A DNA stretch of 64,000 nt from Geosiphon pyriformis. Lineage: Eukaryota; Glomeromycota; Glomeromycetes; Archaeosporales; Geosiphonaceae. Shown in pieces: positions 1 through 64,000 of the stretch. Every line of letters begins with the position of its first letter. Positions within the stretch are counted from its first letter, which is position 1. The notes beneath the pieces are model-generated. The model worked only from the letters and a program-made list of their open reading frames with translations, was not told the DNA's origin and made no database searches. Location: positions 613,400-677,399 of the forward strand of contig JAAOMT010000372.1 of assembly GCA_016748015.1 (NCBI GenBank), given 5' to 3'. Position numbers and translations under genes: made by a program.

Positions 1-109
1 TAATTTTGGTTTGTATAAATCTTGTTTTTATTTAATTCTGAATAATAATATATTAGTATTGTTATTTAAATAAAAAAACTGATTAAAAATAGTTAAAAAA
101 CATAATTAT

Positions 110-985
110 TAAATAAGAACATAAAATAATATAAAATAATATAAAATAATGCAAAATAATATAAAATAATACATAATAACACAAAATAACTAATAATAAT
201 ATAAAATAATTAGTAAAAATATAAAAAAATAAAATAATAATCAATATAGTAAATAATAACTAATAATAATAAACAATTAAAAAAAATCTTATAAACTAAA
301 AAATATGTATAAAAACAAGTAATTTTAGCAAAAAAAAAAAAGAAAAAAGAATTAAATTTATATTAATTCATATTTTTAGCCTTTAGCCTAACTTTTTATT
401 TTACTATTTTTTATATATTTTTATTAAATTAAAATACTATTATCTAATTTTTAAAACATTTATAAATTTGAAATTTTTTGTAAAAATTTAATACCAGATA
501 CAATTTGTATAAATGTCTTTAAAACTTTAATAATTTGGATCAATTATTTTTAATTACAATAATTAATAAAATATTAATTTATTTTTTAAGATTTTTTTTT
601 TTTCTTAAAAAGTAACAATATTAAAAATCAACTGTTTTAGAATTTAACTTTGTAATAGTCTGATAAAAAAAAAAGCTTTTTTTAATATTGAATATTAATT
701 TTATTTTGTTAGCTTATTAGAAAGGTAAAAAAACAATATTAAACCTTAGTGATTATGATTAATTAGCTCAAAAAACACCACTATAATAACAGTTAACTTA
801 TTGTTTTTGTGCTTTATAATTAAAAAACTCAACAAATAAAGCTTTAAACAAAATAGATTTTTAAAAACTGATAGACTTATACACAAAAAAAGTCATTTAT
901 TTAAAAGACTATATGTTTCTTATAATTCAATTACAAACATCAAATGTTATGATACTGCTCTATTAAGAATATTTATAACAGTATA
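110..985 (+). mobile_element. Heavily decayed solo LTR of family A
   Basis: Reads in the same direction as the better preserved family-A LTR relic at 56340-57352, block by block: a minisatellite-like stretch (about 110-260), the segment ending in the AAATCAACTG block near 630, the AAGCTTTTTTTAATATTGAATATT block near 675, and an ACATCAAATGTTA block near 942 that corresponds to AGCACCAAATGTTA in other copies. Nearly every C and G that differs has become T or A. No internal coding sequence adjoins it. Limits are approximate. Confidence 0.6.
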
Positions 986-3810
986 TATAATTAAATAAAA
1001 TTGTTTTAATTAATTTAAATGGCTAAATATATATAAAAAGTGTATAAATTGTAAATAATTAAATCTTATTTATTAAGTATATAAAAATAATAAAAATTAT
1101 CTGTTTTTTATTTATTTTTAGTTATTTGAAAAAAATTTAAAAATTTTTAATTAATTAAATTTGTATTATTTAAATTATTTTATAAAATTATAAAATTATA
1201 TATTTAAGCAAAATTTTATATTTTGTTATTATTATTGTTGTTGTTATTATTGCTTTTATAAAAAACTAAAAAAATTATATTATTATAGATATCCTAAACA
1301 AATAACACATATTATTATTGATAAGGTATAAAAATAAAGTAAATAACATATTTTAAAGTTAATAAACGGAATTACAAAATAAAATCAATAAGAAATATAA
1401 TTTAAAACATAAAAAAAAGAGAAAATTAGTACTAGCAAATTAATTAAGCATTTAGCTAGTTATTTTTGGCGAATGTAAAATATCCAAATTATTTTTTATT
1501 TAGTTAAATATTTTTTAATCAAAGTAAATAACATTGTAAAAATACAATTATTTATTAAAAGTTAAGAAAAAAGCTTTTAAAATTAAGTTTAACTCTTAAA
1601 AAATAATATCTTACAATAAAATATAATTTTTTTAATAAATTAAATAAACAACAAGATGTTTTTGTTTTAATTATTATTTTTTTGGCCAAAATTTTTAACT
1701 TTAAAACTCTATAAAGTTAATGAATTTGAATTATTAATCTCTGTTTAAATTTGATGATGTTTTAATTATTAATTTGAAAATAGATTTTGTTTTATTTTCT
1801 AGTTTTTTTCAATTACTGTTATAATTAAATTTTAATTTAATAAAACTTATATTTCTTATTTTATTTAATGTTTTAGTATTTAAGTTATAACTTGATTATT
1901 ATTTAATTTTTGATCAAATTATTGACTGAATTATTTATTTTTTTATTAAATTTATAAAAATATCTTTCAAAACTATAAAAAACCTTAATCATAAATTTTA
2001 AATTTTTTTTCTAGTTTGTAATTTTTAAACTGGTTTTGGCAAATGTAATTAAAAAATACCAAAAAATAATAAAAAAGATAAAATTTTTATAACAATTTGA
2101 AAATGTTAATTTTTTAATACATTAATATGATAATGAAATTTAAATTAAGTTTTCAGTGAAATTATTCAAATATTATAGCTAATAAAATTTACTTAATCTA
2201 GATTCATTGATTAATTAAAAATTAATTTTAATAAATTCCAGATTATTTTCTAATTAATTATTTTAAAATAAAAATAAACCAAATTTTTTACATATTGCAA
2301 AGTCTTAAAAATTAACAAAGCTACACTTATTAAAGCAGAAAAAAATAAGCAACCCTCTACGTTATCAATTTTGAATCGAATTTGAGGCGGGTTGCTTATT
2401 TTCGGTATTTAAAAGTTTCGACTAAAAAATCAAATATAATTTTATCAAATGATAGTGTAATGCTCAAATCGTTAATTTATATTGAATTCTAGTTCTAATA
2501 TGCATTCATTGTAAGTTTGAATTTAACATATTGAAATGGTAAATTAGCCTGGTTTAAAGAGAAACCAGAACCTAGTTTTCTTATTAATTAATTCTAAAAA
2601 GTCTTACAAATTATCTTCAATTGTTCCTATTAACAGAGTATAAAATAAAGCTTTATTAGTGTTTTTAATATCTTAAATAAATTTGTTTATATTGGCTTTA
2701 GTCGCACAATTTGCATTTTTTTCAATTAGAATAGATTAATTAAATGTTAAAAAATTTGTCTAATCTTAATTATTGAACTCTATCAATGCTTTTTACTATA
2801 GTTTTACCAATTGTATTTTAATTAACTTAATAATATCAAATTTGAATAATACAGTATATATAGTCTTTATTAATATTTTTACAAAATTATTTTTAAATAT
2901 TACAGTCTAATTTGTGCAAATATTTATTGGTTTTTTAAGATTGATATTTATTACTATATTATTGTTATTAATTATATCTGCAGTTTTTATTATATTAGAT
3001 TTAGAAATAAAAATCACACAAACTATTATACCAAGTTTTAAAAAAATAAACACTCTTCCAAACCTATTTACATTTGAAACAATTTTCTAATTATTTTTAA
3101 TTTATCTTAAGATAATTTGCCATTAATTACTAAAAAATTTATATTTAAGGCAAAAAAATTTTTAATAAGAAATATTATAAAAAGCTTTAATAATAAAAAT
3201 AAAAACAAATTCAAATATTATAATAGATTTTATAAATTTAAGAAAACTTTAATACATTTAATTATAATAGTAGTATTAAAAAGAATTGAAATATAAATTT
3301 TATATAAAAAGCTGAAAATTGTTTTTAATTATTAATTTTATATTAATAAAATTATATAATAATATTAAATATTAAATAAATATTTTTTATTCAAATTTTT
3401 TTAATAATTAATAATTGTTTTTTAAATATTAATAAAATCAATAATAATAACAAATTCTTAAACAAAATAGATAATATTATTGATTAAAAAACTTTTTATT
3501 ATTAAAAAAATTAGATTTTAAAAACTTTATGTTTAACTGATTCAAAATAGTAATTAATTTTATGAGCAAAATTAACTCAATTAACATTTTTTTTGATGTA
3601 ATTTTTTATTTATTACTTATGTTTAAAACTAATAAACAATTAATAAATAAATTAACAATAAATTTTACATAATTTTTGGAATTTTTAATTTAATTAATTT
3701 AAAAAAATTAAAAACTTTAATATTAGTTTTGATTTAATTAATAACAACAGTTTTAATATAATCAAAAATTTTAAAATTAAGACTTTTTATTATATTATTA
3801 ATTTAAATAA
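986..3810. other. AT-rich spacer, no gene seen
   Basis: Extremely AT-rich sequence without a convincing reading frame on either strand. Probably old repeat remains that I cannot classify. The one exception is a small patch around 2340-2580 that keeps several CpG dinucleotides and contains an inverted repeat, listed [10 protein letters not shown]. Confidence 0.6.
2342..2402. repeat. 14-bp perfect inverted repeat in a CpG-retaining patch
   Basis: AAAATAAGCAACCC at 2342-2355 is the exact reverse complement of 2389-2402, with a 33-base loop. The loop and the following 80 bases contain CpG (positions near 2360, 2377, 2388, 2403, 2419), which are nearly absent for kilobases on both sides. It could be a short inverted-repeat element, a hairpin RNA or a young insertion; nothing decides between these. 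Confidence 0.55.
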
Positions 3811-4971
3811 CAAATTATTATTATTATTATTATTTTTACAAGTGCAACCCAATTGTTATTTAGTATATAAAACCAGATTAAATAACTTAAATTAAATGCA
3901 ATTCACACTTTTATTACATATAACCAGTTACTTAGACCAAATAAAACAATATTACATATTTATATAAACACATATATTATTATTTAAACTAAAAAAAATA
4001 TATAGTCTGTATTTACCAAAATCTACTATAAAAAATTCAATAATACTAAACAACCAAACTATTTTATTTAATAATACAGCCATTATATTACAAGACAAGC
4101 TTAATATTAAAACATTATTTTTAACCAACTCAGTTTTTTTTATATCTATCTTATATCTAAATTTTATGAGCTATAACTTTAAATAATGTAATTTTACTAA
4201 TTGTTTAACATACTTAACAGCAATAAAAACAGTCTTTCTTCTTTTATTAAAAATTACAACAGTCTCTATATATCAATTTTTTAGCACAAATTTCTTATAA
4301 ACCATTATATACAAGTCTATATCTAATAAATACATAGAAAGAGTTTTTAAAACAGCAAAAATAGAAAAAATACAAACACTTATCAACAAAACCTATTGTT
4401 TAAAAACTTTGGCCAAAATTTTTTTGTGAATACTATTATTCTTAATATAAATAAAAACATAGTCCAGCAGTTCTATTTTACTACACAGTAAATACAATAT
4501 ATTCAAATATATTTTGTCATATAATTTTTTTTTAATTATTATTGGTAGCTATTTATATATAACTTTTATTAAATATGTGTATAATTGACAAATTTTTTTC
4601 TGAAAAACTTAAAAAGCATATGTAAATTAAAGTGTTATATTTTACAATAGTTAACCAATTCACTTTTTTAATTAACACACTTGAAATTATATTATAATTA
4701 GAACTAGTTTTCTAATAAATACAATAAATAGATCTATACAAATTACAAATAAAATAACAAGTATTGTTAAATACAACTGTGTTTTCAGTCATCAAAAAAT
4801 GTTTATACATTCCAATTAACAAAGATAAAAAAGAATAAATAGTTTTATCTGTTATTATATTAGTTTTTAATATTGTTTAGAATTCTTAAACAATTTTTAA
4901 TCTTTATTTATTTAACCAAAAAAATTTTATTTCTAATTAAATTAGCAATATGCTTTTTTTTTTACTTAACA

Positions 4972-5154
4972 TTAATTATAAAAGTTCAATATAGTAAACA
5001 AAACTTTAGATATATATATATTAATAGCAATCTGGTTATCTAGATGCAAAATTATTATACAAAAAAATAAAACATATTTTAAGAATAAAACAACAATCTG
5101 TAATTTAACAATTGTAAAAAACAAAAATCTATATATCTTAACACCAATATTCAT
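4972..5154 (-). pseudogene. LINE RNase H fragment
   Basis: Sixty codons whose middle (about KLQIVVLFLKYVLFFCIIIL) lines up with the plus-strand LINE segment at 36061-36246 (KLQTIALALECVPFFCTVVV). The shared pattern is the RNase H helix-strand region that ends in a 'LDS/LDN' motif. The Asp-Ser of the motif is Asp-Asn here. It cannot be functional: the flanking frame is closed by stops. Confidence 0.55.
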
Positions 5155-8120
5155 ATTTACAGCTAAAAAATAAGTTATTGCTCTATTAGTGACTTTAACA
5201 GAACCAGTATTTTTTAAAAATCTATCTGTATATATTTTAATAGTACTTAATTAAATTTTATGCAGACATTTTTACATGTCAAAAAACTTTTTAGAATTTA
5301 AAATATTTAAGTTATGTAATCTGTCAATACTAATAAAATTAATTATTAAGAAGTTTTATCACACAAAAACTTTAATATCTTAAACTAATAAGACATAAAA
5401 CATTTAAAATTCAATTTTTTTTATTAACAAAACATTTTTTAGTTTATTATATTATTTTTTCTGTTTAAAAATTTGTTATTAAATACAATCTCAAATTTTT
5501 CCAAAAAACAAGCTGAACTATGATACAAAAACTTTTTCAAAATATTTAATATTAGAAACTTATTAAGATTATAAATCATATTGGACAAATTGTTTATTAA
5601 AAATAAATTATTGCTCAAAAAATTCTTACCACTTTAGCCAAAAAATTGTTTATTAAACTAACATATAACTTGACAAAAAATTGCAAAGAATTCAAAAAAT
5701 TCCATCTTAAAATCTGCAAATTCAAGAATCTGTAATCAAATAAATACTCAAAAATGCCTAAAATATTAGAAAAAATAATTATTAAAGCCAATTTTTTTTA
5801 GACTGCATTTGCTTAAAAGACTTTAAACTATACAAAAAAGAATAATACAAAGTTTTATTAAAAAAATTATGTAACAAATTGGTCTTAGTCTTAAAATTTC
5901 TTTTGATTATTATGTTTTATTTATAATATATACTTAATAAAATAAAATTAAACTATAATTTATAGTTAACTATAAATTACAAAACAACTAATATTAAATA
6001 AAAAAATTGTTTATCTGTAATTGTCTTTTTTAATATCACATTGGCAAAAAACCTGATATTAAAATAAGCTTAAGCTATATTAAGCTTAAAAAAATTCTTA
6101 ATTAATAAAAAAATCCTTAAATATCTATGTAATTCATTTTTTTTAACAATCAAAATCAATAAGTTACTAATTATTAGTAAGACAATTTTGATATTTTAAT
6201 TAATAAAAATGACCATAGTTTTCTTATTATTAATTGAAATATCATTAATATTAAAAAACTTATTAGCAATGTTCAAAATATATTGTGTAAAAGTTTGGCT
6301 ACTTTTGATCTAATTATGTTATTAATAAAGATATTTATAGTAAAAAATAATGTTCTCTTTCTACTACTCTCTATTTTGCTAGTTTTAATTATAAACTTAA
6401 TATCAATTTGGTATTTATACAAGTGTTTATGTTTTTTAATCTTATACAAAAAAGAATCATAAAAAATTCTTCAAAGAAAAAAAAATCTTATTCTAATTTA
6501 ATTTATCATATACTCTGTAACTATTTGAAAGCCCAAAATTTGTTATTACTTTATTAATTCTGTTCCTATATATATTACCAAAGAATTCAACAAATTGATT
6601 ACATATTTTGATATATTATAAACTAACTTTTAGATAATATTACTTTATCAAGTTATAAGCTTTGTGCATATTCTATAAAATCAACTAAAGCTCTTTATTT
6701 TTTTCCAGAATATTTTTAATTATTAATTCAATAGTAAAAATAAAAAACTGAGTTGAAATATTTTTTAACACCAAAAAATTATTATTATAAAGAATACCAA
6801 ATCTGTTACATGCCAAAAAAATTTGATCAAAAAGAATTTTAGACAAAATTTTTTTAGCTGTTTTAATTAATATAATAGATTAAATGTTTATTAAAATACC
6901 ATTTTATTTATAAAACTTGAGAATCATCGAAACTTACATCTTTTAAAAAACCAGAACATTGTTTAAAAACAAACAAGAATTTAACAAAACCAAAAAGCAC
7001 TTTATAATAACTTTATTATAATGTTTTTAAAACTTATTTAATATTCTAAACAGTCTAATAGTTTTGTTATCAAGCAAATTATCAACTACCAAAACCAATT
7101 CTTCTATGTTAATTTTTTTTATTATATTAAAAAAAATATTATTATTTATATAGTCTAAGAATATATATTGACAAGACCAAAGATCAAACATTTTTAAAAA
7201 CACAAATTGCTTCTTTGTTTATTTTTTCATAATTTTATTAACTTTAAGCTTTATTTTATTTGGTTTTACAATTAATTTTCTTCAATCACTAAATGATTCA
7301 AAAAAATCTTATAAAAAAGCTGTTCCAAAATATTTTTAATCATATATTTCTTGTTAGAACAAAAATTTTTCATATGTTGTTTAATTATCTTTTTGATAGA
7401 TTTATTTTTAAACATTTTTAATTTATAATACTTAGATTTTTTGTATTTTTTTCTAATTACTAATAAATGTTTAATAATATTTATTATTTTTATACTATCT
7501 TTAATTATGTTGTTAATTTTAAAAATTTTAATATTATTAACAATTAACCAAGTTTTAACAAAATACTTAAATTTTAAAAAATTTCCTAAGTTTAACTTCT
7601 TAACAATCTTAGCAATAAGCAGTTTTAATTTGAAAAATTTTGATAATTGCTTGTTTTTTAAGCAATAATACTTATTATATCAATGTCTAAAAAATATTGT
7701 ATTAGCAAAATATACTAAAATTTGTCTTAATACCTTCTATATTGTATCTAAGTTATTAAAATTTTTTGTTTCTTCAAACATATTTGATACTATTAACAGT
7801 TTAATAAAAAAACATTTCTTAAAATATGTTTATTTGATTTTATTTGCATCTTTAATCTTAAATTTTTATTGATTTTTATTGGCTTATTTATAAATACTAT
7901 TAAAACAAACATTTAAAAAACCATCCAAATTAATTACAACTAAATCTGTTTTGTAATTTGTATTAAAAAACTCAAATATAATATTAACTCTATAATTTGC
8001 AATTGCAGATACAAGATTTTTGTTCATAAAAATATAATTTATGATTTTTTTAATGTCTCTAAAATTGCTTTAAATAAAAATCTTAATTATTAGATGCCTA
8101 TTAAATAAATTAATCAAACT

Positions 8121-8345
8121 CTAATCTAAACAAAACTTGAAACTTACACTCTTTTTGAATTTATTTTTATTAAAATCTGTATTTAAGATTATAAAAGTAT
8201 TATAATTAACAGATTTAGCAATAAAAAAATTAATTTTTAATGTTTGCTTAAATCTGGTCTTAATAAAAACACCAATATACAAACTTAAAACAATAACTAA
8301 GAGCCTATTCTTAAACAAAAAACAGATTAAAATAACTTTACCCAA
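8121..8345 (-). pseudogene. LINE endonuclease (exonuclease-endonuclease-phosphatase) fragment
   Basis: Contains LLVIVLSLYIGVFIKTRFKQ followed by a NTDFN motif where active members of the EEP endonuclease family have GDFN. The same segment occurs in the plus-strand copy at 32270-32440 (LSVLILGLYISA..., then GGDFNENN). The catalytic neighbourhood is therefore recognisable but altered. It lies about 3 kb upstream of the RNase H piece, matching the spacing in the other copy. Confidence 0.55.
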
Positions 8346-9300
8346 AATTTTGTTAACTTTTAAAACCTAATAAGCCAAAAAACTATTCATAATAACTACT
8401 ACATTAGTATCAAAAAAACTTATATTCAAACTAAACATAAAAATTCAAATTTTATCAAACTTATTTATAATTTATAACTTGATATTAAAATTCAATTTAG
8501 TTTTTATGATAATAGAAATCATATTATCTAAACTTTTATGTCAATAAATAACATTTTTTTGTTTTATAAAAACATTAATATTTCTAATATTATATGTAGC
8601 AATCTTTCAAACAAAATCAGTTATTAAGATAAAAGTTGAGTCAAAACACTTAAATTATTATACATTGATTTAATCTTATTAAAACTAAATCAATAAAAAC
8701 TTTAAAAGCAAACAACTTTATTTCTAAACTGTTTACTTTAGTAATCAGAATTTTTGAGTTACTTAAACTCAAATCTAAAATCTTAGACACAACCAATAAA
8801 GATAAAAAATAACATTTATAAATTATTTACTACCATATTTAAATTTAAACTTAACTCTAAAGACACTAAAACAGATAATAAAAAAAATTAAACTACTAAA
8901 ACCAAAAGCCCTAAATCTATATTACTTAGTTTTTAAATAAAATTAAATATTTGATTAGTTAAGAGTTTCAAAAAATATTTTAAATAGGCCAAGCAATTAT
9001 TAATAAAAAAATTATTTTGCACAACTAAATCAATCTTGTCAAAGTCCAAAACTTAAGCCAAAGTGAATATTATCAGAACTAGAAGCAAACAAAACAACTT
9101 AAAGTTATAATTTGCTACCAAAAACAGCAGAATACAAAATAAAAATGCTTTTTTTAGCATACAATTTGGTTAACTAAAAGTAATTTTCATTTAATACACG
9201 CTTTTTATATATCTTTAAAAAAAATTAACACATCTGAGACATTACACTTCAAAAAAAATGTCCAAAATATTCACACTTTTTATATTAAACCAGACCAATC

Positions 9301-11220
9301 TAGTTCAAAAAAGCTTAATATTATTCAAAATTAGTTTTATACAAAAGACTAATTTTAAATTTTTTTTTAATTTAAAACTAATTACAATACAGCAAATTCT
9401 ATTATCTGTTTTAAATAATTAATTAATAATGTAAGTTTTTTTACCAGTTTTTTCTAATAAATTACTAAGATTATAAGCAGTTGTTTTTACAAAAAATGTA
9501 AACAAAAATGTCTTAAAACAATTTCTTAATATTTATATATCATGATTTTCTATAATTTTGATTATATATATTGAGTTTTTTTTAATTAAAAATAATTACT
9601 TAGATACTAAGTAATTAGTTTAACTCAATATAATAAATTTTATTACAGTCTTCTATTATAATTTAATAAGTTGTAATTAGATTGATATTATTTAACTAAA
9701 TTTAAAAAAAGCCATAATAATTATTTTTTTGGTGTATTTATAAGAATTTTTTTTATAACTATAGTCTAATCTAAATAAAATTTTTGTTTCTTAAGATTAT
9801 TTTTTATTTTAATTCTATTCTTTTTAACTAATAATATAGTTTTATTCAAGCTTTTTTTAAATATAAATATTAATCTGATAATTTTTTCAAATTTTAAAAG
9901 AATAGTAGTTTTTTCAAAATTATTAACTGTTGAAAATTTTTTTTTAATAATCTAAATTTTTGTTATTATTAATTTACTATCTATTATTAAAAAATTAATA
10001 TTCAAAACAAAAGATTTTTTAATAGATATCACTATTTAAGTTTTAGTAATTTTTGAGTTAATCCATTTTTTGTTTAGAAAAATAAAAAAACAAAAAGTAA
10101 AAAACACTTTATTATTATCTATATTATAGTTAAAAAAACCAAAAACAGCATATATATTAACTTATTTAGCCTTAAAAGTATTTATTTTAGAATCAGACTG
10201 TTTTTTATTTTTACTGTTTGCCTTATAATCAGTATTATTATTTAAAAAAACCATTTTAAGAGTATTTTTATTCATATTTATCTTAAAAAATTAACCAATA
10301 ATACATTTTAACTTATTAAAACTCAAATTTGCTTTATTATCTAAATATTTTATTTTGCCAAAAGAAGCTTTTTGCTTCTAAGTCAATCTTTTACTAACTA
10401 AATCTAAAGTCAAAACTTTGACTAGTTTTTTTTAGCCATAATATTACTTATAATAACAGTCAATTCAACAGCAAAAAAATTAATTTCTTGAAAAATTATA
10501 AAGTATAAAACAAAAAACTTTTTTTTTAAAATATGCTCTTTGAGGAATTTTAGATATAGAAAAAAAAAGTTTTGTATTTTTTTAATAATTATTTATATAC
10601 AAATTATATATTATAAAATTACAATAATTGTTAATATTTTTTAAATTTAAGAAATAATAATTATGTTTTTAATATAAAATACAAAAAAATTTTATAGTTA
10701 AAATGATTAAATATTAATTTTTAAACTAATAAATGTATTTTTAACAATAAAAATACATTTAAAAAATATTTTTATTTAATTTTAATTTAACCAAAAATAT
10801 TATTTAAATAAAATTTGTTATTATAAAATAAACAGAAAAAAAAGTCCAAACTAACAAAAAACTAATCTAATCTTATCAAAACCAAATTAATTAATATTTT
10901 CAGAACAATTAATTTTAATTTTAAACTGCCAATTTTAGCAATAAAAACTTTAAAATTGTTAAAATTTATAAACAAAAAACTATAAAAATTATTAATATAA
11001 AGTAAAAATAAAATTTTTACATTATTTATTATTATGTTTAAATTTATATTAAAATTTGAAATAATTAAAACAATTAAAAGCACAGAAAAAATTAAAACAT
11101 TGAAAAAAAAATTCATTTAATAAAAAATATTTAATATTTAATTAAAAAAAATAACAAAAACTTTTTTTTTCTCTTTCATTCTAAATTTCCAAAAAAAAAT
11201 CATATAGTTTTTTAAAAAAA
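9301..11220. other. AT-rich repeat-derived DNA, no intact gene
   Basis: No convincing reading frame. Includes a dispersed repeat (9630-9990, listed [10 protein letters not shown]) and probably the 5' part of the minus-strand LINE. A possible 84-codon frame at 11116-10862 on the minus strand is made almost wholly of Ile, Leu, Asn, Phe and Lys and is what AT-rich DNA gives by chance. Confidence 0.5.
9630..9990. repeat. Dispersed repeat, copy also at 37660-37920
   Basis: Same-orientation similarity to 37660-37920. Matching blocks include TTTAATAAGTTGTAATTA, TTTTTAAGATTAT, ACTATAGTCTAAT and AATAATCTATATTTTTATTATTATTAATTTGCT-like sequence. The two copies differ by several indels. No terminal structure or coding content was recognised, so the class is unknown; it may be the 5' part of the LINE family in antisense. 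Confidence 0.45.
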
Positions 11221-11391
11221 AGTTTTTAATCATTTAGTATGATAAATTTAAACTGTTTTTGCTTAAATATGAGATCACTATTGGCCTTAGTATTGCTATT
11301 TTAAAAAAGTCTGTTAAAAATTCTGGCCCAAATATGATTACCAAATCTGTGTTATTAAGAAAAAAAGAAGAGATAATGTTTTGGAGAATAT
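11221..11391 (+). mobile_element. 5' fragment of the plus-strand LINE, cut by element B
   Basis: Plus-strand sequence that ends exactly at element B's left LTR and is followed, after that element, by plus-strand LINE sequence from 30273. The four bases ATAT at 11388-11391 repeat at 30273-30276, as expected of a target duplication. The codons here read as a weak Lys/Ser-rich frame consistent with a LINE first ORF, which I cannot confirm by itself. Confidence 0.45.
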
Positions 11392-12221
11392 TATTACAAG
11401 TGATTATTTGAAGTGTTAAAACAGATAATAAACTTATAACTTGGTGTTCAATAGCTTTTATGATTGGTATTTTTTGAAGGTTTTGGTAATTTAAAGATTT
11501 TGGATTAAGTTCTTTGCATAATAAACAGAAATTTAATTAATGATTTCTTCCATGAATTTTTTTCTTCAGTATGATGACCAGTTTATTCTGACAGTTGTGC
11601 CTTTTTGATAAGCTATTCTTAAATTTCTACCTTTATTTTTAAGTCTTTTATTAGACTATTCTTAACATTAAAATACTCAATACTTAATTCCTTTAATTAG
11701 TTAGTAAAACAACAAAATAAAATAAAAAAAAATAAAAAAAAAATAAAAAATTAATATCTTATTAATAGCCATAATTAAGAGTTATTAGTTCAATGTAGTT
11801 AAATGTTAAGTTCTATTAACATTAAATATTAATAGAATAAAAGTGATTAATATTTCTTAATTAAACAATAATCACATAAATTTAAGTAATAATTAATATT
11901 TTATTAATATATAATTTGATTCTATTTCAAGTTGTAAAAAACTACTTTTTGAAAGGAAGAATATTGAATAATTAATGAGTTATTGGTATTGATTCTAAAC
12001 TGAATTCTGTTTTTTTTGTTTCTAATATTCTTATTATATATATATAATTAATATTATATGAGATTTCTTGGATTTCTTTAATTTCTCTAACCAAAAATTC
12101 TGAAATTCCTAGAATCTTGTAATTTCTCAAGATAAATCCTGAAATTTTTTTTTTACTACATTTGTTTCTAATTGGCTATTTTCTATTCTTATTAAGAATT
12201 CCTAAATTTTTATAAATAATA
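11392..12221 (-). repeat. 3' LTR of element B
   Basis: Aligns along its whole length with 29366-30272. Shared landmarks are AACTTGGTGTTCAATAGCTT against AACTTAGTGCTTAATAGCTT, the A-rich AAAATAAAAAAAATAAAA block, the TTTTTGAAAGGAA segment, and the run of degenerate AATTTCT/GAATTTC units. The end TAAATAATA corresponds to TAAATAACA in the other LTR; the start TATTACAAG corresponds to TGTTATAGG. The canonical TG...CA ends have been lost here. Confidence 0.75.
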
Positions 12222-13258
12222 TTATTCTCTTCTTTTAATATTGAACTTTGTCAAAATTTCCTAAATTTTCTAATCTCTTTTCTTAAATTAACTCTTTAAC
12301 TTTTTTTGAGAATTATTTAGGAAATTTTGATCTGTAATTCTTTGAATTGGGGATTGATAATTTTTCTTAATTGATTAATAATTACTGTATTTATTGTTAA
12401 ATAAAATAGTATTTCTAATTAGTCTTGAAATTTTACTTGTAATTAGTATATAGCTCATATCTATGTAAATAGGTTGTTTTTTTCTACAAATTATTCAAGT
12501 TGATACAATATTGTTGTATTAAACAATTGTTTTGTATTGTCAATATACAAGTTCTAAATATTGAAATTTTGTTTCAAGTAGTAATAGTAAAAGTTTCTTG
12601 GAAATTGTTGTGTTCATTATTTCTAGTTTTTTTCTGTTAATTTTTTATATAGTATTATTGTTTTTAGTGTTTTTACTAATAATTTTACTTTTACTAATAT
12701 ATTATCTACTATGTTTTTTGATTTTTTGTGTACTTTATATTGGTGTTTTGGCTTTTTTTTTCTATTTTTGTACTGAATAGTTTGTTAATTAATTGTAATT
12801 TTTATGTTTAGTTGTTAATATTAGATTAGTTGGAACAATTGTTGTGCAATGAGTAAATGTTATTAGTAATTTCCATTTTTTTGTTTGTTTTTGTTATATG
12901 TGTTGGTTTTTTATATATTTTTCTGCTATATTAATTTGACATATTTGTGTTGATAATTATAATTGATTTTAGATCTCATAGAATTTTATTTGGTTAAACT
13001 ACTATTTGTTGTATTCTTAGTTGTGAAATATTACTAGTAAATAATAATACTATATTGTAATATGGTTTCAATCAATCTTTATGTGCTGTTTTAGTTAAAA
13101 TTTTGTTGTTTTATCTTAATTTTAAGCTCTATTTCTTAGAATTTTTTTAATGTAAAATGGTCTATCTTATTTGAAGTCAAATTTTTTACTTTATTGTTTT
13201 TTTGCTTTGATATAATGCAAAAATACTTTGTTTCCAATTCCAAATTCAACTGGTTTAT

Positions 13259-13558
13259 CTAATAATTGGTTATTATGTTGTTTTTTTTGTAATTTTTAGA
13301 TATTATTAGCTGCTTTTTGTTTTTTGTTTTTATTAAGTCATATGTTCTTTGGAAATTGGCTTCTGTTATTGGTTCTATTAAATATGTGTTAATATTTATT
13401 TCAACTGGTAATGTTGCTGTTCTACTATAAACAAGTTCAAATAAAATTACTTGTATGATATCTTGCTTCATTGTCCAATAAGTAAATAATACTAATGATA
13501 TAAATAAATTCCATTTATCTTGGTTTTTTTGGCTAATCTTGGTTATCACTTTACCCAA
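13259..13558 (-). pseudogene. Element B integrase C-terminal fragment
   Basis: One hundred codons with the motif FELVYSRTATLPVEI, the conserved 'LVYGR...LP' signature found near the C-terminus of Ty3/gypsy integrases. It is homologous to element A's fragment at 20513-20310 (FKLVYKRKATLPIEQ). Preceding integrase sequence extends up to about 14.1 kb but is broken by stops. Not functional. Confidence 0.65.
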
Positions 13559-14785
13559 TATTTTATTGAATTTTTTGATTAAACTATTTGTTTATGGATA
13601 ATATAATAATAATAATGGTCTCTTAATTCCAAATTTTTAATTTAATTTTGTTAGTGTTCTATTCACAAAGTAAGATCTTTGATCTAATAATAATTTTTTT
13701 AGGCATTTATGTTAAAAAATTAAATCTTAGTGGATAAATTTAGCTATGGATTCTGTATCTGCTTTTTAAATTGTTTTTGCTTTTGGCCATTTTGTGAAAT
13801 AGTTCATAACTACTATTATATAACAATTGCTTTTGCTTATTATTGTTAATAATTTAACTAAGTTAATTCCAATTTGATTAAATAGTTGTCTCACTTTGAT
13901 TGGTTTTACCAGTTTACTGGATCTTGTTTCTTTTATTTTCTAACAAACATTACAATTTTAGATAATGTTTGAATATATAGATGGCCAATAATATGTTTTT
14001 TTGGTTTTTTCCATGATTGTTTCTTTATGAAAGTGTCCTGCTGTTAGATTTAAATACATGTTAAATAATATTGTTTTTTTTTCTGGCTCTGTGATTACTC
14101 TGAATGGCTAATCTGAGTATTTTCTGTTTTTTAGTATAATATATTTTGATAAGTAATAAAATATTTTGTTTGTTGTTTTATGTTGTTTTGTTTCTTTTAA
14201 GATAATTTTTTCTTAAATTATTAAGTATTAATATAATATTGGAGTTGTTGGTATTTTTGTGTATTCATTTTTTGTGATATTTTTGAGTTAAAATATTCTT
14301 AAATTTGTTTTATTTATGACAAACTATTAGCATTTTCATTTTTTTTTTTTTTTTATAATGTATTGTATAATTAAATAATAATAGTTCTATTTTTCATCTT
14401 GCATGGCAATTGTCTCCAAATTTTTGTTTTTGGATTGATGTCAATTCTTTGTAATCAGTATATACATCAAACTTTTAATTTAAATATTCCTTCCATTTAA
14501 TAATAGCTTAATAAATAGCCAAGTATTTTAATGCTGAAGTTCTATAGTTTTTTTTGGCTGAACTTAAACTTCTGTTAGTACTGTATATACTACTGGATGT
14601 TTTTGTCTATCTAATTTTTTTTAAGACAGTATGGCTCTCAATGTTTGACTTAATACATAAGTAGTAATAATGAATGGCTTGTTATAATCTGAATAAATTA
14701 GTATTGGTGCTTAAATAAGCTTTTTTCTTAAGATGTTGAAAGCTTAATATTGGGTTTCTGTCTATTTATATTTCACATTCTTTGC

Positions 14786-15043
14786 TTAAAGTTGGTAAAA
14801 TAGTTGAGCCAGTTTGGAGAAGTTTTGAATAAAACAGCAATAGTATTTTGCAAATTCCAAGAATGCTCTTAGTTCTGTCAAGTTAATTGGTACCAAAAAG
14901 TTCTTAATTATCTTAATTTTGTCTGAATCTGTGTTTATATCATCTTTGCTTACAACATTTCCCAAAAACTTGAGTTCAGTTTTGCCAAAAAAGCACTTGG
15001 TAACATTCAACTTTAGTTCAGCTCTTCTATGTTTTTTAAACAT
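14786..15043 (-). pseudogene. Element B reverse transcriptase fragment
   Basis: Codes for LNVTKCFFGKTELKFLGNVV followed by a 'LRAFLEFAKYYCCFIQNFS' stretch. This is the 'K C.F....V.FLGH.VS..G' thumb region and the 'LR.FLG...YYR.FI..FS' connection typical of Ty3/gypsy RT. The equivalent in element A is at 22235-21915. Upstream palm sequence continues in other frames to about 15.7 kb but is interrupted by stops. Confidence 0.7.
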
Positions 15044-17725
15044 TTGTTATAGATAGTGGAGATAATCATCAAATGTTTTAAAAAACACATTGGTGTTATT
15101 CAAATAGATTATTAGTGATTTTTATAGTAATCTGGTGTAAACAATTTTTATGAGTTGTTAAAAAGTAGCTGGAGTATTAATTAAGTCAATAATATCAAAT
15201 TCAAAGTTTTTTTTTCTGGTTGTAAATACTGTCTTTTCTTTGTTAACTGAATTTATAGCTACTTACTAGTAACTACTATCTAAGTCTAGTGTTAAAACCT
15301 ATTTTTTTTCTTCAAAAGCATCAAATAGTTTTTGGATTTATGGAGTTGTATAACTATTTTTATGAATAATACTGTTAAGTTTTCTATAATTTACACAAAA
15401 GTGGATTTTTCTATTTTTTTTATAAATTAATATCATTAGTAATAATTATAGACTCATTAATAGTTGAATTAACCTATTGTCTAATATTTTGTTGATTTCT
15501 TGTTAAATAATTTCATGGCTAGTTGATAGTACTTAGTATGCTTATTGTTTAATTGACATAGTATCTTTGGTCTTAATTTGATACTGGATAATATTAGTTT
15601 TGCCAAATTCATTTTTATTGGCAAAAATGTTAATAAAGTTGTTGAATAGCATTTTAAGCTATATCTGTTAAAATGGGTTTAGATTTCTTAAGTTTATTTG
15701 TTTCAATTGTTCTAGTTGTAACAAATAACATTCTTTTCATTTGTATATTGTTTATAATATGATGTTTATATATTTACAAAGCTATAAAAAGTCTGGAATG
15801 ATGGTAAGTGCTTAATTTTCAACTTCAGTGCTTAAGTATCTGATAGTAGTTCTACTTGGTATTTCTATGAAGTTTTCAATTGTGTTGTATATTGGAATTT
15901 TGATGTGTCTGTTGTTTTTGGCTAGTATATAGAGATTGGTAATGATAATCTTTTCTGATTCACAAATGTTTGTTTTAGCTTAAAAATTTGAAGTTGGTTT
16001 TTTACTTTCTTTTCTATAACTAACATGTATTGGTTATATAATAAAATAGAAATTAATTGATGAATAAAGATAATTTCTCTTTTATTAATGGTTTTTTTTT
16101 GTTATATTAACTGATATTTCTATTCTATCTATTAATCTGAATCTTTTTATCCTTTTTGCTATAATTCCTAACTTTTTTCTTGTTCTTACTAATATTAACT
16201 GAACTATTTTAACCAGAAACAAGAATATTGTCTGTGCTATCTTTTTATTTGGTTTAATTATATATTATTTTTCTAAGTTGTTTTATAGTATTGCAATAAT
16301 ATTTTTTACATATTCTGCATTAATTATTCCTTCTCTAATGTTAATCCTTTTTTTTACTAATCTAGATCTAGAGATTATTTGGACCATTGTTGTTGCTAAA
16401 ATTTTTAGTGCTATTTTCAAATCTATACTAGTGTATGAATATAGTTTTAATCTGAATGCAGTTTTTTTTGAATATTTAAAATCAAACTCTGTATTAGTAT
16501 TATGTATGTATTCTGATATAATATTTTCATTATTATTGCTAAATTATTTTAGTTTTTATTCTATTAACAGATCTGGAAGTACAATATATTGTTTGAGATT
16601 ATAATTGAAGTTTGAATTATTGTTGTTATAATCATAATAAATAGAGTTAAGACTATTGTTGTTGTTATTATTGAAGTCTAAATTGTGATTGATTTTTGAT
16701 TCTGATTTTAATGTGCACTCATTAATTGGTTTTTTTTCTTTAAAAATCAAATAAATCATGCATAATGATAAATTGTAAATAATATCACAATCATTATAAT
16801 ATTTGAAGTCACTGGAAATTAGGCAATATTTACAGAATCTTGTATTTAATTGTTTTAAACACTGTTCTTACTCTTTTCTAATAAGTATTAAGTCTTGGTA
16901 GTATTTGTAGAATTGTTCTGGATTGCTTAAGATATCAAAAAATGTGTTTGGATTGGGAATAAAAATGGTTTCAACAGGTTCTGGTGAATTGTTTTTGATG
17001 ATAAGTATTTTGCTGAACAAAGCATTTTTGCCTATGGTATTTGTCATTTGCCAAATTTTGTTTTTGTTATATGAATAACCATCTAAGTATAAAAGTGCTC
17101 AGTTTTATGCAGCATTAAAATATATTTCTTAACTTACTTAGTTACTAATGAAAATCATGTATTAATATAATATGTTACATGTTTTTTTTTGCTCAAAAAT
17201 GTTATTTTATATTTTTTTGTTAAGTAAAGTTTTTTTGCAAATAAGACATAGTTTGTTGTCTTATTTTTCTTGTTATTTTAGATAACTAAAATGTTTTGAG
17301 TAGCATGGTTTGCAATAATAATGGGTATGTATCTAGTAGTCCTCATTTGGCACTACTTAAGCTTTTATGAATAAAAGTTTTTTCTTGCAGTTAATATACT
17401 TGAAAAAAATATAGAGTAGTTTCTTTCTTATGTTTACTAAGTATAATGTATATCAACTGTTGACTGTTTTATTGATATTAGTGATAGCTTGTAATTTATT
17501 TTTCTTTTTTCTTTTTTCTTTGTTATTCTAAGATAAGATTAATGGTAGCTTATTGTGGTTTTTTTCAGTTCACAATATTTGATAGGCTTTTCAAGTAAGT
17601 TTTTTTTGCTTTTTTTCTAATTTAATTAGTAATGATTAAGTAGTAATAGTTGGCTTAAAGTGGCTGCAGATAGCAGATACTTAAGTTTATAGACTATCTT
17701 GACTAAGCTGTAGCTCCTGGGTATT

Positions 17726-17941
17726 TCAATTAAGTATAGTGTTAATCTTAAACAGCCAGTCATTACTAACAAGAGCTTGATACTGTATGTCTTCTATCAC
17801 AAAAATTTTAATAGTTATAACAATACTATTAACTTTGAAAAAAAAGTTGTTGATTTTGCCAATTGAAGTTTTGGTTGTTCTATTGATAATAATAATTTTA
17901 ATACTGGCAGCATAATCAACTTGACAACCTAATTGGTCCAT
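17726..17941 (-). pseudogene. Element B aspartic protease region
   Basis: The product begins MDQLGCQVDYAASIKIIIIN and continues with a QALVSNDWLFK motif, the segment that follows the catalytic DSG in gypsy retropepsins ('D.LLGNDWL'). Element A has the matching DSG-containing piece at 25186-24863. The catalytic DSG itself falls upstream in a different frame here. Confidence 0.55.
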
Positions 17942-18110
17942 AAGTTGTTATATAATAATACTGTCTGCTAAACCACTATTAAGAATTAACTTAATAGAGT
18001 AATTATTAATTTTAACCTTGATATACATAGTGGTAATTAGTTTGATGTTAAGAACAATTTTACTGAATAATAATGTTTCTAATAAGATTTTTAATCGAAA
18101 AAAAATATGG

Positions 18111-19132
18111 TGTTATGGGTAAATTGAGTAGAGTATAGTGGTAATGTTTAGTGCTCTATTTTTGGGTTATCTTTCAAGATTGTCTGCTTTTTCTGCCATG
18201 TCAGTGTTATCAGTCTCTGAAGATCAATTTCTGGATGTAATTTTTACCTGTTGAGTTTTTTGGTTATAAGACACAGAGTTTGTCTTTCATTGATTACAAC
18301 ATTTTCCATAAATATGAGCTTTCTTCTCCACACTAATAAGCATAGTCATTAGGGTCCAATATTGTCTTTTCACTCTTTTAATAAGCTACCAAGATAATAT
18401 TAATATCCAAAACTTAGGGGAAGCTTTTCTTTTTTACTAGGCTATTACAAAGTCTATTCCAAGACAGTTGATTTTTCTATGTTGCCACTCCAAACAAAAA
18501 ATAAAGAAAAAAAAATAAAGAAAAAAAAGAATTAGTTCTTATTAATTGTCATAATTAAGAGCAATTGGTCCAAATTGTTAAGGGTTCAATACATTTATGC
18601 TAATGACATCTGTCCCAGAACAAAAGTGGAAAATACTGATTTTAATTTCAATTAAAATCTGTAAAATTGGAGAACATGAATTGGTAAATTGGATTTTGTT
18701 TTTTGATAATTATTGTATTTTGGATTAGGGATATATGATAAGTAGAATACAAAGTAAATTAATTACTAACTAACTGTCTGTTTTTTCAACTTCTACAATT
18801 ACTTGCTTTTATATATTTTTTTGGTTGAACAGAATTGCTTTCAATTGCTTTACTATTGCTAGCTATTGTTTTGTTATTGTTAGCTATTGCTCATTATTGA
18901 TAGCTATTGCTCATTATTGCTATCTATTGTTTATTTATTGCTAGCTATTGTTTGTTATTACTATCTATTATTTGTTATTGCTAGCTATTGCTTGTTATTG
19001 CTATCTATTGCTCGTTATTGTTAGCTATTGATCATGTTTGTTTTATGTTACTTTAAGTTGTACCACATTTTTCTTATCATGTTTCTTTGTCACATTTTTC
19101 CATAGCTTTTTGGTTTTTCTAATCAAGTAACA
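18111..19132 (-). repeat. 3' LTR of element A
   Basis: Matches 27195-28258 throughout, including CTCTATTTTTGGGTTATCTT, the ATGCTAATGACATCTGTCCC block, and a 20-bp-period minisatellite. Ends are TGTTAT and TAACA. The A-rich interruption near 18492-18530 corresponds to the position of the sequence gap in the other LTR. Confidence 0.85.
18843..19030. repeat. Minisatellite inside the family-A LTR
   Basis: About nine degenerate units of 19-20 bases built on ATTGCTAGCTATTGCTTGTT. The same array is in the other LTR at about 27970-28160, and a decayed form is present in the LTR relics at about 110-260 and 56380-56540. It is therefore part of the element rather than a genomic satellite. Confidence 0.7.
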
Positions 19133-20309
19133 TTATTTCTCTCTTTTAGAATTAAGCTTCTGCAAAATTATATGTATCTGTTCCTATGTCTTCATTTGTG
19201 TAATGTTTAATGGTTGTGTTGAATATTGTTTTTCATAGGTCTTTGAACTGTTGATTAGTAATTTGTCCTATGTTATTAACTGTTATTGTTTTTATAGATC
19301 CATACAACAGTATGTTTGAACAATGTTGGAAAGTAGTGTATAGTCAGTATACTGCTTTGTAATATAGGGTCAGGTTGTTTCTTTCTACAAATTTTTCTAC
19401 TTGTTGTATTGCTTCTTTGTTGAAAGTTTTTTGGCTGAAGTCTTCATATAGCATTTTTAAGTCTAATTGTTTACCTACTTTGTAGAACCAATAAGCTGGA
19501 GAAAGTCTTTCTTTCTATTCTTTTGCATTGTCTAGTGTCTATTCCCCTGTTTTGGGAAGATTGATCTCACAAGCTAAAACTTCTTTGATTTCTTCCAGCT
19601 TGGGGACCAAGTATCTTTTTTTATAAACTTTTTTTCATTTCTTTATGCTTTTTTTAAGCCCCACCTGAGACAATTTAATTCCTTTTTGTAAAATTCTTTT
19701 TTCAAATGGAGTGTAGGAATGGGAATGGTTAGTTTTAGTTAAACTTGCACCCATTCCTTTCTTGCTCCTATTTTTATAGTGTATTTCTTTTTTATTAATT
19801 GTCACTTCTATTTAAGCAGAAAATTGTTGAATTGCATCAAATAGTTGTTTTGAAAGTTGTAGAATTTGATCTGATAAGTCCATGTTGAAAGTTCTATTAT
19901 TTTTTGCTGTTTTTTAGATACTATATATATTTGAATTCCCTAAATTTAATTTGCTGCATGTTGTCTATGTTTTGATGATAATAATTGGTTCCAGATCTCA
20001 TAATATATCTTCTGGTCTGATTAATAAAATTTGTGTTCCTAGCTGAGGTACTGATGATAATAATTTCTGTTTTACATGATAAATTTTTAACTGATTTTTA
20101 TGTGCTACTTTTTTTAAAATCCTGTCTTCCAATCATAATTTGTAAGCTCTATTTCCTAAAGCTTCATGTATGTGAAATGGACCATCTTACTTTAGGTCAA
20201 ACTTTTCACTTCACTGTTTTTCTGCTTTTGTACAATGTAATAGTACTTGGTTTTCAATCTTAAATTCTATTGGTTGTTCAAGTAGGCAATTATTATGACT
20301 TTTTTTTTG

Positions 20310-20513
20310 TCATTCTTGAGCATTACTAATATTGTCAGCTGCTATTCTATGATTGTTTTCTAATGTTTCTATTAGCTGGTACATTTTTTGGCATAAAGTA
20401 TCTTCAAAATTTTCTTCATTAATAGTTTCTGTTGAGTAGAACACTATTTTTTGTTCAATAGGTAATGTTGCTTTTCTTTTATAGACTAATTTGAATGATG
20501 TAAACTGTGTCAT
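20310..20513 (-). pseudogene. Element A integrase C-terminal fragment
   Basis: Starts MTQFTSFKLVYKRKATLPIE, the conserved 'PF.LVYGR.A.LP.E' signature of Ty3/gypsy integrases, then an acidic helix-rich stretch. The N-terminal zinc-binding and DDE parts lie at about 21.3-20.6 kb in several frames with stops. Homologous to the piece of element B at 13558-13259. Confidence 0.7.
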
Positions 20514-21437
20514 ATTTTGCCTTAATGTTTAATATGCAAAGAGTACAGAAGATATAAATAAGTTCCATTCTTGTTTGTTTTCATAACTTATTTTTGTTAA
20601 TGCTTTATATAATGTCCTATTAAACTATTCCACTAGTTTATATGTTTGTAGATAATATAGTGATAATAAAGATTATTTTATACCAAAATGTTGACTTAAT
20701 TCAGTTAATGTAGTATTGACAAAATGTGTTCCTTGGTCTGATAACAGTTCTTTTGGGCATTTATGTCTGTATACTAGATCTTGGTGTATGAATTTGGCTA
20801 CTTTTTAGTGTCAGTTACTTGGATTGCTTTGGCTTCTGGCCATTTTGTAAGGTAGTCTATGACTACCATAATATAATAATTTCTTTTGAATGTAATTGAA
20901 AGAAAACCAACCAAATTGATCCCAATTCTATCAAATAGATTTCCAACTGGAATGGGTCAAAGTGGTTCCATTATTTTGGCTCCTCTTTTTTGCTAGCATG
21001 AGTTACAATTGAGAACATATTCAAAGATATCCTTATATATCATAAGCCAATAATATAAATTTGTTATTCTTTCCAGAGTCGTATCTTTGTTAAAGTGTCT
21101 TGCAGTTGGATCAGAATGCATACTATATAATATAGCTTCTTTTTCACTGTCCTTGATCAATCATTGTGGGGTGGTGTGGTTTTGTTATTCTCGACAATAG
21201 AGTTGGTCATTTTGAATAAAGTAATTTCACATTTGTTTCCATATGGTATTTTGTTCCTGTTAAGATAATATCTTCTTGAAACGTAGTGTCAATAGGTACT
21301 GATGTAATCACTAATAAGTAAGTGTGTTCATGGGTCTGAGATTAGGTTTGTGGCATTCTTGATAAACTGTTGGCATTGGTGTTCTTGGATCCTTTCTTGT
21401 AATGAAATTTGAGTGGGAATTGTTACAAATAAGTACT

Positions 21438-21830
21438 TTATTTTGCATATTTTCCTTCCAGCTGTAAATTATTGAGTGGCCAGATTAATCCTTTATAATC
21501 AGTATATAGGTCAAATGGTTGGCTCAGGTAATGTTTCCAGGTTTGTACTGCCCAATAAATGGCAAGACATTCCAAGTTTGTTGCACTATATATCTTTTCC
21601 ACTGGACTTATGCTATAGCTAGCATATGCAATTGAATGTTCTCTTTTGTCTGGTCTGATCTGAGATAAGATGGCTCCTAGTGCATTTTTTGAGGCATCTA
21701 TAGCAACAATAAAATGTTTGGTGAAATCTAGATAGATCAATACTGGAGAAGTAATTAACTGCTGTTTGAGATAGTCAAATGCTTTCTGTTGTTCCTCTTT
21801 CCATTGGTATGGTATGTGCTTAAATAGCAA
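21438..21830 (-). pseudogene. Element A RNase H domain
   Basis: A 130-codon open stretch. It shows YQWKEEQQKAFDYLKQQLIT, then HFIVAIDASKNALGAILSQ (the first catalytic Asp of gypsy RNase H in 'D AS..A.GA.L.Q'), SIAYASYSISPVEKIYSA, and ECLAIYWAVQTWKHYL (catalytic Glu), and ends near the 'F.LYTDYKGL' motif. It is among the best preserved parts of the element, but its frame is closed on both sides. Confidence 0.8.
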
Positions 21831-21914
21831 ATAATGAAGTAATTTTGTGATGGTTGAGAAACCTTTGACAAACCATTGGTAATATCCTGCTAATTCTAAA
21901 AATCCACGTAGTTC

Positions 21915-22235
21915 TCAAAGATTAATAAGAGCTGGGAAATCTTTGACTTTCTGAATCTTGTTTGAATCGAATTTGACTCCATTTTTGCCAATTACGTGTC
22001 CTAAGAATTTCAGTTCAGTTTTTCCAAAGAAGTATTTGTCAGAATTAAGTTTTAGTCCAGCATTTTGAAGACATTCAAAAACTTGTTGAAGGTGTAGCAA
22101 ATGTTTGTTAAATGTTTTTGAGAATATGTTTGTGTTGTTTAAGTAAACTATAACTGATTTCCAAAGGATTCTCTTATATATGACATCCATAAAACGCTGG
22201 AAGATGGCAGGAGCATTACAGAGTTCAAAGAGCAT
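21915..22235 (-). pseudogene. Element A reverse transcriptase (palm/thumb), active site lost
   Basis: Reads MLFELCNAPAIFQRFMDVIY (the 'PFGL.NAPATFQR.M' motif of gypsy RT), then VIVYLNNTNIFS where functional enzymes have Y.DDI.I.S, and later KLNSDKYFFGKTELKFLGHVI. Both active-site Asp codons appear as Asn (AAC AAC). The enzyme is therefore inactive irrespective of the flanking stops. Upstream fingers sequence continues to about 22.6 kb in other frames. Confidence 0.8.
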
Positions 22236-24862
22236 TACATTGAATTCAAAATTTCTGTCTTAAATAGTAAATGCTATTTTTTTTTTGTCTTTTAGGTCTA
22301 TTTCGACTTGCCAATATCTACTGGCTAGATCTAGTAATAAGAACCATTTCTTTTTTCCTAAGTTGTCCAGAATTTCTTGAATAAGAGGAGTGGGATAACT
22401 ATTTCCTCAGATAATGCTATTTAATTTTCGGTAATCCACGCAGAATCATATCTTTCCATTTTTCTTGGTAACTAAGACTACTGGAGAGGACCAAAGACTT
22501 AATGATTCTTTAATCAGTTTATTGTCAAGCATTTGTTATATTTCTTGCTTAATCAGATTATTGCCAGATGGGAGTACTCGGTAAACTTGCTGCTTAATAG
22601 ATTGAGCATCTCTGTTGTCAATCTGATGTTTTATGATGTCGGTGTGTTTGAACTCATTTTTATTGGCAAAGACATTGGTTTATTGGTTCAATAGAATCTT
22701 AAGTTGTATTTGTTGTAAAGTGCTTAAGTTTTTTAAATTAAGTTTATTGATTTCTTTTGGTGTAAACAAGTAACTTTTCTTTGGCAGGTTCCATATGTGT
22801 AAGATAATATCACAGAACAAAAACAATTGAGCAAAATCTAGAATAGGCTGGGGTTTTTCTGGATTCTGAATATCTAAAAATATAAAACCAATAAGGATTT
22901 CCTCAAGAATTTTGATAATGTCTTTGGTTGGATTGTGGATGGGAATTTTGAAGTGTTTATGAGCTTTGGCTGGTAAGTACAAGTTAGTAATATTGGCTAA
23001 TGAGCAGATCTCAGGATCGGCCTTGAAAACTAGTGCTTGGTTCTGAATTCTTCAGTCAACTTTGAGAATGTACTGCCAATAAGAAGGGATGAAAATGATG
23101 GTGTCAGTGTAGATAAGTTCTACTTGGTCACTATCCTCCTCCATAAAATTGACCATTATGTTCTTTCTTCCACTTGAGCCAAACCTATTGATTCCTTGGA
23201 CAGTAAGGCTTAATTTTTTTCAGATGATAACTGGGGCTAGTTGGAGTATTTTGACTAAAAGTAGGAAGATGACTTGGGTGATCTTTTCATGGAATTCAAT
23301 TTTGTAGGGCTTGTCTGAATTGTTTTGTAGCATTACGATGATGTTTCTCATATATCCAGCATTGATAATTCCTTCTTTTACGTCAATTTCTTTCTTTGCA
23401 AAGCTCAATCTAGACATTACTTGTACTATGGTGCTAATAGAAATTTCTAATACTATTTTGAGATCTATTTTTACCAGGAAATGTGGGGCTATAACTATGA
23501 GTAACTGTTCAGGATATCTTAAGTCAAAATCTGCATCAGTTTCATGTACTTTTCTGGAAATATTTCTTTATTGTTGTCACTATACCACTTTAATTCTAAT
23601 TTTTTGGAAAGGTCAAGATATGTAAGATATTGTTCTATTTTGGTAGTCTGATTTGGCTCTTGAAATAACATATTCTTGACAAGTAATTCCTCTTTTTTCT
23701 TGGATTCAGGTAATTTGGTGATTGGATATAAGATTCTGGAAAGCAGATTGAATATGAGATCACACTTGTCACAGTATTGAAAGTAGCAAGAAATTAAGCA
23801 GTGATCACATAGTTTGGTATTTAGATTAGCTAGCCACTGTTCTTGCTCTTCTCAGATCAAGACCAATTCTTAATATCAATTCTAAAATGCATTAGGGTCA
23901 TTTGTAACAAAATCATCTACAAAGTAATTGGGTCTATTATATTCAGACATTTAAAAATTGTCCTTAATTTCTCATATTTCTTCAGACATGGTGTCTTTGG
24001 CTTTAGCACTTGCTATTCTCCAAATTTCGTGATCATTATATAGATAACTATCTAGCTTATTAAGTGCTTATTTCCAAGCATCTTCAATGGGAGTTTCCTT
24101 TTGTACCCAATTGTTGATTAATATGATGTATTAACAAATTTCATCATATGTTTCTTCTCTGTCAGGCACATTATTCTAGAGTTTTTTATTGAGCAGGATT
24201 TCACCACATGTAAGGCACAATGTGTTATCTTACTTGTCTTGTTATTTCAGTCATCCAAATCTTTCCAGTAAATAAGGTCTGTAGTAGTATTTGGTGGCAG
24301 TAGGTCATTTTTCATTGTTTCTGATACATGTGCCCATAATGGATAGCTTCTTTCCACAATTGACACATATTAGTCTTAAAGATTGGTAAAATAGGTTTTT
24401 TTGGTCTGAGGTTATGTATCCTAATGATGACAATTGAGGTTTTTCTTCAGCTCTGCCTTTTCTTTTTTTTTCTCAGGTTGGTGGTGAAGGTAGTTTAGTT
24501 TGATAATCATTTGCTCATGAAACCTGATAGGTCTTGATAGTTGGTGGTAGTGGTGTGTCTTTGAATTCAATAAGAGATTCCTTAGTATATTGGGTTTTAA
24601 AGTGTCCACATATAGCTGGAACTTAGGCATGCTGTCCATTGAACATGAGTTAAAGTTCTTGGGTGTTCTAGTTGAAAGTAGCATTGGCTTTTGACAACCA
24701 ATTATTTCCTACTAGAGCTTGATATTGAGTAGCTTCTATGATGAGTACTTTAGTAGAGATCTGAATTCCATTAATCTCGAAAAGGAAGTTGTCAATTTTT
24801 CCTATTGGGGTTTTTGTGTTTCTATCCACTGTAATAATCTAGGCAGTAGTGGCATGATTTAC

Positions 24863-25186
24863 TCAGTGATCTAATTGGTCTATGAGCTGCTTTGTGATTA
24901 TGCTACTGGCTGATCCACTATCCAGAATTAATTTAATGTCTATTCCTCTGACTTTGGCATTGATGTATAAGGCCATTATTGGTTTATCCTGATTGATGGC
25001 TGCTCCACTAAAAAAACTATGGGTGTTTAAATTATTGATGTTAAAAAAAAATATGGCAGCTAAGGTGGTGTTCTCAGTAATAGTGGCTGGTAAGATATTG
25101 CTTTTTGTTTGCTTGGAAGATTGGGAGATTTGTTCTACATTTCTTCTTTCCATAGATGTAGATTTATCAAAATCCTGGTTTTCCAT
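24863..25186 (-). pseudogene. Element A aspartic protease
   Basis: The C-terminal half reads ALYINAKVRGIDIKLILDSG followed by SASSIITKQLIDQLD. LILDSGSASSIIT is the retropepsin active-site motif (D-S-G) followed by the hydrophobic turn. Upstream is a Thr/Asn/Ser-rich linker. The protein would mature the Gag-Pol polyprotein. The frame stops soon after the active site. Confidence 0.75.
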
Positions 25187-25555
25187 GAGACTGAAATAGG
25201 AAGCTTGATTTGGGTATTCAGTTGGTGCTAGTCAAAATTGGACAAGACCACAAGGGATTGGTCGAGATGGTCTGCTGTTGGTTTGTACCTGATTGTTGTT
25301 GGGATTCCTTCATTCCTAATTATAGTTTATGGCTCAAGATCTGGGTTGGTTGAAAGAGGAAGTTTGATAGTGAGAGATTGCTTGTGTCATTGGTGATAGT
25401 TAATAATAATTCCAGGACAGTAGTTGAGTGTATGGAACTAGTTGTATGTACTAGGGTGGTTGATTTTGAGGTATGAAATATTGAGATACCATGTTTTGCT
25501 GATATCTTGGTTGCTGGTATTGGTTTTCTTGAGTTTGGTCTATTATCTTTTTTCT

Positions 25556-25597
25556 GCAGTCACAGACAATGTGTTCAGATTTCTGGCAGTAGTATCA
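25556..25597 (-). pseudogene. Element A Gag CCHC zinc knuckle
   Basis: On the minus strand 14 codons spell X-Y-Y-C-Q-K-S-E-H-I-V-C-D-C, the retroviral C-x2-C-x4-H-x4-C nucleic-acid-binding knuckle. The first position, which should be Cys, is a TGA stop (one base from TGT/TGC). Lies between the gag and protease pieces, as expected. Confidence 0.65.
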
Positions 25598-26074
25598 GTT
25601 GTGGGGATTGGATCTCCAAGGTTGTTGTTGTTGCTGACAGTTTTGTTGCTATAAGTATCTACTGTTGTTGTTATTTTTTTTTTGTTGTGGTGGTTGGTAA
25701 GTTCCTGTGGTTCTGGCTAAGAATCCCTCAATTTTCTGAGTTAATTTCTCACTTAATTGGGTTATCTTTGTGTTGATGTTAGAGATTCCATTGATGGCTA
25801 AATTTACAGCTTGAGTATAATTTGCTTCTTGTTCTGTAAATTCAAAATTGCGAGCAAAAGCAACTGCTTCTTGTAGGTTTGTTAGATGGCAAGATCATAC
25901 AGATTTTAGGAGACTGCTCTTTAGTCTTTTAATGAATTGATTGAGGACTTGTATGGTGGTATAATAATTCTGCTTGATGGCTAGGATTTGTTGAAGGACT
26001 TAATTAAATCTTCTAAGATAAGTAGTTACTGCTTTATGGTCATTTTGTTTTATTATATTGAATTAATTTTGCAA

Positions 26075-26260
26075 TTAGATAAGTGTATTAGGGTCACAGA
26101 AGTATTGCAGAAATGTGAGTTTAAACTCTGTAAAGGAGGTAGGTTTCTTTGCAAGGCTCTGATACCATAAAATGGCAGTTCTGGTCAGAAAAAATGGCAG
26201 TGCCTGAATTGTGTAGTCATTGTCCCAACTATTAGCAATAATTGCTTTCTCGGCATCCAC
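26075..26260 (-). pseudogene. Element A gag (retrotransposon gag domain)
   Basis: Contains WDNDYTIQALPFFLTRTAIL followed by WYQSLAKKPTSFTEFKLTFLQYF. The spacing of 'L...L.G.A..WY......F..F...F...F' is the hallmark of the Ty3/gypsy gag family. It is preceded on the minus strand (26618-26355) by a second broken gag piece and followed by the zinc-knuckle region. Confidence 0.65.
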
Positions 26261-26935
26261 AATCTAAAAATATGTATTATCTTTTTTACCAAAGAATTTC
26301 TCCAATTTAGTAATATTCTGGTAAGCTATGATTCAGTTAATGAGTAGAGTGTTACTAGTTATATTTAAGGGAATTGGTGTCTACATATTCGAGTGTTCTC
26401 CAAGTGCTAATGCTAGTTGTTTTTCTTTGTCGCTTGAACCAATAGGTTGTAAGATAGCTGTTTTTTCTGTCAGGGAAAATGCTAATTCTGCTGGGTTTTG
26501 TGCTGGTGGTTATTCTCAAGTTTACATGTTTTTTTCTGTTTGACTGGCTGTTGGGGTAAGATTTCCAAACAGCAATTTGTATTCTCTTAGTGATTTGGTC
26601 TAACTTTGTTAATCTCATGAGTGTGGATTTCTAGAAGTTTATGGTGTTTTCAACTGGATTTTTAGAAGTGGATTGAATACAATTCTACTTTAGGATGTCT
26701 GATAATATGATGGAGTTGTTGAGAAGAGGAACATTGGTTTCTTGTTGACTGTGAACTTGTCTTGGACAGTTGTGAGATTATTGGGTTTGTATTTATATTC
26801 CTTCAGTTTGAATTCTACTGGTTGTTGTACTTGAGAGAATCATTTTGTCATGTAGTGTTTAATGTCTGTATTAACTATACATAGAGTTTCAGCAATTGCT
26901 TGAGTAGTGGTAGTTGTTAAGTACTCTAGTAAGCT

Positions 26936-27133
26936 TTAATGGATTTGTTCTCCAAGTCTTTTTGTATTAGTTGTGTAGTCTAACAAACAGTTGATTTTTG
27001 CATTAATATAGTTGCAAAAATCACTCTCTGTTATGGTAGTTTCTGCTGGTATTTCTAGATCTTTTTGAAAGTATTGAAATAGTGTTCTTTCATATGAGGA
27101 GTGGTCTTTTCCTATTGTTTCAATAGTCACCAC
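26936..27133 (-). pseudogene. Element A gag N-terminal region
   Basis: A 65-codon open stretch directly downstream of the 5' LTR and PBS on the minus strand, containing ERTLFQYFQKDLEIPAETTI and a helix-rich tail. Its position makes it the start of gag; no motif is diagnostic by itself. Confidence 0.45.
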
Positions 27134-27173
27134 TTTTGTGTATCTCTGTGGTGCTCTGTCTCTGTGGATTTAT

Positions 27174-27192
27174 AACCTCACAGGGAGCACCA
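27174..27192 (-). promoter_or_regulatory. Candidate tRNA primer-binding site of element A
   Basis: Two bases inside the 5' LTR boundary, the minus strand reads TGGTGCTCCCTGTGAGGTT. TGG next to the LTR is the complement of the tRNA CCA end. I could not name the tRNA. The same site, slightly decayed, abuts element B's 5' LTR (29346-29363), which links the two elements to one lineage. Confidence 0.6.
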
Positions 27193-27194
27193 AA

Positions 27195-27623
27195 TGTTAT
27201 AGGTAAATTAGATAGGTTATGGTAATAACATTTGGTGCTCTATTTTTGGGTTATCTTTCAAAATTGTCTGCTTTTTCTGCCATGTTAGTGTTATTAGTCT
27301 TTAAAGGTCAATTTCTGGATGTAATTTTTATCCATTGAGTTCTTTGGTTATAAGGCACAGAGTTTGTTTTTTGTTGATTGCAATGTTTTCTGTAAATATG
27401 AGCTTTCTTCTCCACACTAATAAGTGTAGTCATTAGGGTCTGGCATTGTTTTTTCACTCTTCTGATAAGCTATTAAGATAACGTTAATATTCAAAACTTA
27501 GAGGGAGCTTTTTTCTTTTACCAGGCTATCATGAAGTCTATTTCAAGACAGTCAATTTTTTTATGTTGCCACTCCAAAAAAAAAAAAAAAAAAAAAAAAA
27601 AAANNNNNNNNNNNNNNNNNNNN

Positions 27624-27655
<32 letters not shown>

Positions 27656-28258
27656 ATTAGTTCTCATTAATCACCATGATCAAAAGCAATTGGTCCAAAT
27701 TGTTAAGAGTTTAAAGCATTTATGCTAATGACATCTGTCCCAGAACAAAAATGGGAAATACTGATTTTAATTTCAATTAAAATCTGTAAGATTGGAGAAC
27801 ATGAATTGGTAAATTGGATTTTGTTTTTTGATAATTATTGTATTTTAGACTAGAGATATATGATAAATAGAATACAAAGTAAAATTAATTACTAACTAAC
27901 TGTCTGTCTTTTCAACTTCTACAACTACTTGCTTTTATACATTTTTTTGGTTTTACAGGATTGCTTTCAATTGCTTCATTATTACTAGCTATTGTTTTGT
28001 TATTGTTAGCTATTGCTCATTATTATTAGCTATTGCTCATTATTGCTATTTATTGCTCGTTTATTGCTAGCTATTGCTTGTTATTGCTATCTATTGCTCA
28101 TTATTGTTAGCTATTGCTCATTATTGCTATCTATTGCTCATTATTCCTAACTATTGCTCATGTTTGTCCTATGTTATCTTGAGTTGTACTGCATTTTTCT
28201 TGTCATGTTTTTTTGTCATATTTTCCCATAGTTTTTTGGTTTTTCTATTCAGGTAACA
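27195..28258 (-). repeat. 5' LTR of element A
   Basis: Pairs with 18111-19132. Contains a 16-bp inverted copy of the LTR/PBS junction (27185-27200 against 27225-27240), the minisatellite near 27970-28160, and poly-A runs of about 28 bases on either side of the assembly gap. Confidence 0.85.
27604..27623. other. 20-N assembly gap
   Basis: Twenty N flanked on both sides by poly-A. In the partner LTR the equivalent place holds only about 40 bases of A-rich sequence with TAAAG interruptions, so the gap is most likely a low-complexity join and the true distance is unknown. Confidence 0.95.
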
Positions 28259-28408
28259 ATGGCTACAAGTAATTTATCTTTAGTAATAATTGCTAGTAGA
28301 ATGTTGCTAGTAAGTAGTTGTTAATTAGTTTCCAAATTGTTGAATACATTGTCTTCTAAAATAATCAAGAAACTTAAATAGTTCTGAGAATTTGGATTTT
28401 GGGTGTGC

Positions 28409-28735
28409 TTACTTTCCAAATTTCTGAAATATGATCCTGATAGTTGGTTTGGTAAACTGAGAATCAGTTGGTATATAACCATTACTAATCTCCAATTTTG
28501 TTAAGTATAAGTAATTTTTGATCTTTGGTTTCCAATTGGTACCATATTTTGGAGCAGTGCTAAAATTTGTTGGAGTTGATAGATTACTTGTGGCTGTGAG
28601 ACTTGATAAATTACTGGTGTTGGAGTTTAATAGATTGAAAATAAATATATTGATTGTTGTATTATTGTTGTATAAGATAATAGATATTGTTCTAATAATA
28701 AGATGTTGATGTAGTTTAAAGTTTAAAATCTGCAA
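28409..28735 (-). pseudogene. Element B gag-region fragment
   Basis: A 108-codon open stretch between element A's right end and B's 5' LTR, so it is in the gag position of B. Rich in Asn, Ser and Thr, with the stretch YGTNWKPKIKNYLYLTKLEI near its C-terminus. I recognise no domain. It is cut downstream by the insertion of element A at 28258. Confidence 0.4.
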
Positions 28736-29345
28736 TCAGAGTTTTGATATTGACTTTTCAATTATTGGTTATTTTTTTTTAAGTAACAATCTACTTTTAA
28801 ATAATTTTGCCTATCACAGTAATAACAATTACATGTTTTTTGTTGTTACAGTTAATATTATTTAGATAGTACTTTCTGGTATATAATAGTATAATGAGTA
28901 AATGAGTGAAATTATTTTTGGTTTCTTTTATATAAGTAGTTATATTCTTTTTGGTATTCTTTTTGATATTTGTAATTTTTTTTTATTGTTTATAAAGATA
29001 ATAAAAAATTTTTGTCAGGTGTTATTTCCAATTTTTTTGTTTATTTTTATGATTATTAGTGTAAACAGATGGTTTTGTAAAAATGTAGTGTTTTGGAATA
29101 ATTTACTGTAGAAATTGTTGAGAATAGCTCTTGAATTTCCTTGGTTTTCTAAATAAGATTTAATTTTTTTATTGATGTAAAAATTAAAAGCTGATTCTGC
29201 TGGCCAATTATTACTTATTAATCCAAAGTAACTTTAATAATGTTGAAATAAGAATTTGAAAATTTTAAATAATTTTCTTCTATAATTTCTTGGTTTGTCA
29301 CTTTTCCAAATAATTAATGTTGGTGCTGGTTTTTTGTTAAATTAT

Positions 29346-29363
29346 ACTTTACAGAGAGCACCA
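29346..29363 (-). promoter_or_regulatory. Candidate primer-binding site of element B
   Basis: The minus strand begins TGGTGCTCTCTGTAAAG two bases after the 5' LTR, matching element A's site except for transitions. Supports placement of the LTR edge and the minus-strand orientation. Confidence 0.55.
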
Positions 29364-29365
29364 AA

Positions 29366-30272
29366 TGTTATAGGTTATTATTTGGGATGTTAGAACAAAT
29401 AACAAATTCATAACTTAGTGCTTAATAGCTTTTATGATTGGTATTTTCTAAAGGTTTTAGTAATCTGAAGATTTTGGGTTAAGTCTTTTGCATAATAAAC
29501 AGAGATTTAATTAATGGTTTCTTCTGTAAATTTCATTTTTTTGCATGGTGACCAATTTATTCTGGCAGTCATGTCTTTCTAATAAGCTATTCTTAAATTT
29601 TTACTCTTATTCTCAGGCTTTTTACCAAGCTATCCTTAATGTTAAAATACTCAGTGCTTAATTTCTTTAATCAGTTAATAAAACAACAAAATAAAATAAA
29701 AAAAAATAAAAAAAAATAAAAAAAATAAAAAAAAATAAAAAAAATAAAAAGAAAATAAGAAATTAATATCCTATTAATAGCTATAATTAAGAACTATTGG
29801 TTTAATATAGTTAAGTGTTGGGTTTTATTAACATTGAGTATTAATAGAGTAAAAATAATTAATATTTCTTAATCAAGTAATAACAATATAGATTTAGGTG
29901 ATAATTGATATTTTATTAATATGTAATTTAATTCTACTTCAAGTTATAGAAAACTACTTTTTGAAAGGAAAGATATTTAATAATTAATGAGTTGTTGGTA
30001 TTGATTCTGAATTAAATTCTGTCTTTTTTGTTTTTATTACTTTTACTATATATACATAATTAATATTATATAAAAATTTTTGAATTTTTTGAATTTTTCT
30101 AGCCAGAAAACTTGGAATTCTTAAAATTTTATAATTTCTTAAGAGAAATCTTAAAATTTCTAGAATCTTATAATTCCTTAAAAAAATTCTGAAATTTTTC
30201 TTTTTACTATATTTGTTTCTAATTGGCTATTTTTTATTCTTATTAAAAATTCTTAAATTTCTATAAATAACA
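29366..30272 (-). repeat. 5' LTR of element B
   Basis: Begins TGTTATAGG and ends TAAATAACA, the canonical ends of this lineage. Aligns with 11392-12221 and, in reverse, with the solo copy at 53623-54439. Confidence 0.75.
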
Positions 30273-32165
30273 ATATTGTTAGTGTTAAGAATATTTTCAT
30301 TAAGAGATAAGATAGTTGTTTTTAGAGCTCAAAAGCTGGCAACACTGCTAAATTTAATAATATTAACATGAAAAAGGAGTGTTTGATTAAGAAGACTAGT
30401 ATTAACTATGGAAAAAAAAATGTTTTTAATGAAAAAAACACTAATCAAACTTTAAAAAGCTCATAAATTAAAACCAAAAAAGCTTTAGAGAAACTATTAG
30501 AAAAAATCAATTTCTTAAGTAATAATAATAATAATAATATTTTATTACATGCTCTACAGACTTTTTTTTTTTTCTGAAGAATTTATTTAATGTTTCTGTT
30601 AGAAAATTATTTACTTTAGATATTGGTTTAGATAAGATAATTAAAAATTTTTCTCAAGAAAAGCTTGTGATGGTAAAAAAAAATGTTTTTAAAAATCAAT
30701 AGTTTTAGAAAGGCTTCTACTTTTTTAAAATTTGCTAGAATTATTAAAGCAACTTTTACTTTCAAATTTAGCTTGGTACAAACAACTAATATAGCAAAGA
30801 CTAAAAATGTTTCTGTAAATACTGATCTTAAAAAATCTGTAGTGTATTTAGATTAGACTGTGATAATAAAAAAAATACTAATTAATACATCAGCTAAAAC
30901 TGTGTATATTGTATTATTTGAATTTGGAATAATTAAGTCAATTAAAATACAATTGGTAAGACTTTGGCAGAAGACTATAATCAAATTTAATTAAATAGAT
31001 TATGCTGATTTGGTCGTAACTAAGTGGTCTATCTTAATAGAGAAAGATATTATATGTGTTGTCAGAACTAATAAAGATAAAGAATCATAGAATACAAAAA
31101 ATATTAATAAAGTGCTGTTCTATACTTTGTTTTTGAGAACAAATACACATAATATTTGAGACTTTATTAGATTAGTGAGTGAAAAAATGTGTGTTATCAA
31201 CTATTATTCAGATATATATACTTAAATTAATATGTAATTGTTTGTTTTGATTCTGCTAAGTCATTAGATACTGTCATAAAAATTACACTAGTACTAAAGA
31301 ATGTTAATTTATGCTGGTCTTATTTAGATTTTGCAAAGTGTATTAAATATAAAAAATTGGGCTACACATTATTAAACTGTGTTATAAGTGGAAAAGTTTT
31401 TTCTGGTGGTTTATTTTATAAAGTTTTGTCAGAAGTAGATAAAAGCAAGCTGGCTATCATCTATGCCAAGCATTTAGCATTTGTTATTTACTTTGTTTTT
31501 TTTGGTAGTATTTCTTGAATTAAGATTGTTAGTGAGTTCTTCTTTTCTTTTCTTTTCATAAAAAATGATTTAGTAAATTCTGGCTTCTTTTTGAAAATAA
31601 AGTTTTTTTTGCTTGTGTTTAAAGAATTGAATAATAGGTTTGCTACTTTTGAGCACAGTTTTACTAATCTTATAAAGCAAGTTGGTGAGTTGGCTAAAAA
31701 GTTAAACACACTTGGACCAATAATTTTCCAGTATTGCCCTAAATATTAGTCATGAGTAACTCTTTTATTACAGAATCAAAGAGCAGATATAGTAATAAGT
31801 AAGAGTTTTAATGTAATTACTAATAATAAAATTGTTCTAAAAATGGTGGTTTTTAATTTGTCAATTGTTTCAAAGTTGGAAAAGAATATAAACAGTTTAT
31901 CAGTTATGATTTTGAGTCTAATAACCAAAGTAGACAAAGTTAGTTTAAATTCAGATGTCTGCTTTTTCAAATGACCAGTTTAATTTGAAAGATAACTATA
32001 TGCAATGTTAATGGTATAAACAACTCTGCTAAGCAAGATAATATTATCTATTGGCACAGAAATATAAACAATTTAATTTTTATTGTAACTAAAACAAAAT
32101 TAAAAAGAAGAGTCTATCCATGAATTGTTAACAAATTTGATAGTATTTGTGTATTTATTTCTGAT

Positions 32166-32480
32166 TTGAACTCTGGTTACTTAAGTTTTGATGTTACAAT
32201 TATTATGAATATTGCTTTGGCAAAGCATGTATACAAAGTCTTTAAGATGGCTGACTGGCTTCTGTTTGTCAAATTGCTTTTTAAAAATAAGCTTTCTGTT
32301 TTAATTTTGGGACTATATATTAGTGCTATACTGGTAACACAGTTGGCTTAGGCTGACAAGGTTAACTTATTAATTGCAAAAACCATAAATAAGTCTTTTT
32401 TTATTATTTTAGGTGGAGATTTTAATGAAAATAATTTCAAAAAATGTGTAAATTTCAGGTTTTGTTTAAGCTTAAGTTGG
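32166..32480 (+). pseudogene. LINE endonuclease domain
   Basis: Reads NSGYLSFDVTIIMNIALAKH, then LLFKNKLSVLILGLYISA and, in the continuing sequence near 32410, GGDFNENN. G-D-F-N is the Asp/Asn motif of the exonuclease-endonuclease-phosphatase fold that nicks target DNA in LINEs. The minus-strand copy at 8345-8121 is homologous. Stops separate the blocks. Confidence 0.65.
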
Positions 32481-33360
32481 TCAACTTATTTAATAGATAT
32501 CTATTGGTTAAGATCTTCAATTAGAGTGATACAAAAAGAGTCAAAAAAGTTATAAATTATATTTTTATTAATAAGAGTTTGTTATTTGTGGTTGCTAATC
32601 ATAGTGTTAATCTTATTTATGACTTTTTTGATATAGATTACAAGACTGTTTTGGTTTCAATTAATTTAGGTGGTCTTTTAAATGTTTGTTTGAATAGCAT
32701 ACACAAGTAAACTAACAAAGATTGGTAGAAATTTAAGATTACTAATACAGATAATACTAAATAAATTTGTTTTAAGAAGTGTTTATTTGTTAAGTTTTTG
32801 ACAATGATAAATAGATTTTTGAAAACAAAAATTAATGAAAACTTGAATACTATGTAAGATTTGCTAAAAGAAATAATAACAGATTCAATTAAAAAAACAT
32901 TTTCTAAACATTAATATAATAAAGTCAAATGTGTTTCTAGCAAATAGTTATTTAGATTTTTTAAATTAGAATTGCTGATTGTCAAAGTTGTGAAATCTTT
33001 TAGGTCTGATAATATGTTTCAAACTAACTTTCTGCTTTGTACTTGGTTAATTGTTTATATAGATAAAACTTTTAAAATACAAAGCATAATTCAAGAAGAT
33101 GTTAAATCTATGAATGTTTTAAACTATTTGTTTAAGTTTAACAAAAGTTACTGTAAATCCAAAATATATGAGTTCAAAGTTGTTGAAACTGCTACTATAA
33201 GGCATGCTATTAATAAAAAAATGGAAAATTTTTGCTCAAATAAAGATTACATAATTAGAAGTATATTGGATAAGCCATTTTATAAGATTGTGCTAAATTA
33301 TTTAATAGCTAATAATAAGCTGGTATTAGAACTTAATAATATTAAATCTAAGATTGATGC

Positions 33361-35240
33361 AGTTATAGAGAGTTGGACCAAAAAATAAATGATTCTTGAA
33401 GCTTTGTCTAAGCTTTGGACTAGTCAATATGCTCTTTTATATTATGTAAAAAACAATGCTTTTTTAAATATTATAAACATTATTAATTTTGAAAAGTTGC
33501 TTCAATTGATCAAAAATTTATTAAATAAGAAGACTGCTAATTTAAGTAACATTTTTAATGAATTATAGAAGCATTGTAACAATAATATTTTCAAATATCT
33601 TTTGGGTTTTTTGAATTCATGTTTAACTTTGAGTACTGTTTCAGTTCTGTAAAAGAAAATATGAGTTTCAATAATACTTAAGCCTTATAAATAGAATAGA
33701 ATTCTAACAAATACTTATTTTATTATACTAATTGAAACAGCTTGGAAGATTTTTTTAAATTAAATCTCTTTTATTTGCAGCAAGTTTGGTGTTTTTTGTA
33801 AGAACAACTTTTCAGTTTTAAGAGATATTTTAACACAATCTCCTATTTTTGCTGTTGGATTAGTGATTAAAAATGTCTTAAAAAAGAATAAAGAGATTTG
33901 GTTGGTTTTGTAAAACATATATAAAACATATAATTTGGTTGGTTAGTACTGTTATGGGTTAAAGTAATAAGTTAATAGATAACAAGAAAAAACAGAATTG
34001 TAGAGTAATAAAAATAATCAAAGAAAGAATTACAATATAAGAGTAAATTGAATAAATAAGAATTCAATGTACATGATTAGTTTCATAAAAATTATAGTCA
34101 CAAATTTTTTCGGAAAATTTAAAAGTAAAAAAATAGTCCATAATTGTTAACAAGATAATACTGCTGCTATTATTTTATGCTTTAACTCAGTAATTTCTAG
34201 AATTAATAACAAATATTGTTGTGTTTTTTAATTATTTCTTTATTTAATAAATTACAAAAGCAAGCAATTGCTTCTCAGACTAATTCTAACAATACAAATT
34301 AAAAAAGAGAAAAAATAAAGTATGTAAATATCAACAAGTAATCTTTTATTCCAAAATGTTTAGATACTTGAAAGTAAAAAAAAAAATAAGTGATATAAGA
34401 AGAAATAATTAATAGTAGATTTTATTTTATTACTTTAATTATGTCTTTTTACAGCTAAGAAACTTATCACTTATATAGCTATTAAAAGTGATCAACAATT
34501 AAATCAATAATTAAGTTAATAATCAGATTAATAATCAGATCATTAATTACTATCTAAAAATAAAGTGGCTAATTATATAACATTAGTGATTAATACATAT
34601 AATAATTAATAAAAAGTATGAGTTTCAATTATAATAGTACTATTTAAGAGTGAGTTTATAACAAATCAAGATATATAAAAGGTTTATTAGTTTTTTTGAT
34701 AACATTTATTAAGATAAACTAAATAAAATTATGACAAACTTTGACCTTACAGATGTTTATAAAATGTATGATGAACTTAATTAAAATAAAATATTCTCTT
34801 CTCTTTTTTGAAGAATCTTCTATGACTCTTTTTTGTGTAAAGTTAAAAAACAGGAATATTTGTGTGAATACTAAATTAATACCAAATTTGTGGTTAAGAC
34901 AAATAAAATAAAAAACATGAAAGAAATAACTTCATTTTTTGCAGCTAATGTTTTTGTTGATAATACTATTTAGATTAGAAATAGCCAAGCTGCCACTCAG
35001 TATATATTAAATATTGCCAGTAAATTTTTTTTAATTAATAATATTTCTATTAATAATAACAAAACAATGGCTATTTTTATTAATTAAAAGATCAAAGATG
35101 CTTTTTTAAAAATTAATAGCTTGTCTATTACAATTGCCAAAAATAATGTACTATACAAATATTTGAAAATTTTTTTGTCTACTAATAGAATGTCCAGATC
35201 TAGTTTGATCTGACATTAGATTTTTTTCTAATATGGTATT
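33361..35240 (+). pseudogene. LINE reverse transcriptase, split by a solo LTR
   Basis: Fingers/palm pieces include KPYKWNRILTNTYFIILIET, NNFSVLRDILTQSPIFAVGL and KTYNLVG before the insertion at 33950. After it come ISFFDNIY, DLTDVYKMYDEL, SSLFWRIFYDSFL and, near 34945-34980, VFVDNTIWI. The last is the [FY]xDD catalytic motif with the second Asp changed to Asn. When the LTR and one GTAC copy are left out, the reading phase continues across the junction. Stop codons are numerous. Confidence 0.7.
33950..34636. mobile_element. Solo LTR (third type) in the LINE RT
   Basis: Starts TGTTATGGG and ends TATAATA (a decayed TATAACA?), flanked by GTAC at 33946-33949 and 34637-34640. The LINE protein frame runs smoothly from before 33949 to after 34640 (G-stop-Y, then Y-L-R-V-S-L). 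This is strong evidence for an insertion with a 4-bp duplication followed by LTR-LTR recombination. It resembles families A and B only at the ends. Confidence 0.7.
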
Positions 35241-36060
35241 AAAAAAGGCTATTTTAGATAAGTAGTTTTTGTATTTGGTTTTAGTAGTTTTGCAATCCAT
35301 TGTCAGCTATTGTTTATAATTTAACTTTATTTTTCTGGTGGTGTGTTGTTAATAAGATGTTTTGATCAAAAAGAGTCTTAAGCTAAAAGCTAAACTGTTT
35401 TGAGATTTTCCAAATAAGGCATTATATTATCTTTCTTTGTATGATCTAAAAACATTCAAACAAATACAGACAAAAGAAAAGGTTGTTTCTGCTGTAATTT
35501 TTGCAAATGTTTCTGGAATCTTTGGTTAGTTTTTTGAGCACAGGTTTTTGGATCTGCAGATTTTGAACTGGATCTTTTTGAATTCTTTGCAGCATTCTGT
35601 GAAATTGTATATTAATCTCTTTAACAATTTTTTGGCTGGCATAATCTGTATTTTTATGAACAATGGTTTTTTTTTGGCAAATAATTTATCTTGTGTATTC
35701 CACAATTCTGGCAAGTTTTTTATATCAAGTGTCTTGGAAGTTTCATTGTATTATGAAAAAGTTGATTCCTTAAAAAAATTTGGTGTGATCTTTTGTAACA
35801 GACTTTTGAATAAAAGAAGTGAAATTATAAATTAGAAAATGTTTTATTATTGAAAGCCATTGGATCCTAAAGAACCAGTGTCTTTTTAGTTTGTTTTGGC
35901 ATCTAAATTTTTGTACAATGCTAAGCTTGTATTAGTCTTTTTTAGTTTGAATTTTATTCTAGAAAACAGTAATGTTTTGTTGTTAAATTAGTTTTTAGTC
36001 TTAAGAGATTGTTTTCTTAAGATTTGGTCAAATAAGTTTAATGTTTACATAAATAGCTTC

Positions 36061-36246
36061 TTGAAAAGACTGGGTTTTTCTGAAGTAACTGGTAAAACTA
36101 CTGCATATTTTTTGGAAGTTAATTTGGGTTTTAATATTAAAGTTAATAAATTGCTGTTATCAATAATAGCTAAATTACAGACCATTGCTCTTGCTTTAGA
36201 ATGTGTACCATTTTTTTGTACAGTAGTTGTGTACTTGGATAGTTAA
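36061..36246 (+). pseudogene. LINE RNase H domain
   Basis: Contains KLLLSIIAKLQTIALALECV followed by PFFCTVVVYLDS. 'AELQA..LAL' and '..LYTDS' are the Glu- and Asp-containing motifs of LINE RNase H; here the Glu position of the first motif is Lys and the Asp of the second is retained. A stop follows at once. Confidence 0.65.
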
Positions 36247-36651
36247 ACAGCCATAAATGTATATATTTTATAATTAAGTATGTTAGATCTTAATTTTCGA
36301 AACTGTTATTGTATAGAAAAGAAACATATTGCAAATTTGGTTAGTGGCAAAGATTTTTTAGTGGTTTAGTTAAAAGTTAAGAGACATTTAGGCATTTTGG
36401 GTAATGTATATGTAAATGTTTTGATAAGTAAGACTGCTTATTTTTTTTTGTTGTTGTACAGTAATGTAAATGAACACTTTATTGTGGCTAATAATTTGTT
36501 GATGTCTGATAATATTCATTACTTTGTTCAAAACATATATAGGTCAATAAATTATGCCTATTGAGAACATAAATCTTGTTTTAGAATATTAGATGTTTTT
36601 TTATTTTACAAGACTAATTGAGTTCAGACTATTGTAGTTTGGTATTCAAAT

Positions 36652-36885
36652 TTGTATATGCTATCAAATTCAAAAAGTAAGACTTTAGTGAATTTATGTA
36701 CATATTTTATAAAAGCTGTTTATAAAAAGATGTTTGTTGTTATCAAGAAAAGGCTTTATAACAAAAGATATCCAGATGTTTTGTGTTTACAATACAAAAA
36801 GATTGAATTTTCTAATTATGTATTTACCTGTTTTAAAGAGTCTGATTCTTATAAGATGATTTTAATTAAACAAATCTTGGTTTAG
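36652..36885 (+). pseudogene. LINE C-terminal region
   Basis: Seventy-seven codons with AVYKKMFVVIKKRLYNKRYP followed by DVLCLQYKKIEFSNYVFTC. This matches the zinc-ribbon-like 'L.....P..C..C...E...H.F..C' segment found after RNase H in many LINEs. Cys and His positions are partly replaced. Continues weakly at 37102-37296. Confidence 0.5.
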
Positions 36886-37475
36886 AAATTTTTGACTGGG
36901 TTTTGTATTTTGTTATCTTCTGTAATTATAAAATTTCTTTTCTTTTGTTTATTTAATATTGATCTGTATGTACTTTTTTGCAAAGACTTTATGTTTATGA
37001 ATTGGTATAATAAAACTTTACAAATATTTAAGGACCATAAGAAAACTGTTCAGATTTTAGTTGATTTTGTATACAATTTGGATAAATAACATTATTCTGA
37101 TTTGTGGAAGTTCAAATCTAAATACAAAACAGATATAAAAAAAAATGGTTTGATTAGCAATTTTAAGATGATGTCAGTCGTGTTTCATAATTTGGTGTCA
37201 AATTTGTCAAATAGGGTGATTTATTTGCTTGGTATTAATGAGTTTTTTGGAATTAGTTTTGGTTTTCATAAACTCTGCTTGTTTTTTCTGGTCTAAATAG
37301 TAAATCAACAGTTTATATAGGAGTTTAGTATTATTTTGATTGGTTTGAATAACTGGTTACATATAATAAGAGTGTAAATTACATTTAGTTAAAGTTTTTA
37401 ATTTTGACTCTGTATATTAGATAGTAATTGGACTGCATTCATAAATAAAATAATAATAATAATAATAATAATAAA

Positions 37476-38647
37476 TTCCAAAAACTATTTAAAAATAAAC
37501 AAAAAAAAATTCACAAATAAAACAAAATAAAAGAAAAGTATTTTTGTATTATATATATTTAAATTAAGTAAAAAAAAATTTAAGTAAAACTTAAATTAAT
37601 TATTATTAAAAGAATATTATTTAAACTTTTTCTGCTAAAAAATTAGCTTGATTTAATTTAACAAATTTTATTATAGTTTTCTATTACTATTTAATAAGTT
37701 GTAATTAAATTGACTAAAAATCTTGTTTTTTAAGATTATTATTTATGTTGATTTTTTTAACCAAAACTATAGTCTAATTTAAATTTTTCTCTAAAATAAG
37801 AGTAAATTTAATAATCTTTTTAAATTTTAAAAAAATAATAACTTTTTTAAATTTATTTACTAAAGAAAACAATTTTCTAATAATCTATATTTTTATTATT
37901 ATTAATTTGCTTTTTAAAATATATAAAAAAAAGAATTTTTTATATAATTTATATTTATGTTTAAATATTTATATATTATAACTTGTAAATAATAATTAAA
38001 TTATATTTAATAAAACATATTAAATAAAAAAATATAATTAATATATTTTTTTATCTGTTTAATTTTAAACAATTTTATAAATATAATTTAATTATTAACT
38101 ATTTTTAAATCTTACATTAAATATGAATTATACTATAAAAAATTGTAAGTAATTACTTAAGCCAATTAAAACTATTTTAAATTAAACAAAAAAAACAAAC
38201 TATGTTTTTATCTTGTTAATACAACACTTTAAATAATTAATATCCTTAATAAATTTACATATTTTTAATTTTACTGTTCTTAATTTTGGAATTTTGAAGA
38301 CTGTTAATCAAATATTTTTTTATTTGCAGAAAAAACCTGTTTTATTATTTATATTTTTCCTATTTGAAGTTTAATACCAAATTTGTTTCTTAGTCTTTAA
38401 CAAAATTCATGGATAAAATTCAAATATTCTCACTAATATGTGGTGGGATTTGAGTTATAGATTTTGGAAAAAATCAATTTCAACAAGCAAATAAAAGAGA
38501 ATATTCTTGGTCCATTGCTGTCTACTTGGCTATCTCGCAACAAAAATATCCGAGTAAAATCTAGAAATCAGGGCGATAAAATTAGCTTGAATAAGCTTGC
38601 AAGAGGAATAATTTTTAAGATAGTCTTTTATATATAAAGCGTTCCAC
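37476..38647. other. AT-rich spacer with one repeat copy
   Basis: No gene seen. Holds at 37660-37920 the second copy of the 9630-9990 repeat. From about 38300 base composition begins to rise towards the gene that ends at 38648; this part should contain its 3' UTR. Confidence 0.55.
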
Positions 38648-41600
38648 TTACTCTGATATATCCATACTAGTTTTGTACCTACCATGCATCTCATCAATAA
38701 AGTTTCGTCGTGCCGCATACCTAAAATAAAAAAGAAATAAGATTATTATTAATCACTAAAAAATGTAATAATCAATAATGTGGTGCAGACATACGGTCTA
38801 ATATGGGATTCTATACATTCCCGACATGCGTGGTGAGCTGATATAGTTGTATTGCGGACCAACATTCCCAGCGCATGTCGGCTCACTATCATCCCGTCCA
38901 CCAGTGGACCAATATGCTAGATATTTTATAGATATTAAGAATGTGATTAAAAAACAGAATAATAAAAGATGTATGCTTAACTTACCAGCGGATTTTCTGT
39001 TAATTTGAATACCGTCCCCCAAGTACTCTTTATTTTTGTTGATTTCTTTTCATTGATATTATTTTGCTGAGGCCCCAAAATTATGATTCTTATCCAATAT
39101 AAACCAGTGGCATTTTGCAAAGGATGTACAAATATATACACCATAGCTGACTTTATCTTTTGTAAAATGGTTGGGATCCCCTTTATCTCCTGGATCCATA
39201 CGATACATACATTATCATCCGCAGATATTCGTCGGAATATAGGTGATGTAATTTCTGCGCTATTGCCAGGAGATTTTTGGATAAGATAAGGTACATTGAA
39301 TATGAGCTCGACATTCCTATCCGCGAAATAAGGTGCAGTTCTGCAAACAGATGGTGTTAATTTGCCTTTGAAGCCTTGATGGGCCTCTATAGCAACCTAC
39401 GAAAATTGAGGATGTCAATTAATCAATCACAACCAACATTTGAGCCAAGAACAAAAATTAAAGACGAGAAATAAATTGTTACCGGCCATCCAAGACTATT
39501 CAAGAATTTTTCAAAATCTTCATTTACAGATTCAGGATTTATTATATGTTCATACGGTTCCTCGCCTGTTCGAGCATAAAACACGGAGGCGCTAATACAT
39601 TCGCGCCTGGAAAGTTCAAATCGCTTAACTGGAGGTTTCAAAGGTTCATTTGGTAAGATGCAAGTTCTAATATCACTTTTGAGACAACACTTACTCATGC
39701 AACCGATCAAGATGCTCTAAATCTCTAATAAACTTTTCTGAGATTCTCAATGGGACAACGCGATGGCGATTTTCTAAACTGAGCAGACCCATCTGGGACA
39801 TAAATAGCCGAAATGCCTGTGGACTGATCGCAACATAGAGATCATGTTTTTTTTATCTGGGAAGTAAAGGACTTCTAGCAAACCTTTATCATAAATTTAC
39901 CTTTCTAAATTGGCGTTCAATCGAGCCGGTATAGCTTTAAAGCTTTTAAAAAAAAGTTGGATGAATTTGTTGTGGAATGAGATCGAACGAACCCATCAAT
40001 ATCTCAAGCTAATTAATAACTCTCTACCTTTGACCACGTTGCCTTCCTGCGATCAAATTTTCTCCATTTTTCTGCTTCTGTGTCAATTTCCTTATAGCAT
40101 TATAAGCTCGCAAACTCTCGCTTCCATCCTTTAAGATCTTGTCCACACTAGGGATATAGACATTCTCGCTAAAAGCGAGCATGTTGGGAGCCATCACAGG
40201 GTCTTTCACTTCTTGGACATCGTGCAGTGAATCTAGAGGACTGTCAGCATGCAGAGATGGGGCTGAAGTATCGAAGTGTATGTTTAAATCAAATTGTTGA
40301 GCAGGACTAGGGACAGAAAGCAGTTGCGGCTGACTAGTATCCGGATTTTGAATATTATAACGCATATGCGATGTCCATGAATATTTTCCAGTGCTATCGC
40401 GGATCACGATGGTAACAGAAGGGGCTCTCACGGAATCATCAGGTTCAAATGAAGTATGGTCAAGTTCTTTGGCTGAAGTAGGTGTTCTCAGGTACTCATT
40501 CGAATTAATGCGTTGTAACTCTAACTTTTTTGGCATTTCAACAAAACCTAAGATTAATCGGCCGTCTATCAAGAAATATCGAACCAACTCGGGTATCGAA
40601 ACACCATCAAATTCGCGTTGATTCCTAATTTGATCCATGGCCAATTGCAAATCGTCCTTGAACAATGTCGATACCCGACTCGGACCAATGTGGTCAGCCC
40701 ATGCTGGAAAATTTCCTAGATGATTGATAATTTGAGTCATAGCAATCTCAGCCGCAATTTTGATGGCAACTTCTTCTCTTTTCCCTTGGTGTAAATTCAA
40801 ATGATTGTGCATAACATTTTCATTGCTCGAGGCAGCACCTCTATTGCCTCTCGGTAGAAATAATTTATTTGGTGTCGTTTCCTTGCGACTCTTTTTCTTG
40901 TCAGACGTTGATGGGGATAGTAATGTGTAATCATCTTCATATAAACCAATAGAAATACCACGACTAATCGTTGCAATCACTGCTTCATGACAATCACGAT
41001 CTCCAACTATCCATTGTGCAATAAGAATCCAACGAATCATGCATTCATAAGCACGTTCGATAAGGGGATAATTTATCGTCTGTGTTTTATTGATGATGTT
41101 AGTATAATTGTATTTACTAATAGGAAATGTTTATTCAAACAAGCCTGAAGATAACCACGTACTAATCCTCCATAACCGCCAGCCAGCAAGGTGTCAATAT
41201 AACGCGAAAACGCCAATACCAATTCTCGGGCGCAGTTCTACTTTTAAAGAGACAAAAAACATGTCATTGACAAAAATATACACTAAGAAATGAAATCTAG
41301 TAATTTACTTGCCTTACTATCCCTTTGTATAAAATCGTATAACCCAACAAAATCTTTTAAAACATCGAATGCATACAATGTTACATCCGAAGGAAGCTGC
41401 ATAGTCAGCACCTGATCAAGATAAAATTGATTGGAATTTTCGCATTATAAGGTCATCACCTCTCCACTTGGATAATTGTATAAAGATAGATTTACCTTTT
41501 CTTGAATAGTTTTGACAACTACTCCAACTAATCCAGGGCAAAAGGCAACGTCTTCCACAACATAAACGTTGATCAAATGAAGCAGATAACGAAGATTGTA

Positions 41601-43801
41601 AGAAGATTTCTCAGTTTTCAGTGATGTGAGAAGCAGCTCAAGGATGTAGAATTTTAACTTTAAAAGAAATTTAAACATAATATGTAAATACTCTTTGTGG
41701 GTATAAAATCCACAGTGCTTAAAAAGAAAAGATAATACATACAGCAGTAAATGGTTCAGTGGATGGTTGATTTTGTTTATCATCTCTAAGATCTTCTTCA
41801 GAATATAATACACGGATCTTGAAGAAGAGGTATATTGCTTTAAAATTTTATATGAATTGAAAATATATTCACAAGAATTAGAAATACTATTTAATCGAAT
41901 AAAAAGTAAAACTGACCAATTCATTAATAACAACTTCATCTGGGTCGTTAACTAAAGTCTTATCTCCGTTTTGATGTATTCCAAGTGTCCAATTCTCTTT
42001 CAAAGATACTCGCTCAAAATGGTTCGGCAAACACATTATAGTACTAGCTACTTTGATAGCAGCAAGTCGTAAATCTTCAAGAGGTACTACGGTATCAAAA
42101 TTTGATGCTAGCTTTGGTAATATTAATTTTATCCCGACCACAAAATCGGGTACCATCATTCTTACCCCCTCAAGTTCACTAGCGAAAAGGGAGTCAGTGT
42201 TCATAAGGATAGTAGGAAGGCAACTATGTACGCGCAAGCCTTCTGATAGAGCTCGATAGAATTGCGTAATATAAGTGCGTAAAAATTTTTCATGGCGCTG
42301 AGTTGAACAAAATATACGACAGAGAATACCATAGGCGATAGCTCTTCCTTTTTTAATTTCATCATCGTCCTGATTTAAAGCACATGCTTCAAAAAGCCAA
42401 GTGCCAAACATACGTAAAATCGTATTACCATCTGGCATCGTTAACAGAGCTGCCTGGCTGTCACGTGATGACATTTTTTGTTGGACTGGCTGACCTATTA
42501 ATTGAAATGAATCAATCACCCTCCCGATACCCGTTATTGCAAGGGCGAAATTTGAAGGCGGTAAGGCACAAGGATAATCTATGAGGTATATCATTCGATG
42601 CCATGCATAGTAGACAAATTCGGTGGGAAGATCCAGCCCAACATTGTAACCACCGACAGATATACTAACCATATCAGCACCTTCTTTCGGGCCATATAGT
42701 AATCTAGCAACACGTTGTGCTAATGCTAATGTAGTAGCATTCCATTGATGGATAGCTTGTGAGCGATGAGTCCAGAGGTTGAAACATTTTTTCAAAATAT
42801 TCCACATTTCAACATTCTGAATCTTGGATCTTAACCACAGTTCAAATAGCACCCTCAATAAATGTTCGCACAATTCATCTCCCATGCTAGTACCAGAAAA
42901 TCGTTTATCTAAATTACTATTATCTGTTGTTGTAATCGTTGATGGTTCTCTTAACAAACAATCAGTTATTCCCAAGACAACTTTCAAAAGCACTAGCCAT
43001 GTATCCTCTGAAAATTGTGGCCCTAAAGTACGCCCAGCCATAGTGAGCACAATTAAAACCCCTTTGCATAATTCAATATGTCGCTGTATATGAGTATAGT
43101 TAGAGGTGGTCTGATTTACTGAGGCAGGAAATCCTGGAGTAGTCGGCGTAGGTACTTGAGCAGCATTGGTGTTAGGGGTACGTGGCTGAAATAGTAAGGA
43201 ATAATGATGAAATATCACCTGTATTTTCCATAAAAGTGTCAATGTTTAATTCAAACTTTAAATTAATTTCTCCAGCTGAGAGTTATATTTCATCTAACCT
43301 GCCAAAATTCCTGCTCTTCAGGTTTTCCCGTTAGATCACGAATTGCAGCAGGTCTGAAATTTGGCTCAAACAACCATTGTGAATATAATTCTTTTGAATT
43401 TGCAGTAATTGCCATTTCCTCTAGAGGTAAAGCAAAACCCTGACCAATAGCTTCCATAACCCACCGTACGTGAGTGGGAGATGATAAAAGATTTGGATCA
43501 TGTGCCTGCAAAAGTGTCTGTGTGATTTCAGAGATAAGGACTTTTCTAACAACCAGAGGAAATTTTCCAAGGACATCGCTTTCTATAAATCGCGGATTTT
43601 TATGAATAACATTAAACTTTATTCTTCATTAATGATGATGATATTCTAACATTATTTACTTTTCAGCTTTGCTATTATCGGGACCTCCCACCGAATATTT
43701 TGAAAACTGTCCAAAAATAATCGTTTTCAGCTAAAAATATGGTCAAGCATACCAGAATCATGCTGAAGAAGCCCTAAATGAGAGATCCATTTCAAAAACA
43801 T
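38648..43801 (-). CDS. Ral GTPase-activating protein beta subunit-like protein
   Basis: Thirteen exons on the minus strand: 43801-43753, 43582-43299, 43185-41917, 41817-41743, 41657-41496, 41411-41313, 41237-41163, 41079-40028, 39823-39695, 39606-39483, 39396-38986, 38916-38795, 38720-38648. They sum to 3924 nt (1307 aa; animal RALGAPB is about 1490). The N-terminus (MFLKWISHLGLLQHDSE) resembles RALGAPB. The body is helical, with RalGAP-type motifs such as GTWLFEACAL and CRIFCS. The last about 285 residues form a Rap/Tuberin-type GAP domain (VFYARTGEE, FLNSLGWP, ADDNVCIVW, VHPL, GLYWIRI, HIGPLVGGMIVS). In animals the beta subunit partners a catalytic alpha subunit against Ral GTPases. One intron (41312-41238) has a GC donor. 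Faces the RasGEF gene head to head. Confidence 0.88.
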
Positions 43802-44399
43802 CGGATAAAATAAATTTTGTAGGTTTTGAAAGTAGAAGGATTTAAGATTCTATAAACTAAAAGGAAAATTTTTAGAGTTCATACTATTGATAGGAAATAC
43901 CTAGTTGAAGTTTAAAAATTGGATTCCCGTCTCGAAAAATAAAACATAGGCATTCTAACCACCAATTCGATAGTACGATTAATCGGTGACACCATTTTTA
44001 GGATTAACTATTACTGATTTGGTTCATAGAAACCTGAAGATTGCCACGAAATGTGGCTGCAAAATACCCTAATTACTAGGATAGCGATCGATGTCCATAA
44101 TTTTTGTGATTACCAGAAAATCAAAATTCATCCCCCTAACCCAGTTTGCAGCTCATCAAACGCGGAGCTGAGTGGCTTGCGCTCTGATTTGAGTTGTACG
44201 TAACTTTAATCAAGTTTTACCGTTAGCTGTTAGCGCAAAATCGCCATGAATCATGATGTCAATTTTTCGTAACACGCCCAAAAGGTCTGGCTAATGATTT
44301 AGAAGCTTCATCCCTTTATACACGGTTATACACCTGTCAAACCGTGAAAGTCGAATTTCTTGGGATAAGGCACGAACACTTTCAAGAAGCCTTAGTCAG
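43802..44399. promoter_or_regulatory. Shared 598-bp spacer between divergent RalGAP and RasGEF genes
   Basis: Lies between the two start codons and should hold both 5' UTRs and promoters. It has mixed composition, with none of the extreme AT decay of the repeats. I see no clear TATA element on either strand. The segment TTATACACGGTTATACAC (about 44317-44334) is a short imperfect direct repeat. Confidence 0.5.
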
Positions 44400-47300
44400 A
44401 TGATGGAAGAGATACAAAAGCTTGTTACGGAAGCAGCCACTCACCTGTCTTCGGGAAAGGTGAAGGTCGGTTCATTTGTTCTTTCTATTTCAAGAACCAA
44501 GCCAATCCCTTCTGCAGCTTAAAAATACGTACTCAAGTTGTTAATGGTCATAATTATAGGATGCATACTTTTCATATATAAGTGCACTCGACCTTGCTTC
44601 TAAAGAGTTGCAGAGGATTAAATTTATAAATAATGGTAAGCGCGCTTCCTGATAGAAAACCCTTCTTCAAAATCGAGTTCTTTCTAAAGATCTTAGTTAC
44701 CTCAATTTTCGACTGATATTTTAAAATATGTTACCTAAACAAATTTACGATAGATATTCAAAACTGATGCATATGGGTAGTCGGGAACAAATATTAGTTT
44801 TCTCTTTGCTTTATGATTAACGAATAGTAATTTTATGTAGTGGTGGCCTCAAAACCATCTTCAATAGCTTCAGTCTTCAATGTGTCCCGAACTTGTCTGA
44901 CATTTGCCGAAGATATTATTGTGAAGCATCAGCCACCTTCTACCTTGCGGAAAAACCAAAACCTCAATATTTCCATACATCTACCCACACCTTCACAAGA
45001 TGAACATTTCTTAGATCAAATACATTTAAAGGCGCCTCCAATACCACCAAAACCAGCTCGAAAGTCGGCAACAAAATTTGAAGAATCACAAATCTCGCCA
45101 ATAAAAGAAAGTCCAATATCTTTACCGTTAACTAAGCCACCACTACCACCCAAACCGACTCGCACTGGCAGTCTGAAGAAAAGTTTGAGGGATGTAGAAA
45201 TATTAGGAATAGGCATGGGTGCTCTATTAGAAAGAAATGAGAAGATACACATAAATAAAGATAAAGCGGTTGAGGTCGAAGGAATTGAGGTTGAAGATGA
45301 CGCAGATGGAGATGAAGCCGATACCTCGGATGATGATGAGGAGGATGATGATGAATATCTTGGTAGCAGCAATGGAGGTATGTTAAAACAATTATTTGGA
45401 TATATAAATCATGTGGATTTGCAATTGAAAATATTTTTCATCCTTTGAAATATCAATTAACTTCAACTCGATAGATTCCTATAGAAGAAAATCAGATGAA
45501 ACTTTAAATGTTTCTTTACCGACTCCAATACTACGTCGACGCTCGTCCTCTCCAAACATTTCAATTATTCCTACTAGGCGAAAACCCACATTGCCTGGAT
45601 TTCTTACTGATTCTCCAACGGATGAAGAAGGTCCGTATCCTTCACACAATAAAACAGCGTCTCTGGGAGCACCCTTTTTCGGAACAATATCAAGTTTTTT
45701 TGAACGTAGGTCCAGCTCTAATAGGCCTAATATGATACATGTTGTTCCTGAAGGAGCTGTGGATCCCAACAATGTGGTTGCGGCAAATATATTTAAAGAA
45801 ATGGACAATTCACCTAACTCCCCATTTTTAACAAGTTATTCAGATCATGTTCCAGAAATCCCAGTATCACCTCTATTGACACAGCATTCACAATTGGAAC
45901 AAAAAATTCGCAGCTTAGAAGCCAAATTACAGGAATACCGCACATTGTTAAGAGTGAAGCTAAATCCAGCAAGCGATTCGGGAAATATGAAAACACCTTA
46001 TTTGGATCTATCGGAGGAACAGATTAAGGAAGCCATTAAAGAATATGGAAACTTATTAGCAACTTCTAAGGAAGCTATTACTAGGAATAGAAACCTTGTA
46101 TTTAAAGCTACTGATCCCGAGATATTGGAATTCGCACCGCACATCATTGCTTATCAATTAACATTGATTGAATTTGCGATATTTCTGGAAATTGATCCCC
46201 AATCACTGCTCGTGCATTCGCCCAAAAACCCTGACCCCAAGATAACAGCATCTACAGATCTTTTTAATTATCTTACTCGTGTTGTTGAATATTCCGTCCT
46301 TTTGCCGCTAGAAGCTTCTGGACGAGCATTGGTGATTCATTATTGGGTTAAAGTTGCTGTAAAGCTGCATGAATTACGCAATTATCAAACATTAAAAGCT
46401 GTGCTTGCTGCATTGGGGACACCTCCGATCAAAAGATTAAAAAGAACATGGGTGTGCATTCCCAAAAAAAGTATGGCGAGGTTAGAAGTCTTGAATGAAA
46501 TTATGAGCGAGACAAGAAATTACGGAAAATATCGAGAAACAATTCAGCAGGAAGGATTTTATCGCAAGCCAACTATTCCGTTTTTAGGCACATTCATCAT
46601 GGATGCCACATATTTATTGGCAGCAGTCAAATCATCTGGTTTGACAATTAGTAGCAATGTGCCAAACCCCTCAGAGTTGAACAGTCTAGTGACATCAATT
46701 TCTTCACAATCAAATCAACAAGCTCAGGATGACATTAGAGTTCAAGATTTATTGCAAACAATGAAACGTTATCAAGATGGTCCAAAATATCAGGCTAAAC
46801 CACCTATCTCATATATCAAAGCATCAACAAAACATCATTTTCGAACAGCGAGTATTAGTGCTGCCTTATACCGTAGTGGAAACAAATATCATCACAGAAA
46901 CGAAGTACATGAGACAATTGATGAGCAGCAACAACTGATAACTCATTATTTATTGACACGAATCTGGCTTCCTGAAAAAAAAGTGGATGAATTGAGTTTG
47001 CTACGTGAGCCACCAAAACAAAAGAGTAGTGGATCTAACAGTCAACGCAATAGTGGTGGTAGAAACTCGGGAGGAACACTGAATGGGATGAGTTTAATAT
47101 CGAATTCTAGTAGCATATTTCGCGAGAGTACGGGTAGCACCGTTGGTGGAAGTGGAACAAGTACAGGGGGAAGTGCTAGCACCAGTAGTGGGATGGGGAG
47201 GACAAGTTCAATAAGCGGTAGTGGAGAGTCACGTCCAAATAGTATAGGGGATGGATTGGAGAGTATCTCAGTTTCACATGTGACAAAATTAGAGAAAGCA

Positions 47301-48062
47301 ACACCCATTAGTGAGAAAGAGTCAGGCAGCGGAAAAGAAAAGGAAAAAAGGAATATTACTGAAAAAGTCGGTAATTTTTTATTTCGACCACGAACCAGCT
47401 TAGATCGATCACGGGATGAGAAGGAAAAGCCAAAATATGAAGAGGTAGAAAAAGAAAACGTCGAAAAACCCGAGCATAGTCGTGACACAGAATCAACTGT
47501 TACGTACGCAGAGGTATTATCCGGAAATAATCCACCATCGAGTAAAAGGACTAGCTGGCGAACAGGTGCAATGCGAGTAATGTTCGGTGGCTCAGAACCT
47601 ACCGAATTATCCAAAACTCCGGTACCCATAGGAAAGATAAGCAATATTGCCTCCGGAAACGAAGATCCCCTTAAAAGTCCTTCCGCTATGTTCAATAAAT
47701 CGCCCGCACGTAATACATCTTCTATTTCAACGATAAGTAAAGCTTTCCCTTACTCCTCATATGCTTCCCGTCGTTCAATGGAAGAACCACGTTCGGCTAC
47801 TCCCCCTCCGCTACTTCCAAAACCGGCCGCACTATTGCAGCGAAGCGCTAGTGCCTCATCAGCTAGTAGTCGTAGCTCAAACACCAGTATAACTAACACC
47901 TATGCGGTTACTACGTCATTGGTCAGCAACAATAATTCTTTAAATGTTGTTACCGATCTTTCGGATGATGTGATAGAAGAAATGCATATTGCAATAGCCA
48001 GAAAGGTTGCCAACGAAGTGGTTGCCGCCGGAGGTGCAAGTGTGGAGAGAAGTCGACAATAG
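44400..48062 (+). CDS. Ras-family guanine nucleotide exchange factor (CDC25/RasGEF domain)
   Basis: Four exons: 44400-44459, 44560-44635, 44841-45377, 45475-48062 (3261 nt, 1086 aa). Residues 1-45 form a short helical module (QKLVTEAATHLSSGK, then DAYFSYISALDLASKEL), somewhat MIT-like. Next come proline motifs PPIPPKP and PPLPPKP (likely SH3 ligands) and an Asp/Glu run at about residues 195-220. A coiled segment (QLEQKIRSLEAKLQEYRTLL) precedes the RasGEF domain at about 445-615 (HIIAYQLTLIEFAIFLEI, EASGRALVIHYWVKVAVK, ALGTPPIKRLKRTW, PFLGTFIMDATYL). The tail is Ser/Thr-rich and low-complexity. It should load GTP on a Ras/Rap/Ral-type GTPase; the partner cannot be told. No clear REM domain is seen. 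Exons 1-2 rest on splice logic. Confidence 0.88.
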
Positions 48063-48960
48063 TCGGATTGCTGATTCATCTTGATTCTTTTGTGCACAGA
48101 TTGATGTGTATGTGTGTATATGTATTGTATATATGTGATGTCAAATTTATATATGCCTGTAAATATTAAAAACTTTGGCAAGAATCTTCTCAACTTCTTG
48201 ATACCCAACGAAACAATGTTATCATTGTTGTTGCTTGTACAAAAAGTTTATAGTAGAGAGAAGTTTTTGTATACAAATCAAATGGTGCAAGAAAATCGTG
48301 TGATTGTATTTTTTGTGACCATTAATATTTGTTTTTAATAAAAACAAATATCAATAAATAAACCAATTTGATATTCGAGAATGTTTATTTTAAAAATTGT
48401 CGATGGTTTCAGTATTATATAATTATCAGGTTAATAAAAAAAACAAAAAATCTGCAATTGTAGTTTATTAATACAAAAACATTTGAAATATAGTTATAGA
48501 AACTAAAATAACATGATAATATTAATATTTTGTATATAAAATATAAAAATAAACAAAAATCTTGAATAAGAATCAAAATTAGTCAAAATAATTAATTAAA
48601 TTAAAATAATAATAATAATTAATAAATGACAATATAATATAAAAATTATATAAACTTCAATGTAATAAAAAAATATAATAATATATAACAAATAATAACA
48701 ATAATATTATATTAATATATGTTTAATTATTAATTAATATTGAGTAAAATAACAATTAAAAATTACAAATTATTTATAGTAAAACAGCAAAATAACTTTA
48801 AACTGCTGATAAACTACCAAAAATTTTTAAATAATTTTTTCATATTGTTATTTATTAATGAAAATTTTATTTTTACGTTATGTTTAAAGAAATAATTTAA
48901 AAATTATAATTAAGAATTTCAAATTAAATTATAAAATATATTTATAACTAATATTATATG
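48063..48960. other. 3' UTR then AT-rich spacer
   Basis: The first 300 bases probably hold the RasGEF 3' UTR, with AATAAA hexamers at 48337-48342 and 48353-48358 as candidate polyadenylation signals. After about 48400 the DNA is AT-rich without frames. An abrupt change to GC-richer DNA occurs near 48961. Confidence 0.55.
48337..48358 (+). terminator. Candidate polyadenylation signals of the RasGEF gene
   Basis: Two AATAAA hexamers 16 bases apart, about 275 bases after the stop codon, on the correct strand. In AT-rich DNA such hexamers also arise by chance. Confidence 0.35.
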
Positions 48961-49222
48961 GTGTTGTCTTGACGAAAGTCCCGGGTGGCTGGTCACGTGT
49001 TAAAAACGCATGATCCACGTCTATAGTAGCTAGAGTAGACCTCACTTAGTTAAAGCATTTAAAAAAATATTATGTGGGGCGTGCTGCAACAAAACTAAAA
49101 TTCGGATATTTCCTTTAACTCACTTTCATCTTAACATAGTTTTCTGTGGCGGCATAAAACGCTTGTGACTTAGAGAATTTTTTTTTCACCGAACGCGCAT
49201 CAATTGTTTGTTTATCATCGAA
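48961..49222 (+). promoter_or_regulatory. Upstream region of the 49.2-kb gene
   Basis: Composition jumps here from AT-rich spacer to mixed sequence with CpG (GACGAAAG, CCCGGG, GGTCACGTGT, ACGCAT). A CACGTG hexamer lies at 48994-48999. No TATA box is evident. Likely promoter and 5' UTR. Confidence 0.4.
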
Positions 49223-51911
49223 ATGGAATATCATTTACCAGAGAACGCGAAACAATACCTACGCTACTATGGTAAGAGACTGTTTTGACCTGGCTAAAAA
49301 TACCGTTATTCACTCACATGTTCTGGTATATAGACTACTGGAGCCGACCTCGAAACGAATGGAATCTGCAGACCTTCAATACTTACTTGGCCCAACACGG
49401 AACTGTCGACAAAGCCAAAATTCACAACGCCTTTGAGAGAGAGATTACTGCACTCAAGAAATTGTTCGCGCGCGGACATCCCATCAGGATGCGTCTGAAC
49501 GAACTCGTGGGGCAACTAAAGGTGAGATGTAAGATGGCGGTACAGATAATGGCGAGACGCTACGAGAGTCAGTGCAAAGTGTTTCCTTGTCGTTTAGGGT
49601 GCTTCCCTGGCGTTTTCTGCTTCAATGCAAGGTATTTCCTTGTCGTTTAGGGTGCGACCCTGGCGTAGCAAGCAGCTGAGCCTCCGGGCGTTTTGTCTTC
49701 CAAATTCACTCCCGAAATTTTTTAGGGGCGAAATTTTTCCTAGTAACAATCTCAATTTGCTTCTTAGACCCGGCGCGCTCAGCACGAATATGAAACGATA
49801 TCGATGAAGAACAAAATGTTAGAAAAAAAGATCGACTTTGCAAAGGTTTGTGCTTATCGATTTGTCGTATCTGTAATCGCGAGTAAAAAACTCATTTCTT
49901 CTGAACGTTTAAGAATTCTGTATCTCTAAGCGGATATCGTCGGATCAACGAACACTACGAGAATTTTCATGCGAAACTGTTGAATGTCAAACGTTCTACA
50001 AACAAAGAGGATGATGAAAGTGATGAAGGCCAGGACGAGAACGGAGATGCTGAAGAAGATGAAGACAACAATCCTTTTCTAGTCCAATTAGAGGTCTGCT
50101 TTAAACCACGCTGCTTCCACTATTGTAATATGGTGCTTCATTGATTTTAGTTTTTTCTTATCGTCTGTACCTAGGGAAAAGAGCAGGAGGATGACAATTT
50201 CGTTGATGATGGGAACAAGCCGGAGCATGAGAAGGAGGATGCTCACCTGACTTGCAAAAGAAAATTGGAAGATGGTTCAATGTCGGCGTCCATAGAAGAA
50301 TTTACCAACACTTTCAGAGCCATGCTGAACGAGCGAAAATGGCGGCTTTCGACGGGCAAATTGGTTGAGGATGCCCTGTATGAGTTTGGATCAAAATGCA
50401 TGGAAGAGCAGTATGTGTCAAGCTTGACTTGATTTCTGATACTTCATTCCAATTTTTCACGTTACCCTGTTTTGCCATCGTATTAGCCTGTCTCATAGTT
50501 TCGTGCTAGACCCGGATGACATCTCCTATGCCAATGAAGGTATTTTTACAATGGCCGAGTTGAACGAGATCCGTGCACATAAGGAGCGTAACCTCCCTGA
50601 AATGCCGCAAAACCTTTTGAATTACCTAATGACCTATGCAAAGGTATATGAGAATCCAAGCGACATGATATTATTACTGAATGTACTGTTGTCCTCATCT
50701 TATACAACATGGTTCGTGCATAGAGCACAGTCCGAGAACTTCGGTGTGCTCTTCGGCAGCCTATTGGTCTCGTGGATGACAACTTTCTTCGTGAAATCTA
50801 TCATGACTTCGATTGGTTACAACTGGCAATGCACTCCCTGTGAGTAATGATTTTTGGTGTCCTCGACCTATACGGCATGCACAACTAATGCTAGATATCC
50901 GCTACTACCTCAAAGCGTGCGAGAGTATGAAATTGGCAGTCTGAAAGAAGACCACCATGAACAATGGTACAATCTTCATCTCTGGGGTCCAATCGTGGAC
51001 CAATGCTTTGCTGATGTAATGAACATGGAGGCAGTCAGGTGAGTTATTAAGAATGTATTTTTTCATCCCTGAGAAATGATTTAACATTCGGAACTTTTGC
51101 CAAACGATCTATAAGAGGGGAATCCTGTAGTGTAGCATCAGGTCTACGAAAGAACGCGAATCGCACGGTGCCGGGAAAGCATATCTTGAAGAAATTGAAG
51201 ATCGGGCGGAAAGGAGACCTGGTACTGCGAACGACCGCGAATCTTGAGTTTGGGGGAGCCGAGGCGGGAAGATTCTACAAGTCTAAGTGCGGGACGAAGT
51301 GGATAACGGAGAGTGGGCTCAAACTTCCGAAAATGCTCAAGGACATGCTCTTACAACTGGCAAACGAAGTTGGCTGGTCGGTACATGTGTTGCGAGAGTT
51401 GAGAACGTTCGGGTTTATGCAGGGTGGTAAGAAAAAACTCAATGGTTAATGTTACTCCTCTTTTCCTCTTTTTTCTTTGGATCAACAGTAAGACTTACAC
51501 CTTGTTCTCTTTGAGCCCGTCACCAGATGATCATTGAGCTAGACTGTCCAGAGGGGTACGTCTGTCGTATGCGCAGAGGGGAAACCTTCAAAGTTGCCAG
51601 TGATGCGATCACGCATATGAAAGAGACGTTGCCCCTCATGGCAGTTACATGGAAGGTCAAGGCAAGTGGATGGGCTCGTTGAACTTTTTAGTAAGCAAAA
51701 TGGCCGCTACTGTCTAATATTTGCTTGTCACTGATAGACCGCTGTGAAAGAATGCCTTGAAAGGGTGTTGACGCACATCAGTAACGACAGCTCTACGGAG
51801 GAAGTGTTCGAGTTGGTCAAACATGCTGGTTCAAGCCGTAAGGATGCGGAAAACATCATGCAAATTCATGGTTGTTTACAAACACCTCATAAACGTTCGA
51901 AGAAGCTCTAA
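49223..51911 (+). CDS. Uncharacterised fungal family protein with possible PD-(D/E)XK-like core
   Basis: Eleven exons: 49223-49271, 49334-49521, 49768-49845, 49914-50093, 50175-50410, 50487-50643, 50724-50839, 50895-51038, 51116-51426, 51516-51661, 51738-51911 (1779 nt, 592 aa); ten introns of 55-246 bp. Residues 1-110 are helical and charged. Then come an Asp/Glu-rich linker, a middle helical part (LREIYHDFDWLQLAMHSL, HEQWYNLHLWGPIVDQCF), and from residue 383 R-G-E-S-C-S followed by GRKGDLVLR, LEFGGAEAGR and a Lys-rich helix (LKLPKMLKDMLLQLA). D417, E432 and K440 are placed roughly as in PD-(D/E)XK nucleases; that is my inference. I know similar proteins from Mucoromycota as a large unnamed family. 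No signal peptide is visible. The last intron uses a GC donor (51662) or a GT donor six bases earlier. Confidence 0.78.
49573..49666. repeat. Tandem 41-bp repeat in intron 2 of the 49.2-kb gene
   Basis: 49573-49613 and 49626-49666 share 37 of 41 bases, including TTTCCTTGTCGTTTAGGGTG, with a period of 53. The intron (49522-49767) is the longest of the gene. Repeat function is unknown; it could be a fragment of a small dispersed element. Confidence 0.6.
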
Positions 51912-53622
51912 ATCTGAAGTATTGTTTGCATTGTATTTTTTTTCCTGTATCACCTTTTCGCTTGTCATTTTTTCTTGTGTCTTCTTACATCAAGTCCACA
52001 ATGGAACCCAAAAATTATAGTACTATTAGAAGTATTTTGAAAAGAGAACAAGGCGAAAAAATTGCTCTTACCAAAAACTATCTGAGAATATTTAGATAAG
52101 GGAATCATTGCCTATGAGATTTATCAAGAAAGGTTATCAAATGTGCATCGGAAGATTCAAAAGTCAAAGAAAAAAAGAGTGAAAAATTCCACGAGTATAC
52201 ATATTATGGAGTATTTTTTAATACACAATACACTATGTAGAAGAAATTTAACAAAACCAAACAAACTGCATAAAATATAAATATGATGAATGACAAAAAC
52301 TTAACTGAATATGAAAAGGCATTTTATATTTTAAAAGTTGGATGCAGTTGTGGTTGTTTTTTCAAAGTTTTCAAGAAAGCATTTGTTGAGATTTAAAACT
52401 TTTCAAGTGTTTTTTAAGCCTGAACAAATCATTTTTTTAATGATTTAACTTAAAATTATAAGTAATAAATTTATAAATATTAATTACCTTTTAAAAAAAA
52501 GCTTTTATTAATGAAAAAAATTATACTGTTGAAACTGTAATTTATTTTTTTGCCAGAAAACTTACTTGAATATGTTAAAGATTAATTGAGCTTATTTTAA
52601 AATATAAAAAGTAATTTAATAAAAAGTAATTTTATATTATAATACTATAATAATATAAAATAAAACCAATATAAAGATGGCTATTATAATAAAAATTTAT
52701 TCTTAAATTACATTAAAATTTACAACTTACTTAGTTTAATAAAAAGTATTAATTAAATTATTTAATAAATTATTTTTTATTTATAAAAATGGATGAATCT
52801 AGTTGTAACAATCTGTTACATAAAACAACCTCGAAAATAGCTTTAATTAAGATCGAAAATTTTATTAAATTTTAAAAAAATAATATGTAATAATAATGTG
52901 TATTAATTATTTTTATTGGACAAATTAAAGTTGAATTATTAATTTTACTAGAAATAAATACAATGTTTAGTTATTACAAAGTAAGAAATAAACAAATAAT
53001 TAACTAAATTTTACTTAATTTTAATATTTTGTACTATTGTGTCTTAAAAGATCATATTTACAACAAGTGTATTTTGTGTATAGTTTTTTTTTTTTAGCAG
53101 ACTTATAACATTTGGTTTTTGGGTGTTATTTACATTATAATACTAATAGATTTTCAACTTGCTCAAGCTTATTTTCTTTATTGGCATTATTAATTTAATT
53201 GTTCTTTAGGACTTGGTCTTAATTTTGAAATATAAGCACTACTTTTTTATGTTGGCCAATAAATTGTCTTAATTATATTATTATTTACTATAATTGTTAT
53301 ATACAATAGTAAATTGAACAGTCTGTTATGTAAATTTTTACATTTTATCATATTTTTGTTTTTTTTGTATTACAAGACATAAAACATTAGTAATAATTTT
53401 AAATACAGTTAAAAAATTTGGAATTACTATTTTGTTAAAAGAATTTTTTGCAGTTTTTTGATTTGTAAAGCAAAAAGCTTTAGTAACTAAATTATTGTCT
53501 TTTTTTTATTAGTATACTATTATGAAAGTATTATTTAAATATAAAATTCCACGATTTTTGATTATAATATTACTTAAAAATAATAGTAATAAACAATATT
53601 ATGAGATATACTAAACAAATAT
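51912..53622. other. 3' flank then AT-rich spacer
   Basis: To about 52400 composition is intermediate and probably includes the 3' UTR. After that it is AT-rich. Around 53041-53480 there is slightly more complex sequence that may be a dead DNA transposon, but I can recognise no transposase motif. No gene is called. Confidence 0.5.
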
Positions 53623-54439
53623 TGTTATTCATAAAAAGTAGAAATTATAATAATAAGTAAAATAACTAATTAGAAATAAGCATAATAAAAGAAAAAATTT
53701 CAGAATTTCTCTTAAGAAATTACAAAATTTTAGAATTTCTCTCAAAAAATTGCAGAATTTCAAGGAATCTTGTATAACATAAATTATATATATATAGTAA
53801 AAGTATTAAAAGCAAAAAAAGTAATTCCAAAAAAATTTAATAAAATAGATAAAATTTATTAAAGTTCAAAACAACAATACTCTTTTCTTTAAAAAATAGT
53901 TTTTTATAACTTAAAATATAATTATTTTCATATTAATAAAATTATCTATTATTATCCTATCTATGTTTTTATTACTTAATTAAAGAAATATTAATTTATT
54001 TCATTCTATCAATACTTTATGTTGATAAAATTCAATACTTAATTATATTAAACCAATAGCTCTTAATTATGACTATTGATAGAATACTAATTTCTTATTT
54101 TTTTATTTTTTTATTATTTTTTTTTGTTTTGTTTCTTTGTTATTTACTAATTAAATTAAAAAAATTAAGTACTGAATATTTAATATCAAGAATAGCTTGA
54201 TAAAAGACCTAAAAACAAAAGTAAAAATTTAAGAATAACTTAACAAAAGAATATAACTGCCAAAATAAACCAGCCATTATATTAAAAAAAAATTCACAGA
54301 AGAAACTATCAATTAAGTCTCTGTTTATTATATAAAAAACTTAATCAAAACCTTCAAAAATTACCATTATTTTCAGCTATTAAGTACCAAGTTACAGGTT
54401 TGTTATTTGTTCTAATATTCCAAATAATTACTTATAACA
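53623..54439 (+). mobile_element. Solo LTR of family B
   Basis: The reverse complement of this stretch follows element B's LTR from end to end: TGTTATAAGTAATTATTTGG at the right edge (54439 backwards), ACTTGGTACTTAATAGCT, the A/T-rich AAAATAAAA block, and the AATTTCT-rich half. Plus-strand ends are TGTTA (53623) and TAACA (54439). No coding region adjoins, and the flanking bases (ATAT, GCAT) do not form a target duplication. Confidence 0.7.
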
Positions 54440-56339
54440 GCATAAACAAAAGTAAGAAACAGAATCAATAATTATAATAAAATGTGAATGTTTGCTGTTT
54501 TTTAGTTATAAATTTGTGATTTTTTATACTTTTTTAATGTTTTTTTCATCAATTTTAGCAACCATTAATTTCAATAAAATTTGTTTTATGTCATACAAAT
54601 TTTTAATAAAATTATCTATTATATTAGGACTAAAATTTTAAATATCAAAATGTTGTTAAATAAATAATTTAAAAAAGTATATTAGGAAATAAATTTTTTT
54701 ATCTTATCATAAACATTAATATTTAATAATAATTAACTTACAATAAAGTATAAACATTGTGTTATTTTTAAATGTTTTATAGATAAAATATGAGACATAA
54801 GATATTAAGTTATTTGTTTGTTAACTTCAGAAAAGAGATTATAGCCAACTAATATGATTTCTATACAAGATAAAAATGTATAATATTTAAAAAACAATTC
54901 TATTCTGTCTTATTTTCAAGTTTTGTGTTTATTATATTAACAAAATTACATAAATTGTCATTTGCTGAAAGTATATATTTAATAATATTGTTAAACCTTT
55001 TAATATAAGAAATAGTTTGGGTTTTTACAGTAAATATTTTTGATATAAATACACAAATTCATGTTTGTTAGCTGAAATAAAAAGTTTTCATTAAGTAATC
55101 TTTAATATTAATATATGTTTCAATAAGTTGTAATTATCATTTATAGAAATTTTTTTCACATAAATTATTGTAATATAGAAAAAAATTATGAACAAAGCTT
55201 TTATATTGATTATAAAATTTTGATTTAAGATTTTTTAATAAGTTTTTATTAATGTAAAAAATACAATAAATTTAGTAAGTTATTTTATATATTTGAGCAA
55301 TTGCTGTATCTGCTATAAAATTAACATTAGTAATAAACATTAATAGTTCTGTTATTGTTGCTTTTTTATATATTCTAGAATTTATTTATATGATTCAGCA
55401 GTTTTATTTAATACAAAGACCTATGTGATAAAATAAGATCTTGTGTTATTGTTTATAATAAAAAAAAGAAAAAATAACATCTAATAATAGTTGGTTTTTG
55501 TTGTATTGTTATTTAAAACAACATTATAGTACTCTAACCAAAAAACAACTTGTGCAGAAGACATTCAAAATACACAAGTAAGCCAATTTTTATTAATTTC
55601 ACACTTTATAATTCATTTATAATTATTTGATTTGTAATTTATAAGAGTTGTCAACAAGTAGAATGTATTGTATTTTTCATTGTTATAAACTTTAAATCTT
55701 TGTATTGTATTTGTAAGATTACAATTAAAAATAGATGTTATTGAAAATTTTACTTTTAATAATTTTTTTTAAGTAGTAATTAATAGATTTGCATATTTTA
55801 TAAAAAATCAGATCTTTTAAAAAATATTATTTGAAATTTTTCAATATATTAAAGCATATTTTCTAATATTAAAATATAATAAATAATTGTATGTATTATT
55901 AAAAGTAATAAAAGTTATTTTACATGAGTTTTTGGTACAGTTGACATTGATATATTAACTACATCTTTAATGTTTTAATTTAGTGTTCTGATAATTTTGA
56001 ATGATAATTTTTTTTTGGTTCATATTAATTACTAAATTTGTATTTAAAAATATAATGTTTAATATTGCCATTTAGATATTATTCTAATTTTTTTTAGATA
56101 ACTCCAAATCTTTGTTGTTTATTATAAGTTTTTATAATTATATTAATATTTTTTTATGTTTTAAAAACATAATTAGTACAAAGTTTTATAGTTAAATAAA
56201 TGTAAAAAAATCTGATACTAAATATAACTGAAATTATAATCAAAAATTTTATCTCTATTTATAGATATTTGGTTACTTAATTAGAATAAGTTTTTATTAA
56301 TGTAATTTTATAGTTAATTGGCCAGTATTATCTGAGTAA
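54440..56339. other. AT-rich spacer, no gene seen
   Basis: No reading frame with recognisable content on either strand. Probably old repeats. Confidence 0.55.
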
Positions 56340-57352
56340 AAAAACTGATCCAAAGTTATAAAAAAATGTAACCAGAACATGATATAATACAGAATAATGT
56401 GCAATAATATTGGATAATACATTATAACTTAAAATAGTGCAGGATAATACAGAATAACACTAGATAATATGTTATAACATAGGATAACTAGTAATAACAT
56501 AAAAGAATGAAACAATAACAAAAATGACAAAAGCAATAGTTAGCAATAACAAAACAATCAGAAGCAATCCTGTAAAATCAAAAGAATATATAAAAGCAAG
56601 TAGTTGTAGAAAGTAGAAATAAACAGATAGATAAATATGAACTATTAGACAAAAATTAATTCCTGCTCTTTACCTATTCTCTTAAATTACATTAAATAAA
56701 CTCAAAATAAACTCAAAATAAACTTATCAACAGAAATTCAAAAAAAAACATGAATACATGTTTTTTAAACTTCTATGTTTTAATTGAATTAAATTTTGTT
56801 TCATACTCTCATTTTAGGCCCAATGCTCTTAGCATAAATGCCTTAAATCATTAATAACTTGGACCAATCACTCTTGATCATGGTGATTGATGATATTAAT
56901 TTCTCTTTTTTTTCGTTTTTTTCTTTTTTTTTCTTTTTTTTCTTTTTTTCTTTATTTTCTTTGATAGAACAGCAACATAGAAAAATCAACTGTCTGAGAA
57001 TAGACTTTGTGATAGCCTGGTAAAAGAAAGAAGCTTTCTCTAAGTTTTTGGATATTAATATTATCTTGATAGCTTATCAAAAAAGTGAAAAAACAATGCC
57101 AGATTCTAATAACTGTGCTTGTTAGCTTAGAAAAGAAAGCTTATCTTTATAAAAAGTTGTAATTAGCAAGAACCAAAACTCTGTGTCTTATAACCAAAAA
57201 ACTTAATAAATAAATTCACAATCAGTAAATAAGACTTTCAGAGACTGATAATCAAAATTAAGCCAGCAGAATTACATGAAAAACACATCACCAATAATTA
57301 AGAGCACCAAATGTTATCATTTCTCTATCCTACTAAGTTTATTTATAATACC
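56340..57352 (+). mobile_element. Solo LTR of family A, better preserved
   Basis: The reverse complement matches the element-A LTRs: AACATTTGGTGCTCTTAATT near 57311, TTTGGTTATAAGACACAGAG near 57180, the GCTTTCTTCTTTTACCAGGC block near 57020, the A-rich tract (56907-56955), and TTATGCTAAGAGCATTGG near 56830. The minisatellite is represented by AATAATACA-type repeats at 56380-56520. No internal region is attached. Edges are approximate. Confidence 0.7.
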
Positions 57353-57836
57353 AGTTTTATATTAAAAATAGGTTCTAAATTAGGATAAAAATAACTTTAG
57401 TTTTTTAACACATAGTTTTTTACTAAACATATATATATACTCTTCTTTAAAAACAAACTGGTTATTTTATTTTATTTTGTATTTATATTAAAATATTAAT
57501 CTTAATATAATACATAATATATAGAGTATTATATTTAAAATTGTCAATATACTATTAATCACAATACTAATTAATACATTTAAGTAAATATTATCTAAAA
57601 TAATTTGAAGAGTCAGACTTTGTGTAATCTGTTGCTTTTAACACTTTAAAATTTATAGCTTATATTTGATACATAAATTTCTATGATTACTTTTATAATA
57701 TATAAGTTTTCTTGTGATTTAAGCACTGTTTGAAACAAAAAAAACTTCTTGTTGTGCGTCAAATTTAAAAACCATGTAATATAATATATGTGATTTATTT
57801 TTAATTAATTATTACATAATTTAAAACAGATTAAGA
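57353..57836. other. AT-rich spacer, no gene seen
   Basis: No frame or motif recognised between the solo LTR and the palindrome. Confidence 0.5.
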
Positions 57837-57874
57837 CGTCGATCACTGTGCCATATATGGCACAGTGATCGACG
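57837..57874. repeat. 38-bp perfect palindrome
   Basis: Each half is CGTCGATCACTGTGCCATA; the second half is the exact reverse complement with no spacer, and the next base on each side no longer pairs. It stands in AT-rich DNA 67 bases before the first Mollicutes-like codons. Possible roles: a cruciform, a fold-back element, or a transposon terminal repeat pair fused head to head. Confidence 0.85.
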
Positions 57875-57940
57875 AAACAAATAAACTCACGTGGCACAAT
57901 ATCAAATCACGTGATTTTCTGAGGTTGTTACAAATCTATT

Positions 57941-58310
57941 AATTCTAAAAAAATTACAGAATTACTTTGTTTTTATTAACAAAAAAAATTATCCTTACTT
58001 TTACTTAAAAATTGTGAATCCCTAAAAATCTTAGACTGCAGAAAATTTTCTTGTTTTATTGATTGTTGCAGATAAACCAAATCTAAAAACTATTTCTTGA
58101 AAAGAAAATAATTTCCAAGAGTTAATAATAGAAGATTGCTCTAATTTAGAACAATTAGATTTTAGTAATCAAAGTATTTATTTTGAAGAAAGTGGTTATA
58201 AAATCGAATGTGAATTGTTAATTGATACTATTAACAATAGCAATCTGAAAAATGTTTTTTATTCCAAGTATAGTAAAAATATTCCTGATTACAAACCTTT
58301 TCCAAACTAG
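57941..58310 (+). pseudogene. Broken LRR-like gene fragment using TGA as Trp (Mollicutes-like)
   Basis: Two overlapping frames give leucine-rich-repeat-like units. 57941-58075 reads LLLLKNCESLKILDCRKFS (one TAA upstream). 58071-58310 reads KPNLKTIS-W-KENNF, then QELIIEDCSNLEQLDFSNQ, with Trp from TGA at 58098-58100. The pattern 'L..L...NC..L..LD.S.N' repeats about every 22 residues. A one-base shift near 58300 joins the next frame (58301 onward). The 5' end is missing. Neither TGA-as-Trp nor this protein type fits a nuclear fungal gene; Mollicutes code 4 does. Whether it was ever expressed here is unknown. Confidence 0.6.
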
Positions 58311-58816
58311 AAAAAGTAAAGATTGGTAAAAGAATTATAATAGGTAATGAACAAGCTTACTTTGTTGAAAGGATTGATATTCTCGGAATTCGCAATACTG
58401 AAAAAATAGAAACAATACTAGCTAATCCTAATAATTACTCTTGAGAAGACTTGATGAAACTAGAGAAAAAAGATTTATACGAAGTATTAGTCGAATTAAG
58501 ATTAAAACTAATCAACTTAGAGAGAAAGAAACTCAGAGAAGAATTAACAAAAGAAAAAACCAAAGCTGATTTACCACTGGTTGAAAAAAAAATACCAATT
58601 CCTCTCTTAGAAAAAGACAATTTACCAATAGAAGATAATCCGAAAATACCAACACCCCAAGAAGAACCAGTTCCGGAACCTGATTATAAAAAAGTATACT
58701 CCGAATTACAAGCAGAAATAGAAAATCTGAAAAAACAGCTACCAAAAAAGGAAGAAATAGCAGTAATATGAAATAAAATTACTAGTTCTGCCCTTAGTCA
58801 AGAAAAAAAGCAATAA
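58301..58816 (+). pseudogene. Coiled-coil, proline-rich Mollicutes-like frame with TGA as Trp
   Basis: With code 4 this is 171 codons: SKLEKVKIGKRIIIGNEQAY, then ILANPNNYS-W-EDLMKLEKK (Trp is TGA at 58442-58444), a Lys/Glu coiled coil (EVLVELRLKLINLERKK), a proline stretch (KIPTPQEEPVPEPD) and a second coiled coil. It ends AVI-W-NKITSSALSQEKKQ (TGA at 58769-58771) before TAA at 58814. With the standard code only 58451-58768 stays open. It probably continues the LRR fragment after a frameshift, giving one surface or effector-like protein. No TGG codon occurs in the frame. Confidence 0.65.
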
Positions 58817-58840
58817 TTAGATAATTTACTAAATGCTAAA

Positions 58841-58853
58841 GAAAGAGGTATTA
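58841..58853 (+). promoter_or_regulatory. Shine-Dalgarno-like site before a GTG start
   Basis: GAAAGAGGTATTA precedes GTG at 58854; the purine core AAAGAGG is spaced about six bases from the start codon. This is a bacterial, not fungal, translation signal and supports a bacterial origin. Purine runs are common in this DNA, so the weight is moderate. Confidence 0.45.
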
Positions 58854-58979
58854 GTGAAAAGTAATAAGCCAACTAATTATTTTCCTTATCTCTTGGGAAT
58901 AGGAATAATGATAATATCAGTAATGTTATTGGTTTACTTAGTAGGAAAAACAAGAAGAGAAATCAACTTGAAAAAATAA
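58854..58979 (+). CDS. Small single-pass membrane protein (Mollicutes-like)
   Basis: Forty-one codons from GTG: a short polar start (KSNKPTNYFPY), one hydrophobic helix (LLGIGIMIISVMLLVYLVG), then a basic tail (KTRREINLKK). Basic residues after the helix suggest the N-terminus faces outward. It overlaps or closely follows the coiled-coil frame in operon fashion. The frame is intact and contains no Trp, so it does not itself test the code. Family unknown. Confidence 0.5.
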   Translation: MKSNKPTNYFPYLLGIGIMIISVMLLVYLVGKTRREINLKK

Positions 58980-58998
58980 TTATGGTTAATGCTCAAAC

Positions 58999-59199
58999 AT
59001 GATTATAAACAATAAGTTTCCTAACCAAAGAGATTGAGAAATAATTAACAAAAAAATTGTAATTACTTTGGAAGATTATTTCCAGACCTTTTCCATATAC
59101 CACTGAGATTTTTTTGGTGAGCTTTTATAGTTTTCACTCCCACATGATTACGTTCACATTCCTTTCTATTCTCCCGAATATTTCATTCATTATATTTAA
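58999..59199 (+). pseudogene. Mollicutes-like frame with two TGA-Trp codons and one amber stop
   Basis: Reads MIINNKFPNQRD-W-EIINKK and then VITLEDYFQTFSIYH-W-DFF, with Trp from TGA at 59035-59037 and 59104-59106. TAG at 59128 is followed in the same frame by FSLPHDYVHIPFYSPEYFIH up to TAA at 59197. The aromatic-rich, well-mixed composition on both sides of the amber is unlike chance AT-rich translation. Unknown family; probably a dead gene. Confidence 0.6.
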
Positions 59200-59581
59200 C
59201 CAATTGATAAAAAAGAAAAAAAAAACACAGGAGAAATAATTAATCGCTAGCATAGAAGTTAAAAGTAAATAGTTCTTATATATGAAAGAATTAAAAAATA
59301 AGGATTTTGATCAGGTTTACTTTGTCTGGTTTTGTTTCAGCACGCCTCATATAATAATATACATCTAAATAAATGTTTGAATTAAATATTTCTTAAAATT
59401 ATTTTTTATTTATATAAAATTTTTCATGATTTAATTAATTTTTGTAATTAATATTATATATATTTTGATTATTAGAATTATCGGGTGGTCAAAATAATTA
59501 GAATCATATATTTTTGGAGTGAGATCTTGCTTTACGTTCTCTTGTTATTCTTCTTCTTCTTCTTCATTTCATATTCTTCCA

Positions 59582-59797
59582 TTAATATGTTTTCTTTCCT
59601 CTTTTTTTTACTAGTCTGATTCTTATAATATTCATATAACATTCGAAAAGCGAATCCATTTCTATAGCTCTTATGTGCCATTTCGGGGAAAACTCCCCTC
59701 CTGTATTCTTTTTGATACTATATCCTTCTTGCCAGAAGAAAACAATTCAATCTAGATAAACTTTACTAATTTCAAAGTGGTCAAAGAATCCCAATTT
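59582..59797 (-). pseudogene. Possible code-4 reading frame, minus strand
   Basis: On the minus strand 71 codons and a stop read KLGFFDHFEISKVYLD-W-IV, FFWQEGYSIKKNTGGEFSPK, WHIRAIEMDSLFECYMN and a basic end (VKKRGKKTY). One Trp is TGA and two are TGG. The text looks protein-like, but alternative frames here are also open, and mixed Trp codons make the code-4 reading weaker than at 58-59 kb. No family recognised. Confidence 0.3.
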
Positions 59798-59816
59798 TTA
59801 TAATTGTTCTTAAGAA

Positions 59817-59975
59817 ATGGCCAGTCGGGTTTATTTGATCAAAAAAAATTTCTTTAGTAGTCGTTCTAAAAGGAAGATCTTACCTAAAAAAGTGATTATG
59901 CAAGAATGATTGTCATATTTAAGAAAATCTCCGCATTGTAAATCGGAGATATCCGTTCTAGTCTGTAACTTCTAA
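59817..59975 (+). pseudogene. Possible small code-4 reading frame, plus strand
   Basis: ATG start, 52 codons: MASRVYLIKKNFFSSRSKRK, then a QE-W-LSYLRKSPHCKSEIS stretch with one in-frame TGA as Trp, ended by three successive TAA. A Lys/Trp-rich open frame follows (about 59970-60110). The antisense strand is also open, so the coding strand is undecided. Confidence 0.25.
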
Positions 59976-60611
59976 TAATAAGACCAGCAAAAAATGGGAA
60001 GAACAATGGATAAAGTTAAAATAATTTATGTTTGTAAGAACATATTATTTCAGAGAGACTATCAAGGGAAAAAAGTGTTTGATAAAATTCGTTGAACAAA
60101 TGTTAAAGTGGTAAATTTCGAAACTCAAAATGTCGACCTGACTTTTCGGGTGGAAGCCACTCTAAAATTTGGTTTAGAAATATATATATGGTAAATTAAA
60201 CATATTAATTGTATCCATATGCTTTACCCATTTTTTAAATTTTGTTAATCACTAGAATAGTAATCTTAGTTTCGGCTAGTTGACCCTCATTCAAAATGAT
60301 AAACAGGCGAAGTTCTTGCGGCTAACGCTAAATTCTTCACCCTATCTCTGGATTTTATTTAAGGAATATTTGTTCAAGTGGTGGCCAAGTAATTAGCTGA
60401 GCAACCAATATCATAGGACTATCAAAAACAGCCCCTTTTTTTTTTAAATCTCCAAGCCTTGTGATACTCGCAAAATAAATCTGACACTTTTCTCCATCCT
60501 CACAGCCTTCTTGGCGTTTGAATTAGAAATTTTTTGGGTCGCCTTTTCATAAAATAAAGTATAAAAAAAGCCACTAAACAAAATAAAAGACGCGCAAAAA
60601 TTTTAACACTT
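59976..60611. other. Spacer upstream of the chitin synthase gene
   Basis: No gene assigned. Composition rises from about 60250 (GTTTCGGCTAGTTGACC, CTTGCGGCTAACGC), suggesting the start of single-copy fungal DNA. The sequence immediately before the gene should hold its promoter. Confidence 0.45.
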
Positions 60612-60619
60612 TATATAAA
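60612..60619 (+). promoter_or_regulatory. Candidate TATA box of the chitin synthase gene
   Basis: TATATAAA lies 104 bases before the chosen ATG. ATTGGT (inverted CCAAT type) follows at 60673 and a CACGTG hexamer at 60702-60707, 15 bases before the start codon. Judged by sequence only. Confidence 0.4.
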
Positions 60620-60722
60620 TAGCATTATTGGCTTTAACCATTAAATAGAAAAAAGAAATCAATTCTACATTGATTGGTCGCGTTTTTGCTTTTTTTTAAA
60701 ACACGTGTTAGTTTTTTTCACA

Positions 60723-63711
60723 ATGACTTACTATCAAGGAGGGGGAGGAAGACCAGGTAGTCCAAGGGACCAAGAGCAGCAGCAGCAACAGCAACAACCT
60801 TACCCAACATATCCAGCGTATACACCACAAATCTCAGACCCATATGCAGAAAATCAACCACCTCAAATATATCCACCTACACAACCCGGAATTTATCCAC
60901 CAGTTCCTCACTCAGATTCCTTTGTTGACCTTAGTGCACAACAACCTTTATTACCACAACCTGGCCAGTCTCCTGTTTATCCTACTACTGGTCCTGGTGT
61001 TTCTTTTGAACTCGAAGATAAACCTCCATTACATTATGGTCAAGCACCAGCGCGTCAACCTCGTCGATATAAGACCACAAAACGGGTCGAATTGTTTCAA
61101 GGTAACTTGGTCCTCGATGTCCCAGTCCCCTCGAAATTATTAGAATTATGTCCAAGAAAAGACGAGAGGGAATTCACTCACATGCGCTATACTGCTGCCA
61201 CTTGTGACCCAAATGACTTTGGGCGTGACCGTTATACTCTACGTCAAAAGATTTATGAACCAGCACGAGCAACCGAATTATTTATTGTCTTAACCATGTA
61301 CAATGTAAGTCAATTGACTTTTCTAGTCATGAAGTTGATTGGCCGTTCTATGGCGATCATCAATTCAAATTGCTACTAAAAATCACGTGATTCCCTTCTA
61401 ATCCCTCTTGCATCATTATTTTCATCATCAGGAAGATGAAATTCTGTTTGCACGTACTTTCCACGGTGTCGTTAAAAATATTTCACATCTTTGTTCGCGT
61501 GATCGTTCTCGAGTTTGGAGCAAAGAAGGATGGAAAAAAGTAACTGTATGTATTGTTTCGGATGGTCGAACAAAGATCAATCAACGTACTTTATCTTATC
61601 TTGCGGCTATCGGTGTGTATCAAGATGGCGTCGCCAAAAATAAAGTCAATGGAAAAGATGTTACAGCACATATTTACGAGTACACCACTCAAGTTTCAAT
61701 CGATCCTGACATGAAGTTCAAGGGTGCTGATCGTGGCATTGTTCCAATTCAGGTTCTCTTCTGTCTCAAAGAAAAGAATGCAAAAAAAATCAATTCACAT
61801 CGTTGGTTTTTTAATGCATTTGGATCTATTCTCACTCCAAATGTTTGTATCCTTCTTGATGTCGGCACAAAACCGGGAGGTACATCAATTTATCATTTGT
61901 GGAAAGCTTTCGATATAAACTCAAATGTGGCTGGTGCTTGTGGTGAAATTGTGGCAATGAAAGGTACCGCTGGTGTCAATTTATTGAACCCAATTGTCGC
62001 TGCTCAAAACTTCGAGTACAAGATGTCAAATATTTTGGATAAACCACTCGAATCTGTATTTGGTTATATCACTGTGTTACCGGGTGCTTTCTCCGCTTAT
62101 CGTTATTTTGCTCTCGGAAACGATGAAAATGGAAACGGCCCTTTGAAGTCTTATTTCATGGGTGAATCGCAACACGGTGCAGATGCTGATATTTTCACGG
62201 CTAATATGTATCTCGCCGAAGATCGTATTCTTTGTTTTGAATTAGTCGCCAAGCGAAAGAGTGCATGGGTGTTACATTATGTAAAATCAGCATATGCTGA
62301 AACTGATGTTCCTGATCAAGTTCCTGAATTGATTTCTCAACGAAGGCGTTGGTTGAATGGTTCATTCTTTGCTGGTGTTTATGCAATCTGGAACATGTCC
62401 AGCATATGGAGAAGTGATCACAGTCTCATAAGAAAAATTTTATTGAACGTAGAAATGTATTATCAAGCCTATAATTTGTTATTTTCGTGGTTTGGAATAG
62501 TAAGTATTCAATAATATTCAATACTAGAAATTACATATCAGAATTTATTAAATATTTCTCGTGCCGTTTTCTTTTCAGGGGAACTTTTATTTGACATTCT
62601 ACATCTTAGGAAATTCTCTGACAGACCAGGACGTAGTTAAGGGTCTCTGGAGTACCACGACTGGCGAAATTATATTTGCTATACTACGATATATATATTT
62701 GACCTTGCTGATAACTCAATTTATTCTTGCTATGGGCAATCGACCTCAAGGGTATTTCATTATATTTAAGATATTTGTTAATCGATTTCAAAATCTTAAT
62801 CAACCTTTCCAATTAAAATATAAATCCTGCTTTCCTTTGACCTATCAGATCAAAATGGGCCTATATTGTTTCAATCGTGTTCTTTGCCTTTCTTATGGGT
62901 TACATGTTGTTTGCGGCCGGTTGGCTTACTGCCAAAGGTATCGATTTCGCCTTGGAAACTAACAAGAATAAATTAACCGGAGCAAACGTTTCCACCGCAG
63001 CTGCAATTTTTAACGACCCTACTTTCCGCAACGTCATCTTGTCGCTGGCTTCCACCTATGGTCTTTACTTTGTCGCAAGCTTCCTATTCTTTGAACCCTG
63101 GCACATGTTCAGCAGTCTGATACAATATCTTTTTTTGGTTCCATTCTACATCAATATTTTGAATGTTTATGCTTTTTGTAATGTTCACGATGTCAGGTAT
63201 GTTAAATATGTGATTTTAAAGAACTTTTTTGACAATAGCGTTTTTAATTTCGAAAAAAAATTAAGTAATCCTTCCTTTTCATAGCTGGGGTACGAAAGGA
63301 GATAACGCTGTAAAGCAAGATCTCGGTTCCGTAACTACAGGACCTGGAAAGAGCACTGTAGAAGTCGAAATTCCTGTCGAGCAAAAAGACATCAATGCTG
63401 CTTACCAAGAGGCATGTGCTGAACTTGCAAAACCATTTGAGCCCCAAGAGGAACATCGTGATTCAAGCACCAAACAAGAAGATTATTATAAATCCTTCCG
63501 TACCCGTGTTGTATTATGCTGGATTTTGTCAAACGCAGCATTGGTTGCTGGTATCACAAATTCGAATGTCTCAAGTTTGAACAATGTTTTGGCGGCGGAC
63601 CAAAGAAGCAATGTTTATATGGCCTTTGTACTATGGTCCGTGGCAGGATTGGCAGCATTTCGATTCGTAGGCAGCTGTACATATCTGTTATTCAGACTTT
63701 TCACTGGTTAA
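60723..63711 (+). CDS. Chitin synthase, division 1 (class I-III type)
   Basis: Five exons: 60723-61304, 61432-62499, 62579-62751, 62849-63196, 63285-63711 (2598 nt, 865 aa); all four introns are GT-AG. Makes chitin from UDP-GlcNAc at the plasma membrane (GT2 family). The N-terminus ([17 protein letters not shown], then Gln/Pro-rich to about 110) is cytosolic. Catalytic part: TMYNEDE (about 191-197), LLDVGTKP (about 335), EDRIL (about 457), QRRRW (about 497-501). Then come several membrane helices ([59 protein letters not shown]), the division-1 signature [13 protein letters not shown] spanning the last splice, and two C-terminal helices. An upstream in-frame GTG (60705) is not a start. All catalytic motifs are present, so it should be active. 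Confidence 0.96.
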
Positions 63712-64000
63712 GAAATACAAAATATTAGGGTTTTGTTTTCGTCACGTTAGAAAAACTCAGTTCTGATTTCTTCGGTTACAGATTTTCTTTTTTTTGTAAC
63801 GAAATGGGTATTGTAAGGAGGTTTGTGGTTGTTTACTATTATAATTCAAAATGAACTTATTTCCTTTTGAAAAGTCCCCGTTGCTCCGTTTTACAATATC
63901 GATTTCACCCTCCCTGCCTTGTCATCAGAACATTTTTGTAAAAATTACAATTTTCATTATTTCTCCGCAAGACAAGATTTCCTCTTAGACCTAATAATTG

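What the first reader, a model, noticed from the sequence alone, without database searches (positions are those of the whole stretch)
57941..59199. Cluster of Mollicutes-code genes (TGA = Trp) inside a fungal contig
Seen: consecutive frames whose five in-frame TGA codons (58098, 58442, 58769, 59035, 59104) all fall where Trp makes sense (S-W-K, S-W-E-D, I-W-N, D-W-E, H-W-D-F), with no TGG. Content is bacterial in style: LRR units, Lys/Glu coiled coil, a tiny membrane protein with a Shine-Dalgarno-like site, operon spacing. Known: AM fungi host Mollicutes-related endobacteria that use code 4, and gene exchange between the partners has been reported. Inferred: an endobacterial segment moved into the nuclear genome and is decaying (frameshifts, TAA, TAG), or the contig is chimeric. 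A bacterium-to-fungus transfer caught while still recognisable would be notable.
Basis: partly seen in the sequence, partly recalled or inferred. Interest (0 to 1): 0.9.

Follow-up and report, generated by a model that had tools for sequence, protein, structure and literature searches.

The report
Endobacterial gene inside code-switched fungal transposon
The stretch is the decayed half of a bacterial-type surface-protein gene carried inside a jumping-gene family in a fungal genome, and that family is written in a genetic code (TGA meaning tryptophan) that the neighbouring fungal genes do not use, which suggests DNA passing between an endosymbiont and its host nucleus.

Summary
The segment is one broken gene, not an operon: the C-terminal part of an LRR, coiled-coil, tail-anchored protein with relatives in Racocetra persica records and unnamed contigs.

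Diverged copies lie on many contigs, several just downstream of a DUF7869 gene. The window has a DUF7869 remnant at 52.25-52.60 kb and a terminal motif at 59.31 kb.

Unexpected: the DUF7869 family reads TGA as Trp. At five conserved Trp sites, 30 copies show 76 TGA, 46 TGG, 6 TAA, 0 TAG; eight copies without other in-frame stops have 26 TGA, all at Trp. dN/dS is 0.07-0.30 in unsaturated pairs. Fungal ORFs in the window use TGG.

Best reading: transposons with endobacterial cargo passed between a code-4 endosymbiont and the nucleus. Nuclear recoding stays open; the transposase's codon usage is nearer to fungal.

The parts
52001..52096 (+). Remnant of element ORF1 (MEPKNYSTIRSILK...), the small ORF upstream of the DUF7869 gene
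   Evidence: Same start peptide at L043, L048 and L056
52252..52601 (+). Remnant of the DUF7869 transposase-like gene; TGA at 52530 is at the conserved Trp103 site
   Evidence: tblastn of L046/L038 ORF2 against the window, E 2.4e-17
57837..57874 (.). Perfect palindrome (two 19-nt arms) left of the truncation point
57900..57950 (+). Dispersed repeat at the left border of the cargo gene
   Evidence: eight of 17 matches are short matches (76-91%) to this border
57947..58310 (+). LRR part of the cargo gene, from about residue 311 of P0019; frameshift and TAA inside
   Evidence: tblastn code 4
58277..58816 (+). End of the LRR region plus Pro/Glu coiled coil; in-frame TGA at 58286, 58442, 58769
58833..58979 (+).
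   Evidence: P0021 alignment reaches 58963; C-termini of P0002, P0003, P0021
59043..59268 (+). Downstream segment shared with C132 (89%), C77 (84%) and C106
59312..59345 (+). Right terminal motif of the element (5 mismatches to the 34-nt motif)
   Evidence: 85 related sites in own genome, 0 with the reversed control

Best explanation
The stretch is the decayed C-terminal part of one bacterial-type gene for a tail-anchored LRR and coiled-coil protein. It lies as cargo in the right half of a decayed transposon (about 52.0-59.35 kb) of a family with inverted terminal motifs, a small ORF1, a DUF7869 transposase-like ORF2 and a variable cargo ORF. Shown: copies are spread over the fungal assembly; cargo and transposase genes are written with TGA as Trp; near-intact copies carry a signature of purifying selection under that code; the fungal ORFs in the window are not written that way. 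Inferred: the cargo comes from a code-4 Mollicutes-related endobacterium; the elements (or their source copies) were expressed and selected in that bacterium; they entered the nuclear genome repeatedly, where full-length products cannot be made and copies decay towards AT. In the window the rest of ORF2 and the N-terminal half of the LRR gene are missing, with about 5.3 kb of AT-rich sequence in their place.
For: Homology of the whole read segment to P0002, P0003, P0019-P0023 and P0025. LRR genes directly downstream of DUF7869 in C257, C117, C346 and C132, and in C106 and C314 with more decay; C257/C117 share DUF7869 plus LRR as one unit (79.6% over 1849 bp, then LRR pieces at 85%). Trp codons: LRR sites 8/12/41/178: 6 TGA, 4 TAA, 1 TAG, 0 TGG; DUF7869: 76 TGA, 46 TGG, 6 TAA, 0 TAG, 2 others of 130. 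TGA-only stops in 28 of 100 DUF7869 matches and TAG-only in 0, against 13 and 15 of 143 for the DDE_3 control. dN/dS 0.07-0.30 in the 20 of 45 pairs with finite dS. Cargo codon usage GC3 0.18-0.25 and AGA-rich, fungal ORFs GC3 0.31 and CGN-rich. Inverted pairs of the terminal motif around DUF7869 copies on C294, C355, C309, C266, C280. Chitin-synthase matches without stops, 2 of 2, and TGG in fungal ORFs. In two Racocetra models the residues round conserved Trp178 are missing, as if a TGA had been skipped as an intron (inference).
Against: DUF7869 ORF2 codon usage is nearer to fungal (CGN 0.63 against 0.65; GC3 0.37 against 0.31), unexpected after long residence in a Mollicute; overall RSCU correlations do not separate the groups. 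At two other family Trp sites own LRR copies have no Trp-like codon: TAC or ambiguous TGA at Trp406 in the window, and TAT in C106 and C314 and TTA in the window at the anchor Trp. ORF1 ends with a basic NLS-like run. No Shine-Dalgarno site seen before the ORFs. No named Mollicutes protein in the hits shown; no DUF7869 match in plasmids or phages, nor in viral contigs by a scan with two short patterns; GTDB was not scanned with DUF7869. DUF7869 in an endobacterial genome was not shown. Five of 12 loci (C355, C307, C77, C402, C312) gave no DUF7869 Trp-site hit. The left terminal motif was not found in the window (best 13 mismatches). Target-site duplications could not be read.
Confidence: 0.5

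Rival explanations
1. The elements are ordinary residents of the fungal nucleus and the fungus (or the element) decodes UGA as Trp in these messages, by a suppressor tRNA or programmed readthrough; bacterial genes were captured as cargo.
For: Large copy number (100 matching stretches, 85 terminal motifs), short motif pairs like MITEs, fungal-like codon usage of ORF2, NLS-like ORF1, selection signature.
Against: Window fungal ORFs use TGG only (biased because they are open frames; the chitin synthase QRRRW Trp is TGG); the best ORF2 copies have 3-4 TGA and one cargo frame has 9, so weak readthrough would give almost no product; no tRNA in 69 sequences scanned, though the whole genome was not; DDE_3 transposase copies show no TGA excess.
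Confidence: 0.3
2. The TGA codons are decay products of TGG in dead copies of a standard-code transposon.
For: AT-rich, decaying copies; TAA at 6 of 130 Trp-site codons.
Against: 76 TGA and 0 TAG at Trp sites, where G-to-A decay should give both (log10 p about -22.9 at equal rates, treating related copies as independent, which they are not); eight copies with no other in-frame stop have 26 TGA, all at Trp; dN/dS 0.07-0.30 in finite pairs.
Confidence: 0.03
3. The window segment is a chimeric assembly or endobacterial contamination.
For: MRE contigs are known in fungal assemblies (PMC11423566, parts 1-2 of 3 of the text read).
Against: Diverged and AT-drifted copies on many contigs, up to 2.7 Mb, one with a protein-kinase ORF beside the element; the one bacterial-SSU-model match (5 of 277 candidates scored) is 1827 bp and fits the fungal 18S, and no XerC/D-type integrase was found while 14 of 14 controls rang.
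Confidence: 0.03
4. The DUF7869 elements come from the mitochondrion (code 4 in many fungi, recalled), not from a bacterium.
For: Same code; AT-rich.
Against: LRR, HAD-like and coiled-coil cargo are not usual mitochondrial gene types (recalled); no test with mitochondrial contigs could be made (cox1 search did not complete).
Confidence: 0.05
5. Plain pieces of endobacterial DNA, without a transposon role, were inserted many times, and the DUF7869 neighbourhood is coincidence.
For: Five of 12 loci examined (C355, C307, C77, C402, C312) gave no DUF7869 Trp-site hit.
Against: Same DUF7869-LRR order at several loci and one shared unit; the right terminal motif follows the LRR gene in C132, C355, C314, C307 and the window.
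Confidence: 0.06

Closest known systems
Mollicutes-related endobacteria (Candidatus Moeniiplasma) and their gene exchange with Glomeromycotina
   Same: Code 4 (recalled), LRR-protein genes shared between MRE and Glomeromycotina records, small AT-rich genomes (PMC10507103 section 10 and passages; PMC11423566 parts 1-2 of 3)
   Different: The direction described there is fungus to bacterium; the HGT survey of R. irregularis states that its donor bacteria are not known MRE or AMF endobacteria (PMC5982333, passages). Here the DNA sits in the fungal assembly, multi-copy, in a transposon
DUF7869 (Pfam PF25273) proteins
   Same: L015, L009 and L046 frames pass the Pfam cut-off of 26 bits (42.9, 31.4 and 59.4)
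   Different: TGA used as Trp, downstream bacterial-type cargo; a 146-aa frame of L010 gave no Pfam hit. No paper in the held library has the name
Endosymbiont inserts in host chromosomes (Wolbachia and others)
   Same: Bacterial genes in a host nuclear genome (PMC6469114 seen in a search listing only)
   Different: Those are plain inserts in the standard code (recalled); here carried and amplified with a TIR-type element
Code-4 DNA in nuclear genomes: NUMTs and endogenous mitoviruses (recalled)
   Same: TGA at Trp sites in a standard-code nucleus
   Different: Those are dead single inserts (recalled); here a family with many near-intact copies and paired termini

Membership tests
DUF7869 (PF25273) | Profile score above Pfam's cut-off | tested here: met
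   L015, L009 yes; L010 frame no; L046. The window's own remnant was assigned by tblastn to L046/L038 only
TIR DNA transposon | Inverted terminal sequences in pairs around the genes, dispersed | tested here: met
   for the window only the right end was found
TIR DNA transposon | Target-site duplication | not tested
TIR DNA transposon | DDE/RNase H-type transposase | tested here: inconclusive
   profile search of PDB gave only two chance-level hits (E 0.38 and 0.45, mitochondrial ribosomal protein); no fold predicted
Code-4 (TGA=Trp) genes | TGA confined to conserved Trp sites, interchangeable with TGG | tested here: met
   for DUF7869; for LRR copies at sites 8, 12, 41, 178. Not met for the window's own cited TGAs 58098, 58442, 58769
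MRE LRR/tail-anchored protein family | Sequence homology and architecture | tested here: met
MRE LRR/tail-anchored protein family | Member encoded in a Mollicutes genome | tested here: inconclusive
   best organism-named hits are Racocetra persica records on short contigs; GTDB and viral scans with A1 found none, but the patterns used included Trp, which as TGG would miss code-4 genes
Endosymbiont-to-nucleus transfer | Location in host chromosome | tested here: met
   large contigs, with fungal genes in the window and a kinase ORF beside one copy; read-level proof not testable here

The most novel reading that the evidence does not exclude
A transposon family that shuttles between kingdoms: DUF7869 elements that are functional only where UGA is Trp (in the Mollicutes-related endobacterium) and repeatedly jump, with bacterial cargo genes, into the host fungus's nuclear chromosomes.
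Probability: 0.4. Interest if true: 0.95.

Novelty: new variant of a known kind. Interest (0 to 1): 0.85.

Why it matters
A multi-copy transposon family in a fungal nuclear assembly, under purifying selection in a genetic code that the host's own genes do not use, is hard to fit into present ideas. Either mobile DNA moves regularly from an obligate endobacterium into host chromosomes, carrying bacterial genes, or a fungal nucleus decodes UGA as Trp for its transposons. Both are testable with existing genomes and strains. TGA at Trp sites also gives a built-in tag for endosymbiont-derived DNA that standard annotation may miss or splice around.

Tried and rejected
Tried without result: homologues of the 179-aa frame alone (only itself; the length limit shut out the 650-aa relatives); GTDB scans and viral scans; plasmid and phage tblastn with P0002 (11 and 13 records, all below 60% identity and none covering 80% of the query) and with ORF2 (none); Pfam and NCBIfam for the HAD-like and coiled-coil cargo (no hit above a cut-off; weak coiled-coil hits for one L043 frame) and PDB for the HAD-like one only (best E 0.31; a phosphatase, outer membrane protein P4, at E 0.98); the HAD label is mine from motifs, recalled. 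A tree of DUF7869 copies: cargo classes not monophyletic, low support, long decayed branches; not used. Rfam found nothing in the window.

Rejected: TGG decay, chimera, operon.

Full report
Setting. The window is part of contig C308 (920.8 kb) of a 124.7-Mb, 406-contig assembly. It carries fungal genes: chitin synthase, RasGEF, RALGAPB-like. The 18S-like locus has one mismatch to each of the recalled AMF primers AML1 and AML2 and four to AM1, which fits an arbuscular mycorrhizal fungus but does not name it; the species is not known to me. A search with the bacterial SSU model scored 5 of 277 candidates and gave one match, 1827 bp long at 422 bits, which fits the fungal 18S. The XerC/D-type integrase family gave none while 14 of 14 controls rang. 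So I see no sign of an endobacterial contig in this assembly.

What the segment encodes. Under table 4 the window gives frames 58035-58310 and 58277-58816. A composite query of these and of LRR pieces from locus L015 found P0002 (672 aa, E 3.3e-68), P0003 (E 1.5e-52) and P0004 (E 1.5e-42) among 17 hits; the other 14 are weaker LRR proteins (E 2e-16 or more), and only the 8000 best candidates were scored. The window frame alone matches P0002 at E 4e-23. A search with P0002 showed 120 of 335 hits; the nearest with an organism name are three partial models of Racocetra persica, an AM fungus, on contigs of 1.6-3.7 kb. The full-length relatives are single proteins with LRRs, a Pro/Glu-rich coiled coil and a C-terminal membrane anchor. 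tblastn places the window from about residue 311 of P0019 (57947) to the end of the anchor of P0021 (58963).

The cited TGA codons. Codon 58098 aligns with Cys in six homologues and Val in one, 58442 with Leu in four and Ser in one, 58769 with Arg in two, Gln in one and a gap in one. Sister copies have TGT (C355), TGC (C314) and TAT (C257) at the first, and CGA (C106, in the window's register, beside an indel) or TAA (C314, C307) at the third. These are best read as nonsense mutations. A further TGA at 58286, at the frame change, can be aligned with a Trp of P0003 and P0019, but in the other frame that Trp meets TAC. The code-4 case must be made elsewhere. At Trp sites 8, 12, 41 and 178 of P0002, own-genome LRR copies have TGA at six (C117 sites 8, 12, 178, and 41 in another frame; C355 41; C257 178), TAA at four (C355, C314, C307 178; C257 41), TAG at one (C346 41) and TGG at none. 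Four of these eleven rest on a Trp in one homologue only (C117 41, C257 41, C314 178, C346 41), and C314/C307 are partly duplicates. At the anchor Trp, C106 and C314 have TAT and the window TTA. In two Racocetra models the residues around Trp178 are missing, as if a TGA had been skipped as an intron (inference).

Copies and surroundings. A DNA search with the segment gave 17 matches in the own genome, eight of them to the left-border repeat, and a protein search with P0002 gave 16 matches on nine contigs. In C257, C117, C346 and C132 the LRR gene or its remnant follows a DUF7869 gene in the same direction; C106 and C314 show the same order with more decay. C257 and C117 share DUF7869, junction and LRR pieces (79.6% over 1849 bp, then 85%). 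Seven of 12 loci gave DUF7869 Trp-site hits; C355, C307, C77, C402 and C312 did not. The window has an ORF1 remnant at 52001 and a DUF7869 remnant at 52252-52601, whose one readable Trp site (52530) is TGA.

The unexpected result. The DUF7869 family has 100 matching stretches in the genome, some of them pieces of one copy. I examined the 30 loci the tool returned (L037-L066). ORF2 has five conserved Trp sites; their 130 readable codons are 76 TGA, 46 TGG, 6 TAA, 0 TAG and 2 others. Eight copies (L038, L039, L041, L043, L046, L048, L052, L055) have no TAA or TAG and no TGA elsewhere in 4459 aligned codons, and 26 TGA all at Trp sites; against a second reference L041 shows one TAA, and some of the eight have frameshifts that the alignment steps over. 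Uninterrupted table-4 frames of 532-612 aa occur in L039, L043, L044, L046, L047 and L048. TGG decay should give TAG as often as TGA. dN/dS is 0.07-0.30 in the 20 of 45 pairs with finite dS; the other 25 are saturated, and some pairs use short alignments. Control: 143 matches of the DDE_3 transposase family show TGA-only, TAG-only and TAA-only stops in 13, 15 and 13; the 100 DUF7869 matches show 28, 0 and 11 (typed). Seven ORFs in the fungal-gene regions of the window have 29 TGG and no TGA, a count biased by being open frames, but the chitin synthase QRRRW Trp is TGG, and both chitin-synthase matches in the genome have no stop.

Cargo. Downstream of ORF2 lie different code-4 ORFs: a HAD-like protein (label from motifs, recalled; no Pfam hit) with 34 matches, of which I count 21 within about 2 kb of a DUF7869 match; a coiled-coil protein (L046, 5 TGA, 0 TGG; 4 matches); or the LRR protein. 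L040 holds another frame with 9 TGA and 0 TGG. Cargo codon usage is AT-rich and AGA-rich (GC3 0.18-0.25; AGA 0.56-0.80 of Arg); ORF2 is nearer to the six fungal ORFs counted (GC3 0.37 against 0.31; CGN 0.63 against 0.65); overall RSCU correlations do not separate the groups cleanly. This is the main evidence against long residence of the transposase in a bacterium.

Element ends. Near-intact copies share a left end just upstream of ORF1 or ORF2 with a TATAGGATTATC-type repeat, whose inverse lies at the right end in L067. An outer 34-nt motif occurs 85 times in its 31-nt form at up to 3 mismatches (0 with the reversed control), in inverted pairs 6-9 kb apart around DUF7869 copies on C294, C355, C309, C266 and C280, and in pairs about 0.4-0.5 kb apart on C81, C122, C298 and C370. 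The window's copy of this motif is at 59312; no left partner was found. Target-site duplications could not be read.

How it most likely works. Shown: dispersed elements with inverted ends; genes written with TGA=Trp; a selection signature; decay in many copies. Inferred: selection acted where UGA is Trp. The simplest such place in an AM fungus is the cytoplasmic Mollicutes-related endobacterium, and the bacterial-type cargo points the same way. Nuclear copies would then be arrivals that cannot make full-length protein and decay. The rival is UGA decoding in the fungus itself, favoured by ORF2 codon usage, the NLS-like end of ORF1 and the copy number. I put the two at about 0.5 and 0.3.

Literature. 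Exchange between MRE and Glomeromycotina, including LRR proteins, is published as transfer from host to MRE (PMC10507103, section 10 and passages). MRE contigs hidden in fungal assemblies are published (PMC11423566, parts 1-2 of 3). A survey of R. irregularis says its bacterial donors were not known MRE (PMC5982333, passages); PMC10386755 was seen in passages. My searches for MRE with gene transfer or transposons, code and DUF7869 listed nothing whose title or abstract start describes this; the library lacks most subscription papers, and the two 2015 PNAS papers on MRE genomes were not read.

Noticed in passing
G000 contigs C81, C122, C298, C370: Short (about 0.4-0.5 kb) inverted pairs of the terminal motif, like MITEs of this family.
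   Followed up: no
L012:6338-9888 and L013:6319-9867: The last 3.55 kb of contigs C314 and C307 are 99.5% identical and end alike, so a duplicated or haplotypic contig end.
   Followed up: no
window 57837-57874 and 57900-57950: Perfect palindrome and a dispersed repeat at the left border of the truncated cargo gene.
   Followed up: partly
L040:2652-3158 minus: Code-4 frame of 169 aa with 9 TGA and 0 TGG beside a DUF7869 copy; no Pfam match.
   Followed up: partly
L043, L048 ORF1: The small ORF1 ends in or contains a basic run (KKRK/RKRRKV) that resembles a nuclear localisation signal.
   Followed up: no
Some back-translated scan patterns contained Trp, which as TGG only would miss code-4 relatives.
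   Followed up: no
P0020, P0025 (Racocetra persica models): Gene models lack the residues round a conserved Trp, as if TGA codons were spliced out; similar errors may be common in AMF annotations.
   Followed up: partly
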